Shown one piece after another: positions 1-64,000 of a DNA stretch of 64,000 bases (positions within the stretch are counted from its first letter, which is position 1; each line of letters opens with the position of its first letter). The notes under the pieces were generated by a model. That model was not told where the DNA came from. It did not search any database and worked only from the letters and a program-made list of their open reading frames with translations. This stretch comes from Liolophura sinensis (taxonomy: Eukaryota > Mollusca > Polyplacophora > Chitonida > Chitonidae): contig NC_088302.1 in NCBI RefSeq assembly GCF_032854445.1, forward strand, positions 20,207,338 to 20,271,337, written 5' to 3'. The translations under genes and the position numbers were made by a program.

Positions 1-1949
1 GATACAAGTCGGACCGCCCTGGACCATGGATGTTGCTACCAGTTTGAAATACCATGGATGCAAGGAAATGGCCAACTGACATTCCGTCATACAACTGTTG
101 ATCATGGAATTCTGTGGCGTCAGTTAATCGTACGATTTTGAACAGTCTTGTATGTAAAAACAAAAAATAGGTATATGAGAGATTTGGGAACCTCTGGCTA
201 CCATACGTATAGAAATAATATCCAGTTATGGGATGTAGCCACAACTGGTTGATAGCACACATCAAGGCAGTTATTATCTGTCGCACAAATTACTGTGTGT
301 ACAAGTACAAAAATACAGATATATTTCTTGCAGAAGTTCTTTTAAAGTTGCATTGAAACCATCACAACATTTAAATACACATTAGACGGCAAGGAGATGC
401 TGCCAAATCGCCGTGTCTGCATGGTTGACCACATCTAAGCGGCAAATGGTCGGTCCACCATTGCAGTGCAGTAAGTTCACAGTTCACTACAGCTTCGCAG
501 AATTGTTGGCGGCTGATCGTCCATGAACAATGTCAACGGTTTCGTCATTCATTTGCAGTACACTGGTATTTCACTATTGCTCTGCTACACTTGCTCTGGT
601 GGTCCACTGTTGGCGTGAAGAATTGCTGTGTAATCGTTGTCTTGACTCCACACCCACAGCAAAGAAGTATTCCCATCAGTCTGTTGCCATTCTTATCGAG
701 AGACTATAACCAACTAATCGCGTTTTATCAAACTTTTCGAAAGCTGCTTTTTTAGAACTATCGATAAACCTGTGATGCGCTAATCTTATATGTTACTTCT
801 GTTCAATTACCTTTATGTCTCAAAAGCCTTGTTACAAAGAGGAGCAAATCCTAATGTGTAGACGCACTGCATACGAATCTTACAGCGATGTTGTTATCCA
901 CGCAGGTTACGGTTGAAACCTTTGTGCAAGGCAATCGATTGAAAGATAATCCATGCAAGGGTTACATATTGTGAATACTTTTAAATATATAATCGTGTGA
1001 ATAGTCTGTATATAAAACTTATATCTATTAACTTTATTCAGCAAGGCAAAATATTATTTGTCATTAAAGGAAGATAACCTGTATTTTTAAACATAAAATC
1101 ACAGTTGTATGACACAATTATCTATAATATCTCACTTGTATCGTTCTATGCAAAACGGGAATCGTTCCCAAATTCTTACTTGTCTTACTATGACTCGTTC
1201 CATACTGTTTTGTTATCGGTTGTCATTTTTTTCTGATCGTCATTCGTTCCAAGTTGTTTTTTTTCCCTAGATATCCTCACTTATTCCGGTGTTGTTACTT
1301 CGTCCAATGTCGTCACATGTTGTGATATGCGTCCCATTTTGTCTTTGTCCCAAGTTGTTATTTGTCGCCTCTGGGCATATGTCACGTACTGTTACTTGTT
1401 ACAATCTTTTGTCCGTCTCAATGGGTTGGGTTCGCTCCGATAATGACATGACCTTCAAATTTTAGGCTTTAAGTTTCTTGAAGAACCGAACGATGCAATC
1501 ATAATATCAAAGATGGCTCTAGCTGGCCTGAGCAGCAACTCTGATATGATAAGGAATATTGTAGGATTGCTATTGTCAATCCACAGAACAGGCTGTCTCG
1601 TTACCTTACTGATTGTGTCATTCATTCTGGAATATTTTCCTCCTCAAGCTGGGCTCTGCCTGGCGGGTTGTTGAACGAACTTCTTTACATTGAGTATAAT
1701 GTTACTCTGCTGGAATGGTTTCTTCCTCACGTGGAATAGTGTGTAACAAGGTCCACTCAACTGGCTTCCTCCCATTGAACATTGTATGAAAAGCTCTGCT
1801 GAAGTGACTCCCTCTTCACAATGAGCATTTTGTCACTAATTCTGAACTGTTATTATTGTAAAAACAGCAAAAGTTGTATTATTTTAATCAAGAAGAAATA
1901 AAGAAATAGAAATTCCTATCAGCTACGATCATGATTAATACAATTCTAA
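1..1949. other. No recognisable gene
   Basis: AT-rich, non-coding-looking DNA. No long open frame, SINE core or RNA gene was recognised on either strand. Confidence 0.5.
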
Positions 1950-2870
1950 CACAATTGTCAGAAGACTGTTAACATTGTTACCACAAAAACATGACCATCA
2001 GTTTTTAGTGTTATCATTGTAACCAAAAAAGCTTGACCATCAGCTTGAACTGTTTCCGTTGTAACCACAAAAGCATGACCATCAGAACTGCTATCTCTGT
2101 AAACAAAAAAGCATGACCATCAGTCAGTAATTTTATTACTGTAACACAAAAACATGACCATCAGTTAGAACTGTTATCAGTTTAACCAGAAACGCATGAT
2201 AATCAATCAAAACTGTTACCAATGTAACCAGAAATGTATGGCCATGAGTCAGAATTGTTATCACTGTGACACAAACGTATGATCATCAGCCAGAGCTGTT
2301 ATCATTGTAACTACAAATACGTGACCATCATTGAAACCACAAAAACATGACCATCAGCCAGAACTGTTACCATTGTAACCACAACTGCATGACCATCAGT
2401 GAGAACAGTTATCTTTGTAACCACAAGTGCATGACCATCAGTCAGAACTGGTACTATTATAGACATCAAATAACAGCCGTAAGAATTGTAATCATATTCA
2501 TTATAAGAAGTTTGACATCTTTTAGATTTGTACCATTATTATCACAAAAAGCTTAACCAACAATCTGAATTGTTATATATGCAGGCAGAGTGGCCATCCA
2601 CTAGGATTGCTATCACTTGTGACGGGAGTTTAACCAACAACTCAAAGTGTTACCATAAAATATCTTGGTCAACGGAAAGAAGTTTTGTCTCTGTAACAGA
2701 GAAAATTTAGCCATGCACCAATGAACTATTTTTTACATTGTATTCCCGGTAGCCTGTTCACTGCTGTTAATTTTTATCATTGTAAACTAGAGAGTTCGAC
2801 CATGAGTCAGCGGTTTTATCACTGTAACCACAGGAGCTTGTCCATCGGTCAGGCTTTTTTTTATCTTTGT
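1950..2870 (+). repeat. 42-bp minisatellite, about 21 degenerate copies
   Basis: A unit of about 42 bp containing GTAACCACAAAA and CATGACCATCAG recurs across the interval. The spacing is exactly 42 bp where copies are best preserved (CCATCAG at 2351, 2393 and 2435). Outer copies are diverged and carry small indels. Because 42 is a multiple of three, the best copies read as a 14-residue repeat (MTISQNCYHCNHNC-like) for a few units, but stops and indels break the frame elsewhere. I therefore call it non-coding tandem repeat DNA. Confidence 0.85.
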
Positions 2871-3369
2871 AATGGATAGTGACCCTCCCTAACGTCCATA
2901 TACGCATGAATACTTGTCGGCATAATCTTCATGTTACTAGTTGTTGTATTTTCATAGAACATATTAATTTGGCTTATCACGTGACATTTGTAAGCTTTTG
3001 CGTGAGTTTGTGAACCTCTTGTTAATAAATCATATTGGCTTAAGCTCTAATAAATTCATGAATCTAACCATAAACCATGGCTGTTGTGTCCATTTATACC
3101 TTGTGTCCACTGTGTTGCTTGTCAACATATACCCAAGCGATTCTGGTTAAAATTGTTCAGCCTGGCACTGAGAACTCAGTCCTTCCTGATGGCCTGAACA
3201 CCAGAAGCACTCTGGCAGAAAACGAGGTAACCACCGGGGTTCGCAGCTTTGACGTAACTATCTGAAGGTGACAAGGAACTTAGCTATTTTCTTTCTAAAA
3301 CCACAAGCAATGGTAATATGGTAAATCTGCTCCAAATGATGTGCGTTTGGCACAGCATATTACGTCTCG

Positions 3370-3545
3370 ACTACAATACAGGGTGCGGCCCCTGTGAGCT
3401 CAAGTCCAGCCCATGCTGGTTTTCTCTTCGATCATACGTGGAAATGCCTGCCAACAACTTGCGGATGGTCGTGGGTTTCCCCCTGGTTTATCCGCTTTAT
3501 TCCTATACCATAATGCTGACCGTCATCGTATAATTGAAATAACAC
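3370..3545 (+). mobile_element. SINE fragment, degenerate
   Basis: Diverged copy of the tRNA-derived SINE found throughout the window. It has the CAAGTCCAGCCCATGCTGG segment, the GCGGATGGTCGTGGGTTTCC core and a CATAATGCTGACCGTCATCG stretch. The tRNA-like head and the A-rich tail are missing or decayed. Confidence 0.75.
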
Positions 3546-6500
3546 GTGGTATTACTGCCTTTCCTGTTTTGAAAAAGTCCATTTTGTTAATATACACCAA
3601 AATGCATTACAAAATGTGTACTAGCATATTGTGACATTGCAGTAGAAGTCATGTAGGGCTGAAGTTAAAAACATAAATGCGTTTTTAAATTATATTTTTG
3701 AAGGGTAAAAATTAAAATTTTAAGATCTTTAGGTCATTTTGTTCGATGGTTATTTTTAAGTGTGAGTGGTCCTCCCAACTGACCTCAAGTTTTTGTACTT
3801 AAAATCTTCCGTTATATTCAAGATCTGTTGGTTAATGACACCTGCTTTTGTTTCCCCACTACCTCGATTATCCGCGCACGGACGGAATGGTGTCGGCTCA
3901 CATGTACGAGCTTCCTGCATACCGATTAACCGCTGTATTGTTAAACACAGCCCATGGAGCCAAAAGGAGGATTGCCAGGGACTCGTTTCTGGCTTATCGC
4001 TGCTGTAACACGGCATACTGCTGTAAGCGTGGCCAGGTGACCTGAGTGGCAGGTTTATGCTAAACCGCAACCTGCATGCTGTGAGAAACTCGGCCCAATG
4101 TGGTACATGACGGTCAGTATCTTGGATATGTCTAGCTTGTTAGACTGTAGAAACATTTTCCCAGGCAACAGCGACTGGATGAACCATCGCGCTCTTGCAG
4201 TACATAAGTACAACGTTAAACAGAACGTGTTTATTGACAAAGGGTAAAATCCGCAATATACTACATGTATACAGATTGGGACTGCTTTAAGCGGGAAAGG
4301 TTTCCTATTTTGAATAGCATGTTGTTTAAAGTTCCCTATAAGGGGATAACGTGAATGAGATATCCCCCATATTGGAAGAGCCTTGTTAATGGGTCAAATA
4401 TGATGATAGGTACCTGGGCTATACACGATTTTGGCAATATTGACAAAACGGTAAATTGAGGACAAGATAAATGAATAAACTTGACATGAAGCGGAACACC
4501 GCGGCAATCAACTAAAAGTAATAGATCAAAACCTTGAACGCATACGAAAATTTAATTTCTGCTAGAATATTCAAAACATTTCCTCTTTCAGATAGGAAAT
4601 ATATCTTGGTAATTTACCAAAGAATAAAACTTTCAGTTACTCATTTAATTGCCGCTGTATAACGATGGAACACGCTGTGTATTTGGCGAAATTGTTGAAT
4701 AAATGCTGTATACACGCTGCGCATGCGTCGTTAGCCCTGTTTAACCAGATTATAGCGTTCAAAAATGTGAAGACAGAGCCAAGTAATAGCTTGTTTCTAT
4801 GTATCTGTATCAGTTTGTGTTACTCTGTCTGTTTCTATACACATGTAAAACCTCAGCATAAAAGTAATACAAGCGTAATACACCCTAAGCCACACTCAAA
4901 ATTTGAAAGGCACAGAGATATTGTTAACGATTCATGAATCTTTGTGTGCCGCAAAATGATCTGATATGTTCATACAACACTACCTTGGTTTCGAACCCCG
5001 TCTCATGTAACAGTAGGCTCCTTGCGAGAGAGCCCTGAATAATCGTGACTGTAAATTTCAATAACAACTTAGCTTACCCCGTCCATAGTTCACGACGTTA
5101 AAAAATTCACCCTTGATTTGCTTTTACATCAAACAAGTGAAAAGAGTTAAGCATTCTAGCTAGCTTCCTCTCTATTTATATACTATCCAGATTTTTTCCA
5201 TCCAGTACAGAAAGTATCTCCTGGCTTGAAAATGTCGATATGTGGTAACCGAAAAAATGAAGTCAGTAAAAGTTAGTGATAGACAAAATAAAAGGTGTTT
5301 GGATTCACTGGCCTTAGGAGCAACCTTGTAGCAAATCCCTAATGCCTTAATGGTGTGAAATTGGCGTTTGCAGACGTGCTCATCTGCGCTGGTCGAGTCG
5401 TGTTTTCGGCCAGACCTCACGCTTGTTCCATCTCTATATCATCAGTACACAGGTGGAAAATCTTCACAAGCCTGGGGATTCGCAGTAACATGCGAAGACG
5501 TCAATACCGTTAAATCTTTTTTTTTCTGTTCGTTTTTTCCGTTGTGTTATGCATGGAAACGTTTGTGTGTACGGGGGGGAAGAAGAGGCCAAGGAAAAGC
5601 TTTCCTCCTGTCCACTGGCCGGATTTTGGCAACCGTCGCCTGTGGTCATTCTCAAATCCACTGAATTAATTCGGTAAATATTGCCTATTTTTGGACAGGT
5701 CGTCGTATGGTTAAGTGTTAATAGATGTCCAGCGTCCCTTGGTGTGTGTGTGTCTGCATGTTGTAATACGACTTTAAGGTCGTCTCGATTCCTAAGTAAA
5801 GTGTGTTCTCCAAATAATCGCTAGCCATCACCTTCGATCTAGCGAGAGTTAATCTCGATTAACTTGTGCCTTGCTATAGTGTCCCTCCAGCCGTTCAAAT
5901 CTCAGAATGTCTCTTTGGACGTGTAAAGACTCTGGTTAAAGACGTATTTAGCGCGTTCCGTGTTAGCGAGGCGAGTCGAGGCTACAGATTTAGAAATAAA
6001 CAAACTTGTACTGGCATCAAATGAATACCTTATAGTCAGATGGAATTCCAGATGTAAGATAAGGGAAAACACCGGGTAAGGGTGCCAATACGTCCCGCTG
6101 AGGTTAGACACATACACTCTCTCAAATATACGACCAGCGATCCATTGCCAAGAAGACTTCAACACACCAAGTCGGACTTAAGGAGTAAGTGTATGTCATT
6201 TGACCGAGGAACCCTGGCCGGACATCATGTCCAAGAGCTTTTGATATTTAGCAAATCCAAACGAATTAACTCTCTAAGTTGGGGATAAAAAGCGGTTTTT
6301 GATAAAATGTTGGACACAGCGCATGGCAAACACGAGTTGTTAATATGCAAACGCTCTATTTTTGGCAGACACATTCTTTCTACCTCCAGTGTCTGAAGAT
6401 TTAGATGATGGATCCCGTTTGATGGGACTCTGGGATTAACTCTTCAAACTGGACTAATTGACCCCAGATGTTTAAAGAGCGATGACCCTTACCTAGTGGA

Positions 6501-8611
6501 TGGCATCAGAAGAGAAAACCTGTACTCAGTATAGTTCATGATCACCATCCATACGGTAATCACAAAGGGTGTGGGGTGAGGGACGGTAATGGGAGTGCAC
6601 TGATTATAAACACATGAACTAGCCGACACTGACCAGGATTAACGCTCGATTAACGCTCCGGGTCCGTCTGTGTTGACATGCGCATATTTGGCAATCGGCT
6701 GAACTTTGCCTTCCACACCAACACCAACCCAGTTCCCATTAGGCTTGGGAAAATAGCAAGATATTCAACGCAACATCTTCCAAATAACGAGGATGATTTG
6801 CATCATTTAGAACGCACAAGTGACCAGGAAACAAAAATATGACTAAAAAAAATATCCCAATATTACAAAGTGATTTGGAAAAAGTCTTTATACTTTGACT
6901 GACTTTATAGCGGTTTATTTAGCCGAAATATTGAGGCTTCTGCTAAATCATTTTACAATATTCGCCGCTGATATGTTCACGTATGTCTCAAAAGGGGCAC
7001 ATATACTTTTCACTTCACTGACCGCATTTGCCTATTTTTGTCGGTCTTTCCGTTTCAGTGGTGTTTGCGTCGATGTGAATTTTTGAATCTTGTCTTCTAG
7101 CAAGGCTATCGTCTCTGACAAACTGCCCTTGCAAATGTGTGTGATATTCCGAACAAATACTCCCCTCCGCGAGACCTTTAGACTATTCCAGGACATTTTC
7201 ATAACGCACACAAGTTTTGTTTAAAGCTACGCCGTACTCCAAGTGGGCCAATTCAAAATTCATGTTTTAACTATAACGTTTGCATTTTACTGGTCAGTTG
7301 GTTCGTGCGCACATTACCGCAATGCCTGTCGGGCTTTCGAAAGGACTTGTCCGCATTCTCTTCCAAATAAAATTTTGAATTCGTCCATTTAAACACACTG
7401 GGAATATATTTGTCTATTTTGACTTACAGTTTCTCGTTATATCGCCTGAAAAATGTTGGGTCGATCTGTCTTTCAAACTGAAGCTGAAACACCACACTTT
7501 TAGACCAAATTCATGCGAATGAATTCATCTGTGCGCGCTGTGAATTATGGGATTTGAAACATTTATTACATAATGTGATTTGTCCATACAGACAGTGAAA
7601 TGCCATACAGCTGTCAGCCATGAATTCACATATCTGTCTGAGGATCAAACACCCGGTCGAGCGTCTTCCGTTTTCAGAATCCATTAACGATTGTTGGAAA
7701 CTGCCTTTTTTGTGACGGCTTATATTGCAGTCAGGCCTCCGGGAACTGTAATTACAGCGGAATCTCGAACATTCCATATTAGTGGATACAATGTTTAAAA
7801 TTTCTGTGTATATACACATTATTATGCTGCATTTCACAATAGAAAAGAATGCTGTAAAAAAGCTATAAGCTATAGAAAAAAGAAGCTATAAAAGAGACGA
7901 ATGAAGTAGATCCACAAACACTACAAAAAAGGGTAGATTTACAGTTTTACCATCTACGTGTAATCACATACACTCATTTTAGTTGTAACTTGGTAAAATA
8001 TTGGTATACTATACATTTGATTGGTGTTTATACCTAATTGACAGTAAATTTAGAAGAGAGCCCATCATCTACAGAAAAATGCACTAAAGTCCAAACACCC
8101 AGCAAACTTTACTGTAACAAAAATACCGTTAGCTCTTACCGTGTAGTGTTAAACTAACACTTTATGTGTTCAACGGCAGTGATCGCTACGACACCGCCCC
8201 AAAACACAATCGCATCAACTAAAAGTTCTGATTGTCAGTCATTCATTACATTTACCTAATTTTCTTTTCTCTCTCGTTTTCTTATAAAGTCGGTTAATTG
8301 TGTACTAAAGCATTTTGCATTATTTGTGGGATGATATGTTTTAAATGCAGACAATTATCAAAAATTAATAATTCTTGATTGAGAGGAGAAGTTTTACTGA
8401 TTTACCCCAATGAGAGATGGAAAGGAGGTTCTGTCTTCTATACTGACTATTTGTAGAGCGTCTGTCTCGTCTTTTATATTGTATACCTGTCAGGATTCTG
8501 CTGGAGGACCAACCATCCCTCGGGCCTGGTACCCTTGCATTGTTTTAATGTGATTGTGAACTAAATGTGATGACAACACAGCAGTTTGAGTAATTCTGGC
8601 CTGGTGACGTG
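3546..8611. other. No recognisable gene
   Basis: About 5 kb without a recognisable gene. A cysteine-rich open frame lies on the minus strand (7511-7837; Cys pairs such as CSRFRC and CNKC), but I see no known domain, no clear splice context and no support beyond openness. There is also short GT-repeat DNA near 5742. Confidence 0.45.
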
Positions 8612-8621
8612 CAGTTAATTG

Positions 8622-8898
8622 GGCGGGTTCTCCGTGGCTCAGGTGGTTAGCGCGCTAGCGCAGCGTAATGACCCAGGAGTCTCCCACCAATGCGGTCGCT
8701 GTGGGTTCACGTCCAGCTCATGCTGGCTTCCTCTCCGGCCGTACGTGGGAAGGTCTTCAAGCAACCTGCGGATGGTCGTGGGTTTCCCCCGGGCTGTACC
8801 CGGTTTCCCCTCAACATAATGCTGGCTGCCGTCTTATAAGTGAAATATTCTTGAGTACAGCGTAAAACACCAATCAAATAAAAAAATAAATAAATAAC
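8622..8898 (+). mobile_element. Full-length tRNA-derived SINE with perfect target-site duplication
   Basis: The tRNA-like head at about 8630-8710 has an A-box-like GTGGCTCAGGTGGTTAGCG and a B-box-like GTGGGTTCACGTCC. It is followed by the SINE body (GCGGATGGTCGTGGGTTTCC), a GTGAAATATTCTTGAGTAC motif and an AAATAAATAAAT tail. The 10-bp direct repeat CAGTTAATTG flanks it at 8612-8621 and 8899-8908, the mark of LINE-style target-primed insertion. This is the most complete + strand copy and the best reference for the family here. Confidence 0.92.
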
Positions 8899-8908
8899 CA
8901 GTTAATTG

Positions 8909-11900
8909 CGACTAACATCACTGCACCCTTACATAATTTTGCTTAAACCATCGTGCTATGGGATTTGTAAATTACTGCTATCTAAAAATACACATGAATA
9001 GTTGGTATAAAATCCTGACTGAAGTAAATTAACTAGGGATCCTATTTCACAGGTAAAACGCGTAACTATTTGCCAACTATCACACTGTTATCACCGCTCT
9101 GGTCTTACTCTCTGTGATATTAATTGTCAGTTGTGATAAATAGTAAATTTTAATTAGTTTGAACAAATTAAATATGCATTTTAGTGAGTTTCTAAACCAA
9201 TGTATTTTATAAGACGTCACTGGAATCTTGGATAACGTGTCGCTCAGCTTTATTATTTGTTTGCTTAATATATTGTCATGATTGTCTTTATTTGTACTAT
9301 AGGCAATACTTTACGATAGACATTTTAAACAGGTTTAATTCGATCAAAGAGCATGTAGGATAGACAATCTCAACCAGAACTGAAATAAGCAGCGGTAAAG
9401 ACACAGCCGTTTGGAATTCTACCTGTTGTGACGGAAATTATTAACACCATTTATTCCAACGAGGAAAAATGTTGAAAATTTTACACTTCCTACTCTCTGA
9501 AAATGTGCCAGAGCATAGCCATATCGCGTCGTTCAGTATGATATCTCATTTTAGAACACATATAAGTCTGTCTGTAAAGGGTACCTTTTTGTTTCTTTAT
9601 TTTTTTTTACACTCTTAATGAAATTGTCCAAGAAAACAACTCATCGTAACACGATCTAGATCCGGACTTACATCTCCAGTTTTCGTTCTTATAAAAATTC
9701 GGCTTCAGGATGTATGAGTAAAATATTTCCCAGCAAATTACGGAGTTATAACCCTTGCATAGCGAACATGTCAATTATAATTTGAAATCATTCGTCGATT
9801 CTTTGCGGTCAATGTTGAATCTGTCTGGCAATCGAAGGGAAGTCTATCCACAATACATAGCAAAGCGTCTGGACGGACAAAATTTAGCCCGTCCATCTGC
9901 CAGCTTCGAACGCTTAGGATTAAGCAAGGCATGTCCAGTATGTCAACATCCCATATCTCATTTCACAAGGTTATTGAGTACAATGAAAGGACGCCGGACA
10001 AACGCTGACCAGGAAGAAAAGAAAATTTGTTATGACGTTATCACTTATGTGTCGTATATACAAAGGAAAATTATTATCTATTGGTTATCACACATCAACA
10101 TATGGCTGTGGAATAAAATATGAAGAGAACTATTCGTAACATTTTACCCTTATGTTTGCGATGGATTTACTTTTATATGCAATAGAAAGCATAATTTCCG
10201 CGCCAAGTATGTTGTACCAAGCGTCTTCTCCGACATCATCGTATAGTGAAATTAAAGTTCCTGTGATGGGTGATGTTTTGAACGAACTTTAAGATTTCTT
10301 ATGATATAAATTTAAATATGGATAACATCTCTGATCATATACAACGTCTGACGCATACAAGAACATGAGAAACATAAAGGTCTGTGTACAGCTGTATAAA
10401 CTAATACTGACCGGGGAATGACGAATATATTAAAGCTTTTCGGGGTAATTGTCTTTGTGGCCTAAACAGAAATTTTGACAAGTTTTATAAGTTTGAAAGG
10501 ATCCCTTACGCATGTGAGTTACATTTGTCTTCGTTGTTTTCCACTTGTGTTTACAATACAGACACCCCGCGTATACAGTATTGACTACTGTCTATTGACT
10601 ATGTATTTATTTAAGTTGGCTGCAATATGTGTGGCCGCCCGAGGCTTGCTGTGTCAGTCGAATCCCACATCCTATCTAGGTTAAAACTATAATTTGGTTA
10701 CTGCTCGGTTTGCTGTTTATTTTCAAGTATTTGCTAACAGACAAGGCGATAATGAACTTCGACCAGTTGCAGACTGTTGCAGATCTATGCTACTGTCTCA
10801 GCAAAAAACGCTGCACAAATATTTACCCAACAACTGCGTTGGTCCTTATTACGGATTTCCAAATTCCCACGTTACGATTTTCTATCGACCCGTAGTATAT
10901 GACGCAAAGGAAAATTGACGCCGCCAGTTACTTTATCATATTACAGACATTCCGGCGGTAACTAAATGCGCTAGTTTTTATATCGACCCAAAAGATTTTG
11001 GAAGCTGCCGATCGACCAGGCAAACCCGTAAACACTCCTTAATGAGTGTCGTCATTGCATCACGCTGTCCTGGTAACAGATATGTCTGTAAACTGTTTTC
11101 GATTATGTCTTTCTTGAAGGCGATCATGGGGCCACTGACTGCTGGTCGATTCAGATGACTAAAACATGCATTAGCTTAAAATCCACGTAGTCCGCATCCT
11201 CAAACCGAATCCATTTTGATGGCCTAACATTTAACATAGCCATTTTGTTTCCCCATATACCAGAAGTCCCCATGTATAGTGACGTCATATGCACAATAAT
11301 TTCGAGTTTGAAACTCGCGATTGTTTATTTGATTGGTCAATTCCTAATGTAAAGATGGCTTATCCAATAGAAAGAACGTTTTATTTTTTTTATTTGATCG
11401 TTGGCCTTCTATCTACAGCATAACAAGACTTAGTGATCTGAATATCCTGTTTTCAATTTAAAAAAAACCTTTCCACTTTATGGGCTGGAAAGTTTGGGAA
11501 AATCACGCTAACATGACCACCAAAAGAGTCTACGCCTAGGGATACCTCGATCTCCCCCGAGTCGTCACATTGTTCACAAAAGCATAGTCAGTCCGAGGAC
11601 ATTGACCAGTAGGTTGAGGATATGCCATTTTCATGGCTGCTCAACCTTTAGACAGAGACTCAGCCGTTGAGAGTCCAAATAACCACTCCACATGTCGCTA
11701 TAGCTGGTCAGATCCACGTCGTGGCATATCTCCTTTTAATCGACATACGCTTTTTTGTAATATATTCATTATATATACCAATTCCCTGTTCACAAGGCGC
11801 ACACAGCGCTACGTTACCAATTGTGGCCACAAATCGTCACTGCAAAAGCAGGAATGAGCAATAAACTACACAGCTTAGGGAAAGGCTTCTCTTTAGGAAA

Positions 11901-12779
11901 TCTTGTTGAGTAGGGCGCGAAACGCCAATAAAATAAATAAATAAATAAATACTCGCCCAATTGCATCGTGGATAAGCAGAAGCATCACGGGTCAAATAAA
12001 TAAATATGACCCCCCCCCCCAAATCTGAATTATCAATATTTATACCTACATATGAAGATAGACAGGAAACATTCGCTAATTTCACAGATTTATCCCTGGT
12101 TACCACCACTGTATTAAACGATTCTATGATTAAGTCATTATTTCAAAAGCATGTTTTTGTTAACGCGAAATAATCTCTTATTATATCGGTTTCTAAATAA
12201 TTGCACTTATTTACGTTTTAAGACACTTCATACTTTGGTATACCATAATTCCAAATTCCTGATACATATATGTTTGTATGGCAGTGATAAAATATTATAT
12301 AGTTTATGAATCTTTAATTCATTTTATTTTATTTCCTTATTTTCTGGGGTTTAGTAAAATATTGAACAAAAGGCTTAACATGATCCAATTTACCAAATTA
12401 TTTTCTTCACCAAGAAGAAAATTTAAAATATGTCCACAGCGTTTCTCTAAAACTTTGCTGGTCACTCTTTTCTCTCACTTATATGATGGCGTGGGTTTTT
12501 TATTTCAATTATAATATGCTTTGACAGTTTGCCATTTCCCAGATAAATCAAGGAACACCTTTGCTCTCGCGATAAGACTAAATATGCAAGTCAAGGATCT
12601 TTCCAACTTTAAAAATTTAATTTCTCCAATGAAAGCTGAAAGGAAATATGCTTGGTTTGTGTTTATTGTTAAGACCATAATCTTTGGACACGTCGATTAA
12701 CCTTGAGACAGTGCAATGAATTCCATTATCTACTATAGACGCCGTTTCATTGGAGCGACTGGCTGTTTGATCACGACAG
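8909..12779. other. No recognisable gene
   Basis: AT-rich DNA. A short SINE tail remnant (GCGAAACGCCAATAAAATAA) sits at about 11905-11952, followed by a run of C at 12010-12020. An open frame at 9755-10123 (+) has no recognisable domain and ends in AT-rich sequence. I do not call it a gene. Confidence 0.45.
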
Positions 12780-12981
12780 GTCAACCGGTGGCTTGTCAAC
12801 CGGCCCCTGTCTCGGGAGTGACGACAGGAACGTTGGCCGCAATGTCCAGAATGTCGGCGTCCCGAACACCTCCCGGCATCCCTCTAGCATCTGTCTTCCC
12901 GGTGTGCCCTTCCCCGGCGTGGGCTGCCAGGAAAGGTGTGGACTCTCAGCTACACCGTGCGTGAAAGACAAAGGGAACTGA
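12780..12981 (+). CDS. Candidate terminal exon of an unknown cysteine-containing protein
   Basis: A sharply GC-rich island in AT-rich surroundings. A possible acceptor (GATCACGACAG, cut near 12780) opens a frame of about 65 codons ending in TGA at 12979-12981. Codon third positions are mostly C or G, as expected of real coding sequence. The peptide has six cysteines (for example PCLGSDD, SICLPG, GCQERCG, TPCVKDKGN) and no domain I recognise. The antisense strand is also open over part of the island, so strand and reality are uncertain. No partner exons were found upstream. Confidence 0.25.
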
Positions 12982-15431
12982 ATGGAAGCAGGTATATATG
13001 CTGGCAGGTTTACCAGCCCAGGAGTGCCAGTCTACAAAATTTATATATTTTGATAAATCTGAAGGTTATGCCGCATTTTTTCTTTACAAGTCGGCTTCGT
13101 TCAGTAGTCAAAGAGTCGTGCGAACCGATAGTGTAAGTAAGTGCAAACATTGAGTATACATGTGCTGTTGTGAATTGAGCAAAGATATATACGCGTGGGT
13201 ACAAGGACGTCAATTTATTTATTAACTGATTGCTTGATTTACCGACCGACTGATTGATTGCTTGATTCATTGATTGATACGATCATATTCACGAGCCCCT
13301 ATTGGTGGAATATAGCGGCCATTTTGGTGTTCGAACGTTCGAATGCACAATCGGACCTAAAAGCTTCACTGACCGATCGATTGTCACCAACACCTCTATG
13401 AGCGAGAAATCAACAACGACAAGATGTCGAACATTGTGTGAGTGCAGACTGAGTCTATAGTGCGAATGTTAATTCAGTTTTAATGCGAGCATATAGTGCG
13501 AATTCAAATTCAGATTGAGTGTTTTCATAAGCGCGACAGTGAATTCAATTTAAGTGCGAACAAATTTGACTGACACCTTAGTTTGAAGACAAATAAAATC
13601 AAAACTTTGTCGTTGCGCGTTTGTAGTAACTGGTTAAAAACCTTAACCCCCTCACCCCCCCCCCACCCCCACCCTTTGTCATACAGGTTTACTGGCAGAG
13701 AAAAATAGAAAATTTTCTCTATAACCATGATAAGAAGACAAAAATTGGCAGCTTTATCACGATTACCATATTCCATTTGTACCAGAACAGTTATAAACAT
13801 ATAAATACAGAAAAATGACACTAACATTTTAACCACATTGCGTCATATACTTTTATTATATTTTTATAGCTGAAAAAAAATGTGATGCTCTCAAATAGAG
13901 AATGTTTGCAATTGCTGGTTCTGATAGACAAAACCTAAACACATCGAAATTCCTCCGTGTCCTTCCACTACAAAATTTGAATTTGCAAATTAGAAATTGT
14001 GAGAGTACTGTGAAAATCCTACCATAAGATATTGTTATAAAAACAAAACCCTTTTGTGTGGCCAAATTACTTTTGTTGGTTCAACTTTGCTGTGTTCACT
14101 TCTTTTCAAAATTTCTTTGCATTTTGTGTTTTATTCGTCTCACATTTTACTACTTTAATCTTCTTGTCAACATTATAGAACTTAGAGAAAATGCAGTACT
14201 TATGTAACCCGTCGTGCGTTTATTTGGTTTTACTTTCTGCGGCCAAAAGGCAAAATGTTCATATATTGATGTCAAACACATGCCATATCTTGTCAAAAAC
14301 ACTGTACAAGACTACCTATAAACGTGAACTGTCATGAATTTATGAATGACTCGACCTGTGACGTCATACCTTTGGAGCCCATGTGAAGTTGTTATGCAGG
14401 TTTGTGCGAAAACACTGTTAAATTTTACCATATCAAAGCTAAAATTTACACATAACTTAAATAACATTAAATCCAACATTTTGGCAGTGGTGGAGTGTAC
14501 CGCATCAAAATCGTTCAATATGGTGTAATCTAAAATTATGCTACACTACTTGCAAAAATTATATGTATTTAAATGTTGGCACTCATATTTTACACTGAGC
14601 TTTTACCACGTTGTATCAGTTTACCAGAGACTGTTGAGATTTTAACATTTGCGTAATTCAATATTAGCTTTGTAAAAGGCTGTAAACCAATGCGCTCCTC
14701 CTGCATGAATTAACCAGTGTCATATACATGTCAACGCATTTTTTGTTTACTGTGCACAGTTCGAGTAAAGTGACTTCTTTTATTTTGAGGTGCACGAAAA
14801 ATCTTGACCTATACTACCACCTTTATTCATTTACAGCGATTCAAACTTAGAAAGGTTTATTGAGTGCAGTTTTCGTAGGGGTCAAGATCTTGGCAAAGTT
14901 CATTGAGAAAAAAGCAGGCGAACTCTCTGAGAGCTTTAGTTATGTAAGTTTACATAATTTACGAATTTATTTATGGCACAGACATATAAATTGGCAGAAC
15001 TTCATCTTTTCTTCCAACAAACTGTTTCAGTTTGCTTAACAGATAGTTATGAATTGAAATGCCTTTGATTCGGAGATGATGTGATCCTTGGTGACGATGT
15101 ATTCCGTACATTTGGCAAAGCCCTTGTACAACTCGTACAACAATGTCAGGTTCTGCGCAGACTCAAAGAACGTCACCATGGCACTCGTCCATTTATGACG
15201 AAATTGCCTTAAGCACCCGTACGTAAAAGATACATGTACGCATATATCAGTTCGAAATTTTAGATCCGTTCTCTATGGCATTAAACGGCATACCAAAACA
15301 TGGACAGGTTTACAATTTTGAAAGTGCACTTGAGCAATGAATGAAATCAGTTCAAGGGTCGATTTCGTTAAAACAGCGTAAGATACAGGCGGTTCATTGC
15401 TACGTTATGCCTCCAATGCTGGTTACCTAAA
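12982..15431. other. No recognisable gene
   Basis: AT-rich DNA with a GATT-rich simple stretch near 13225-13280 and C-rich runs at about 13650-13675. No coding region recognised. Confidence 0.45.
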
Positions 15432-15864
15432 TATAGTCTATTTCTTTTAGCCAGTCGCCTATATTCAGCTGTCTGTAAAATTAGCCATACTCGCTACCAA
15501 AATTGCCTTTAGCCAGTGACAAGTCACAACACAAGCTCCACAAAACGGATATGTTAGAAGTGCTCATTCTCGCAAAGAAAATGAAGTTAGAACACTTTTT
15601 CTACTTCATAATGTTAATCTGCATAAGCTCGGCTTCGAGGACAAGAACTCATTGCTCCGTGTGACGTCATTATTATTCAAAAACCAGTTTATGAATTAAC
15701 AAGTATTCAAACGGCATTTTCCGAGTAATAATATAGATGTGCAACATATCCATGTGTAGAGATTGTGGTGTTATGTTTCGCTGAATAAATGCAATTTTGG
15801 TAGAAAGTGTTACTTATTTTACAGTCAGCTGGATATAGGCGGCTGGCTAAAAAAATAGACTATA
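15432..15864. mobile_element. MITE-like near-palindromic element
   Basis: The left end begins TATAGTCTA and continues through TTTTAGCCAGTCGCCTATAT to CCAAAATTGC. The right end is the reverse complement of this over about 75 bp with few mismatches. Weaker complementarity continues inward, for example GGATATGTT in both arms, so nearly the whole 433 bp folds back on itself. No ORF is present. Terminal inverted repeats, small size and lack of coding fit a miniature inverted-repeat transposable element. The target-site duplication is unclear and may be TA. Confidence 0.7.
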
Positions 15865-18001
15865 GTTACGCGAACGTAATGCTAACGATAGTCTATGCAG
15901 TGGGTTTTATGAATCGTATAGGTGCATGTACATTCACACGTCCTGGTGTGTAGGACAGTATATATAAATTTAAATCAGAAAAAGGCTAGGCTTTCTTATG
16001 GAAGCCAGATGCGACCACTTTGGTAATTAGATAATAACCATGCTGTTGTTTCCTACAACATTTACTTTGGCCGTTACTCTTTAAATCTCATTTGGCGTTG
16101 CTTTTGATATTATCATGTTACCCTGTTTTCATTCATTGACAATTCGACAAAAGTTTTAAAAAAATATTTGCACAAAAATCGTTTCAGCGTGCCAAAGCTA
16201 TACTGAATCAGTTTTTGACACTTGTGTATGTAACTTACAGCAATGTTTTCGATATGCATATATTACATCAACGGAGGTTATTATTGATATAATATCACGC
16301 AACATAACTCCAAAGCCCTTAAAGCTTTTGACTCGTAATTAGAAACCAGACAGGAAATGTCTTAAATTAGCTTAGATTGTTTGTAAGTTTCTAAGAAAGG
16401 AGGTATTACAACTTGGCCCTGTGTAATAATCAATCTTTATATATATTTATGAAAATTCCATGCAGTAATGGCAGAAAAAAAAATCCATGCAGTAATGATA
16501 GAAAAAAATGCATGCAATGATTAGGGGAGAACTAATCCTTTATTCGGCAGTAAATTCATTGGCCACTGACAATGCGCTGAACTGCTGTACATCTGTATAC
16601 AACAAGTATTTTTTTACAAACGGCTGACATTTGTCCAGTAAGGCCACGTACTTTAGTCTATATTCCACTGACTCGGCTAAGATCTTACGGCAGATTTGCT
16701 AGGTATCTTTACAAGGTCCTTTGGTTTCTATTAACTTTCTTCCTCTTTCGAATAAATTACAAAATAAATATTTTTTGTCACATTTTCATAAGGGGGACGT
16801 TTTAAGCCAGAAAAGGCTCGAAAAGCCGAGCGACTTGGTGGTGCCTGAATTCGAACAAATTTTAAAGCCATACTAAAGAATATTCCACTTTTACGATGGG
16901 ATTCAGTTTAAGAGTTTCCGGGGTTCTTTGAATAGAAATTTACGAAGTTTCCAATATGTCGCAGAGCAACCTTATTTTGTATCTCCTATATGATCTCCAA
17001 AGAACTCTATGTATATGATCTCCAAAGAAACATTTTGGCGAAAACGTATTGCCACCTGTGCGGAAAGAACAGTAGAGACAAGATTCTCAAAAGGCGCCAG
17101 TTCGAAGCTGTGTTTGAGTAAACACCTCATGTGTCCGAGCGACTGCAGAGTATACATCACAACCTTGCGGTCACGACTCTAGACGTCAAAGCAGGTATTC
17201 ATACACCAACCGTCAACCAAAATGGACGTTCTAGGTCAGTAATCGCAAGGCCAATATCCCAAAATAACACTCAAACCACCAACAAATAACTAAGAAAGGA
17301 TATTATATACGAATTTAAGACGGATGTATACAAAGAGAGGAAAGGTGCATGGGATGTTCTAGGCGAATAAATGATACCAGTATCCAAATCCTTTGCCGGG
17401 CTCTTCGGTGTATATTGCTATTCAAGTAAGGAATAAGATGTTAAAATTGAAACTATTCCTCTGGTGGTAAAGCCCCTGTCCAATCAGCAAGTGAGCAAGT
17501 ATTGTTTCCTTGTATCTGGTAGTCTGAGGCATTGGCAATTTTTGGAACTTTATATTAATACGTTAACGTTAAAGTCATCCCATATCCTAATATTCTTTTT
17601 TGTGCTGTTCAAAAACAAAATGGGAAGCAAAGTTGGTTACACAACTACTCACAGTCATGTTCAAATTCAGAAACCTTGGGTGAAATATAGGTTGTAAGAA
17701 TCTTTTTCTTAAAGGTTTGTTCTAAATGTTCTTGTGGGCTTAATATGCTTCGTAGGTCATTGGCTGTTCAGAAAAGATGTATAACTTTCTTTTGTCTTTT
17801 TCAACTGTTTGCTCTGTGTGTTTTATTCATGTTTGTTTCATAGCAGTAAAAGACTTATTTATCCGTTTTATCCAGGCCAGACTCCTATTCTATACACGAC
17901 ATACTGCTCCCATGCTTAACCGGCCCCATTTTGCCCACGCACGCTGTCAACCCAGCAAGCCTGTTGCCATGCGAGACACATTTGCCTGGCGTGCGCGAAG
18001 T
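15865..18001. other. No recognisable gene; short tandem repeat
   Basis: At 16457-16520 a 27-bp unit (CCATGCAGTAATG plus an A-rich spacer) is repeated about two and a half times. The rest is AT-rich with no recognised gene. A short open frame at 16972-17160 (-) has no recognisable domain. Confidence 0.45.
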
Positions 18002-19934
18002 CTATCGCAAATGCAGCAATATGTAAGAACCAGCTGTTCGTTTATAAGACGAAGGGAGTCTCTTGAAAGCGTTTATCTGTGTATCCGAGAGTAAATCTTC
18101 AGTTGTTCCTTTACTGTGGTTTGTAATAGTTGCTTGTCCACCGGGCGACCTTTCGACATTGAGAGTTGCATGGAGGCACTGGTCGACAAGACACTCCGGA
18201 ATTCCAACACCATGTTTCCCGGAGCATTCCCAGTTCACTGCTGCTGATGTTTACGTCAAAAGGCATGACTTTTCCTAATTCAAGATTTCCAGCCAAATAC
18301 CTCAAGTCAGCTTTGCCATCATTTTTCATATTTGCCTCTAGATTGTTCACAGTAAATCGATGACCACCGAAGGTCGAAATGTCGATTGGCCATCTTTCCT
18401 TTTTTTAAACCGGACTACTTTGCCGAAATGTTGCAGTATTGAATCTTTTCTTCTGAAGGAAAATGCCTTTGGAGAGAAAAAAGGAAACGGCACAAAATAA
18501 TCATTAACAAGAACAGTCTGGTTGAGAACTTATGACTTCAGACACAAGTCTGTCTCAAGCAGAAACATCCGAGAAATCTGATAATATTTCTGAAAACAAA
18601 TGCATATAAAATGCTTAAGATTGATTAAAAGTTTGCCGTCGACAGAAAAAAACACGGGCCAAGTACACATACAAGACGGCATTTAGTTAAACCATCCTCA
18701 GTTGTTGTTGTTGTTGTTGCACGTAAGATAAGAGTTCTTTACAAAATAGTGCTACATATGGGTGTTTGTAGTTTATGAGTCACAGACCTGCGTGTTCATG
18801 TCCAGCGCTTATGTAATGCTAATCTCCAGGCGGTTGTTCGACAGTGCTGTTTTCAGCAAACAGATTTGTGGTGTTCTGAGGCAGTGCAAAAGAGCGATTT
18901 GTCTGCGAACGCGAACCCTGACTGGGCTATGCAAAGCGGTTTCTTCTGTTTGGTCGGAAAGGCAAGCAGTGCCGTCCTACACGGACACCCTTGTTGGTTT
19001 CTGCCGATAGATGGATGTAACATAGTCTCGCTTCCGCTCCTGTATAAAGCCGTCAGTGCAGATGTCCCGTCGTTGCACAACTTTTTCACCCAGACTGTGA
19101 TTTCTGTTGTCAAGGTCACACCAGCTTCTTCCCTTTCCTTTAGATCTATAACCCCCGCCACAACAGTCAGCCTTCGCAATAATTTACAAAAACCGGAGCC
19201 TGAGTTTGCTAATTACTCCGGAATTCCCGCCATGCTGATTTTGTCCCTGATGGCCTTAACCGTTAAGAAGCATCTATGTCAACTAAAGCTCTCAGACCTG
19301 ACAGCTAATACTGTAACACATTCATCTATTGTCTTCCCTAAATCTTCGTACATGTCAAGTCTACAGTTTACACCCACGGCAATAATGACAGGCCTTTAGC
19401 CACTAATCTGTTTGAATCATCAATCAGTATTTGTTGTCTTTTTGTTTATAAAAAATTCTCTTTTCTTAATTAAAGCATCAGTTTTGCCGTTATATACAAA
19501 GGCCTGGATATCGTCTATATTCTGGCTTATTTCCAGATTCGTTTGACACACGAGGTTTGCATCCGTTCTCTTCAAGAAGTTGTCCCAAAGTGCAATATCT
19601 GATCAAATGTCCAACAAAAGATTTGCACTTTGTCTCCCATTGCCTTTCACTCTGTACCGGTACTGCAAAGAGCCTCATAGCAGACATCAGATCGAAGTTT
19701 CTATGAAGAAGTTATACTCTTTGCAACGATTATAAAGAAATTTACTGCGGTTAAGGTGAAATATTACCGGTAAAGACGCATATTTCTGACCGACCACGAA
19801 CCCTGTGTGCAGAACGTGTCAAAGTTACCTGGAACATCACGATGGACATCGGAACATCTTCAGTGAACAGCTCGTGTCTGCGCCGATTTCTTCCGAATTC
19901 CCTAACCGTGTCTAACATCTCTGCCAGCAAAATC
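18002..19934 (-). CDS. Candidate multi-exon gene or pseudogene, unrecognised
   Basis: Several coding-like pieces lie on the minus strand, some with plausible splice borders: 19829-19934 (reads ILLAEMLDTVREFGRNRRRH and on to a CAG/GTAACT donor), about 19454-19580 (TNLEISQNIDDIQAF), 19298-19393 (PVIIAVGVNCRLDMYEDL), 19090-19171 (LTVVAGVIDLKEREEAG), about 18200-18340 (ANMKNDGKADLRYLAGN) and 18002-18215 (CLVDQCLHATLNVE, ending in a stop). The join from 19298 to 19171 keeps frame across a 126-bp GT..AG intron. Other joins do not all keep phase, so this may be a decayed gene or partly chance. I recognise no family. Confidence 0.25.
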
Positions 19935-22900
19935 CTGTCAAGTCGTCATTAAGCAGCAGTTTAAGGACAGAAGCGTGCGCTGTTACGCAAATATGACTTT
20001 GTTTTAAGAGTAGGCTTTGGTGTGTGACAACCAAAGCAATACGAGCACACACGATGGGTCACGAGTCATATACATGGGGTTAATATTTGAAGACCCTTCC
20101 AAATTCTATATACTTCGCACGAATTTATTTAATTTCTCAATCTCTGGATCCATTCATATGGTTTTCTGTAACGACATTACTTTATGTATTCGACCCTAGA
20201 CATTAATGGTATGGCGAATACACGGTTATTGGGGAAATATGCATTTATGTTTCAATTAGTGTTTTCTTTATGTTTCTAAAACTGTCAGATTAAAAAAGGG
20301 TTAATTTATAATTTCCTGAATTCCTAGCAAAAACCTATTTAAATAAATCTATCTGGATGTCTGAATTCTCTTTCCTACTTTCTAAGAATATATACCACAA
20401 ACTGAATCAGTCTGATTATTTGTAAAAGAACTGTTATCGGTTTTTAATGACAATAAAGTTCCTTTGCAACTGTTTTGATTTTTGCTTTGGTGAATGTGGT
20501 GTACAACAATAGGAGCAGATACAAGAATGTTTTCGTTGTTTTCCCTTCTTGCGAAAAATATATACAAGATGAACCGGGCTGATTATTTTTAAAAGGAACG
20601 TTATCAGTTTTTAATGACAAGAGAAGATATACAAGGTGAGATAAGATGTGATTTTATTATAAAGTTTGTATGACATAGCCTTAGCAAGGTTAAGGGGAAT
20701 TTTTTTCCAATCATATTAAATGAAAGACGGACAACTTGAACTTTATTCTGTATGAGCTCACCAATCGTCTGTGCGTAATATGCATAATATTTCGGGTGAG
20801 TTTTTAATAATTAATGGTGACCAAATCAAAAGAAATCTATTTGCAAATGTTTATCAGCATGGAAACATCATATCACCAAATAGGAGTTTCAAATGGCTTA
20901 AGAAACAACCCAAGCCACAGTACCACAGTCGTAGCAAATAGGAGGGTAAAGTTCAGATAATGAGAATACCGCTTCTCCACGAGAATGTATCAAAATGAAA
21001 GGTAAAAAAATGGATCACACCATAATGGATTGTTCCTGTTTTATCGTCCCAGCAGTTCTTTGTTTGTTTTTTTTTTTTGGGGGGGGGGGGGGGTATCTTG
21101 GAGTTGAACTGGAGTCTCCATTCATTCCGTTTAACATCTTATCACGTGTACTCGCTACATAACCTACAAGGGCTTAATGCCACAAACTGTCGCCTTTGCA
21201 CGAGAGGAGCTTGTGCACTTTTGACACAAGAAACACATTGTTCAGTTTTTCACTTCTGAGCGATGCTTGCTCATATGCCTATAGATCGGTGCGCATTGTT
21301 TGACAACACATGTCGTCTTCATCCTTAAGCTCTTCACGTTTATTACCTAACGACAGGTCGTTCAAAAAAAATAATAATAAAAAATACGACTTGATTATTG
21401 ACGTCTTGTGAAAGACAACAACTTCCATGGACACTTACGCAAAAAAGAATGGGAAATCGTAACCTTGCTGTAAAATATGAAAATGTTCATTTTCAAGTCC
21501 AATGACACAGACAAATCTGTTACTTTTGTGCACTAGTATTAACGCCCTTAAAGTGGAGTTGGTTCCAAAAGATTACTAATAGAAGCTGTTGCCAGTTGTG
21601 CACAGTGATGTTCTTTTAGAACATGACCTATACGAAACGTTGACCCAGCGGAAGCGGTTATTTGAGACAATTAAAAAGCCATCGAGTCTTCAACGGAAAT
21701 CAGGCATTCATGAAGATATCCGAATTTTTATAAAGCCAACTTTCATTATGCAGAAATGACAAAGGCACACAAGCAAAGATATGTAAGATAACTCTGAAAG
21801 ATCTGAATAAAAAAGCTTGGCTGTACCGGAAGCCATCTGATCGATCGTGGCGACAGCCGTATAATTTGACTCACTTATCATTTAACATACTTTAGGTTTG
21901 GAATTTAAGGTACAATTTTCAAAAGTAATGATAGCTATACCGGTTACGGCTATAAAGAAATGGGTAATTTAATTATAGTATGGTTAAAGATGTTGCGAAA
22001 GCTTTCTCATCGAGATAAATATAGCAAATAGTCCAATATTTGTGCGAGCTACTTATGAAGGGAAAGCAAATTTGCCTCTAGATTAAATAAAGTCGAGGAA
22101 CTCTTGAATCCGATTGTAAAGACAATAGAGTAGGCAGCTGTTGTGATAGCACCGGACGTTCCGTGATTTCATTTGCCCTCAGATGAGCATTGGCTGATTA
22201 CAGTTCAACGGGTCAATTATCCGGATATAGGAGCATGCAATACAACTGTAATATAACATGAACATAAATGTCATTCTGGACGGAAAAATAGTGATATATG
22301 GAAAAAAATACATCATCATGTCAGTATTACAAGACATCGTTTCAATTTCTTAATTACTTCACATTCACAAATACAATCAAACTGGAAAGAGACTGGAAAG
22401 AGACTTGGAGAACAGCTCCACCTGTTTGCTTAGTACCAAATAACCTTTACAAAAAATGTCACCGTACATCATCGTTTAGTGGCCATTTGATATTTCACAA
22501 GTTTACGTTATATATGTAGTTCACACATGGTCATTATTTCACCGATGTTTTGAGGCACAGTTCTAGATACTTTCTCACAAATCATTTATTCCTCTCCCCA
22601 GTTTTTTACACATTTTTTAAAAATATTTTACAGGAAATCTTGTATGTGTGCGTTGAATAATTTTCTTGCACAATTTTTGATATTTAACTTTGAAATATAC
22701 CACTTTTAAAGACTTTCTTCATGAATATGAAAACTGGCTTAGATTAAGGGTATCTTACGACAATACGATTGTGTGACGACTTGGAGGCCAGGATGTGCGC
22801 AACCGTCCGCAAACATCTGATGTGCTATGTGGGCGCGTCACAGGTAAACAGCGATCAACCCCCACGATTCCACGCATGTCGTAAGACATAGACTCACAAC

Positions 22901-24325
22901 ATGAGGTCCACTGCCAACTGTATTAGCATTGAACGAGAACATATTTCCTGTTAATAGACATTTAATAACGTTACAAATACACTTACAGGGATGGTGGAAC
23001 GGAAATAAACAACCGCGCAACTCAAGCAGCAATGCGTTTGTTTATAACTCTAAGATATCAGCTGGGTTCTCAGAACATTCTTTTCCTTTTTTCGTTTCTA
23101 GGCACATTCATCTTCATACGAGCACACTGTTGCGCTCTTCACACAGTCGACATGCATGATCGTCAACAACAACAACAACACTTCGTGAGTGTCGAAGCCT
23201 GTGAATTAGTTTCGATACTGGTTTAGATTGTGACATACATCATAAGCTTCCTCAAAAGAAGTTCCGTGCTCGTGTGGCTGAACATAAAAACCCCAAACCC
23301 TGACATTTTCGTTCAATATAACTTTCTCAAGCATTTTCCAATGACATTTTAAAATTTTATTCTTGTGAGTGTAATTTATTTAGGAATAATTTGAAACAAA
23401 TGTTCACATTCTCACCGTAATCTCTGTTAAAAGATACCTTTCTATCTATTTAATCCACCTAGTCTTTAATAATCTTCCATATACTTCAAAAATATGTTTG
23501 TATTTAATTTACTTATGTGTTATGTGTTAGCTCCTTGTCAGCTATCGTTTCACGTTTGCAAGTCCTACGATAAATAAATGATATTGTATTCTTTTATATC
23601 AGGAGAAAAACTATTTCAATAAAAATCAATGATAATCTGATGAAAAATATAATGAATTTCTAAACCGAAACTTGGGTACAATATTCTTTCTTCACTGAAT
23701 GCAAGTCAAACTGAGTACATGTACGGTTTATAGACAGGGAAACCGAGTGTGTTCCAACACCATGTCTGAACGCCACCGTAGCAATGATACTCCTCAAGGT
23801 TATAATAAGTTTGAGATGAGCTGTGCAGGGTTGTATAACATTTGCTTTCATCTCATCGCCTCTGGTTATATTATAGGGAAAAACTCCAGCGTGTACTTCC
23901 CCAGCCTGAGGCAAAAACTGATGTTTGATTTTTGAGATAAAGGATGAAAGGATTATAATACAGACGATTCACTGCGGACAGAGTTTGAAAAACAATCAGA
24001 AAGGTTGTGTTGTCTGTCTGTAAAAACTTCTCAGTTATCAGCTGTGTATATCTCTTACATTTACTCAAATACAGACCAATGTTAAAAGTGCATTGCGTTC
24101 TATATATCTGACACATGTACATGTCTCTATTCCTGTATTTTCACGAACTTAATCAATTTTAATTTAGAGTTTATTGATATATTTTCTTAATTTCATATTA
24201 AAATTAGAGCCAAACTGTTTACTAACATATAGTCTTAAGCGAAAGCGAAATGCTCAGTTAGTATATGTGTATACCTCATATATATGTCCTCCAGCAGTCC
24301 GGTGTAAAAAGTGCATCTACAGACC
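19935..24325. other. No recognisable gene; one coding-like stretch and small repeats
   Basis: A diverged direct repeat pairs 20408-20453 with 20577-20621 (CTGATTATTT..TTTTTAATGACAA). A T-run followed by a G-run spans about 21066-21093. A coding-like + strand stretch at about 21589-21760 follows a possible acceptor and reads KLLPVVHSDVLLEHDLYET, then a basic region, to a stop. It matches no family I know. CAACAA repeats occur near 23166. Confidence 0.4.
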
Positions 24326-24593
24326 GACTCCGTGGCCGAGTGGTTAGCCTGATAGCGCACCATAATAACCCAGGAGGCTCTGACACATGTAATGAGGTCA
24401 TTGTGAGTTTGCGTCCAACTCAAGTCGGCTTGTTCTCTGATTGCAGGTGGAAAGGTCTTCCAGCCACCTGCGGATGGCCGTTGGTTTTCTCTGTCCGGTT
24501 TCTTCGGAGGTACTATATGTGCTCGGCGCCGTCGTATAGGCCTATAACTGAAATATTTTTGAGAACGGCGTAAACACAAATTAAATAAATTAA
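24326..24593 (+). mobile_element. tRNA-derived SINE, near full length
   Basis: The head GACTCCGTGGCCGAGTGGTT is tRNA-like (A box). A diverged B-box region, the GCGGATGGCCGTTGG core, a GAAATATTTTTGAGAACGGCG motif and an AT-rich tail follow. It is more diverged than the copy at 8622, hence probably older. Confidence 0.85.
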
Positions 24594-25949
24594 TCTGTCT
24601 TATTGTTCATATTTCTGTTCATGTAGGCCTATTCTGATGAATTTCCGTAATCATAATTAAGTATTTATTCTTGTTTGGGCTGTATTTATGCCTGTAGTTC
24701 AAGTTCAGATTAAAACGATAAAGAAACATTACCCATTGATGTTCATGTCACATCCTCAGTCTTAATTAAGCGGAATCCTCAGTTTTATTATTTTTATTTA
24801 TAAAAAAAATGTATTGAGCATATTTAGATTCCAAACGGAAATGTATAGAAGGGGCACTTGTGTAACTCTTATTCATAGCTGAGATGCCGACAGGCTTCCA
24901 TATGCGCGCTCCGCATTACTCGGTACTTCATGCCTTTTCAACACGGAATAGAGAGATTCGGTGAGGGTTTACTCCGGTGTTTTATCACAATATGGTTCCC
25001 ATACTTCACTCTGGTTGTATTTAGACGGACGACCGAAACATCAACATTTTTCTGCGCCAGCAGAGATTTTAAAATATTTTGAAAAATTCTTCTTCCAAAG
25101 TGTTAATCGGAAGACAACATAGACAACCGGTCAGGAAACCGGAAAACTACTGACCAAGGCATTTTACAGATGACATGAAAGTTGTTTAGAACCGATGCAT
25201 AGGGTCAACGACTGGGTGAAAGTGGTTAAGGGAATTGTGTAGTAGGCCTATAGGGACATGGACTGAGAAAAATACGCCTGGCCGATGGAAGGTGAGAGAG
25301 AGTGGGGAGGGGAGAGGGAGGACTGGGGGAGGGGAACATTCAGTGATTCCTTATTCTTCTTCTTCAACATTTAACATGATTTCGGTCAGATCAGACCACA
25401 AATTACACATTGTTTTGAGTTTTTGTAAATATTGACCTTTTGAAATACAACACGGGCTCCGGGAAGCGTTTGCACTTCGGCGATCGCTTACAACCAACGC
25501 CGGCATGTACCTCTGGGAATCTTCAGATATTTGAACTGGCGGAATACTCAAACAAATCAGACTTTCGCTGTAGATTTATTAATGCTTTTTTTCTTTTAGA
25601 AACTTGTGTGTGTTGCCCGATAGAAAACCCGTCCTCTGTCGAAGCACATTGTTACATAACTCAAAGTGTTCAAGCCACAAGACTCACACTTATTGAGCGA
25701 AGGCGATAGGGAGGCACTGTATGACGTTCCGTTCAAAACAATTAGCTTGCACGCTAATGTTCCCTTTCAAGGCATTATTAAATCGCATACCTGCGTTCCG
25801 TTTCCAGCAACTGTGTGGCCGCGTGCTAGTAGCTGCTAGCATAACATGCTGGAATACCGAGTCAAGTAATTAACGTTGCGGATTGTCCAGCTAGTAGCCA
25901 TACACTCTACATGCTGTTTCTTTGCATCGAATTATAGTGCTGTTGTTCA
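24594..25949. other. No recognisable gene
   Basis: AT-rich DNA with a purine-rich GGGGAGGGGAGAGGG-like patch near 25300-25335. No coding region recognised. Confidence 0.45.
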
Positions 25950-26175
25950 TTTTATTTTTTTTATTTAATTGGTAATTTACGCGGTACTCAAGAATATTTC
26001 TCTTATACGATGGCGGCCAGCACCATGGTGGGCGAAAGCCAGGCAGCCTTCCCAAGTACGATCGGAGAGGACGTTAGCATGAGCTGGACTTGAGCTCACA
26101 GCGACAATTTTGGTGAGAGAATCCTGGGTCATTGGGCTGCACTAGCACACTAACCACTAGGCCACAAATGCCCCC
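25950..26175 (-). mobile_element. tRNA-derived SINE, near full length, inverted
   Basis: Minus-strand copy. The T-rich tail is at 25950-25970 and the GCGGTACTCAAGAATATTTC motif follows it. The body is at 25995-26090 and the tRNA-like head at 26090-26175 (the reverse complement reads GTGGCCTAGTGGTTAGTGTG). It is diverged in the central core. Confidence 0.85.
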
Positions 26176-27780
26176 GTATAAAAATGCTCATTCACCATAG
26201 TACAGGCCTATACAATCTAAGCTCAGACTGGTTCTGTAATGTATCTAACGTTCAGCATACCGTCCATGTGCCAAGCTGTTACTCAGTTACCAGAGTTTTC
26301 CAGACTCATCGACAAAGCCCCTGATTTTCCAGGCTTTTCAAGGCCTTTCCATTTCTAGGCTTTTGCAAGTTTTCATTTTCCCTTACGAACCCTGTGATGT
26401 GACACCGAAATATTTACAGCTCGTAAATTGTCAATAAAATGTGCTGGTAGCAAAACTCTCAGTAGTTATTGTACGAGTCCCCCCCTAATTTTGTCATGCG
26501 AATGCAAAGGTACTAGTAAATAAAAGGTTGGGAGCACACATGCATTTAAAGGTGGAAAGACTGTTGAGTCGACAAGAGCACTTTCTTCTGTGCAATTGCA
26601 TTTCATATAAATGCAACTGTGAAAAATATACCGTAACGGCCCCTGTGTATTGACTGATTAATAATCTTAACGCTTGGACATCTCCAAATGTACACTGAAA
26701 TTGGCACTTGTTACAGAATGGAGCCCTTCAATATGTCGCTAAAACAAACGAACCACTTCATTGTTCCCCGTTGTATGTAGAATGACGGTTAAAAGTTTCC
26801 CACTCATCTCTCACGACAAGAGTTGCGTTCAACCATAACTGGCTAAGACGGAGGTCTTAAGAAAATTAACCTCGTGACATTGTCCTCGAGGTCCCTCAAG
26901 GTCAAAAGCAAATTTTGTAAATTGTGATTATCACTTCTCGCGTCTTTAAAGAGTTCCAAAACCCAAATCAACGTTAGAACGTGTTCTTCGTGACAGCTAA
27001 AGAATCATTTTCAAACGGTAAGGTGTTAGATGTTTGTCGATAACCTCACGGAACGTAAACATGTTCACAGTTCTAAGACATCACCTGTACAGTTTCCTTG
27101 TATTCACATTGTGTTTGAAAACCGTATACAGATGCTGTCCCACACAGCCAAAAGCATTTTTGTGCTAAACATACTTACGTCTTGCATTTTTTTTCATTTA
27201 TAGAAATGTATTGTTGGCTCACCAACTATCTGAACCAAAACTTCATTTTCATCATTCTACTTAGCACACATGCGTACATATTTATATATCACTTTTGAAT
27301 GACAAGTGGGGAAATTCCATGTTGGTAATCAAAACCATTAAAAACAGTCCTCAAAAGAACAGATAACGGTTAGGTAAATGTATTTGAGGCTGATATGATG
27401 TATATATTATCATTTTCATGAAACAATACTATTTATGTACGCATGTTTTTCAAAATTAATAAAGTAGACCTTTCTTAAAAATAAATGTATTGTTTCTGCA
27501 ATTTCTTTTATTGGTAAAATTTCAAGATGTGTCATTGCTATTGTATAGATGTTGCAATTAACATTGAACGTATAACTGGGCAATAAACATCGAACTTTGA
27601 ACTTGATTTTGTAAATAAGTCTGAACATATTGAAGATGAATAGTCAGTTGTCAGATTCCAAAGTTGCCTACAACACATTCGGCAGTCGAGACATTCTGGT
27701 GCTCTAAGTCGGTTCTGTGTTAGAAGAAAAGACCCTTAAAAACTGAAAGCAGGCATCATTTAATAGACCACTTAAAACTA
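26176..27780. other. No recognisable gene
   Basis: AT-rich DNA without recognised genes, RNA genes or repeats. Confidence 0.45.
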
Positions 27781-27969
27781 TACATCAAGTCCAGTTCATG
27801 CTGGCTTCCTCTCCGGCTGTAAGTGGGAAGGTTTGTCAGCAGCCTGCGGATGGCTGTGGGTTTCCCCCGGGCTCTGCCCGGTTTCCCCCCAACATAATTC
27901 TGGCCGCCGTCGTATAAGTGAAATATTCTTGAATATGGCGTAAAACACCAATCAAATAAATAAATAAAT
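27781..27969 (+). mobile_element. 5'-truncated SINE with target-site duplication
   Basis: Starts inside the SINE at CAAGTCCAG and runs through a well-preserved body to the GCGTAAAACACCAATCAAAT end and A-rich tail. AAAACTAT flanks it at 27773-27780 and 27970-27977. Four more bases match with one mismatch if the repeat is extended. Truncation at the 5' end together with a duplication indicates LINE-type reverse transcription and insertion. Confidence 0.9.
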
Positions 27970-28020
27970 AAAACTATGCATAAATATACTTTCATTTATT
28001 TTTTTAGATTTTTGTGCAGA

Positions 28021-28181
28021 GAATTAAAGGCGTTCAAACGTTTGAATCCTAAGGTGGCTTTATGGACCATACTATCACAGTTTCGGAACTCTGACGTCAC
28101 AGAAAATTTTTTCAGCTCTAATTACGACACTGAATGTCGGAATAATTCCTTTTTACCCATGAGTAAATGGTTACTGAAATG
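28021..28181 (+). pseudogene. Possible glycoside hydrolase 18 (chitinase-like) exon remnant
   Basis: After a good acceptor (TTTTTTTAGATTTTTGTGCAG) the frame reads ELKAFKRLNPKVALWTIL, then NSDVTENFFSS and CRNNSFLPMSKWLL, to a stop. The order and spacing recall the GH18 stretch with a Leu-Lys..Asn-Pro segment, then a Phe-Ser-Ser, then Arg-Asn.Phe. The family's usual Gly-Gly-Trp is absent and no DxxDxDxE exon was seen downstream. A GTAAAT donor near 28163 is possible. This is resemblance by eye only; it could be chance. Confidence 0.2.
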
Positions 28182-28994
28182 AGGTTCTCAAAAATTCTTT
28201 CTTTCTGGGGAACATCAGGAAAAAAACGTGATCAGAGTTCCTAGATACCGTCAATATAGCTTACAATGCCAACCACCGAATTCAAATATCTGAATGCCTT
28301 TCCATACTCTTGAAACAAATCTAAAAATATAAATGAAAATATTTTTACACACAGTTTTTAGTTATTTTTATGATAAACCTTACCTCGTATTTTAGCTCTC
28401 TTTTGCCGTAGGAGTGACTAGATTTGCCAGGAATTCTTAATCTTCGGCTGTCAGTATTTGTCAACGCTCGTATAAAGATACTACAAGTCATATATAGTTC
28501 ACCATTTAGCCAGTCCTATACCTTATAAGTATCGTTTGCGATGTCAGTTACGTGAAATTGTATGAACGTCCGGCATAAATCAAAAGCCTCATGAATCATA
28601 AATGGAAATTTCATGTTGATAATCACAAAACCCTCTCCAAGAAGTAATTAATAACTGTCCCCAAAGGAATATACGAAGTATTCACAATCTCAAAACTGAA
28701 ACATAAACACGTCATAAACGTGAACTGAGAAAAATACTTTCAGCCGTGAATAGATATATCCAAATGATTATGGACTATGTTGTCTCCTGTAAATTAAACG
28801 AAGGTGCATATGCAAATTGTCATCTCATGACACGTGCATGATGAAGAATTGAAGGTGATGTCGCTAAGGCAATCGATGATGGTATTCTTTGATGGAAAGC
28901 AGAATGCCTTTTTTCTGCATAACGTCGAAATAGTTTGATTTCTTTGACTATTGTTTAACGCGATGCTCAAGATTTTTTTTCGCAAACGATAGCA
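28182..28994. other. No recognisable gene
   Basis: AT-rich DNA with no recognised feature. Confidence 0.45.
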
Positions 28995-29180
28995 CTAAGG
29001 CCTCTCGAGCAGCAAGAGCGGGGAAAGCTTCAACTTCCTTGTCCATGATCTGGTTTTAAACCGGAGCCACCTCTTACCAATAGACCACGGACCGCTCCCC
29101 TGCCCACCAGGTAGATTACTATGACAATGAGTGTTGCAAGCCAGCATGGTATTTCCATGAAAGTTCCAAGGTCCCAAGCG
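28995..29180 (-). mobile_element. tRNA-like SINE head of a different type
   Basis: The minus strand reads GGAGCGGTCCGTGGTCTATT, then GGTAAGAGG (A-box-like), then CCGGTTTAAAACCAGAT (B-box-like), with no match to the body of the common SINE. It is too diverged to be a functional tRNA gene. It may be the head of a second SINE family. Confidence 0.4.
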
Positions 29181-29247
29181 AGGAGGATTCAATGTTTATA
29201 AGTGCGGGGATGATCCAAGGTTCCAAGCAAGGGGCTTTCAAGATTTA

Positions 29248-29420
29248 TTTATTTATTTATTTGATTGGTGTTTTACGCCGTACTCAAGAATATTTCACTT
29301 ATACGACGGCGGTCAGCATTATGGTGGGTGGAAACCGGGCACAGCCCGGGGGAAACCCACAACCATCCGCAGGTTGCTGTCAGACCTTCCCACTTACGGC
29401 CGGAGAGGAAGCCAGCATGA
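29248..29420 (-). mobile_element. 5'-truncated SINE with perfect 13-bp target-site duplication
   Basis: Inverted copy: TTTATTTATTTATTTGATTG tail, then the reverse complement of the SINE body to GAAGCCAGCATGA. CTTTCAAGATTTA flanks it at 29235-29247 and 29421-29433. It is well preserved, so insertion was fairly recent. It sits about 80 bp from the end of the DUF7869 element. Confidence 0.92.
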
Positions 29421-29557
29421 CTTTCAAGATTTAAAGCCCCAACAAGAAACTTGTAGGCAGAGAGGGACTGATTTATAGTATCACTGACATTGCTCCTGTC
29501 ATCTGGAAAAACCTAGTAAGTCAAATTTTGGTGAAAAATGAGTTAGGCCCACAACTG

Positions 29558-29836
29558 GACTTGCTATGTTTTTCTCTTTCATTTCATCCAGGTAAAGTGT
29601 GTGAAAGTCCCTCCTGTTGGGAATTTTTGATCTTGAAGAATCTAGTAAGTCAATATCATGTGGAAAAATACCACATAGTCATCTGGGAAAACCTAGTAAT
29701 TCGTCTTGCTAGGTTTTTCCAGATCAATGTACGACTACATGTCACTTACTAGGTTCTACAAGATCAAAAGCTCTCAACAGGAATCGCTTTCACACTCTTT
29801 ACCTGGATCAATTGAAAGGGAAAAACATAGCAAGTC
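29558..29836. repeat. Foldback hairpin inside the element's left end
   Basis: Left arm 29558-29653 and right arm 29743-29836 are inverted copies (CTTGCTATG, TTTCA..GATCCAGG, GTGTGAAAG, TTTTTGATCTTG and CTAGTAAGT matched in order). The loop holds a further small palindrome (GGGAAAACCTAG at about 29685 with CTAGGTTTTTCC at 29709-29720). The three nested inverted structures all carry the same CCTAGTAAGT-like motif. Confidence 0.75.
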
Positions 29837-29854
29837 AAATTATTTCTCATATGA

Positions 29855-30838
29855 GTTAAACCAATCACATTACCTAATTCTGGTCATGTGATCACAACAA
29901 ATTGGACAACTTTTTTAAAGACAATTCAGTCAGGATGTTCTCACGTTTTCTGTACCCATTATCGAGAAGACCACGATGGTGCTGTTGATAAGGAAAACAC
30001 CAGTATATTTACTGTAGATATGCAAAAGGTTATCCTCCTTCCCAAAATGACCATCAAAGAACATTTCTTTGTTAGCAGATTAGTTGTCTTCAATGAGACA
30101 TTTGCATCAGTAAAAGAAGACGGTGACTTTGTTATTTTGTGGCATGAGGCTATCAGGGGTAGATTAGGAGTTGACATTGCCTCCACGTATATAAAGTGTT
30201 TGTGCCTTTGTGAGACAGATTTTGTGATATTCTGGGCAGACAACTGCACGGGACAAAACAAAAACTGGGTCCCTTACACGGTGTTGTGTTGGTGTGTCAA
30301 TCAACCCTGGGGCCCACAAAGTATCACAATGAAGTATTTTGAAAGGGGACACACTTTTATGCGTGCAGACAGCGTCCATGGCTGCATTGGAAGGAAAATG
30401 AAGAAATGTCCCGAGATTTGTAATTTCCAGGACTTCGTAGATTTGTGTGACAAATCGGGAACTAAGATCAAGCCAATCACAATGCAATACCATGACTTTT
30501 ATGAATTTGAGGACGGTCACGGTAATAGAAAGTCCAAGAACGTAACGCTACCTCATCTCAGCTCCATATCAGTGGCAGAATTTCGTAAAGGTTCACGCGC
30601 AATGTGGTTTAAGGAGGGTTTTGAAGGAGACTACATGTACCAGGAAGTTGACTTTCTTAAACCCAAGTTCAGACTGGACTTTACACCACCAACACAGAAT
30701 GAACCAAGAGGAATTCCTAGCGTGAAACGCCAGAATATTCTGAAACTGGCCGATTCATTCCCCGCTGCTAAGAGGAAATTCTGGCAGGAAATTCCAGTAA
30801 ATGACAACAATGATGACCTTGTTGAACACTTTGGGTGA
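29855..30838 (+). CDS. DUF7869-like protein, N-terminally truncated, transposon-associated
   Basis: One frame is open from 29855 to the TGA at 30836-30838. There is no in-frame ATG until 30020; a GTG lies at 29888, so the N-terminus is uncertain. The protein shows the block order I associate with DUF7869 proteins: FTVDMQKVILLPK, then SRLVVFNETF, then FWADNCTGQNKN, then FERGHTFMRADSVHG. The Asp and His residues in these blocks look like a nuclease/transposase-type acidic site, which is inference. The cysteine-rich N-terminal part usual in longer relatives is missing; the hairpin lies where it would be expected. A poly(A) signal AATAAA follows at 31040-31045. Function is unknown; the flanking inverted repeats suggest a transposon protein or remnant. 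Confidence 0.7.
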   Translation, partial: VKPITLPNSGHVITTNWTTFLKTIQSGCSHVFCTHYREDHDGAVDKENTSIFTVDMQKVILLPKMTIKEHFFVSRLVVFNETFASVKEDGDFVILWHEAIRGRLGVDIASTYIKCLCLCETDFVIFWADNCTGQNKNWVPYTVLCWCVNQPWGPQSITMKYFERGHTFMRADSVHGCIGRKMKKCPEICNFQDFVDLCDKSGTKIKPITMQYHDFYEFEDGHGNRKSKNVTLPHLSSISVAEFRKGSRAMWFKEGFEGDYMYQEVDFLKPKFRLDFTPPTQNEPRGIPSVKRQNILKLADSFPAAKRKFWQEIPVNDNNDDLVEHFG

Positions 30839-31325
30839 TTCCTAAATATGTAATCAAGCTGCAGTTGCTGCTATTCCTCGAAAATGTCTCAGACTGGTAG
30901 ATTTATTTACCACGGCTAAGATAAAATTCTGGCTGGAAATCACAGCAAATCATGATCTTGTTGATTAGTTAAAACACTTGTTTTATGTATTCAAACTACA
31001 CTTGGTGTTATTTCTCTGATAATTGTTCATGTGTTAGGCAATAAAGTGAAGTTATCACGCTGCTGTTGACATACTAGGCTTTTGTTGATAAAATGTTTTA
31101 GTTGAAGGATTGGTTAGATCAGGTAAAACATAGTAAGTCATTTTGTAACCAAATTAAACCAGTAACAATAATATACCTATGTGAGCTGAAAAGGCATCTA
31201 ATTGTCTTGATCTAAAATGCCGAAATAAAATTTATTTCATATTTTGCAGCTTAATCCTGAAACAAAACACGTTTCCTTTGTTTCCTCCAATTTGCATTCA
31301 ACTGACTAACTAGGTTTTTCCAGAT

Positions 31326-33091
31326 TACAGGAGATTGCATGTATAGTATCTGAAAAGAGAATATGCCCTTATTCGATGAGAATAAACCATCGATGAGACT
31401 AATAAGTTCCTCACATCTGAGAAATGTTCCAAACAACGGTATGAGTTTACCATAGACGAGTTTGATCGTCACAGAATGATATAGTTCATGTTTCGCCCAA
31501 ACTATTATAGGGGATGGTGAAAACAGATTATCTGTTTCACCCAGTGCAAAAGGCGGTATGGAAGTAGAGCGAGGGAGGGATTCGATTCTGCGCCTTCAAT
31601 GGTACCGAGCCATCAAACACCCTTCAAAGAGCTTCCTACTTGTTTTGTGCAAAATGGATTTGCTTTAAATGTTTCGTGAAACTTTTCTTATCCATAAGCC
31701 GTTTATTCCTGTGTTAAGGTATATATAAATCGGCCGACAGCCATTTTCCTAACTAGTCTCCTGTATAAGCAAAAATCGAAGTCAGTAGGGCCGATTCCTC
31801 ACAGCCATTTCTGACAAAATTTAAAAGCCCACCACAATGCATGATTTTTGGTTCTGGAATTTATTGACATTTTGACACATTTGGCTGAAAATATATAGGC
31901 CCTATCAGTAATAAGCTAGTTAAAATTCCAATTTCTGTGGCGCAAAAATAAGTTTTGAAATAGTATTTCAAATTTAGGGGTGAAGTCGCTTTTTGGAATC
32001 GGTCTCCATATACCCAAATCACCATACCACCAATCAAATAAATACATAAACAAATATAGCCTATATACAGACCACATCTTTGTAAAAAGTTGAAATGTCA
32101 GTGATTTTAGTCTCTCTTGTTAACCTCCCAGTTACAGAATAGTAAGTGATGATGTTTAGGTACGGTTTTCATTGTAAGTCTGCCTCCCTATATCTGCATA
32201 TCATTAACAAAGGTATAGATAATATAGTAAAGATTTACACATTTACACTAAATTTAATAACCCGGTATTTGGCATTCAGTATACTATATGGAATTTATTT
32301 CAGTTGTCGCCCTGGGTGTTTTTGTTGAGATGTTGAAAAGTCAGAAACCTCGTGCATGTAGGCCTACTTAGTCTATCCCCGTATTCCCTTTAAGTTATCC
32401 ATAGCAACTAACGCAGCCATGCAGCCCTGATCTGGTACAGTTCACGACACATGGGAGGTAAATCTTGTCATACGTTTGCAGACCTCTGGTTGGGTGGCCG
32501 AATGCTAAATTTAATGTTATTCTTTGACCTGTTTACTTTTTAACAGTGTAATTGCAATACTTAGACACACTAACCTGTAGATAGACCTATATATTTCTTT
32601 TTCGTGTTATGTACAGGTGCTGTAACATGTGGGATATTCTTGGCTACGTAGTAAAACAAAGGTCCAATAAATGAAAAAAATATATAGCATGTGGGGCAGG
32701 GGGTATCCGTGTGTGTTAGTTTGTGTTGCAACAATAGAAAAAGGGCAAAGTTTTGTCGAATGTGGATGAAACAGAAAACTTAAACCTGATCTGTAACTTG
32801 TCATGGTGAAGGATACACCTCAAGTCTCAATCCAACAGGCCCTACCATGAACTGTTGGTGTTTTCTTAAGACCAAAAGTGGTTTAAACGGTCATCACTTT
32901 GTCAACACGGCACTAGTCCCATACAACATGGCTGTGTTTTATGAAGTCATGTAACAGTCATATATAGAACTTACAGGAGATGAAAAAACAGCCTGAAGCT
33001 TCCTACTTCATCTGTAGGCCTATAGTTTGTCATAGTGAAGTCATGTAAACATTCCAAGTTTCAAACTCATTGCGATGAGCCGTTTGGTGCC
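31326..33091. other. No recognisable gene
   Basis: AT-rich DNA. A short SINE tail remnant (ACCACCAATCAAATAAATAC) lies at about 32028-32058. No coding region recognised. Confidence 0.45.

Positions 33092-33139
<48 letters not shown>
33092..33139. repeat. (TAA)n microsatellite
   Basis: About 16 uninterrupted AAT/TAA triplets, immediately before the large inverted repeat. Confidence 0.95.
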
Positions 33140-33140
<1 letters not shown>

Positions 33141-35007
33141 CGGGTTATACATGCTCGTTGGCCTACAGGTACATTCTAAGCAACGGTAGTCTATAAGTTA
33201 TTATCAAATCTGTGCCTAACGAAATATCAGTTTAATAGTCGCTATAACAGTATTTACATGTGTTTTTTCAAGTCTGTCAGAGTTCTTGTAAATACTGGGA
33301 AGAACTCTTGGAGACTGCCGAAGGTGCATATCAATCGGGATCTATCAGGGGTTAAGCGGGCTGGTCGGCGTACAAAAGGTTTGACACACTGAACGGTACA
33401 GAACCACGTGTGAAAACAATAAAATGGTGATTCTTATGTGCGGCAGCCGGGCACAGACCTCTAGGGTACACCAAAAAATAATTTTATCGGTCACAATCAC
33501 GTGCGACAACCTGATCACAGAAAGTTAATTCTTAAGTTTCCAGGTCATTCCACTAAGCCACTTAAGAACGGTCTAATTAACGCTAATTATGACTTCTATC
33601 GGCCATGGTGCGTACAAGGCAATTTTTTTTACCAAAAGATACCTTTGGATATGCTAATTATAAAATGTTAATTCTTAAGTTCAAACTCCATGCTAAGAAC
33701 CATTAAAGAACGAGTCAATGGACAATATTTGGGCTAAATTACCTTAAAACAAGGGTATTGGTCACATTTGAGTACGAGGATGACACTTATTTGTTACATT
33801 CATCAAGACAACCTGATCGCTCAAAAACAATTCTTAAGTCCCCGGGTCTTGATCTGTAATGATCAGTTCTTAACTGTTCTGCTTAGGTACTAAATCCCAC
33901 ATTAAAGTTAATTATGATTTTTCCTATGTCATGTCGAGTATGAGAATTATTTTTTGACGAAAATTGCTAAGGACGTTCCAGCATGCACATATACACTTAA
34001 GAACTGATCAAAAGTTATCTACCGACCAAGGCAGCAGGACTGCAACATGATTCGTGTTCTGCCGGCTCTGGAAGGGGGCCGACCATCGCCAGGCGCCTGA
34101 CAAACAGCAGGACTTAAAGCCGCAGTCTAAACAACGCGACCTTCATTAGAACACGATTCAGTGCTTTAATATTACGAACAAAGCCGTTAAAGGGCCACGT
34201 AATTAACGCTTTTCTGACATCCTTTGGTAATGTCGGTTACGCAGGTAAATTTGTGCAACAAGATGCACTAGGATATGGTCATTATAAAATGGTAATTCTC
34301 CATGTCTTTAATCCTTTGTTCTCATTGGATTATAAGGATGGATCAGATTTAATGAAATGGCTCAAATTATTTTCTGAATAGGGGTAAATTACAATAATGG
34401 AAAGTCGCGTTTTCAATGACAAAATCTGAACAGAAAAAAACGAGTACACTGCCATTACTTTTGAATGTCAAATGCACTTAGAATTATATTTCAACATCAT
34501 TACCTGTGTCTTATCTGGAGAATGACAGCTTGAAGCTACTCCTAGTGGGGTTTATTTGTTCTACCTTCTACATTTGTCAAGAAGAGATGGAGTTCCAACT
34601 CTAACATGCAAAAACAAGCTGCACAGTGACATGTCATTCTGAAAAATGTATTAACAACAATAAGAAAAAATATGACAATGGTTTAATATGACAAAATGTT
34701 CTCTTTAAGATTCACTTCGATCAATTCAGAGCTAAGAAAAGAAAAATATTAGAAAAATATTTATTATCTGAATGGGAGGTTAGGAAAAACGTCTCGGTCT
34801 AGGTTTTCTTCGCTTGACAAGTCGTCTATTGCGGGGGGGGGATAATTTACTGCTATTTATGCATTTACATGATTAATTAGAATGTAACTCTTAGATAAAC
34901 TGACAAGATGCCGTATTTTATCGATTACGCGTGACCATTTACCACCTAAACATTGTCGTCGCTGCTCTGTTTTTTCTCCATGTGCTGTACGTCTTGATAT
35001 TCTTCTT

Positions 35008-35133
35008 CATCTGATGACGAGACTTCATCTGATGTCGAGACTTCATCTGATGACGAGACTTCATCTGATGTCGAGACTTCATCTGATGACGAGACTTCAT
35101 CTGATGTGGAGACTTCATCTGATGTCTTTCCTC
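35008..35133. repeat. 18-bp tandem array in the inverted-repeat spacer
   Basis: Seven copies of CATCTGATGACGAGACTT at exact 18-bp steps (35008 to 35116), alternating GACGAG with GTCGAG or GTGGAG. On the minus strand it reads as a 6-residue HQMKSR repeat inside a 76-codon open frame. I judge that frame a by-product of the repeat. Confidence 0.9.
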
Positions 35134-35768
35134 GTCATCCGAATCACCTTGTATTAAACCTGAAACCATTGTGTCCAGGAGCCATAGTTTATTATTGTTG
35201 CTAAGACATTTTTCTAAGACATTTTCTTAAGACATGTCACTGTGCACCTTGTTTTGCATGTTGGGGAACGTTTTGCTCTTCACAAATGTAGAAGGCAGAA
35301 CAAATAAACCCACGAGGAGTAGCGTGAAGCTATCGTTCTCCAGAAAAAGACACAGGCAATGACGTCCAAAAATAATTCTAAGTGCATTTGGCATTCTAAA
35401 ATAATTGCTTCTCATTTCTTCTGTTCAGATTTTTTTATCTTTAAAGCGACTTTTAAGCACGGACCCGATTGGGTTATTGTGAAATGCTCCGCGTATCCCG
35501 TTCTACAAAATAATTTCAGCCATTTCATTAAATCTGGTCCAGTCTTAAGCCAATCAGAACAAAGGATTGAAGACATTAAGAATTACCATTTTATAATAAC
35601 CATATCCTGATGCACCTTGTTGCACAAGTTAAACTGCGTAACAGACATTGCCAAAATAGCGTTAATTAGGTGGTTCTTCAGTGGCTTGGTTTATTATATT
35701 AAAGCGTTGACTGGTGTTCCACTTTAGCATGACAGTCCTGCTTTCTTGGTCGGTAGATAACTTTTGAT

Positions 35769-36620
35769 CTGTTCTCAAGTGTACATGTGCATGTGGGAAC
35801 TTCGTTAACATTTGAAAATCACTGTATCTCAAAGTACCTTTTGGTCAAAAAATCGTTCTCGTACTAGACTAGGAAAAATCAGATTTGATGTTAATTAGTG
35901 GTTTAGTACATAAGTTGAACACTTATGAAGTATTTTTTAGTGATCATGTGCCTTGACTCGAACTCAGTTGTCACTGATACCTTCGTTTTAAGGTAATTTA
36001 GTCCAAATATTGACCTCTTACCCGTTCTTAACTGGTTTTTAGTTGGGAGTTGGAACTTAAGAATTAACATTTTAAAATTAGCACATCTCAAGGTATCTTT
36101 TGGTTAAAAAAAAACCCTCGTACGCGACATGACCGATGAAAGTCATAATTAACGTTAATTAGGCCCTTCTCAAGTGGCTTAATGCATAACCTGGGAACTG
36201 CAGAATTTGTTTTTAACGATCAGGTTGTCTTGAAGAATGCATAAAACAAGTTTCATCCTTGTACTCAATTGTGACCGAAGCCCTTATTCTAAGGTATTTT
36301 AGCCCAAATATTGACCTTTGACCCGTTCTTAAATGGTTTTTAGCATGGAGTTGGAACTTAAGAATTGACATTTTATAATTAGCTTATATCAAGGTATCTT
36401 TTGGTGAAAAAAATTTTCATCGTAGGCGACATGATCGATAAAAGTTATAATTAGCGCTCCTTAGGCCGTTCTTAAGTGGCTTAGTGCAAGACATGGGGAG
36501 ATAAGAACTTGTCACAGTTAAGAATCGCCATTTTGGCGTTTTCACACATGGTTCTGTATGTTCAAATGAGTCAAACATTTCGTACGCGACCTGACAGATA
36601 AACCCCTGCTAGCTCCCGTG
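35769..36620. repeat. Tandem units of 250-300 bp inside the right arm
   Basis: Units start with a GTTCT(T/C)AA motif at about 35771, 36023 and 36324 (steps of about 252 and 301 bp). Each continues with GGAACTT, AACATTT and a TCAA(A/G)GTA(C/T)CTTTTGGT segment. Matching units occur in reverse complement in the left arm (for example CCAAAAGATACCTTTGG near 33634). The arm was therefore built by tandem duplication before or after inversion. Confidence 0.75.
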
Positions 36621-38750
36621 TTATGTATACATGTAAGTCCACCAAAAGTTAATAACTTTGAACAGCAATCTCTAGTACGGGAGGTAAGAAAGAACGATAA
36701 GGATGGTTGTTTGAGGGAGACGGAGTGCCAGCGTTCTTTCATATTAATAGTGCAAACGTTAGCACAAAATGTTAACAACATTGGAGAAAGAAGGCTTTAG
36801 ACAAATTTTAAACAAACTGTCGCATGAGAAGTTGATGCTTTAAAAGATACAGTGACAAAAAAGCTGATTGTCACTCACGGAAAGGGCGGTGAGTGCAACA
36901 GAGTACAACAACAACACTTACGGAAAGTTTCACTTTCGTATCCAGCAGAAACTTTCTAACTAGACCTTAGTACAGCTATTGTGATAAATTTAACGGCATG
37001 CTCCAGTTTTATTAAGAAGTCGATACATGTAGATTGATTAAGATTTTCCAGATTAAGATTAAGCAGTTTGTTTGCTCAAAACCGGCATGTATATTAGTAA
37101 AAAGTAGTGCTTCATTAAGCGTAGCCCTGAAAGACTCCAACTCCTTTTCTCAAACTGGCCTAGTGTCATTGGAGTCTACAGTGTTAATTTCGTACTCAAC
37201 GAAGGTCCAGGCCGAATCTCTTTGTTATGGAACAAATGTCAACCAAGACCTGCTTTCTGCACCCACCGTACCGCCATCATACGTCCCTGCTTGATTTAGA
37301 ATAGGTTTATTATAGCAATGAAAGCTTCTGTGGTATTTGCTCCCAAGCCAATGCCGCCATCTTCCCATTACACTATGAAGCAGGACATGCACGTAGGTGC
37401 TCAACATGGTGGCAGTCGCAGCAGAGCATATACCATGGAAGCCTTCATGGCTATAATAAGTCTGAATTGAGTAGGGATGTAAGGTGGTGGCGCGGTTGGA
37501 ATGGAAAGCAGGTTTTAGGTTGGTGTCTTTATTTGCTGGGTTGGCGTAGTCATGGCAAGTCAGCCCCATATTCATGACAAACGGCAAACTATGTCAAAAC
37601 AAATCAGACATGATTATAAGTTTTACTGCTCATACGCACTGTCCAGGAAGAGAATTCTGCCAATACCATATCTGTCGTTAGCGCAAAATAGCTATGGATG
37701 TGTTCTGGCTGTGTCATGAGTTTAGGGGTGAAGTGCCATTACCAAGTGGAATATAAGAGTTAAGAGGTGGTGCATGTGGCTGACATTGTTTAGAAAGACA
37801 TCATTTCGAAACAGATTTAGCATGAAATGGTGTATGGTTTACCAGTTTCTTCTGCTATGATTATGATACCCTGCTATCCCCATTATAAAAAGAGGAGTGA
37901 AACAGCTCCCTGGGTCAGGGACTAACCTAAGATGTCACCTTAGCTCAGATTCCTATTGGCATACTGACAGACAGAGAGCTACAAGGGGGAAAGGTATAGA
38001 AATTGGGCACTTATTAAACCACAGATCATTCATTGAACATCAGAAAGGAAAAGTAAGGATCCACTATTCAGTAAAAAAAAAACCTGTTTTCAGCTTACTG
38101 AACATATATACTGCTAATATTTCTGCTTCACATGAACAATGGCCACACAAATTTAAATTCTTGTTTTACGAGAAGGGATAAATCATTTTTTCAATGTTGT
38201 CGGAGGTATAAAGATAAATATAAAACTTGGAAATCATCCTTCGTGTGGGAAATATGGACTAAAATAGGAATTTGTTCTGCTGAAGACATATCTACATGAC
38301 TGGAAAACCTTAGAAAAAAAACGGAAATTATAAAATCATCAAAACCCGACAGAAATACAAAGGTAGATTTTCAGCTTTATTTTCATTCCATTTATGGACT
38401 TTCTAGTGCTGTCTCAATTGTTAAAAAAAAAGGTGAAGAATTTGTTTGATAACCATAATATTATTTTCAACATGACTCCTGAGGCAAGAGGAAGATTCTC
38501 TCAGAAAGACTCTGTTTAAACAAGAACGAGCTGCACTGTCAATCATACTGTAATAATGTCATACAGTGTGGAGTGCAGACTAAGTCTTGTCACTTTTGTG
38601 TATGTGTGTTCCAGCAGTGCACTGACATGTATCCTGTCTAATTAATTCTACACGTCATGGTATGATAATCCACTTCCTGCAGCCCATGTGGCAGGGCAGA
38701 TCATCTTGCAACACTTAGGAGCAAATTTTAATCTTTGTTAGCTGTTACAA
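36621..38750. other. No recognisable gene
   Basis: Open frames at 37225-37587 (-) and 37897-38181 (+) show no recognisable domain or splice context. The missing first exon of the C3orf38 homologue could lie here or in the following gap; I did not find it. Confidence 0.4.
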
Positions 38751-38950
38751 NNNNNNNNNNNNNNNNNNNNNNNNNNNNNNNNNNNNNNNNNNNNNNNNNN
38801 NNNNNNNNNNNNNNNNNNNNNNNNNNNNNNNNNNNNNNNNNNNNNNNNNNNNNNNNNNNNNNNNNNNNNNNNNNNNNNNNNNNNNNNNNNNNNNNNNNNN
38901 NNNNNNNNNNNNNNNNNNNNNNNNNNNNNNNNNNNNNNNNNNNNNNNNNN
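38751..38950. other. Assembly gap, 200 N
   Basis: Exactly 200 unknown bases, a conventional placeholder size, so the true gap length is probably unknown. It lies just upstream of the first visible exon of the C3orf38 homologue. Confidence 0.99.
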
Positions 38951-39360
38951 AAGCATGTTGAGCAGATAGCTCTGTTTTTCAACATTATTACTCTCTACTC
39001 TACTCTACTCTAAATATGTGTTGGTTAACCTCTCATCTCTGTCAGTCCATCACTCGGTTACAAATCAGTTTTATGGACTTCTTTTCAAAATGGTTCATCA
39101 TATTGAATTGCAACTTGGCATATGGTTTCACCATAACAAGTCATGATCAAGTTTCAGGCCATTTTGTTTTAACAAAAGTTTGGCCGGTTTTGTCCTGTTG
39201 TGGATTTTGAAATGACTGTTTAGTGTATTACATGGACAGCTCAAACCAGTTATGCTTGCTGTATTTGTAATTATGTACCTGTAGAAGTACATTTTTTTAT
39301 TTCACTCAAGCATTTCTTGATTAGTACCTGTTACATTCAAACGCTTTACTTCCTTTTCAG

Positions 39361-41693
39361 AAGCAATTGATGCCATTATAACCTTCAGTGAAACAGCCCT
39401 TGAGTTACTGAAACGGAGGAAGGTGAAAAGAGATGCTTTGTTTCGGTACCTGGCAGACAGGAATGTCCCAGTTAATCCTGCAGCAGAAAAACACCAGCTG
39501 ATTAGAAAGATCCTCATATTATGGGGTAGTCATTTTAATGATGCAGAGGTATGTTGAGCAGGTTAAAACCCAACCAATCTTTGCCTCTAGAATCTTTGTA
39601 ATCCTGATACGATATAAATATCTAATAAGATAACAGACAGTTTCGCACCTGATCAGTCAATAAAAAAAAATTTAAAAAAAAAAGAAAAGATCTCCAGTCA
39701 ACAGTCCAGTCACACTGAAATCTTAATATGACCCTCTGTCTCATTCTAGAACATGACATACATAAGAAATACTAGATCTGACTGTCGTTAGATTGAAAAC
39801 TGAAGCACTGGCTCCTAATTATTAAATGCGTATTCAAGTTGAATGCATTTTTAGTAAAGTTTTATATAATGCTGAGAGCCTCACAAAACTTGTGACTCAG
39901 TCAGTCTTCTCTCTAACCCATCACATGTCACTGCTGGTTGGGTGCTAAAATAGAATATTTCATGGTAGGTGAATGAGTTATTCTTTCAAATGTTACTCTT
40001 ATCATTAGAGTTTATAAAAAGAAATGTTTTTCGTGTATATTTGATGATTGTGAAGAATCATTTATCGATCTGTTCTTGTGTTTAATAGATTGAGGAGACG
40101 GTCAGTGTGGAGTCTGTTTTTAACAGGCGTATGTTGCTACCAGGTAATGGACAGGAAATAGCGAGATCTACTGACTTAACCCCTCAGGGTTCAGTTGTTG
40201 AGCTCAGTTGCCGCCGGAGATACCACAGGACCATTAGGTATCCTTCAAATACAGTATGGCCAGAACATACCAACCATAGCGTGAACGTGGTCAACGCAGT
40301 GCAGAATGCGACGGCGCAATTTTCCAATACACCATCGACAGCTTCTGATAATAGCATCACTACCCAAATCCTAGGTGGAGGGAATCGCAACAGTCAAAGA
40401 GACAACAGTAGTGTTCGCCACTCCACTAACACAGTACAGTCTGTGACAGCTCGTACTTCCCAAACCAGATCAACTGCCTCTGAAATTATTGGCACTGCCC
40501 AGAGCTCACATGCAGAGAATCGCAACAGTAGAAGAGACAACAGTAGTGTTCGCCACTCCACGAACACAGTACAGACTGTTACAGCTCATGCTTCCAAAAG
40601 CCAATCAACTGCTTCTGTAAAAGTCATCACTGCCCAGAGCTCACATGCAGGGGATCGCAACAGTAGAAGAGACAACAGTAGTGTTCGCCACTCCACGAAC
40701 ACAGTACAGTCTGTGACAGCTCGTACTTCCCAAACCAGATCAACTGCTTCTGAAAATATTGGCACTGCCCAGAGCTCACATGCAGGGAATCACAACAGTA
40801 GAAGAGACAACAGTAGTGTTCGCCACCCCACAAACACAGTACAGTCTGTGACAGCTCATAGTTCCCAAACCCGATCAACTGCTTCTGAAAATATTGGCAC
40901 TGCCCAGAGTGCTCCTCTAGGGGATCGTAACAACCAAAAAGACAACAGGAGCATTCGTAACTCTAGGGACACACAACGTCCTTGCTCAGAACGAACTGCT
41001 TCAGAGAATGTTGTTCCACATCAGAGCGCAAGAGACCGCTCACCTCTTCATGAGCTTAGCAGTCAGAGAGGCTCCCAGGGAGAGTACAGGAGCATTCTTC
41101 ACTCCACAGACACAGTGCAGCTTCCCACAGAGTCTACTTGCCTAGTCACCAAGCCAGATGCTGCAGAAAACGCTGTGGCTCACCAAAGCCAACCCGATAA
41201 AAACTTTGAACTTGGCAAGGAATTTGTTAAGTGGTATTACAAAATTTTGAATTCTTACAATCCCTCACTTCAGAGTACTCCTGACGGGGAGTTCGGGCCA
41301 CAGCACTTCTGGTCAGATTGCCGGCTGAAAATGCAGAGTGTTGTTCAAGGGGAGGTAAATGTGGAGAACTTTGAGGGCTGCGGTATTGTGGCGAACAGAT
41401 GCCTGGCATTGGTGAAAGAGGAACGTCTGCTGTTCAATCCCAATATAGACATGGACGGTATCAAAGTGAAAACGGAGCCCCATGGACTGGTGCTAGTGTT
41501 GACCTGTGGTACTCTCCACAGGGTTAATGACTGCCTCGGCGTGTTTGAGCAGCTCTTCGGACTAATCAGTGACCCAGCTATGGACAATAACTGGAAAGTT
41601 AAAATGTCAACGTTGACAATGAAAAGCTCCCAGCACCCGACAATGCCAAAGCTTGGTAATGGTGAGCAGCTGTTGGCCATTCAACCCCCATAA
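39361..41693 (+). CDS. C3orf38: C3orf38 homologue (DUF4518 family), 5' end missing
   Basis: Two exons are visible: 39361-39548 and 40089-41693 (stop TAA), joined in frame across a GT..AG intron. The first encodes AIDAIITFSETALELLKRRK..., matching the helical N-terminal part of human C3orf38. The second ends in the conserved C-terminal domain: GKEFVKWYYKILNSYNP, FGPQHFWSDCRLK, RCLALVKEERLLF, EPHGLVLVLTCGTLHRVND, CLGVFEQLFGL. The human protein is about 330 aa; 596 residues are visible here because a long Ser/Thr/Asn/Arg-rich linker with 45-residue tandem repeats separates the two conserved parts. The first exon is not visible and may lie in the gap at 38751. Function is poorly known; a role in apoptosis has been suggested for the human protein. 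Confidence 0.93.
40380..41054 (+). repeat. 135-bp in-frame tandem repeats in the C3orf38 coding region
   Basis: AGAGACAACAGTAGTGTTCG starts at 40398, 40533, 40668 and 40803, exactly 135 bp apart. A diverged fifth copy follows at 40938 and a weak one near 41080. The unit encodes 45 residues rich in Ser, Thr, Asn and Arg (RDNSSVRHSTNTVQSVTA). The four central copies are nearly identical at DNA level, showing recent duplication or gene conversion. The encoded segment is probably disordered. Confidence 0.95.
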
Positions 41694-42131
41694 AACAAGA
41701 CAGAAAAATATATATCTCCAGTACATGGCCAGTCTCTAATAGGAATTTTGTGATAATAATAGATCATGTTATGTATCCAATTACTATGTCAAAATCTCTG
41801 TTACTGTTTTGTTATCTAATATGTGTTAATAATCGGTATTTGTTTACCATGGAACTCTCATGAGAATCATACGATTTTGCAAGTAAGGGTTAATTGCTGT
41901 ACTCTTGAGGCGGATGTGCTTGTCAGTTGCTGGAAGTGATGTCAGAAGATAAATTGTCCAGAATTACCAAATGCATTTCTTTGTTAGAATGCGTTGGTAG
42001 GTAGGTGTCAAAACAAAAAAATTGTATCAAGATACAACTGTTACAACTATCATGGCTCTCGTGAAATTTTTGTGGATGTCAAAATACGATTAGGTGACAC
42101 CAAATGAAACTTTTGTTTTGTGGGCAGAATG

Positions 42132-42383
42132 AGGTGCTAGTCATGGGCTGGTAAAGTACTATAGATGCTAGTCATGGGCTGGTAAAGTACTATAGATGCT
42201 AGTCATGGGCTGGTAAAGTACTGTAGGTGCAAGTCATGGGCTGGTAAACTACTGTAGGTGTGAGTCATGGTCTCTTAAACTACTGTATGTGCTAGTCATG
42301 GGCTCGTAAACTACTGTATTTGCAAGTAATGTGCTGGTAAAGTACCTTAGGTGATTGTCATGGGCTGGTAATCTACTGTGGAT
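42132..42383 (+). repeat. 31-bp tandem array, about eight copies
   Basis: The unit GCTAGTCATGGGCTGGTAAA plus about 11 bp (AGTACTATAGAT) repeats every 31 bp (42135, 42166, and so on). The first three copies are nearly identical and later ones diverge. It lies 440 bp downstream of the C3orf38 stop. Confidence 0.9.
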
Positions 42384-42441
42384 TTCTCCCATGCCCGTTT
42401 AGGGCTGGTCCCTCAGAGTGATGTTATTACAAACACTTTTG

Positions 42442-42642
42442 ACCAATGCGGTTGCTGTGAATTCAAGTCCAGCTCATGCTGGCTTCCTCTCCGGCCATAA
42501 GTGGGAAGGTCTGCCAGCAACCTGCGGATGGTCGTGGGTTTCCCACGGGCCTGGTTTCCACCCACCATAATGCTGGCCGCCGTCATATAAGTGAAATATT
42601 CTTGAGTACGGCGTAAAACACCAATCAAATAAATAAATAAAT
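42442..42642 (+). mobile_element. 5'-truncated SINE with perfect 11-bp target-site duplication
   Basis: Begins at ACCAATGCGGTTGCTGTGAA, within the tRNA-like head, and runs to the A-rich tail. AAACACTTTTG flanks it at 42431-42441 and 42643-42653. It is closely similar to the copies at 27781 and 51498, so the group is young. Confidence 0.93.
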
Positions 42643-42653
42643 AAACACTTTTG

Positions 42654-45422
42654 TGCCAGTGTGATAGGGTTCATGATTTTGAGCAAGGTAAACAAAACAT
42701 AAGCTGCACAAGGATGCGTGCTTTAATTAGTCCTGCACCTCTAAGAAAGTGGTCATTTAGATGTACCATAAGTTCACAGTCAAGGAAACTAATCTCCGCT
42801 AGTGCCAAATATTGTTTTAAAAGGTATTGAATTTCTGTTATATGGCATTGTCTATGCATGTAAATATTGTTAATGTCAGTCACCATTGAGGTTCTTGTGG
42901 ATAAATGCTTTAACTTTACCATTAAAAAATAATTTCAAAAGAATTTTACCATTAAAAAAAAAAGGTTCACAAATTTTGTTCATGTGTATTGAAGATGCTT
43001 TAGTAATACTGAAGATTACCTTAGGGATCATGAAGCGATTTTAAACTGGAGTTCACTGAATTTCAAATCCCATTAAAAATTGTTGTTTCTCAAGTTACAG
43101 TGTCAAAATTTTGCTTGACATCATAAATTTCGCGTTAGTTACTGTAAAACCAATTTCAGGTAAAATAACAGAAACTAACATATACAGTTTAATGATTGAA
43201 GTTTTGACCAAAGTCCTAGATCGCTTTGTGATTCTGGGGCCTGTTTCCATCACCCATAAACCTGATCGCCGTCATTAGCGAAATTCAGTCAAATAAACAA
43301 ATAAAATATTTGGTTTGGTCGTGCCTTTGTCAAGAGGTTTGTTTGGTATCTGGCAAAGGGGCAGTCATTCACTCCAGCCTTCTCCTCCCGTTACCCTGAC
43401 CACCATTGTGCAAGTGAGGCATAGTGTAAAAACACCCATCTCCACACCTCACCCAGGTCTCCAACACTACCACCACCCCCGTCTCCTGATGTCTCATTCA
43501 TATCTCTTGTTGTACATGTTCTTTGAGAGGTCTGTAAGCAACCTGCGAATGGTCTTGGTTTGCCTGTCCACTATGTTTGCATTGTCCAGTATCAAGCTCC
43601 TGTTCATGAAGTTGGTGCTCCCATGACTTGACTCATGGGACTGCACACCTCTGCACCAGCTAAATGTGCAAATTCCTCAACTTCAGACAAAGGGACCGCA
43701 AACTACATTTATGCCGTTCATGTCAATTGTAAAGCATCATTTTAAAAAGCTCTGGTGCTACATCCCAATTTCAATCGCCACCAATTTTTCTGCATTTGCT
43801 CAAGGCTGTGTAAAAATTTTCATCCAAATCCTTGCATTTCTGCTTTCATAAAACTGCAGATGAAGTAAACACTGGCAAAGACATCACCTCCTTGGCAGAG
43901 GTAGGGTTGGGTCCTCCGACCAGTCATGCCTTCAAAATGGCATTTTTGTACTTTCCTGTAAAACCCAGTGTGCACTAAAATTTGCTCTTTGGTTCAGTTA
44001 CTTTCCTAAGCTCCTAAGCTGGTGTAATCCTTCAATCCACTCCGAAACAGGAAGTATGGAAGCAGATTTTCTTAACATGATCTTATGGGCCACAAAATTT
44101 TATCAAAATCAAATCATACTGGAAGCAATTATAGCATGAGAAGCAATGTTTGACAGACACATTGACAGATCCCAAATTAATATCCCTCATTTTTGATCTC
44201 AAGGTATGGCATAAAATAAAAACATCAACAACCACTTATTTTTCAGTTTTAAAAAAAGATGTATTCTTTTTATAGTGTCACAAAATTGACAACATTTGCA
44301 TATACCCTTAATAAAATTCATGAGGAGACATAAAATATTATTCCTTACTTCAAGACTACATGTCCACATATCCACTTGACTTTTTTTTCCTGAAAGATAG
44401 TTTATATAGAAAAGCTACTTATCCCTTGAGAATCTCTGACTGGTAAACAGTGTACAAACAACATAAACACATTGTGTGATCTGTGACAATCCTCAATGAT
44501 GAGCTGATGATGACAAGGATAAGTCTGTATCTACGGGGATACCTTTTGCTTAACACAGATGATCTGCCCATAGACCTACAAAACATACAAAATGATACAA
44601 AACAGGAAGAATTTTATGAAAGTCATGGAGCTACATGTAGGCATCACAAATTTGTTTCCTATTTGAGCTCTGCCAACTGCTGCCAACTGCAATGAGCTAG
44701 CCAAGCCGTTCAGGGGATGTTACTGGATGCAAAATTCTTTATTATTCATCAGCAATCTAGCTCAGAAGTATGTGATATGCGAACATATTTCACTATATGG
44801 ATGTATACTGATGACAACGATTGCATCCGAAAAGGCGTTGGCAAACAAATCCGGTCACTTAAGATGGTCGACTGTAACCTTGCTAAGGCCATCCTTAAAG
44901 AAAAACTTGTTGGGAATAACCTGACTGCATGATAAAAAATAAGACAGCACAGTAAGGAATTTCTTTTTATTCTGGCTACGAAATATGATACAAATAAAAA
45001 AAAAAACTTTCAGCAAAACCCTAATAAAAACTTTAAAGAGTAGCACCCCCAGCACCCCTCTAAACTCCACCCCCCCCCCCCTGCCCCCACCACCATTATT
45101 TTACGGGATTGGGTAATACAAATACCATTAGATCATATTTTAAATGATGGCCTAAGAGGTACATCATAATGTATCTGTTCTCCAGTGAAAATCTGACAGT
45201 TTTGACCTTGACTTATAACATAACGTCATGCTCCTGTTATGCCAAACTGCCTTTGTTAACACCATTGAAACCAGTCGCATAATATCCAGCTTCACACTTT
45301 TCAGTTTTGTTGGGTATGTACTCTCCGATCGTTGCTAGAACCAATTCCTGCAGATCTTGTGGTTGGTCCAGGTTAACATCGTCATAATCCAAAGAAAACA
45401 GCTAACAACTTCTCTGTGAGAG
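42654..45422. other. No recognisable gene; SINE remnants
   Basis: Degenerate SINE pieces: a tail (GATCGCCGTCATTAGCGAAAT..CAAATAAACAAATAAA) at about 43245-43308, and a core fragment (TGTAAGCAACCTGCGAATGG) near 43531-43550. C-rich runs occur at 45070-45090. No coding region was recognised between C3orf38 and NEIL1. Confidence 0.5.
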
Positions 45423-48400
45423 CTATGATACGCTAACCTGTTGCGATTTCACACGAGCAGAGCGTCTCGTGACTCGCGGCGAGCCAGGTGTTCCAGTACC
45501 TATTAGGAGAGATGGAAATAATTTGTATATTTTGAGAAGAAAATTGGTCCATCCGCTTGTCCCTTTGAAGGTCATAAAATATAATGTTTCCAAACAGAAA
45601 CCTCTCTTGTAATATAATTTGTAAATTTAGTACATTTAATGGCACCATAACCGGTGGTTTTAAACCCACATTCAACATTTGATGTATTTTGGTCATATTA
45701 GCAGTACGAGTAATTTCCTCACTGCAGGCCTTCCATGTGCTGCCTCACTGGAAGAGTCAACAACATGCAGAAAATGTAAGATATGTACAGCACTCAGTAC
45801 CGAGTGTGTCCACCATTAGCATCACAAAGTGCATGAACTGTAATTACCGACCATTATATCTTCATGCAGCCACAGCTCCTGTATTATTACCTTACAGTGT
45901 GAAAATCTGGTGGAAATTGAAGCCACAATTGATAATGAAAACTCCCCCTAATCGCTGAGTTAACACATCATAAAATACTGAAAAAAAAAAAAAATACAAA
46001 CTGCTTTGTGCATTTATATTCTTGTTGAGTATGCAAAGTTCTTGCAGCATTTCATCAACTGCATTTACCATGGGGGAGTATGTTTCCACTACGTGTTGTC
46101 CTGGATATCCCACATGCACATTGCGACTGCTTTTTAAGAAGGGCCAAGTACACTGGTCATGCCCACTGAATGCGTGCCATTCAACACACTATCTTGTCTA
46201 TAGTGTAAACTTACTCTTAGACAGACGTTTGGCAGGAACCCTCGGTGTCAGCTTAACTTGAGGAGTTTTCAGTTGTCTGTTACTCCGAGCTACTTTTGGC
46301 GTCCTTGGTTCTTTTAATTTTGAGCGATTCTGTTTTTGACTGAACTGCGGCAAGTTGCCATTTTCCTTGACTTCATTCAGTTTCCCCCTGGTAAGGCGTC
46401 CCTTCACACTACCCACTGCTTTCCGAGACTTTCTTGTGGTGGTCTTCGGTTTGACGTCTGATGATGGGCTTTTGATTGTAGCTCTTCCTCTCTTCAATCA
46501 AAAAAAATAAACACATTACCTCAGTATGTGTCACATTAGGAAGTGAAATATTCTTGAGTATAGAATCACATAATAGTCAAATAAATATATATTTGATTTG
46601 GATTAGATCGTTGCTTGATGTAAGTGTACTGGCAGAGGAATATGTTCAACCTTGGCTGTGATTGCTAACCTTTGATCACGAGGTCACAAGTTCAAATCCA
46701 GTTTATGCTGGCTTGATTGCTACTTTTCGTCTGCCATCTCTGGAGGCATGCTATGGTTTCTTCACTTCCATGCAAGTGAAATACGTTCAAGTTCACCGTC
46801 AAAATAAAACTGAGATAAAATAGCTAAATAAATTTTAAAAATACGTTAGAACTGCTTGACCACCAAAAATCTGTCTACTCCTCAGCCTATCTCCCATTAA
46901 TTTGTGTAATAGTCAACAGGCAATTCAATGCCAGTAATAAGTAAACTGAATTCGCTGTTTTTTTTTTTTGTTTTTTTTTTTGTTCTTTACCTTTTTCTTA
47001 GGTCTTGAGACAACAGCATCCTCAAACACTGCATCAGTTTCATCTTTCGCAGCTTTGACCTTCTTCGTTTTTGTTTTTATCCCTCGGGATTTCGAGTCTA
47101 AAATGAAATGAAAGAGTTCAGCATCTGTGCATTCTGTCAAAAATGAACTCTAAAAATATATCAAAGAGCAGTTCCACTGACCACATCCTGTCCAGAAGAG
47201 TCCATATATAAAGTTTCACAGAATTTGGGAGGCAAGTTGTGCATGCAGTAAAGAAAATGAAGTTAAATAAAGGGACACAACTCAGTAAAAACTTCCTGAC
47301 ATCTAGCTGCAGCTAGGGGTTGAACACAGCCTCATTAGTCAAGGGCCTAACGATGTTCACAGTGAAGGCTTCACATGCACATTGAGTGGTTTTTGTTAAT
47401 ACATACCTAGAATGAAATTTTTCTCACCATGAAATTTAATTCTCATGATGATGGCAAAATAAAGTGCCAAATTACTGAGTCAAAATGAGCCACTCCTTTC
47501 TCGAGGTTACACTACCATACTATGTTAAACTAATCAGCAAAGCACAAGGTTTTTGTTTTCACCTAACTGTCTAAAAATCAGGCAAATTTTCTTGATGGTG
47601 GCATAAAATAAATCTGCATAATTCTATATCAATCACTGACCTTTGGGTTTCAAAGGTCCAGCCTCTCCACAAAACCAGATGGTCCTTCCATTGTGGTCAA
47701 CCATGTTCTTCATATCAGTGTTGTAGTAACATCGTAACCACATGGTGAAGTCAGTCAAGTCCCCAGTACCTGTGTCAGGATCATAGCCTGTACCATCTAA
47801 AACAAAAATTTTGGATCCTCCACAAACACACCCTTCATGATACAGTTAATAACAGACAATGACATCAGGACTGGTGTTGATGATCAAAATACACACTTTT
47901 CAAGTTTCAAGCGTTTAAGTGAAGCAGCTGAAACAAATTTATCAGAACCTCCAGATACACCCATCACGACAGCGAATAAACGACAACAATGTCAGGCTTG
48001 GTGCAGACGATCAAAGTACACAGGATCATCCTGTCACAAGGGAAGATGTTCTTCAAACACAATGTTGGCATGAAAAAAAAACACACAATATATCACAAAA
48101 ATAAACATAAATGTAAATGTTGAAAAGAGATGCGACTCGTTTTCTGTCCGCTTGTGGTGAGGTGGTAGAAACTAAACGTGAAAACATTTCTACAGTGGTT
48201 CTGTAAATGTAGTTCTAATACTAAAAAGTTTACAGACAGAGGGACAGACCAGACCATACCGTAATAAAACTCATAAGAGGGGTGTACGTAAAAAACAGCA
48301 CTGAACCATGAAGTTGGCTAGTCTTGTTAAGCCGGGCATCTTAATAAACAGATTACATTTTATTTATTTATTTATTCGGTTGGCAATTTACTCTATTATA

Positions 48401-50993
48401 TGAGAGAATCAGTGCTTAAATACAAATCTTGTTGCTTTGTGCACATTATGTGCATGTATATTTATGTCTGTATGTATGCTTGTGGTTTTACATCATATTT
48501 CACAATTTTTCAGTCATATAACGATGAAACACCAATTATGCGCATTATGAAAATGGCCCCACATTTTAGACACTTTGCTGCTAGATGCCCTCAGACTCAG
48601 ACAAGTCTGTAACCAGTGGTATCTGACATAGCACATTACATATTACATGTAATTAAACTACTAAACTTACCCAAATTCACAACTTCCAAAGGAACTAAAT
48701 TACAAAGCTGGAGAAAATCTGCTCCTTCAGATTTCACTTTGACCTTTTTCTCTTCGTCTGGATTGTCAGTCACAAGCTTTTCCAGAACTGACTCAGCACT
48801 CACAAAAGGTGGAATTCCCAGCCTGAAAAGACACATCACACATTTGCTAATGCACACATAATCGTTTAACAACAGGAACTCGTATTCAGTATACTGTATA
48901 GTAAGGATAGAGATGCTGTTAAGAAAGATACAAGTACTTGTCTGTGGTGAAATTTGTCCAGTCATTCACAAGTTTTGAAGAGCTCAAAATAAACATGATG
49001 ACCTCAAATTAAGGTCAAGCCATCACAAAAATAACTATCACAGAAATATTCATAATTTCATACTCATAAATGATTAACAAGTGTTCTAATATATTTCATT
49101 TCATTTAAACACACTGGACGAACTCAATTTTTGACAAGGTCAACACACGGAAGAGTTCACATATCAAACATTTTGATTTCTGTTTGATGATATGCGACTA
49201 CAAATGAATCATACATGCATGTATGGCTGAGACACTACTTTGTCCTACAGTAGTGCTTTTTTTGCTGCAAACTTTGCCTTCAATTTCTGTGGTTATGAGT
49301 TCAAATCTTCTTTCTGATGGTTCCGCTATAGTCTTGTGCAGATAGGTTTATCATGTGTGTGAAGAAAGGCAATACTTTCTGAAATGCTTCCACTATTTTT
49401 GCATTCTAAAAAATCAACAATTATCCAGTTTATATAAACTTGAAATCGAACGTAAAATTTACATGTAACATATTGACCCAACAGGCTACCATACCATAAA
49501 AACCAAGCCATCAAGGACATGCCCCTCTCCTTTCCTCTTTTAAAACACCTATATTTAACAGACAAATAAAAATCTTTTTGACTTCATACCTGTATAGAAT
49601 CTCTGCCCTGAGGTAGTTGCCAATTCCATTGAAGTAGGCCTGATTCAACATCACTTCACAGATAGGTTTTTTAAACACCGAGCTGTGCACATTCTTTAAA
49701 ACATGATTCCTGAAATGAATAGTACATATACAAGTAATTGATACATGTACATGAATGTACCTGCTGTGGGGCACTACCATGGTCCAGAGCAGACCATGAC
49801 TCAGGAGACTCTCACCAATGCCATCACTGTGAGTACGTGCAATTCATGCTGGCTTCCTACAACAGGAAGATTTGTCAGCAACCTGCAGATGGTTGTGGGC
49901 CTGATTTACTCCAAGCGTAATACTGACTGATGTAGTACGAATGAAATATTGGCAGGCAATTTGGAGCAATAAATACATTGTTAATATTGTTTTGCAATGG
50001 TGTATTGTAAGCCAAATCACCATTTCAAAAGTCTTGAAAGTTCAGGTTTCGATGACATAGGATGGGCACTCATAAACTATAGTGGCTGAAAGACATAATT
50101 TCTTCATAACTGCCATTGAGCTGACAGCTCCAATTATAGCATCTATGTGAAATCGTGTGATTAACTCCATTCACCTGCGAGAGCCCTAAACCATATCTCA
50201 CCGACGTACAAACCTGCACAAAGTCTCAAGCCTCTTGAAATGCTGATCCGGCCTATTATACATGTACGTATATTACGTGTATGTAACTGGCCTAGTTCAA
50301 TTAAATTAAACGTTGTGGACTTCTTAATTTCTGATTTTGTTGAAAATAGACCTCAAGCAGCTAGCTCAAGACCTCGGTCTGAGGGTGGCTTATATAGAGT
50401 GATACGCGGGGACTGCTAGCCAGCCTTGATCTACGCCTAATCTCATATTAAAAGATCACAGCCTAGATCCTTGGCTATCAAGCACCCAATCGGCCAGCCC
50501 TTCATGCAGGGTGTAGGCATTGCAGTTTGTTAAATTACCTGAATTCTGTATATTCCTGAATTACACACGGTCCTCTCCCTGTGGACCAATTCCCATCCAC
50601 CTCCCATCTACCGAATCGTCGATAGTCCACAAAACTGAGAACCATGTTGTCTTTTGCGGTGAAGAAATTTAAATGGGCATGTTTGGGTTTTTCATCACAT
50701 TTGGTGAAAGTGAATTTCCCTGACATACCAAACCGAAAGAGTATATCCATACATTTAGGTTTTGTTTCAACATTAAGTTTCGATTTGTCATCACGGTTCT
50801 CCCATTCTGTCAGAGTTAATTTGACCTCTTTTCCTCTGGACTGTGCCGAAATTACATAACTACGTGCATCCCAGTCGACGTCGGGATTTTTTGTGCTGAC
50901 AGCGGATTTTTCAACCTTTCCATTGAAGATGTACTTCCGACCGATGTCAGTAACAAATCTGCTTGCTAGATGAAGTTCCGGTCCTTCTGGCAT
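45423..50993 (-). CDS. NEIL1: NEIL1, endonuclease VIII-like DNA glycosylase
   Basis: Removes oxidised bases from DNA and nicks at the abasic site (base excision repair). Seven exons: 50539-50993, 49590-49709, 48671-48822, 47641-47796, 46991-47097, 46215-46491, 45423-45499. All joins are GT..AG and in frame, giving 447 aa (human 390). Key residues are present: Pro2 (Schiff-base nucleophile) and Glu3 in MPEGPELHLA; Lys55 in SRGKEV (human Lys54); FRFGMSG (Met81 equivalent); FVDYRRFGRW (Arg118/Phe120 equivalents); YFNGIGNYLRAEILYR (H2TH); and HNGRTIWFCG of the zincless finger with its Arg. Exons 5-7 give a long Lys/Arg-rich tail (TKTKKVKAAK, RKSRKAVG, RVTRRSARVK), longer than in human. The residue matching human Lys242, edited to Arg by ADAR1, is Thr245. 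Exon 7 is supported only by splice signals. Confidence 0.94.
46540..46840 (+). mobile_element. SINE remnants within a NEIL1 intron
   Basis: A tail (GTGAAATATTCTTGAGTATA..GTCAAATAAATA) lies at about 46541-46590. A diverged tRNA-like segment (CACGAGGTCACAAGTTCAAATCC, then GTTTATGCTGGCTTG) lies at about 46655-46720, with degraded body to about 46840. Confidence 0.6.
47797..48060. repeat. Diverged tandem duplication in a NEIL1 intron
   Basis: Two copies of about 130 bp: ATAACAGACAATGACATCAGG..GATGATCAAAATACAC (47849 on) and ATAAACGACAACAATGTCAGG..GACGATCAAAGTACAC (47976 on). They lie directly next to exon 4 of NEIL1. Confidence 0.7.
48361..48412 (-). mobile_element. SINE tail remnant, inverted
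   Basis: TTTATTTATTTATTCGGTTGGCAATTTACTC resembles the reverse complement of the SINE end. The body is absent. Confidence 0.5.
49770..49975 (+). mobile_element. SINE, degenerate, within a NEIL1 intron
   Basis: Contains GACTCAGGAGACTCTCACCAATG of the head, TTCATGCTGGCTTCCT, CAGCAACCTGCAGATGGTTGTGGG and GAATGAAATATT. The tail is poorly kept. It is an old copy, between exons 1 and 2 of NEIL1 and oriented against the gene. Confidence 0.75.
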
Positions 50994-51497
50994 CGTGTTT
51001 ACAACTGAGGTTTACTTCTGACGAACTCCACACTTTTCGCGCGCGAAGAGAAGAACCTAACTAAACTCACATGGCACACTGTACCAAAAATCTACCTCCT
51101 ATTACAGAAGAGCGTGCATCATTTGATGCGTTTCAGTTCATTCAACAGCAAATAAATTACAGGCGGCATGATTATGAGGATTAATTGAAATTGAAACCTG
51201 TTAGCCTGTAAACCATTGACAGTTATGCCACCTTCTTAAAAAGTGAATTGCATGCTGTAAGTGTTATTCCAAGGATTCAATTTCTCGTTTAAGAGTCGTT
51301 CAGGTGGTTGTAGTTGTTGTTAACGGTTAAGCCTTAGGTATGCAGTCTTATGCCAGCGTGATTGACAACACTGGACTGGCCTTGCATTTAATTTAAAACA
51401 ACCTGATTATTCGAAAAATCGCTGTTCTGTGTAGTTGTGATCGCATGGGATCTAAGTTAAATCATTGTTAATCAACTATTTCTTTCTGAGTTTTTTC

Positions 51498-51699
51498 AAT
51501 GCGGTTGCTGTGAGTTCAAGTCCAGCTCATGCTGGCTTCCTCTCCGGCCGTACGTGGGAAGGTATTCCAGCAACCTGCGGATGGTCGTGGGTTTCCCCCA
51601 GGCTCTGCCTGGTTTCCTCCCAACATAATGCTGGCCGCCGTCGTATTAGTGAAATATTCTTGAGTACGGCGTAAAACACCAATCAAATAAATAAATAAA
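51498..51699 (+). mobile_element. 5'-truncated SINE with target-site duplication
   Basis: Begins at AATGCGGTTGCTGTGAGTTC, nearly the same truncation point as the copy at 42442, and ends in AAATAAATAAAT. TCTGAGTTTTTTC at 51485-51497 and TCTGAGTATTTTTC from 51700 form an imperfect target-site duplication. Well preserved. Confidence 0.9.
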
Positions 51700-52089
51700 T
51701 CTGAGTATTTTTCTTCCCTGTGATACATAGCTGTCTTAATTTAGTGAGGCAGCATGAAGCGTCCTTTTCTAGTACAATTTCTAGGGCCAAGAACTTTGGC
51801 ATTAGCATTATGCTACACCCTGCTATGCATTACAAGACACCATCATAACAAGATCGAAGAAACTATTGAAAGCCATGTTCAACCTCAAACACTGAAGTTG
51901 TACTTGTAGGGAAGCACATATATCTTCTCAAAAGTAATCTTGTTGGAAGATCTAGGGAAAGAGTCGAGAATTTTATAGTTGTTTAAATTATTCAACATGG
52001 ACCTGGTGGGATGCAGTTGTGTCCCAGATGCATGTTTTGATACAAGTATGTGTATATACTTGATACATACTGGTACTCTTTTGTTTTCC

Positions 52090-52181
52090 CTCGGGGCCCT
52101 GCTCGGTTTCCTCTCGCTATGATGTTGACTGCTGTCGTATATATAAGTGAAATATATAACACCAGTCAAATAAATAAATTC
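52090..52181 (+). mobile_element. SINE 3' fragment
   Basis: Contains TCGGGGCCCTGCTCGGTTTCC, ATGATGTTGACTGCTGTCGT, GTGAAATAT and CACCAGTCAAATAAATAAAT. It represents the 3' half of the SINE, just upstream of MKRN2OS. Confidence 0.75.
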
Positions 52182-52375
52182 TGTTGTTTGTTTCAGTGCA
52201 CATTATCAAGACTCGCCCTCACCTGCCAGTGAGCCTAGATATGGATTGACGCTATAAACCCAAGTCAAGGATTTCAAACCCTCATTGTTCCTGTAGATGG
52301 TATGGAGTGAGCTACCAAGCTGTATTTGGTAACTGTATGGATACTTGTAACAAAGGGATGGACATTTAACCCCAG

Positions 52376-54269
52376 ATGACTTCTACAGTACTTTGTTTCC
52401 AGCATTGTGATCGGTCCACAAACATTCTTTGTTTCCAAGTGCCAGCAAAATGTCCACTGTGTGGCGCTTCCACAGAGACCACAGAGAGTCGCATCCCGCC
52501 TTTTGTCATCGAGTCTCCTTTAACAAATGCAATGTCCCACCCATTCTCGATCATTGTGAAACCAACCTGTCAACAGTTTTTACAGTGAGTTCACGTTCAT
52601 AAAATGTTAAGTTGTGTTGTTATTCACATGTTTAAATGAATGTTTATATAAATTCACCTATACCAAAAGACATACATGCATGTCAAATTTGGGGAAGGGG
52701 GGGGATGGATCAGTATTAAAACCTGCTGTCATCTTTATACAGGATAATGCATACCAAGAGTATTCATGCATAACACATTTTCTTATATATATTTTATGAT
52801 GAATGTATCTTCTTTTTAACAGAGGTTATAAAGATGGAGATAATCTTCATATTGGAGTGACAACCTCGAACGGTATGTGAAGAATGGATATTAATGGTAC
52901 ATATTGCATCAAACACTGTGAAGAAATGATCTTGGAATACAAATTGCTGTCTGTCATGTATGGGATTCTAGTTTGTGCAGTCATGCCATTTTTTATTTCC
53001 CAGTGTACTACTGCAATTTTGCAGCAGTAACTTAGACACAAACCCATTGACAAACTTGAGAATAATTTGTAATTGGGGAAACTGCTTGGTTTATCAAATG
53101 TAAAAAGTTCAAGAAAGACGCATGTAATGATTAAATATAAGATGAATGTCCTACCTTTGCATATGTTCATACAAGATCTTCCATGAGAACAATTAATAAG
53201 TTGCAACGGCAGTTAAACTATATGTATGATTTCTGCCAGTTGTAAAGCAGGTGTCCATTATCATTGTAGGACATGTCTACGAATATGATGAAGATGGAGT
53301 TTGCAGCTCATCAGAAGAGTGGAAATCCTGTCTGGCAGTGTCAGTTCTGTACTCGCAGAGTTATGGTTCTTGGAGGAGTCAGTGGGATGACCAGCTGCTA
53401 GAATTTGCCAACAGACCAGACTGGAGCTCAGAGAGGTATTACTCCTTGTAAGCTCAATTCCAGGGCTGTACATGTTTATTTTATTTATTTATTTGATCGG
53501 TGTTTTATGCCGTACTCATGAATACTTATATGACGGCTGCCAGCATTATGGTGGGAGGAAAACGGGCATAGCCCGGGGTAACGCACGACCATGTACGGCA
53601 TGTTTATTTTAACACAAAAATATAATTGTGTATAACTGTATTATGAAGGTGCAAAAGTGTGTAAGATATACATCCTTTCCTTGTACTTGGGAGCCTCTCA
53701 CCAAAGTGGTGGCTGCGAGTTCTCCGGTTATACTTGGGAAGGTCTGGCAGCAACCTGCAGATGGCCGTGAGTTTCTCTTGGATTTTGGCTGGTTTCTGCG
53801 CTAAAACAAATATTTTTAAGTACGGTGTAAAACACCAATTAGATAAATAAATCATTTCCTCATTTATTTGTTCTCAAGATATGAAATACCGCTGCTTACC
53901 AGGAATTTACAGTCACTATGTAATACAAAATAAGAGCACAAGTTCTAATGAAACATAATATAGCAGGTAATTTGGTCAAACATTCGGTAAATTGGTTACA
54001 TTTTTGTCTCTGTATTAAAGAGATTTTTTAACCCTTTGTGTTTTCTGGTCTCTTACAGGTATGACGAGTCCACTCATAACTGTTTTGACTTTGTGTTAGG
54101 CTTTCTGCGCACATTACCACTAGGGTTGTCTCCCTTGAATGTAAGCAGCAAGGCTGAGCTATGCCAAGAACTGGTGAAATCACACACTGTTAAGCTGGGC
54201 AAATATATCACCATTTACAAAAAGATAGAGGACTATGGATACGTGTGTATGCCTGCCAACAGTGATTGA
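52376..54269 (+). CDS. MKRN2OS: MKRN2OS homologue
   Basis: Four exons joined in frame: 52376-52584, 52823-52872, 53270-53435, 54059-54269 (stop TGA), giving 211 aa against about 220 in human. The order of conserved blocks matches vertebrate MKRN2 opposite-strand protein: HCDRSTNILCFQVPAKCPLCG, then RIPPFVIESPLT, GDNLHIGVTTSNG, HVYEYDEDGV, SYGSWRSQWDDQLLEF, RYDESTHNCFDFVLGFL and LGKYITIYKKIEDYGY. The ATG at 52376 directly follows a possible acceptor (CCCCAG), so a 5' untranslated intron or a longer N-terminus is possible. Biochemical function is unknown. MKRN2 itself is not in the window. The gene is head to head with NEIL1. Confidence 0.9.
53476..53596 (-). mobile_element. SINE 3' fragment, inverted, in MKRN2OS intron 3
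   Basis: TTTATTTATTTGATCGGTGTTTTATGCCGTACTC, then CCAGCATTATGGTGGGAGGAAA and GCCCGGGG: reverse complement of the SINE 3' half, moderately diverged. Confidence 0.85.
53698..53852 (+). mobile_element. SINE, degenerate, in MKRN2OS intron 3
   Basis: GGCTGCGAGTTCTCCGGTTATACTTGGGAAGG, CAGCAACCTGCAGATGGCCGTG and GTACGGTGTAAAACACCAATTAGATAAATAAAT. An internal deletion removed part of the body. Confidence 0.8.
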
Positions 54270-54699
54270 CATGTTCTGGTACATCAGGTGATCATTCAGT
54301 TTAAAATGGCAATAATTGTTCTGCAGGATACTGCTACACCATGTGATTGTTCCACTGGATTCAATAGAAGCTGCATGCTGCTTTGGTAAGTTCTGTGTAA
54401 AATCAATGCATAGTGTTGCACCACTCAAACCAACTATCTGGCTTATTGATCCCTACACTGAACTTAAACTCAGTTTTCCTAAACTTCCTGCAAAGTATGG
54501 CCATCGATAGACGAATCACGAGTAATACTTAAGAGTGGCCCTACAAGTGACAAAGATCTCGGAGTGGAATTTAGGAGCTGGTAGTTGTATTTAAGGAGTA
54601 AACCATTGCTCAAGGATAACAACAAACTGGACACGTTTTCATTTCTATTCAACTGTCTGTCTTGGAGCCGGGGGTACAGAACATCATATGGGCTGCCTG

Positions 54700-55092
54700 T
54701 ATATGCAATGAATAGGCCATGCTGGCCAAGATGGTTCAGGTGCTTGCTCACGACGACTATTAGGCCTTTGACCCGTGAGGTCACATGTTCAAATCCTGTT
54801 CTCTCTTTTTCATCTGCAGCCTTAAGTTAGGAAGTATGTCAAGTATGTGTGGTTTTCATTGGGCACTCTCATTTCCTCCACCCAGAAACCTCACTTCTGT
54901 CATGTAAGTGAAACATTCTTGAAAATAGCTTAAACACCATTAAGTCAATACAGCAAGTATGGATAATTAATCTATTTTATTTGTGTTTCACGCAGTACTC
55001 AAGAATATTTCACTTATACAACAGCGGAGAGCATTATGGTGGGAGGAAACCGAGCAGAGCCCAAGGGAAACCCACAACCATCCGCAGGTTAG
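54700..55092. mobile_element. Two SINE copies in opposite orientation
   Basis: A + strand copy at about 54700-54950 has a tRNA-like stretch (GCCTTTGACCCGTGAGGTCACATGTTCAAATCC) and a degraded body and tail (GTGAAACATTCTTGAAAATAGC). A minus-strand 3' fragment at about 54972-55092 has CGCAGTACTCAAGAATATTTCAC and CCCACAACCATCCGCAGG. The pair lies between MKRN2OS and EF-Tu. Confidence 0.75.
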
Positions 55093-56190
55093 GATGGGTA
55101 ACGATCCAGAACAATGAACCGAATCAGCATTTCAGGAGCCTCATAAACTAACGCAACTAAAAGATGAGGTTTGACGGTAATAGATAAGGTTGCCATGGAG
55201 TTATGATATGACAATGGACTATATATATATGTTCAATCTACCAATGACTGCAACCTTGTGATGTATTTCCCAAACCTGCATGAACTCTCGGAACTCTTGA
55301 AATCATTATTATACACGAAATGTGAGAGATCATCAAACCTCAAAATTACATTCTAGAAAGAAACCAAATGGAAAAGACAACCCTAGAGCACTGTACATAG
55401 CTCAGGGATTTTAATAATTTTCTACTCATCTGCTATTCTCATTTGTGATGTCATGCTCCTCATTATGCATTTCCACCATTGTACTTTGTAACTCTGGTCT
55501 ATGCATCCTTGCAACTCAGCCAATACAGTCTTGCTCAGGAGGTCTGTTATTTTGGTTTGTGAATTAATAATAGAACAGATTCCAGAGTTATAAACAAATG
55601 TAACTTGCTGTTGTAGAGAACATTTGAAACAGTTTGTTTAAAATATATAAAAGAATACCAGCAGCACTGAGATGAGTATAACCCCTAAGGGGAATTTTCA
55701 TCACAAGTGGACAAAGGTGTCCACCTCAGTCCCAAAATTTATGTCGGGAACTGCCGGGAGTTATAGTCCTGATATGAAATCATATCTATCTATATAATAT
55801 ATATAAGGAAAACAGCTACTTTGTTACCATGACAACTGTGGAAATGGACAAATGTAAGTCGTAACACACCGTCATCTGTGTATGTATATATCCATCAACA
55901 AAACTGTACTCAGATTACTATTGGAGTTATGTTGGAAAACAGATGGACAAAATCGCTATATAACATAATATACCTAATGGTGAGGGTGTATAAAAATCTG
56001 CAAAACAGATTTACTTGACTATGTTTTATTTTATTCTGTTTTCTAAGGGCTTTCAATTCATGATAATTAGCTGGACAACATGCATTTATACACAGTGTCA
56101 CTTATACACGTGACTGAGACAAGGTCTGAAAAATCTTCATGCAAATAAAGGGAACTTGTCAAAGTCCTAAGTAACCAGTGTTCTTTAAGA
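55093..56190. other. Intergenic, downstream of convergent genes
   Basis: No gene recognised between the 3' ends of MKRN2OS and EF-Tu. AATAAA on the minus strand (TTTATT at 56025-56030 and again at 56030-56035) is a likely poly(A) signal for EF-Tu, about 160 bp past its stop. AT-rich ATATAT patches occur near 55220 and 55790. Confidence 0.6.
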
Positions 56191-57621
56191 CTACCTGGCT
56201 CCTCTTTTTTTCTGTACTAGCCAAGCATTTCCTTCCACGCGATACGTTTGCGGACGACTGTAGTTAAAACCTACAATCTCCTCATTTGTTTTAGGTAACA
56301 GTTTTGTAACGATTCCAGTAATGGCCGTGATCTGATTTTCACGGATTGTAAACCTTTGACCAGGCATAACCAACATTGGCTTTCTGAGTAAAATGTTTGT
56401 AGTAGTCGTATCACCAGGCATCAACATGCTCTTATCAGACGGCAACTTCAAGCAGCAAGCAATATTCCAGGTGTTGCAGAAAATCATCTGAATGTAATTG
56501 TCTGTCAGGGGTTTGCTACGACCACCCTCTGACTTAGTCAAGATATAGATCTTCGCCTGGAAACAGTCGGTTTGTTTAAAAGAGCCCGGTGGTACAACAA
56601 ACATGCCCCTGAGTACCATTTCCATTTTAACATTCCTCAACAAAGCACCCAGGTTGTCTCCTGCTTGACAGCTATTCACAGATTTCTTAAAGACCTGGAG
56701 ATCAGCTATAAATGTCCGAATTTCATTTCCAAATCCAAGAAGACTCGCCTCTGCTCCTTTGGTTATGCTTCCCTGAAGAAGGGTGCCAATAGCCACAGTC
56801 CCCCTGCCAGGTACGTTAAGCAGAGATTTCACCGGCAAAATGAAAGGCCCAGATACATTCCTCGTGGGAGTAGGCACGAAGCTGTCCACAGCCTTCATAA
56901 GTCTGAGTATGGATGGCTTGCCAATGTCGCTCTCATCCCCATTTAATGCTTTCAGTGCAGATCCATATATAACAGGCACCGCATCTCCATCAAAACCATA
57001 CTCTGTCAACAAGTCCCTTACTTCCAGTTCTACTAATTCCAACAGCTCCTTGTCTGCGACATCGGCTTTGTTAATATAGACCACAATATGGTCAACACCT
57101 ATTTGTTTTGCTAGGAGCACATGTTCCCTTGTCTGCGGCATAGTGCCATCAGTTGCAGCTACCACGAGAATTGCCCCTTCCATTTGAGAAGTTCCTGTAA
57201 TCATATTTTTAACATAGTCAATGTGTCCAGGGCAATCAGTGTGGGCGTAATGTCGAAATTCAGTCTCATAATGGACGTATGTAGAATTTATTGTAATTCC
57301 TCTTGCCTTCTCTTGAGGAGCTTTATCAATCTGGTCATAAGACACAAACTTAGTGCCGCCACTGCCTTGCTCTGCCAAGACTTTAGTTATAGCCGCTGTA
57401 AGAGTTGTCTTCCCATGATCTACATGACCAATCGTACCCATATTACAGTGCGGCTTGCTTTCCTCACATGTTGACATGTACCTTGCGTGATTGCACTTGA
57501 AGTAACTTAATTCCCTTCTACACCTTTTTACATATGACACTCGCGGAATCTCAATTTTGGCATTGCTAAGTGTCCGCAACGCATGCGGCGCACACCTCAC
57601 TTTCAACCACGTGAATGCCAT
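56191..57621 (-). CDS. TUFM: Mitochondrial elongation factor Tu, intronless, with C-terminal extension
   Basis: GTPase that carries aminoacyl-tRNA to the mitochondrial ribosome. A single uninterrupted 476-aa frame. An N-terminal segment of about 55 residues rich in Arg, Lys and Ser looks like a mitochondrial targeting peptide. The G-domain motifs are intact: GHVDHGKT 65-72, RGITIN 107-112, DCPGH 129-133, NKAD 184-187 and GSAL 220-223. Domains 2 and 3 follow ([35 protein letters not shown]). Identity to standard EF-Tu drops in domains 2 and 3, and about 22 residues ([20 protein letters not shown]..) extend past the usual C-terminus. Second mitochondrial EF-Tu forms (EF-Tu2) that serve armless tRNAs are known in nematodes and insects, so this could be an EF-Tu2-type paralogue or an intact retrocopy. 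It is head to head with the zinc-finger gene at 58229. Confidence 0.92.
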
Positions 57622-58228
57622 CTTGGTGACGGACTATTTACAGAAAATATTAATGCGTTCTTCTTGGTCAATTGAGGACTGGAGATTCTGCTAAACAAAT
57701 ATGCACAGTGGTACTGATACTAAGTGTATGAATATTTAACATTTACTACACCTAACATACCCTGTTTTCACTAAAATCAAATTTTAGCACGTCTGATTTT
57801 TATAGCGCATTCTTATGAGGTGTTGTGAGGCACTTCCGGTGATTTCACCACAGGTACGCACAGGTCGTAATCGTGCCCTATCTCCAGTTTGACATTGCAC
57901 AACGGTTTGCAAAGTCTGTCCGTCATAAATACTGCGGGTGACAGCTTGAAACAGCGAGCGTAGATAAGACTCCAAAGCAGCACATTAGCTGTGAAAGGAA
58001 GAGCTGTTAGTGGCTTCGGGAAGTGTCGGTGTAGCAACAGTCATTGTTACTGTGAGTCTGACATCTGTCCTGTGACTGAAAACAACCCTGTCGAAGTTGA
58101 GGAGCGTTGTCAAAGACCAACGTCCTTTGAAGACACTGTCGGGTAAATCTAGCTCTTTGTGCGTCTGTGAGCTAGCAGCCATTCTTGCTCAGTCAGCCTC
58201 AGCTGCGTCAGGTGGGGATTTCACTGTT
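57622..58228. promoter_or_regulatory. Divergent promoter region, EF-Tu / zinc-finger gene
   Basis: 607 bp separate the EF-Tu start codon (minus) from the first ATG of the CCCH/CHY gene (plus). Both promoters must lie here. The part from about 57830 is less AT-rich. No TATA or other element was assigned with confidence. A frame continuous with the zinc-finger gene is open back to 58097 but has no ATG before 58229. Confidence 0.45.
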
Positions 58229-61200
58229 ATGTTAGCAGAAGAAAACCTTTCAAGCGAGAGTTCACACAAGAGGGAAAAGCTTAAACCGAACATTTGTCGT
58301 TTCTTTAGTTCTAAAGCCGGTTGTAGATTTGGTGATAAGTGCAAATTCAAGCATGAAGTGTTAAAGGAAGTTACTGTGTTGTCATCCCAGAAGGCTTTAC
58401 AAAGCTCTGATTTTGATGAGTTATCTGTCAGTCATCATGAAGAATTAAATCAGTCTACATCAGCGACAGCTCCTTCTAAATCTTTAACTTCCACACTAGC
58501 AGAAGTTGGGGCTGAGACATCAGAGTCAGAAGTCAAACATAAAGAAGATGATCTTGTGGAATCTGACACCAATATTGATTTGAAGGTCTGCGATCACTTC
58601 CTGAAAAAAGGATGGTGCCGCTTTGGTAAGCGCTGTAGATTTGCTCATCCAAAGAGAGAGAGGCAGAGAAAAACATCTCTTAAACCAGATGGTGATTACA
58701 ATGAGGAACGAGGTGTAAGTGAAAACCCAGATAATGACCTGGAAGAATGTGCAGCAGCAAAAGGTGAGATTAAGACAGTACAAGTTCAGAAGCCTCGTAA
58801 CCGTAAACAACTTTGCAGGTTTTACCTGAATGGCAACTGCAGGTATGGAGATCGGTGCAAGTTTTCTCATGATTCTAGAAAGGAGGAGGCCGATTATCAG
58901 CTCAAAGATGGTCAGGTTAACAAGGACACATCGTCAGTCCAAAGTGTTAAAGCTGAAACCAAGGCACCTTCTAATCCGCCACGGCTGGCCAAAAAGCGAG
59001 GTGACCTGACTTCAGAGGATATACAACATCTGAGGAAAACAGAATGTGACCAGCTGAAGAAGCGGTTTCCCACGGGGAAGCTTCAGATCATGTCTGAGTC
59101 AGAAGATATTAATTGCTACCAGGTTGACATCATGCCAACAGACCCCGACTGGGTATGTACTGACTTTGTATCATCTGTTGTAGAACATAAGGTATAGGAG
59201 GAATTGAGCAGATAGTTTGTAATTGGTGACACAACAGAGTTATTGCATGTGACTTGCAGAACAAAAGTTGGCCAGTTTTGAGTGCTGTTAACATGGGCTG
59301 GAAAAGCTACAGTACTCAAATGTATAAGGCTACCAAATATGTGCCTAGGGGTATCCTGTTAAATGTTCTTTCTATCTAAAGACGTGTTAAAAAATCACCC
59401 AACATGCCCATTGCTCAACTTCCCAACTGTATTATAATTCTGGATGTACATGTAATTAAACGTGAACAGTCATCATGTGAGATATTATAATGTGAATGCT
59501 CTGTTTTGGGTTTTGAAGACAAAATTCTTTGCCGTTATCATTAATTAACACCGATACATTTAACATATGGTTATACATACAAGCATCTGTCTACTGTAAT
59601 ACCAACAATTGTAATTTTACATTTCAGCCATTTGACATCAAGACATTCTGCCTGAAGATTGAGTTTCCTGCTCAGTATCCATTGCAAGTAAGGATGCTTT
59701 CCCAGCTAATTAATATGTGATGTTGTATTACATGTGTTTTTGAAAGCCGTCATGAAGGTAACATATAAATTATAATGTTTATCTGAGATTTTGCTGACTT
59801 TCGTTGACTTTTACATTTTAGCTTTACATGATAGGGCGTGGAGAATGTGTTTATGGAACATTTTTGGTCATTTTGGTATTTTGGGGTTTAAGCGAAACAA
59901 CTAACAGTTTGACTTTTTTCGTCTCTGTCCATATTTTCTGCTTATCATACCCAGACATAGTCTCATTAACTGTGCATACAGGCATCAGTTCATGGACATT
60001 ATTGTCGTTGCAGATGTTCTCTGTCGAGTCACCAGATGATAATATGTTACCGACAATTGTCCGACAGTAAGTTCTATCTAAGTTGTAAATACACATATTA
60101 CTGATAAGGCTGTTCATAAAAAGTGCTAACCTTCTAATGGGAGACTCCAAGACGAGCTATACGGAAGGTCAAAATAACAGAACTCATTGTTTTCTTCTGT
60201 GACGCTTCAGTGCATGTACTTCATACATGTTTTATGAGCACACATACATTTGCACCGATAATTGTGATGTAATAAAGGAAAGAACAAATGAGCTTGCAGC
60301 TCTGGACTGGCTTTATACAGACGGGAAGGGCTTTTAAGAGTTCCCCATTGGAAGATCAGCCATGGTTGGGGATTTCCCAAGGGTTTCCTCCCACCATAAT
60401 GTTGGCTGTTCTCGTATAAGGAAAATATTCTTTAGTAGGGCATTAAAAACTTAACAGACAAATTCATGTTGATTCGTTTGTCACCATGCACAAGTCCAAA
60501 TGCTTGCAAAAGCAAGTGATATTTGTTGCGTCAGAGACCTGCAAAGCTAGGAGCTTTAACAAGATTTTATGTTTAGAGTAAGAGTTTAGGACCCTAAACA
60601 ATAAAAGAAATAGGCCAGTAGAATAGTCTCAAAGAGATCTCTGTTTACTGCTTTATATTGTTTTAATGTGCCTTTTTCTTCTGCCTCTTTCAGTTACATG
60701 GAAAAGAGAATAGCAAACTGGTTAGAAGAGAAGCAAGCTAAACTTGTGGAAGCAGATAAAGTGGAACTGGTGTTTCGGCCTTTTTTGCGATGGTTTGATC
60801 GCACCCTTGAAGACATCGTCACAGAAGGCTTGCGTCGGGTAAGACATTTTTACTATGTTTATAAAAAAGATATATGTAAGTAGAATATGTCAGTATTTAA
60901 AAGAATTGGTAATCTGGACTCAAAGTTTTAATAAGGTATATGAAGGGTCAAGTTTTTCTTTGATGTGACATTTTGTGGATCCTAGCTCTTAACTGTTGAC
61001 ATCAGACCTTTGATTGGAGCATGTACTGGTTCCTTGCTGGTTTAAGAGATTTGTCAGATATGATCATAACTGACAGGGTGTGTTGGTTTCACTCAGCTTG
61101 TACATTGCTTACAATTTTGCATTCACCAAAGCCTGACAGTTCTCAAATAAGTCAAAAGGTGAGTCTTTGTGCAGTGTACATGTACATCATTGCTGCTTGT

Positions 61201-63225
61201 GGTAAGTTAATTTAAAGTATTTAAGTGTTTGAGACTGTTTTATGTTCGGTTTGTCCTTAGTATCAGAGAGACTTGGCTGCCAGAGCTGCTGGGTTTGAGT
61301 TCATCCCAGCTAAGCCTGTGTCTGAGAGAAGTCAGATGGAGGATGACATCCCAGAGCCTGAGAAAGATGGTGAAGATGATGAGGAGACAACTGAGGAAGA
61401 TGAAGGGGAGGGTGATACTGATCTTGGAACATACTCTGGCTCCGAATCAGGAGAGGAGCCAGACCGCACTGCATCCAGCAACAACTATGCGGACGTGGAG
61501 AGGAAAGGAACGGAAGTTCTGCTGCGAAGCCTACAACTGAAGGAGAATGCTGCCACTCTGCTTCTGGACAAACTCGCCATTATCATCCAGTGCGAAAGAT
61601 GTAAAACCAATACAGAGTTCAAAACTCCGGGCGGACGTCTGAATCTCATCCCTTGTGCCAAGTGTTACAATGAGCAGAGAGTGTTGTTTCGTCCTGCCCT
61701 GACACATCATTTCTCAGCTGTGGTGGGTTACCTGGACATGGCTAACTGTCTGCCTCATGACCTCATCCTACAGGACTGTGTGGGAGTGGTCAGCTGTTTA
61801 AACTGCTCCAGAAACATGAAATTAGAGGTAATGACCTAGGATCAGATCTCCTGTTAGCCTGATTTTTTCTCTTCCCTGATTTTGCCCACCTGTATCACCT
61901 GAAACTATAGAATAATCCACTATTTGGCGATTTAAAAAGATCACTTTGTGTAAGCTTTTTACTTTAAAACATTGATCTTTGCTGGTATTTGCTTTCCATT
62001 GAACACTTTAGGATTTCCAGATAAATGCGTTGATGTTTCTGATTCAGTGATTTTAGTCCAATGAAAGCTTTGCACATGATGATAAATTGTACCTGTAAGA
62101 ATCCAATGCAAAGTATGGCCAAGTATGATCTGAGGGTCCAAGTATTGAAACTGAATCTCTGTGTAAAGTAATGTAGTGTGGACGTAAAGAGTTGCTGATT
62201 GATTGCTTTCAGGGCTTAGTGCCTGGCCAAGTAAAACAGATGTGGTGCCAGAGATGCCACAAGAAGCTGGTCATAGCAACAGAATCTGTTCGATTCCAAC
62301 AGCTCCAACCTTCAGAATTAACAGGTGAGTTTTGATGAAGATATTCTCTTCTTCATATGTTTATCTAACCATGGAAGGGAGAAGATAGAGTAAAGAGTAA
62401 AACAAGCATATGCTGCAGCTGAATTACTGTGGAAATTTTGATATCCAAAAGTTATATGAGAAGGTTTAAATAAGAACCAAAAACATACAAGAGTCCAGAA
62501 CTTTTTTTAAACATACACTTGATATACATGTAGTATGACAAACAATCCATTGAGACCTTTGTTTGATTTCCAGTGGAGTTACCTGCTCATCAAATCCAGG
62601 TGAGCAAACAGCGAAAAGTTGGGCGTGATCCTGCCATACAGGAGGGGAAGCCACTTCCTGCAGAGGGTACCTGTAAGCATTACAAGAAAAGCTTTCGTTG
62701 GCTCAGGTGAGAGTACAGACACACTGCAGTCCACTTGCATAAAGCCCTCAACATTTTGAGCAAGTAACTGCTAGGACAGCGTAATGCACAAAGTGGTGGT
62801 TGCCATAGTAGTTACGTGTAAATAACGCTAAGAGGGCTTCATTCAAGCAGGCTTAGGAACTTGGGTATCAAAGCCAAGGAAGAAAACCATAATCCCTCTC
62901 CCATTTTTTTTTTTTTTTGAGTTTTTTGTTTGTAGTGCCAAATTTCTTACCAAATTTTTTTACCAAATTTCTTAAAGGAGGAGACCATCTTTATATAGTA
63001 CCCATCATCTGAAAGGCCATTCCATGCATATTCTTGATTTTTTAGATTTCTTTATTACAGCAAGTAGAATGCAAAACTCAAACTGGTTAGCCTTTAGTGA
63101 ACAGACTGAAGCACAGTAACATCACATATTCTTTTTAGCATTTATACATGCTAAACTTGTAACTGGTATACTTCCACAATAAGTATAAATGTAGTGCTAC
63201 ATGAGTATCCATGGTGAAGACAGAA

Positions 63226-63284
<59 letters not shown>

Positions 63285-63878
63285 ATATTTAAGTCCACTG
63301 AAGAACCTCTATCTTTATAAGTTAGCATTTTATTCACTGAAAAAAAATGTCAACGTAATAGATGAAAACCATATTTGGAATCATCAAAGAATCTTTCAGG
63401 TGGTGCATACTTAACTTAAAAGTATGCTCTTTTAAACATAAAAGTCCATCTTAGTTGTCCAAGGATCTCTTCATATAGAGTAGCACATTTGTATCAGTGA
63501 CATTATAATATCTCAGAATTCGTTGTATGTATCATAATGACGACAGATGTTTAGGAACTCTGAAACAGTTTGAATTGTTAAAGAGGTAGTGCTATTCCGT
63601 ATCTCAGATAAAAAACAGGTTTTCACAGAATTGTCCGCCACAATATAGCCGTCACTGAAATATTGCTAATGTGGCATAACACCATAATCTTTCATTTATT
63701 CATTCATAGAATTAATATAGAGATTGTTGTCCTAAAGTGTGGTGTTTGCCCTTGATTGTCCAGGTTTCCATGCTGCGGAAAGTGTTACCCCTGCGATATC
63801 TGTCATGACGATAAAGAGGGGGATCACGAGATGAAGTTCGCAAGCCGCATGATATGTGGGTTCTGCTGTAAGGAGCAG
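58229..63878 (+). CDS. CCCH / RWD-like / CHY zinc-finger protein, 3' end off window
   Basis: Eight exons in frame: 58229-59152, 59628-59687, 60014-60066, 60694-60838, 61261-61827, 62213-62324, 62574-62706, 63764-63878; 703 residues are visible and the gene continues. Exon 1 has three CCCH fingers (C-x7/8-C-x5-C-x3-H): CRFFSSKAGCRFGDKCKFKH, CDHFLKKGWCRFGKRCRFAH and CRFYLNGNCRYGDRCKFSH, typical of RNA binding. An RWD-like fold follows (YQVDIMPTDPDWPFDIK, then PAQYPLQMFSVESP). After an acidic stretch come four Cys pairs (CERC, CAKC, CLNC, CQRC). A CHY-type finger starts at CKHY and continues PCCGKCYPCDICHDD, CGFCCKEQ. CHY fingers bind zinc and occur in Pirh2/RCHY1 and Hot13. The whole combination is a conserved but uncharacterised family as far as I know. 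Start: first in-frame ATG. Confidence 0.88.
60290..60465 (+). mobile_element. SINE, degenerate, in the zinc-finger gene
   Basis: GGAAGATCAGCCATGGTTGGGGATTTCCC, CTCCCACCATAATGTTGGCTG, CTCGTATAAGGAAAATATTC and an A-rich end, within the intron between exons 3 and 4. Confidence 0.7.
63229..63289. repeat. (TA)n microsatellite
   Basis: About 60 bp of alternating TA with one interruption (TATTATA), in the intron before the CHY-core exon. Confidence 0.95.
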
Positions 63879-64000
63879 GTATGTGGTGAGATCAGTGTGT
63901 AACTATAAACTTTTCCTAGATGACCAGAATATTATTTTTGGTGCTGAAACTTGAAAATTTTCTAGTAGAATATCATCCCATGTTCTAAGCAAACCTCAAA

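Follow-up and report, generated by a model that had tools for sequence, protein, structure and literature searches.

Several described transposons resemble the element that we report here in one respect or another. Tetris of Drosophila virilis has a terminal domain that shares a 37-bp stretch with its internal repeats, makes target-site duplications of 8-10 bp and has been referred to Mutator (PMC4079207). In Galileo, which belongs to the P superfamily, secondary transposase-binding sites have been demonstrated inside the repeats (PMC3688188). AcademX elements generate target-site duplications of 3-4 bp (PMC10045372), and Academ elements have been reported to be expanded in bivalves (PMC10294476). 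Among the papers searched, none pairs 'Academ' with 'foldback'. The origin of kilobase-long terminal inverted repeats is usually inferred, the ancestral state being lost. The element that we describe from the mollusc Liolophura sinensis is of a known kind; the family is new, and its origin can be traced with unusual clarity.

The window analysed here is a 64,000-nucleotide stretch of the genome (NC_088302.1, positions 20,207,338 to 20,271,337, forward strand), in which a preliminary description had placed a giant inverted repeat lacking any open reading frame. The parts of the element, in window coordinates, are as follows.

33331-36623, no strand: whole foldback element, 3293 bp, its ends set by the alignment of 49 termini and by 12 paired copies
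33331-34674, plus strand: left arm, 1344 bp, the UTR-side arm of the arm tree, ending at the shared ...AACAATAA..TATG
35183-36623, minus strand: right arm, 1441 bp, breakpoint-side in the arm tree and pairing with the left arm as its reverse complement
34675-35182, no strand: loop (unpaired middle), 508 bp, probably the lost gene's 3' untranslated flank and last codons, from homology to C6:25156970-25160989
35155-35181, minus strand: gene-tail remnant, the last 8 codons and stop, LPDTMVPD plus stop in the family and decayed to LLDTMVSG in the window copy
35182-35183, no strand: founding breakpoint, the joint of inverted arm and gene tail, ...AATAATAAACTATG|GCTCCCGGACA read on the minus strand
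33331-33378, plus strand: left terminus, family consensus TAGTCCGGGAGCTAGCAGAGGTTTATCGGTCAGGTCGCGTACGAAAGG
36576-36623, minus strand: right terminus, reverse complement of the consensus TAGTCCGGGAGCTAGCAGAGGTTTATCGGTCAGGTCGCGTACGAAAGG
33352-33946, plus strand: left-arm occurrences of the terminal core motif TTATCGGTCAGGTCGCGTACGA, facing inward, at element positions 22, 154, 265 and 594
36117-36601, minus strand: inward copies of the core motif TTATCGGTCAGGTCGCGTACGA in the right arm, at element positions 2810, 3111 and 3271
35005-35126, no strand: 18-bp minisatellite of 6.8 copies in the loop, grown from the CATCAGATGAAG stretch of the gene's 3' flank

The inverted repeat is beyond doubt. When one arm is aligned with the reverse complement of the other, the score is 1019.5, whereas 50 shuffles reach no more than 135.5, and 1026 of the 1226 bases in the alignment are the same (83.7%), far more than the scattered short matches that would have undone the earlier claim. 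They account for two of the top three inverted pairs by score within the 64 kb window, the remaining pair being a dispersed repeat of about 180 bp, far shorter than the arms. The location first proposed, 33335-36620, stands, with ends that fall 3-4 bp short on each side by terminal alignment; the spacer is present and measures 508 bp rather than 478 bp; and the arms do pair, although 'over their whole length' slightly overstates it, since the right arm carries one additional tandem unit of about 300 bp (35957-36112 / 36258-36413) and the arms also differ by indels. The observation that the arms are built of tandem units rich in TTCTTAAG was borne out, TTCTTAAG/CTTAAGAA being found 9 times in the element. 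Long terminal inverted repeats make up 2785 of the 3293 bp, units of about 150/300 bp and a recurring core motif repeat in tandem inside them, and the middle is non-coding. No transposase-like product is encoded in the window element, where the longest stop-to-stop frame lying wholly inside is 95 aa, in agreement with the absence of an ORF and of a transposase noted before, and an Rfam scan of the window gave no match. We had considered the minisatellite as expanded coding codons and dropped this idea; the stop of the family consensus (CCA GAT TGA) precedes it, which places the minisatellite in the 3' flank.

Other repeats and reading frames occur in the same window. The dispersed repeat of about 180 bp (TTTATTTGATTGGTGTTTTACGCCGTACTCAAGAATATTTCACTTATACGACGGCGG...), SINE-like by appearance, is present at 8718-8895, 27796-27975, 29241-29420, 42474-42645 and 51527-51700, more weakly at 25951, 53473 and 54966, and several of the window copies are 92-93% identical. 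Tandem arrays with units of 42, 135 and 31 bp lie at 1965-2458, 40379-40909 and 42132-42379, respectively, the 135-bp array sitting within the open frame of a DUF4518 gene. About 2.5 kb upstream of the element, on the plus strand, an intact open frame of 327 aa (29855-30838) has a sub-threshold similarity to DUF7869 (E = 0.0008) and is possibly transposon-derived.

The element is not alone in its genome. A search of the host assembly (609 Mb, 632 contigs) gave 269 matches to the whole element, separate searches with each end gave 40 scored termini apiece, and the consensus pattern with at most three mismatches hit 27 genomic sites, compared with 0 for a reversed control. A single terminal consensus, TAGTCCGGGAGCTAGCAGAGGTTTATCGG..., was obtained from 49 aligned termini, so the search for other copies with the same ends, proposed as a check at the outset, was answered positively. 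Twelve copies, including that in the window, could be paired end to end, and these are flanked by A/T-rich target-site duplications of 3 bp (z = 5.3 at offset 0, length 3), exact in seven of the twelve (TAA three times, ATA twice, TGG and TTC). Further signals, at lengths of 5, 7 and 9 bp (offsets 1, 2 and 3, respectively), take in those three bases together with element ends and so give no independent evidence of longer duplications. The duplication is a property of the family that can no longer be recognised at the window copy itself, where the flanks ATA (33328-33330) and TGT (36624-36626) disagree and the copy's own duplication has decayed. Other foldback copies have inverted arms of varying length. 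The shared terminal consensus and the 3-bp duplications across copies identify a non-autonomous foldback DNA transposon, the first of the two readings originally put forward. The window feature is a decayed copy of an old family of this type, one of dozens in the genome. In one copy (L015 2838-3221, C5:17057) a 77-bp arm unit is present in 4-5 tandem copies, a local expansion into a satellite-like array as described for Tetris.

One member of the family, the only one found to bear a gene, shows what the foldbacks appear to have lost. This copy of 4020 bp (C6:25156970-25160989), which lies in a TAA/TAA duplication, shares its ends and left arm with the family but has a terminal repeat of just 290 bp (90% identical); a minus-strand gene, now broken, occupies everything from the left arm to the right terminal repeat. 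Sequence related to the TTTATTTGATTGGTGTTTTACGCCGTACTCAAGAATATTTCACTTATACGACGGCGG... repeat is nested in its left arm. A distant relative of the gene at C7:40883800-40886720 is 34% identical to it, and the homology starts precisely on the inner boundary of the right terminal repeat, which indicates that the N-terminal half of the C6 gene is gone. With the gene broken and that half missing, no complete autonomous element was seen. The foldback copies follow the C6 copy as far as a single shared point, 8 codons before the gene's stop; their consensus there reads LPDTMVPD, followed by a stop. The same junction, ...AATAATAAACTATG|GCTCCCGGACA, is found in the window copy and in five others (L009, L010, L011, L014 and L015), and is decayed in L013; since every copy with a readable junction shares this breakpoint, the foldbacks descend from one founder. 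The protein of the C7 relative (C7:40885906-40886628) aligns across the breakpoint (QLPDKAVPEE in C6, QLPDALVPDK in C7), which shows that the tail was coding before the foldback arose, and the presence of this coding tail in the foldbacks gives the direction, from gene to foldback. The foldbacks thus hold the last 8 codons of a lost gene, followed by its 3' flank and an arm, and the other arm would be an inverted copy of the flank joined on at the breakpoint.

We therefore consider it highly probable that this is an old non-autonomous foldback family whose single founder lost all but the last 8 codons of its gene, gained an inverted 3' flank and was mobilised in trans. The ancestor would have been a gene-bearing transposon with a short terminal repeat of about 290 bp. 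In the founder, all of the gene but its last 8 codons would have been lost, and the 3' flank of the gene, copied in inverted orientation, joined on, giving arms of about 1.4 kb; a template switch, end joining or aberrant transposition could each have made the joint. The foldback would subsequently have been mobilised by transposase from a gene-bearing relative, perhaps, and with less certainty than the other steps, an AcademX-like one, through recognition of the terminal motif and of its repeats within the arms. The junction AGCTCCCGGAC, within the gene's last codons, resembles the element terminus AGCTCCCGGACTA. Only tentatively, we suggest that the foldback was born once from an AcademX-like nuclease-bearing transposon and that the joint formed at this microhomology to the element's own terminus (AGCTCCCGGAC ~ AGCTCCCGGACTA). 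If so, aberrant transposition at a cryptic internal end would be a way of making long terminal inverted repeats, with the states before and after kept in one genome.

Which superfamily supplied the transposase is approached through the duplications, the ends and the C6 gene. By eye, the C6 protein has the motif series HEEADT / TDxxVI / TGCDY..KGK, which is XPG/FEN nuclease-like; profiles from Pfam (XPG_I included), NCBIfam or PDB do not support an XPG domain in the C6 gene, and the similarity of the C7 relative to DUF6589 stays under the cut-off (E = 0.019). The 3-bp duplications of the family are of a length found in AcademX and, together with the XPG/FEN-like motif blocks, suggest that the C6 gene's transposon is AcademX-like. 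Genes with DUF6589 above the cut-off at C8:22300805-22302196 (within an open frame of 646 aa) and C4:17747782-17748865 are candidate gene-bearing relatives of this transposon group, and none of the genomic DUF6589 genes lies near any listed terminus. With the ends as defined, nothing stood out at 8-9 bp, within the 8-11 bp range of Mutator/MULE duplications (offset 0, z 0.7 and 0.6), or at the 7-8 bp typical of the P superfamily and Galileo (offset 0, z -0.4 at 7 bp and 0.7 at 8 bp). The mobilising transposase could instead have come from PIF/Harbinger, CMC/EnSpm or Zator, superfamilies that likewise make 3-bp duplications, the C6 gene being an accessory. We take this to be a serious alternative, albeit one that falls short of being probable: 3-bp A/T-rich duplications fit Harbinger also (TWA, to be compared with exact triplets led by TAA (3) and ATA (2)) and no profile identifies the C6 gene as a transposase, but the family termini are TAGTCCGGG rather than CACTA/G-type ends of the CMC/EnSpm kind, the C6 gene spans the whole space from arm to terminal repeat, and the copies read, which leave aside the two cleanest termini (C1:62595763 and C10:34333306), contain no Harbinger ORF and no other transposase ORF.

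The single founder itself can be examined through the arms. In the tree of inner arms all breakpoint-side arms split from all UTR-side arms with support of 100/99, and 10 changes would be required if the arms were grouped by element. Inner-arm identity averages 0.820 within copies and 0.818 between copies, and over the terminal 105 bp the values are 0.850 and 0.829. Given this clustering by side and the lack of any excess likeness within copies, we reject gene conversion, and with it the second of the original readings, an inverted duplication kept similar by that process. The split by side across copies means that the founder already had two slightly different arms, each of which has decayed separately since; the inner arms, 86-93% identical to the consensus, indicate that the family is old. 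The branch between the two arm clades (0.034), which shows that the founder's arms differed before amplification, might be taken to mean that two different copies from separate arm lineages fused to form the founder, and that no single flank was duplicated in inverted orientation. We think this unlikely, as a branch of that length could also build up between formation and amplification, and the arm of the gene-bearing copy joins near the point between the clades.

Nor do we believe that the C6 gene is a later capture by, or a nested insertion into, a foldback and thus uninformative on foldback origin, very improbable as this is to us even though no other copy of the gene was found within the family and its truncation falls precisely on the inner boundary of the right terminal repeat. 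The foldbacks retain the last codons of the gene and its stop, which stay in register with the independent C7 relative across the breakpoint, and the gene block itself contains no inverted repeats. Misassembly is a known hazard of long inverted repeats, but a false inverted join has next to no chance of being the explanation here, given that a false fold should produce near-identical arms rather than arms only 84% identical (about 16% divergence) and that many unlinked loci show this architecture together with target-site duplications. Equally negligible is the chance that host DNA was duplicated in inverted orientation at this one place and held alike by gene conversion, despite arms that are still 84% identical, as dozens of copies have their ends in common and bear target-site duplications, and the arms are no more alike within than between copies and cluster by side, not by element.

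We return to the mobilisation in trans of a foldback descended from one founder. The core of the terminus, TTATCGGTCAGGTCGCGTACGA (about 22 bp), recurs in both arms, pointing inward, every 140-150 bp or so. There are 4-7 matches to it per element compared with 0.15-0.6 in shuffles, and in the window element 7 compared with 0.35 expected from shuffles. By analogy with Galileo and Tetris, we infer that the arm repeats are stacked candidate transposase-binding sites, which would recruit transposase made elsewhere. The repeated terminal motif makes the idea of many transposase-binding sites testable outside Drosophila. The arms also bear on what a transcript might do. The predicted RNA fold has a minimum free energy of -1444 kcal/mol compared with about -790 kcal/mol for shuffles, with 930 of the 1332 left-arm bases paired to the right arm and a longest helix of 30 bp; if the element were transcribed, a long double-stranded RNA hairpin is physically possible according to this model. 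For annotation, the window feature is an ordinary repeat, to be masked rather than annotated as a functional locus.

Like the foldback elements FB of Drosophila and Tetris, the family has long, internally tandem-repetitive terminal inverted repeats and a non-coding middle, without a transposase. AcademX elements share its 3-bp duplications, within their 3-4 bp range, and have a nuclease-bearing gene with which the XPG/FEN-like motifs seen by eye in the C6 gene may be compared, whereas the window copy is non-coding and has foldback arms. As in Galileo, the arms exceed 1 kb and contain tandem repeats, and the internal binding sites shown in Galileo are proposed here by analogy; the termini are different, and the C6 gene, lacking a credible Pfam match, shows no sign of a P-type or THAP domain. 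The likeness to Tetris extends to the terminus, which shares a stretch with the arm repeats, 37 bp in Tetris and a core of about 22 bp here. In contrast to Tetris, with its duplications of 8-10 bp, those of this family are 3 bp long, and a gene-bearing stage and the founding breakpoint are both visible: in one genome, the gene-bearing state can be read alongside the junction that the foldback copies share and the separate history of each arm.
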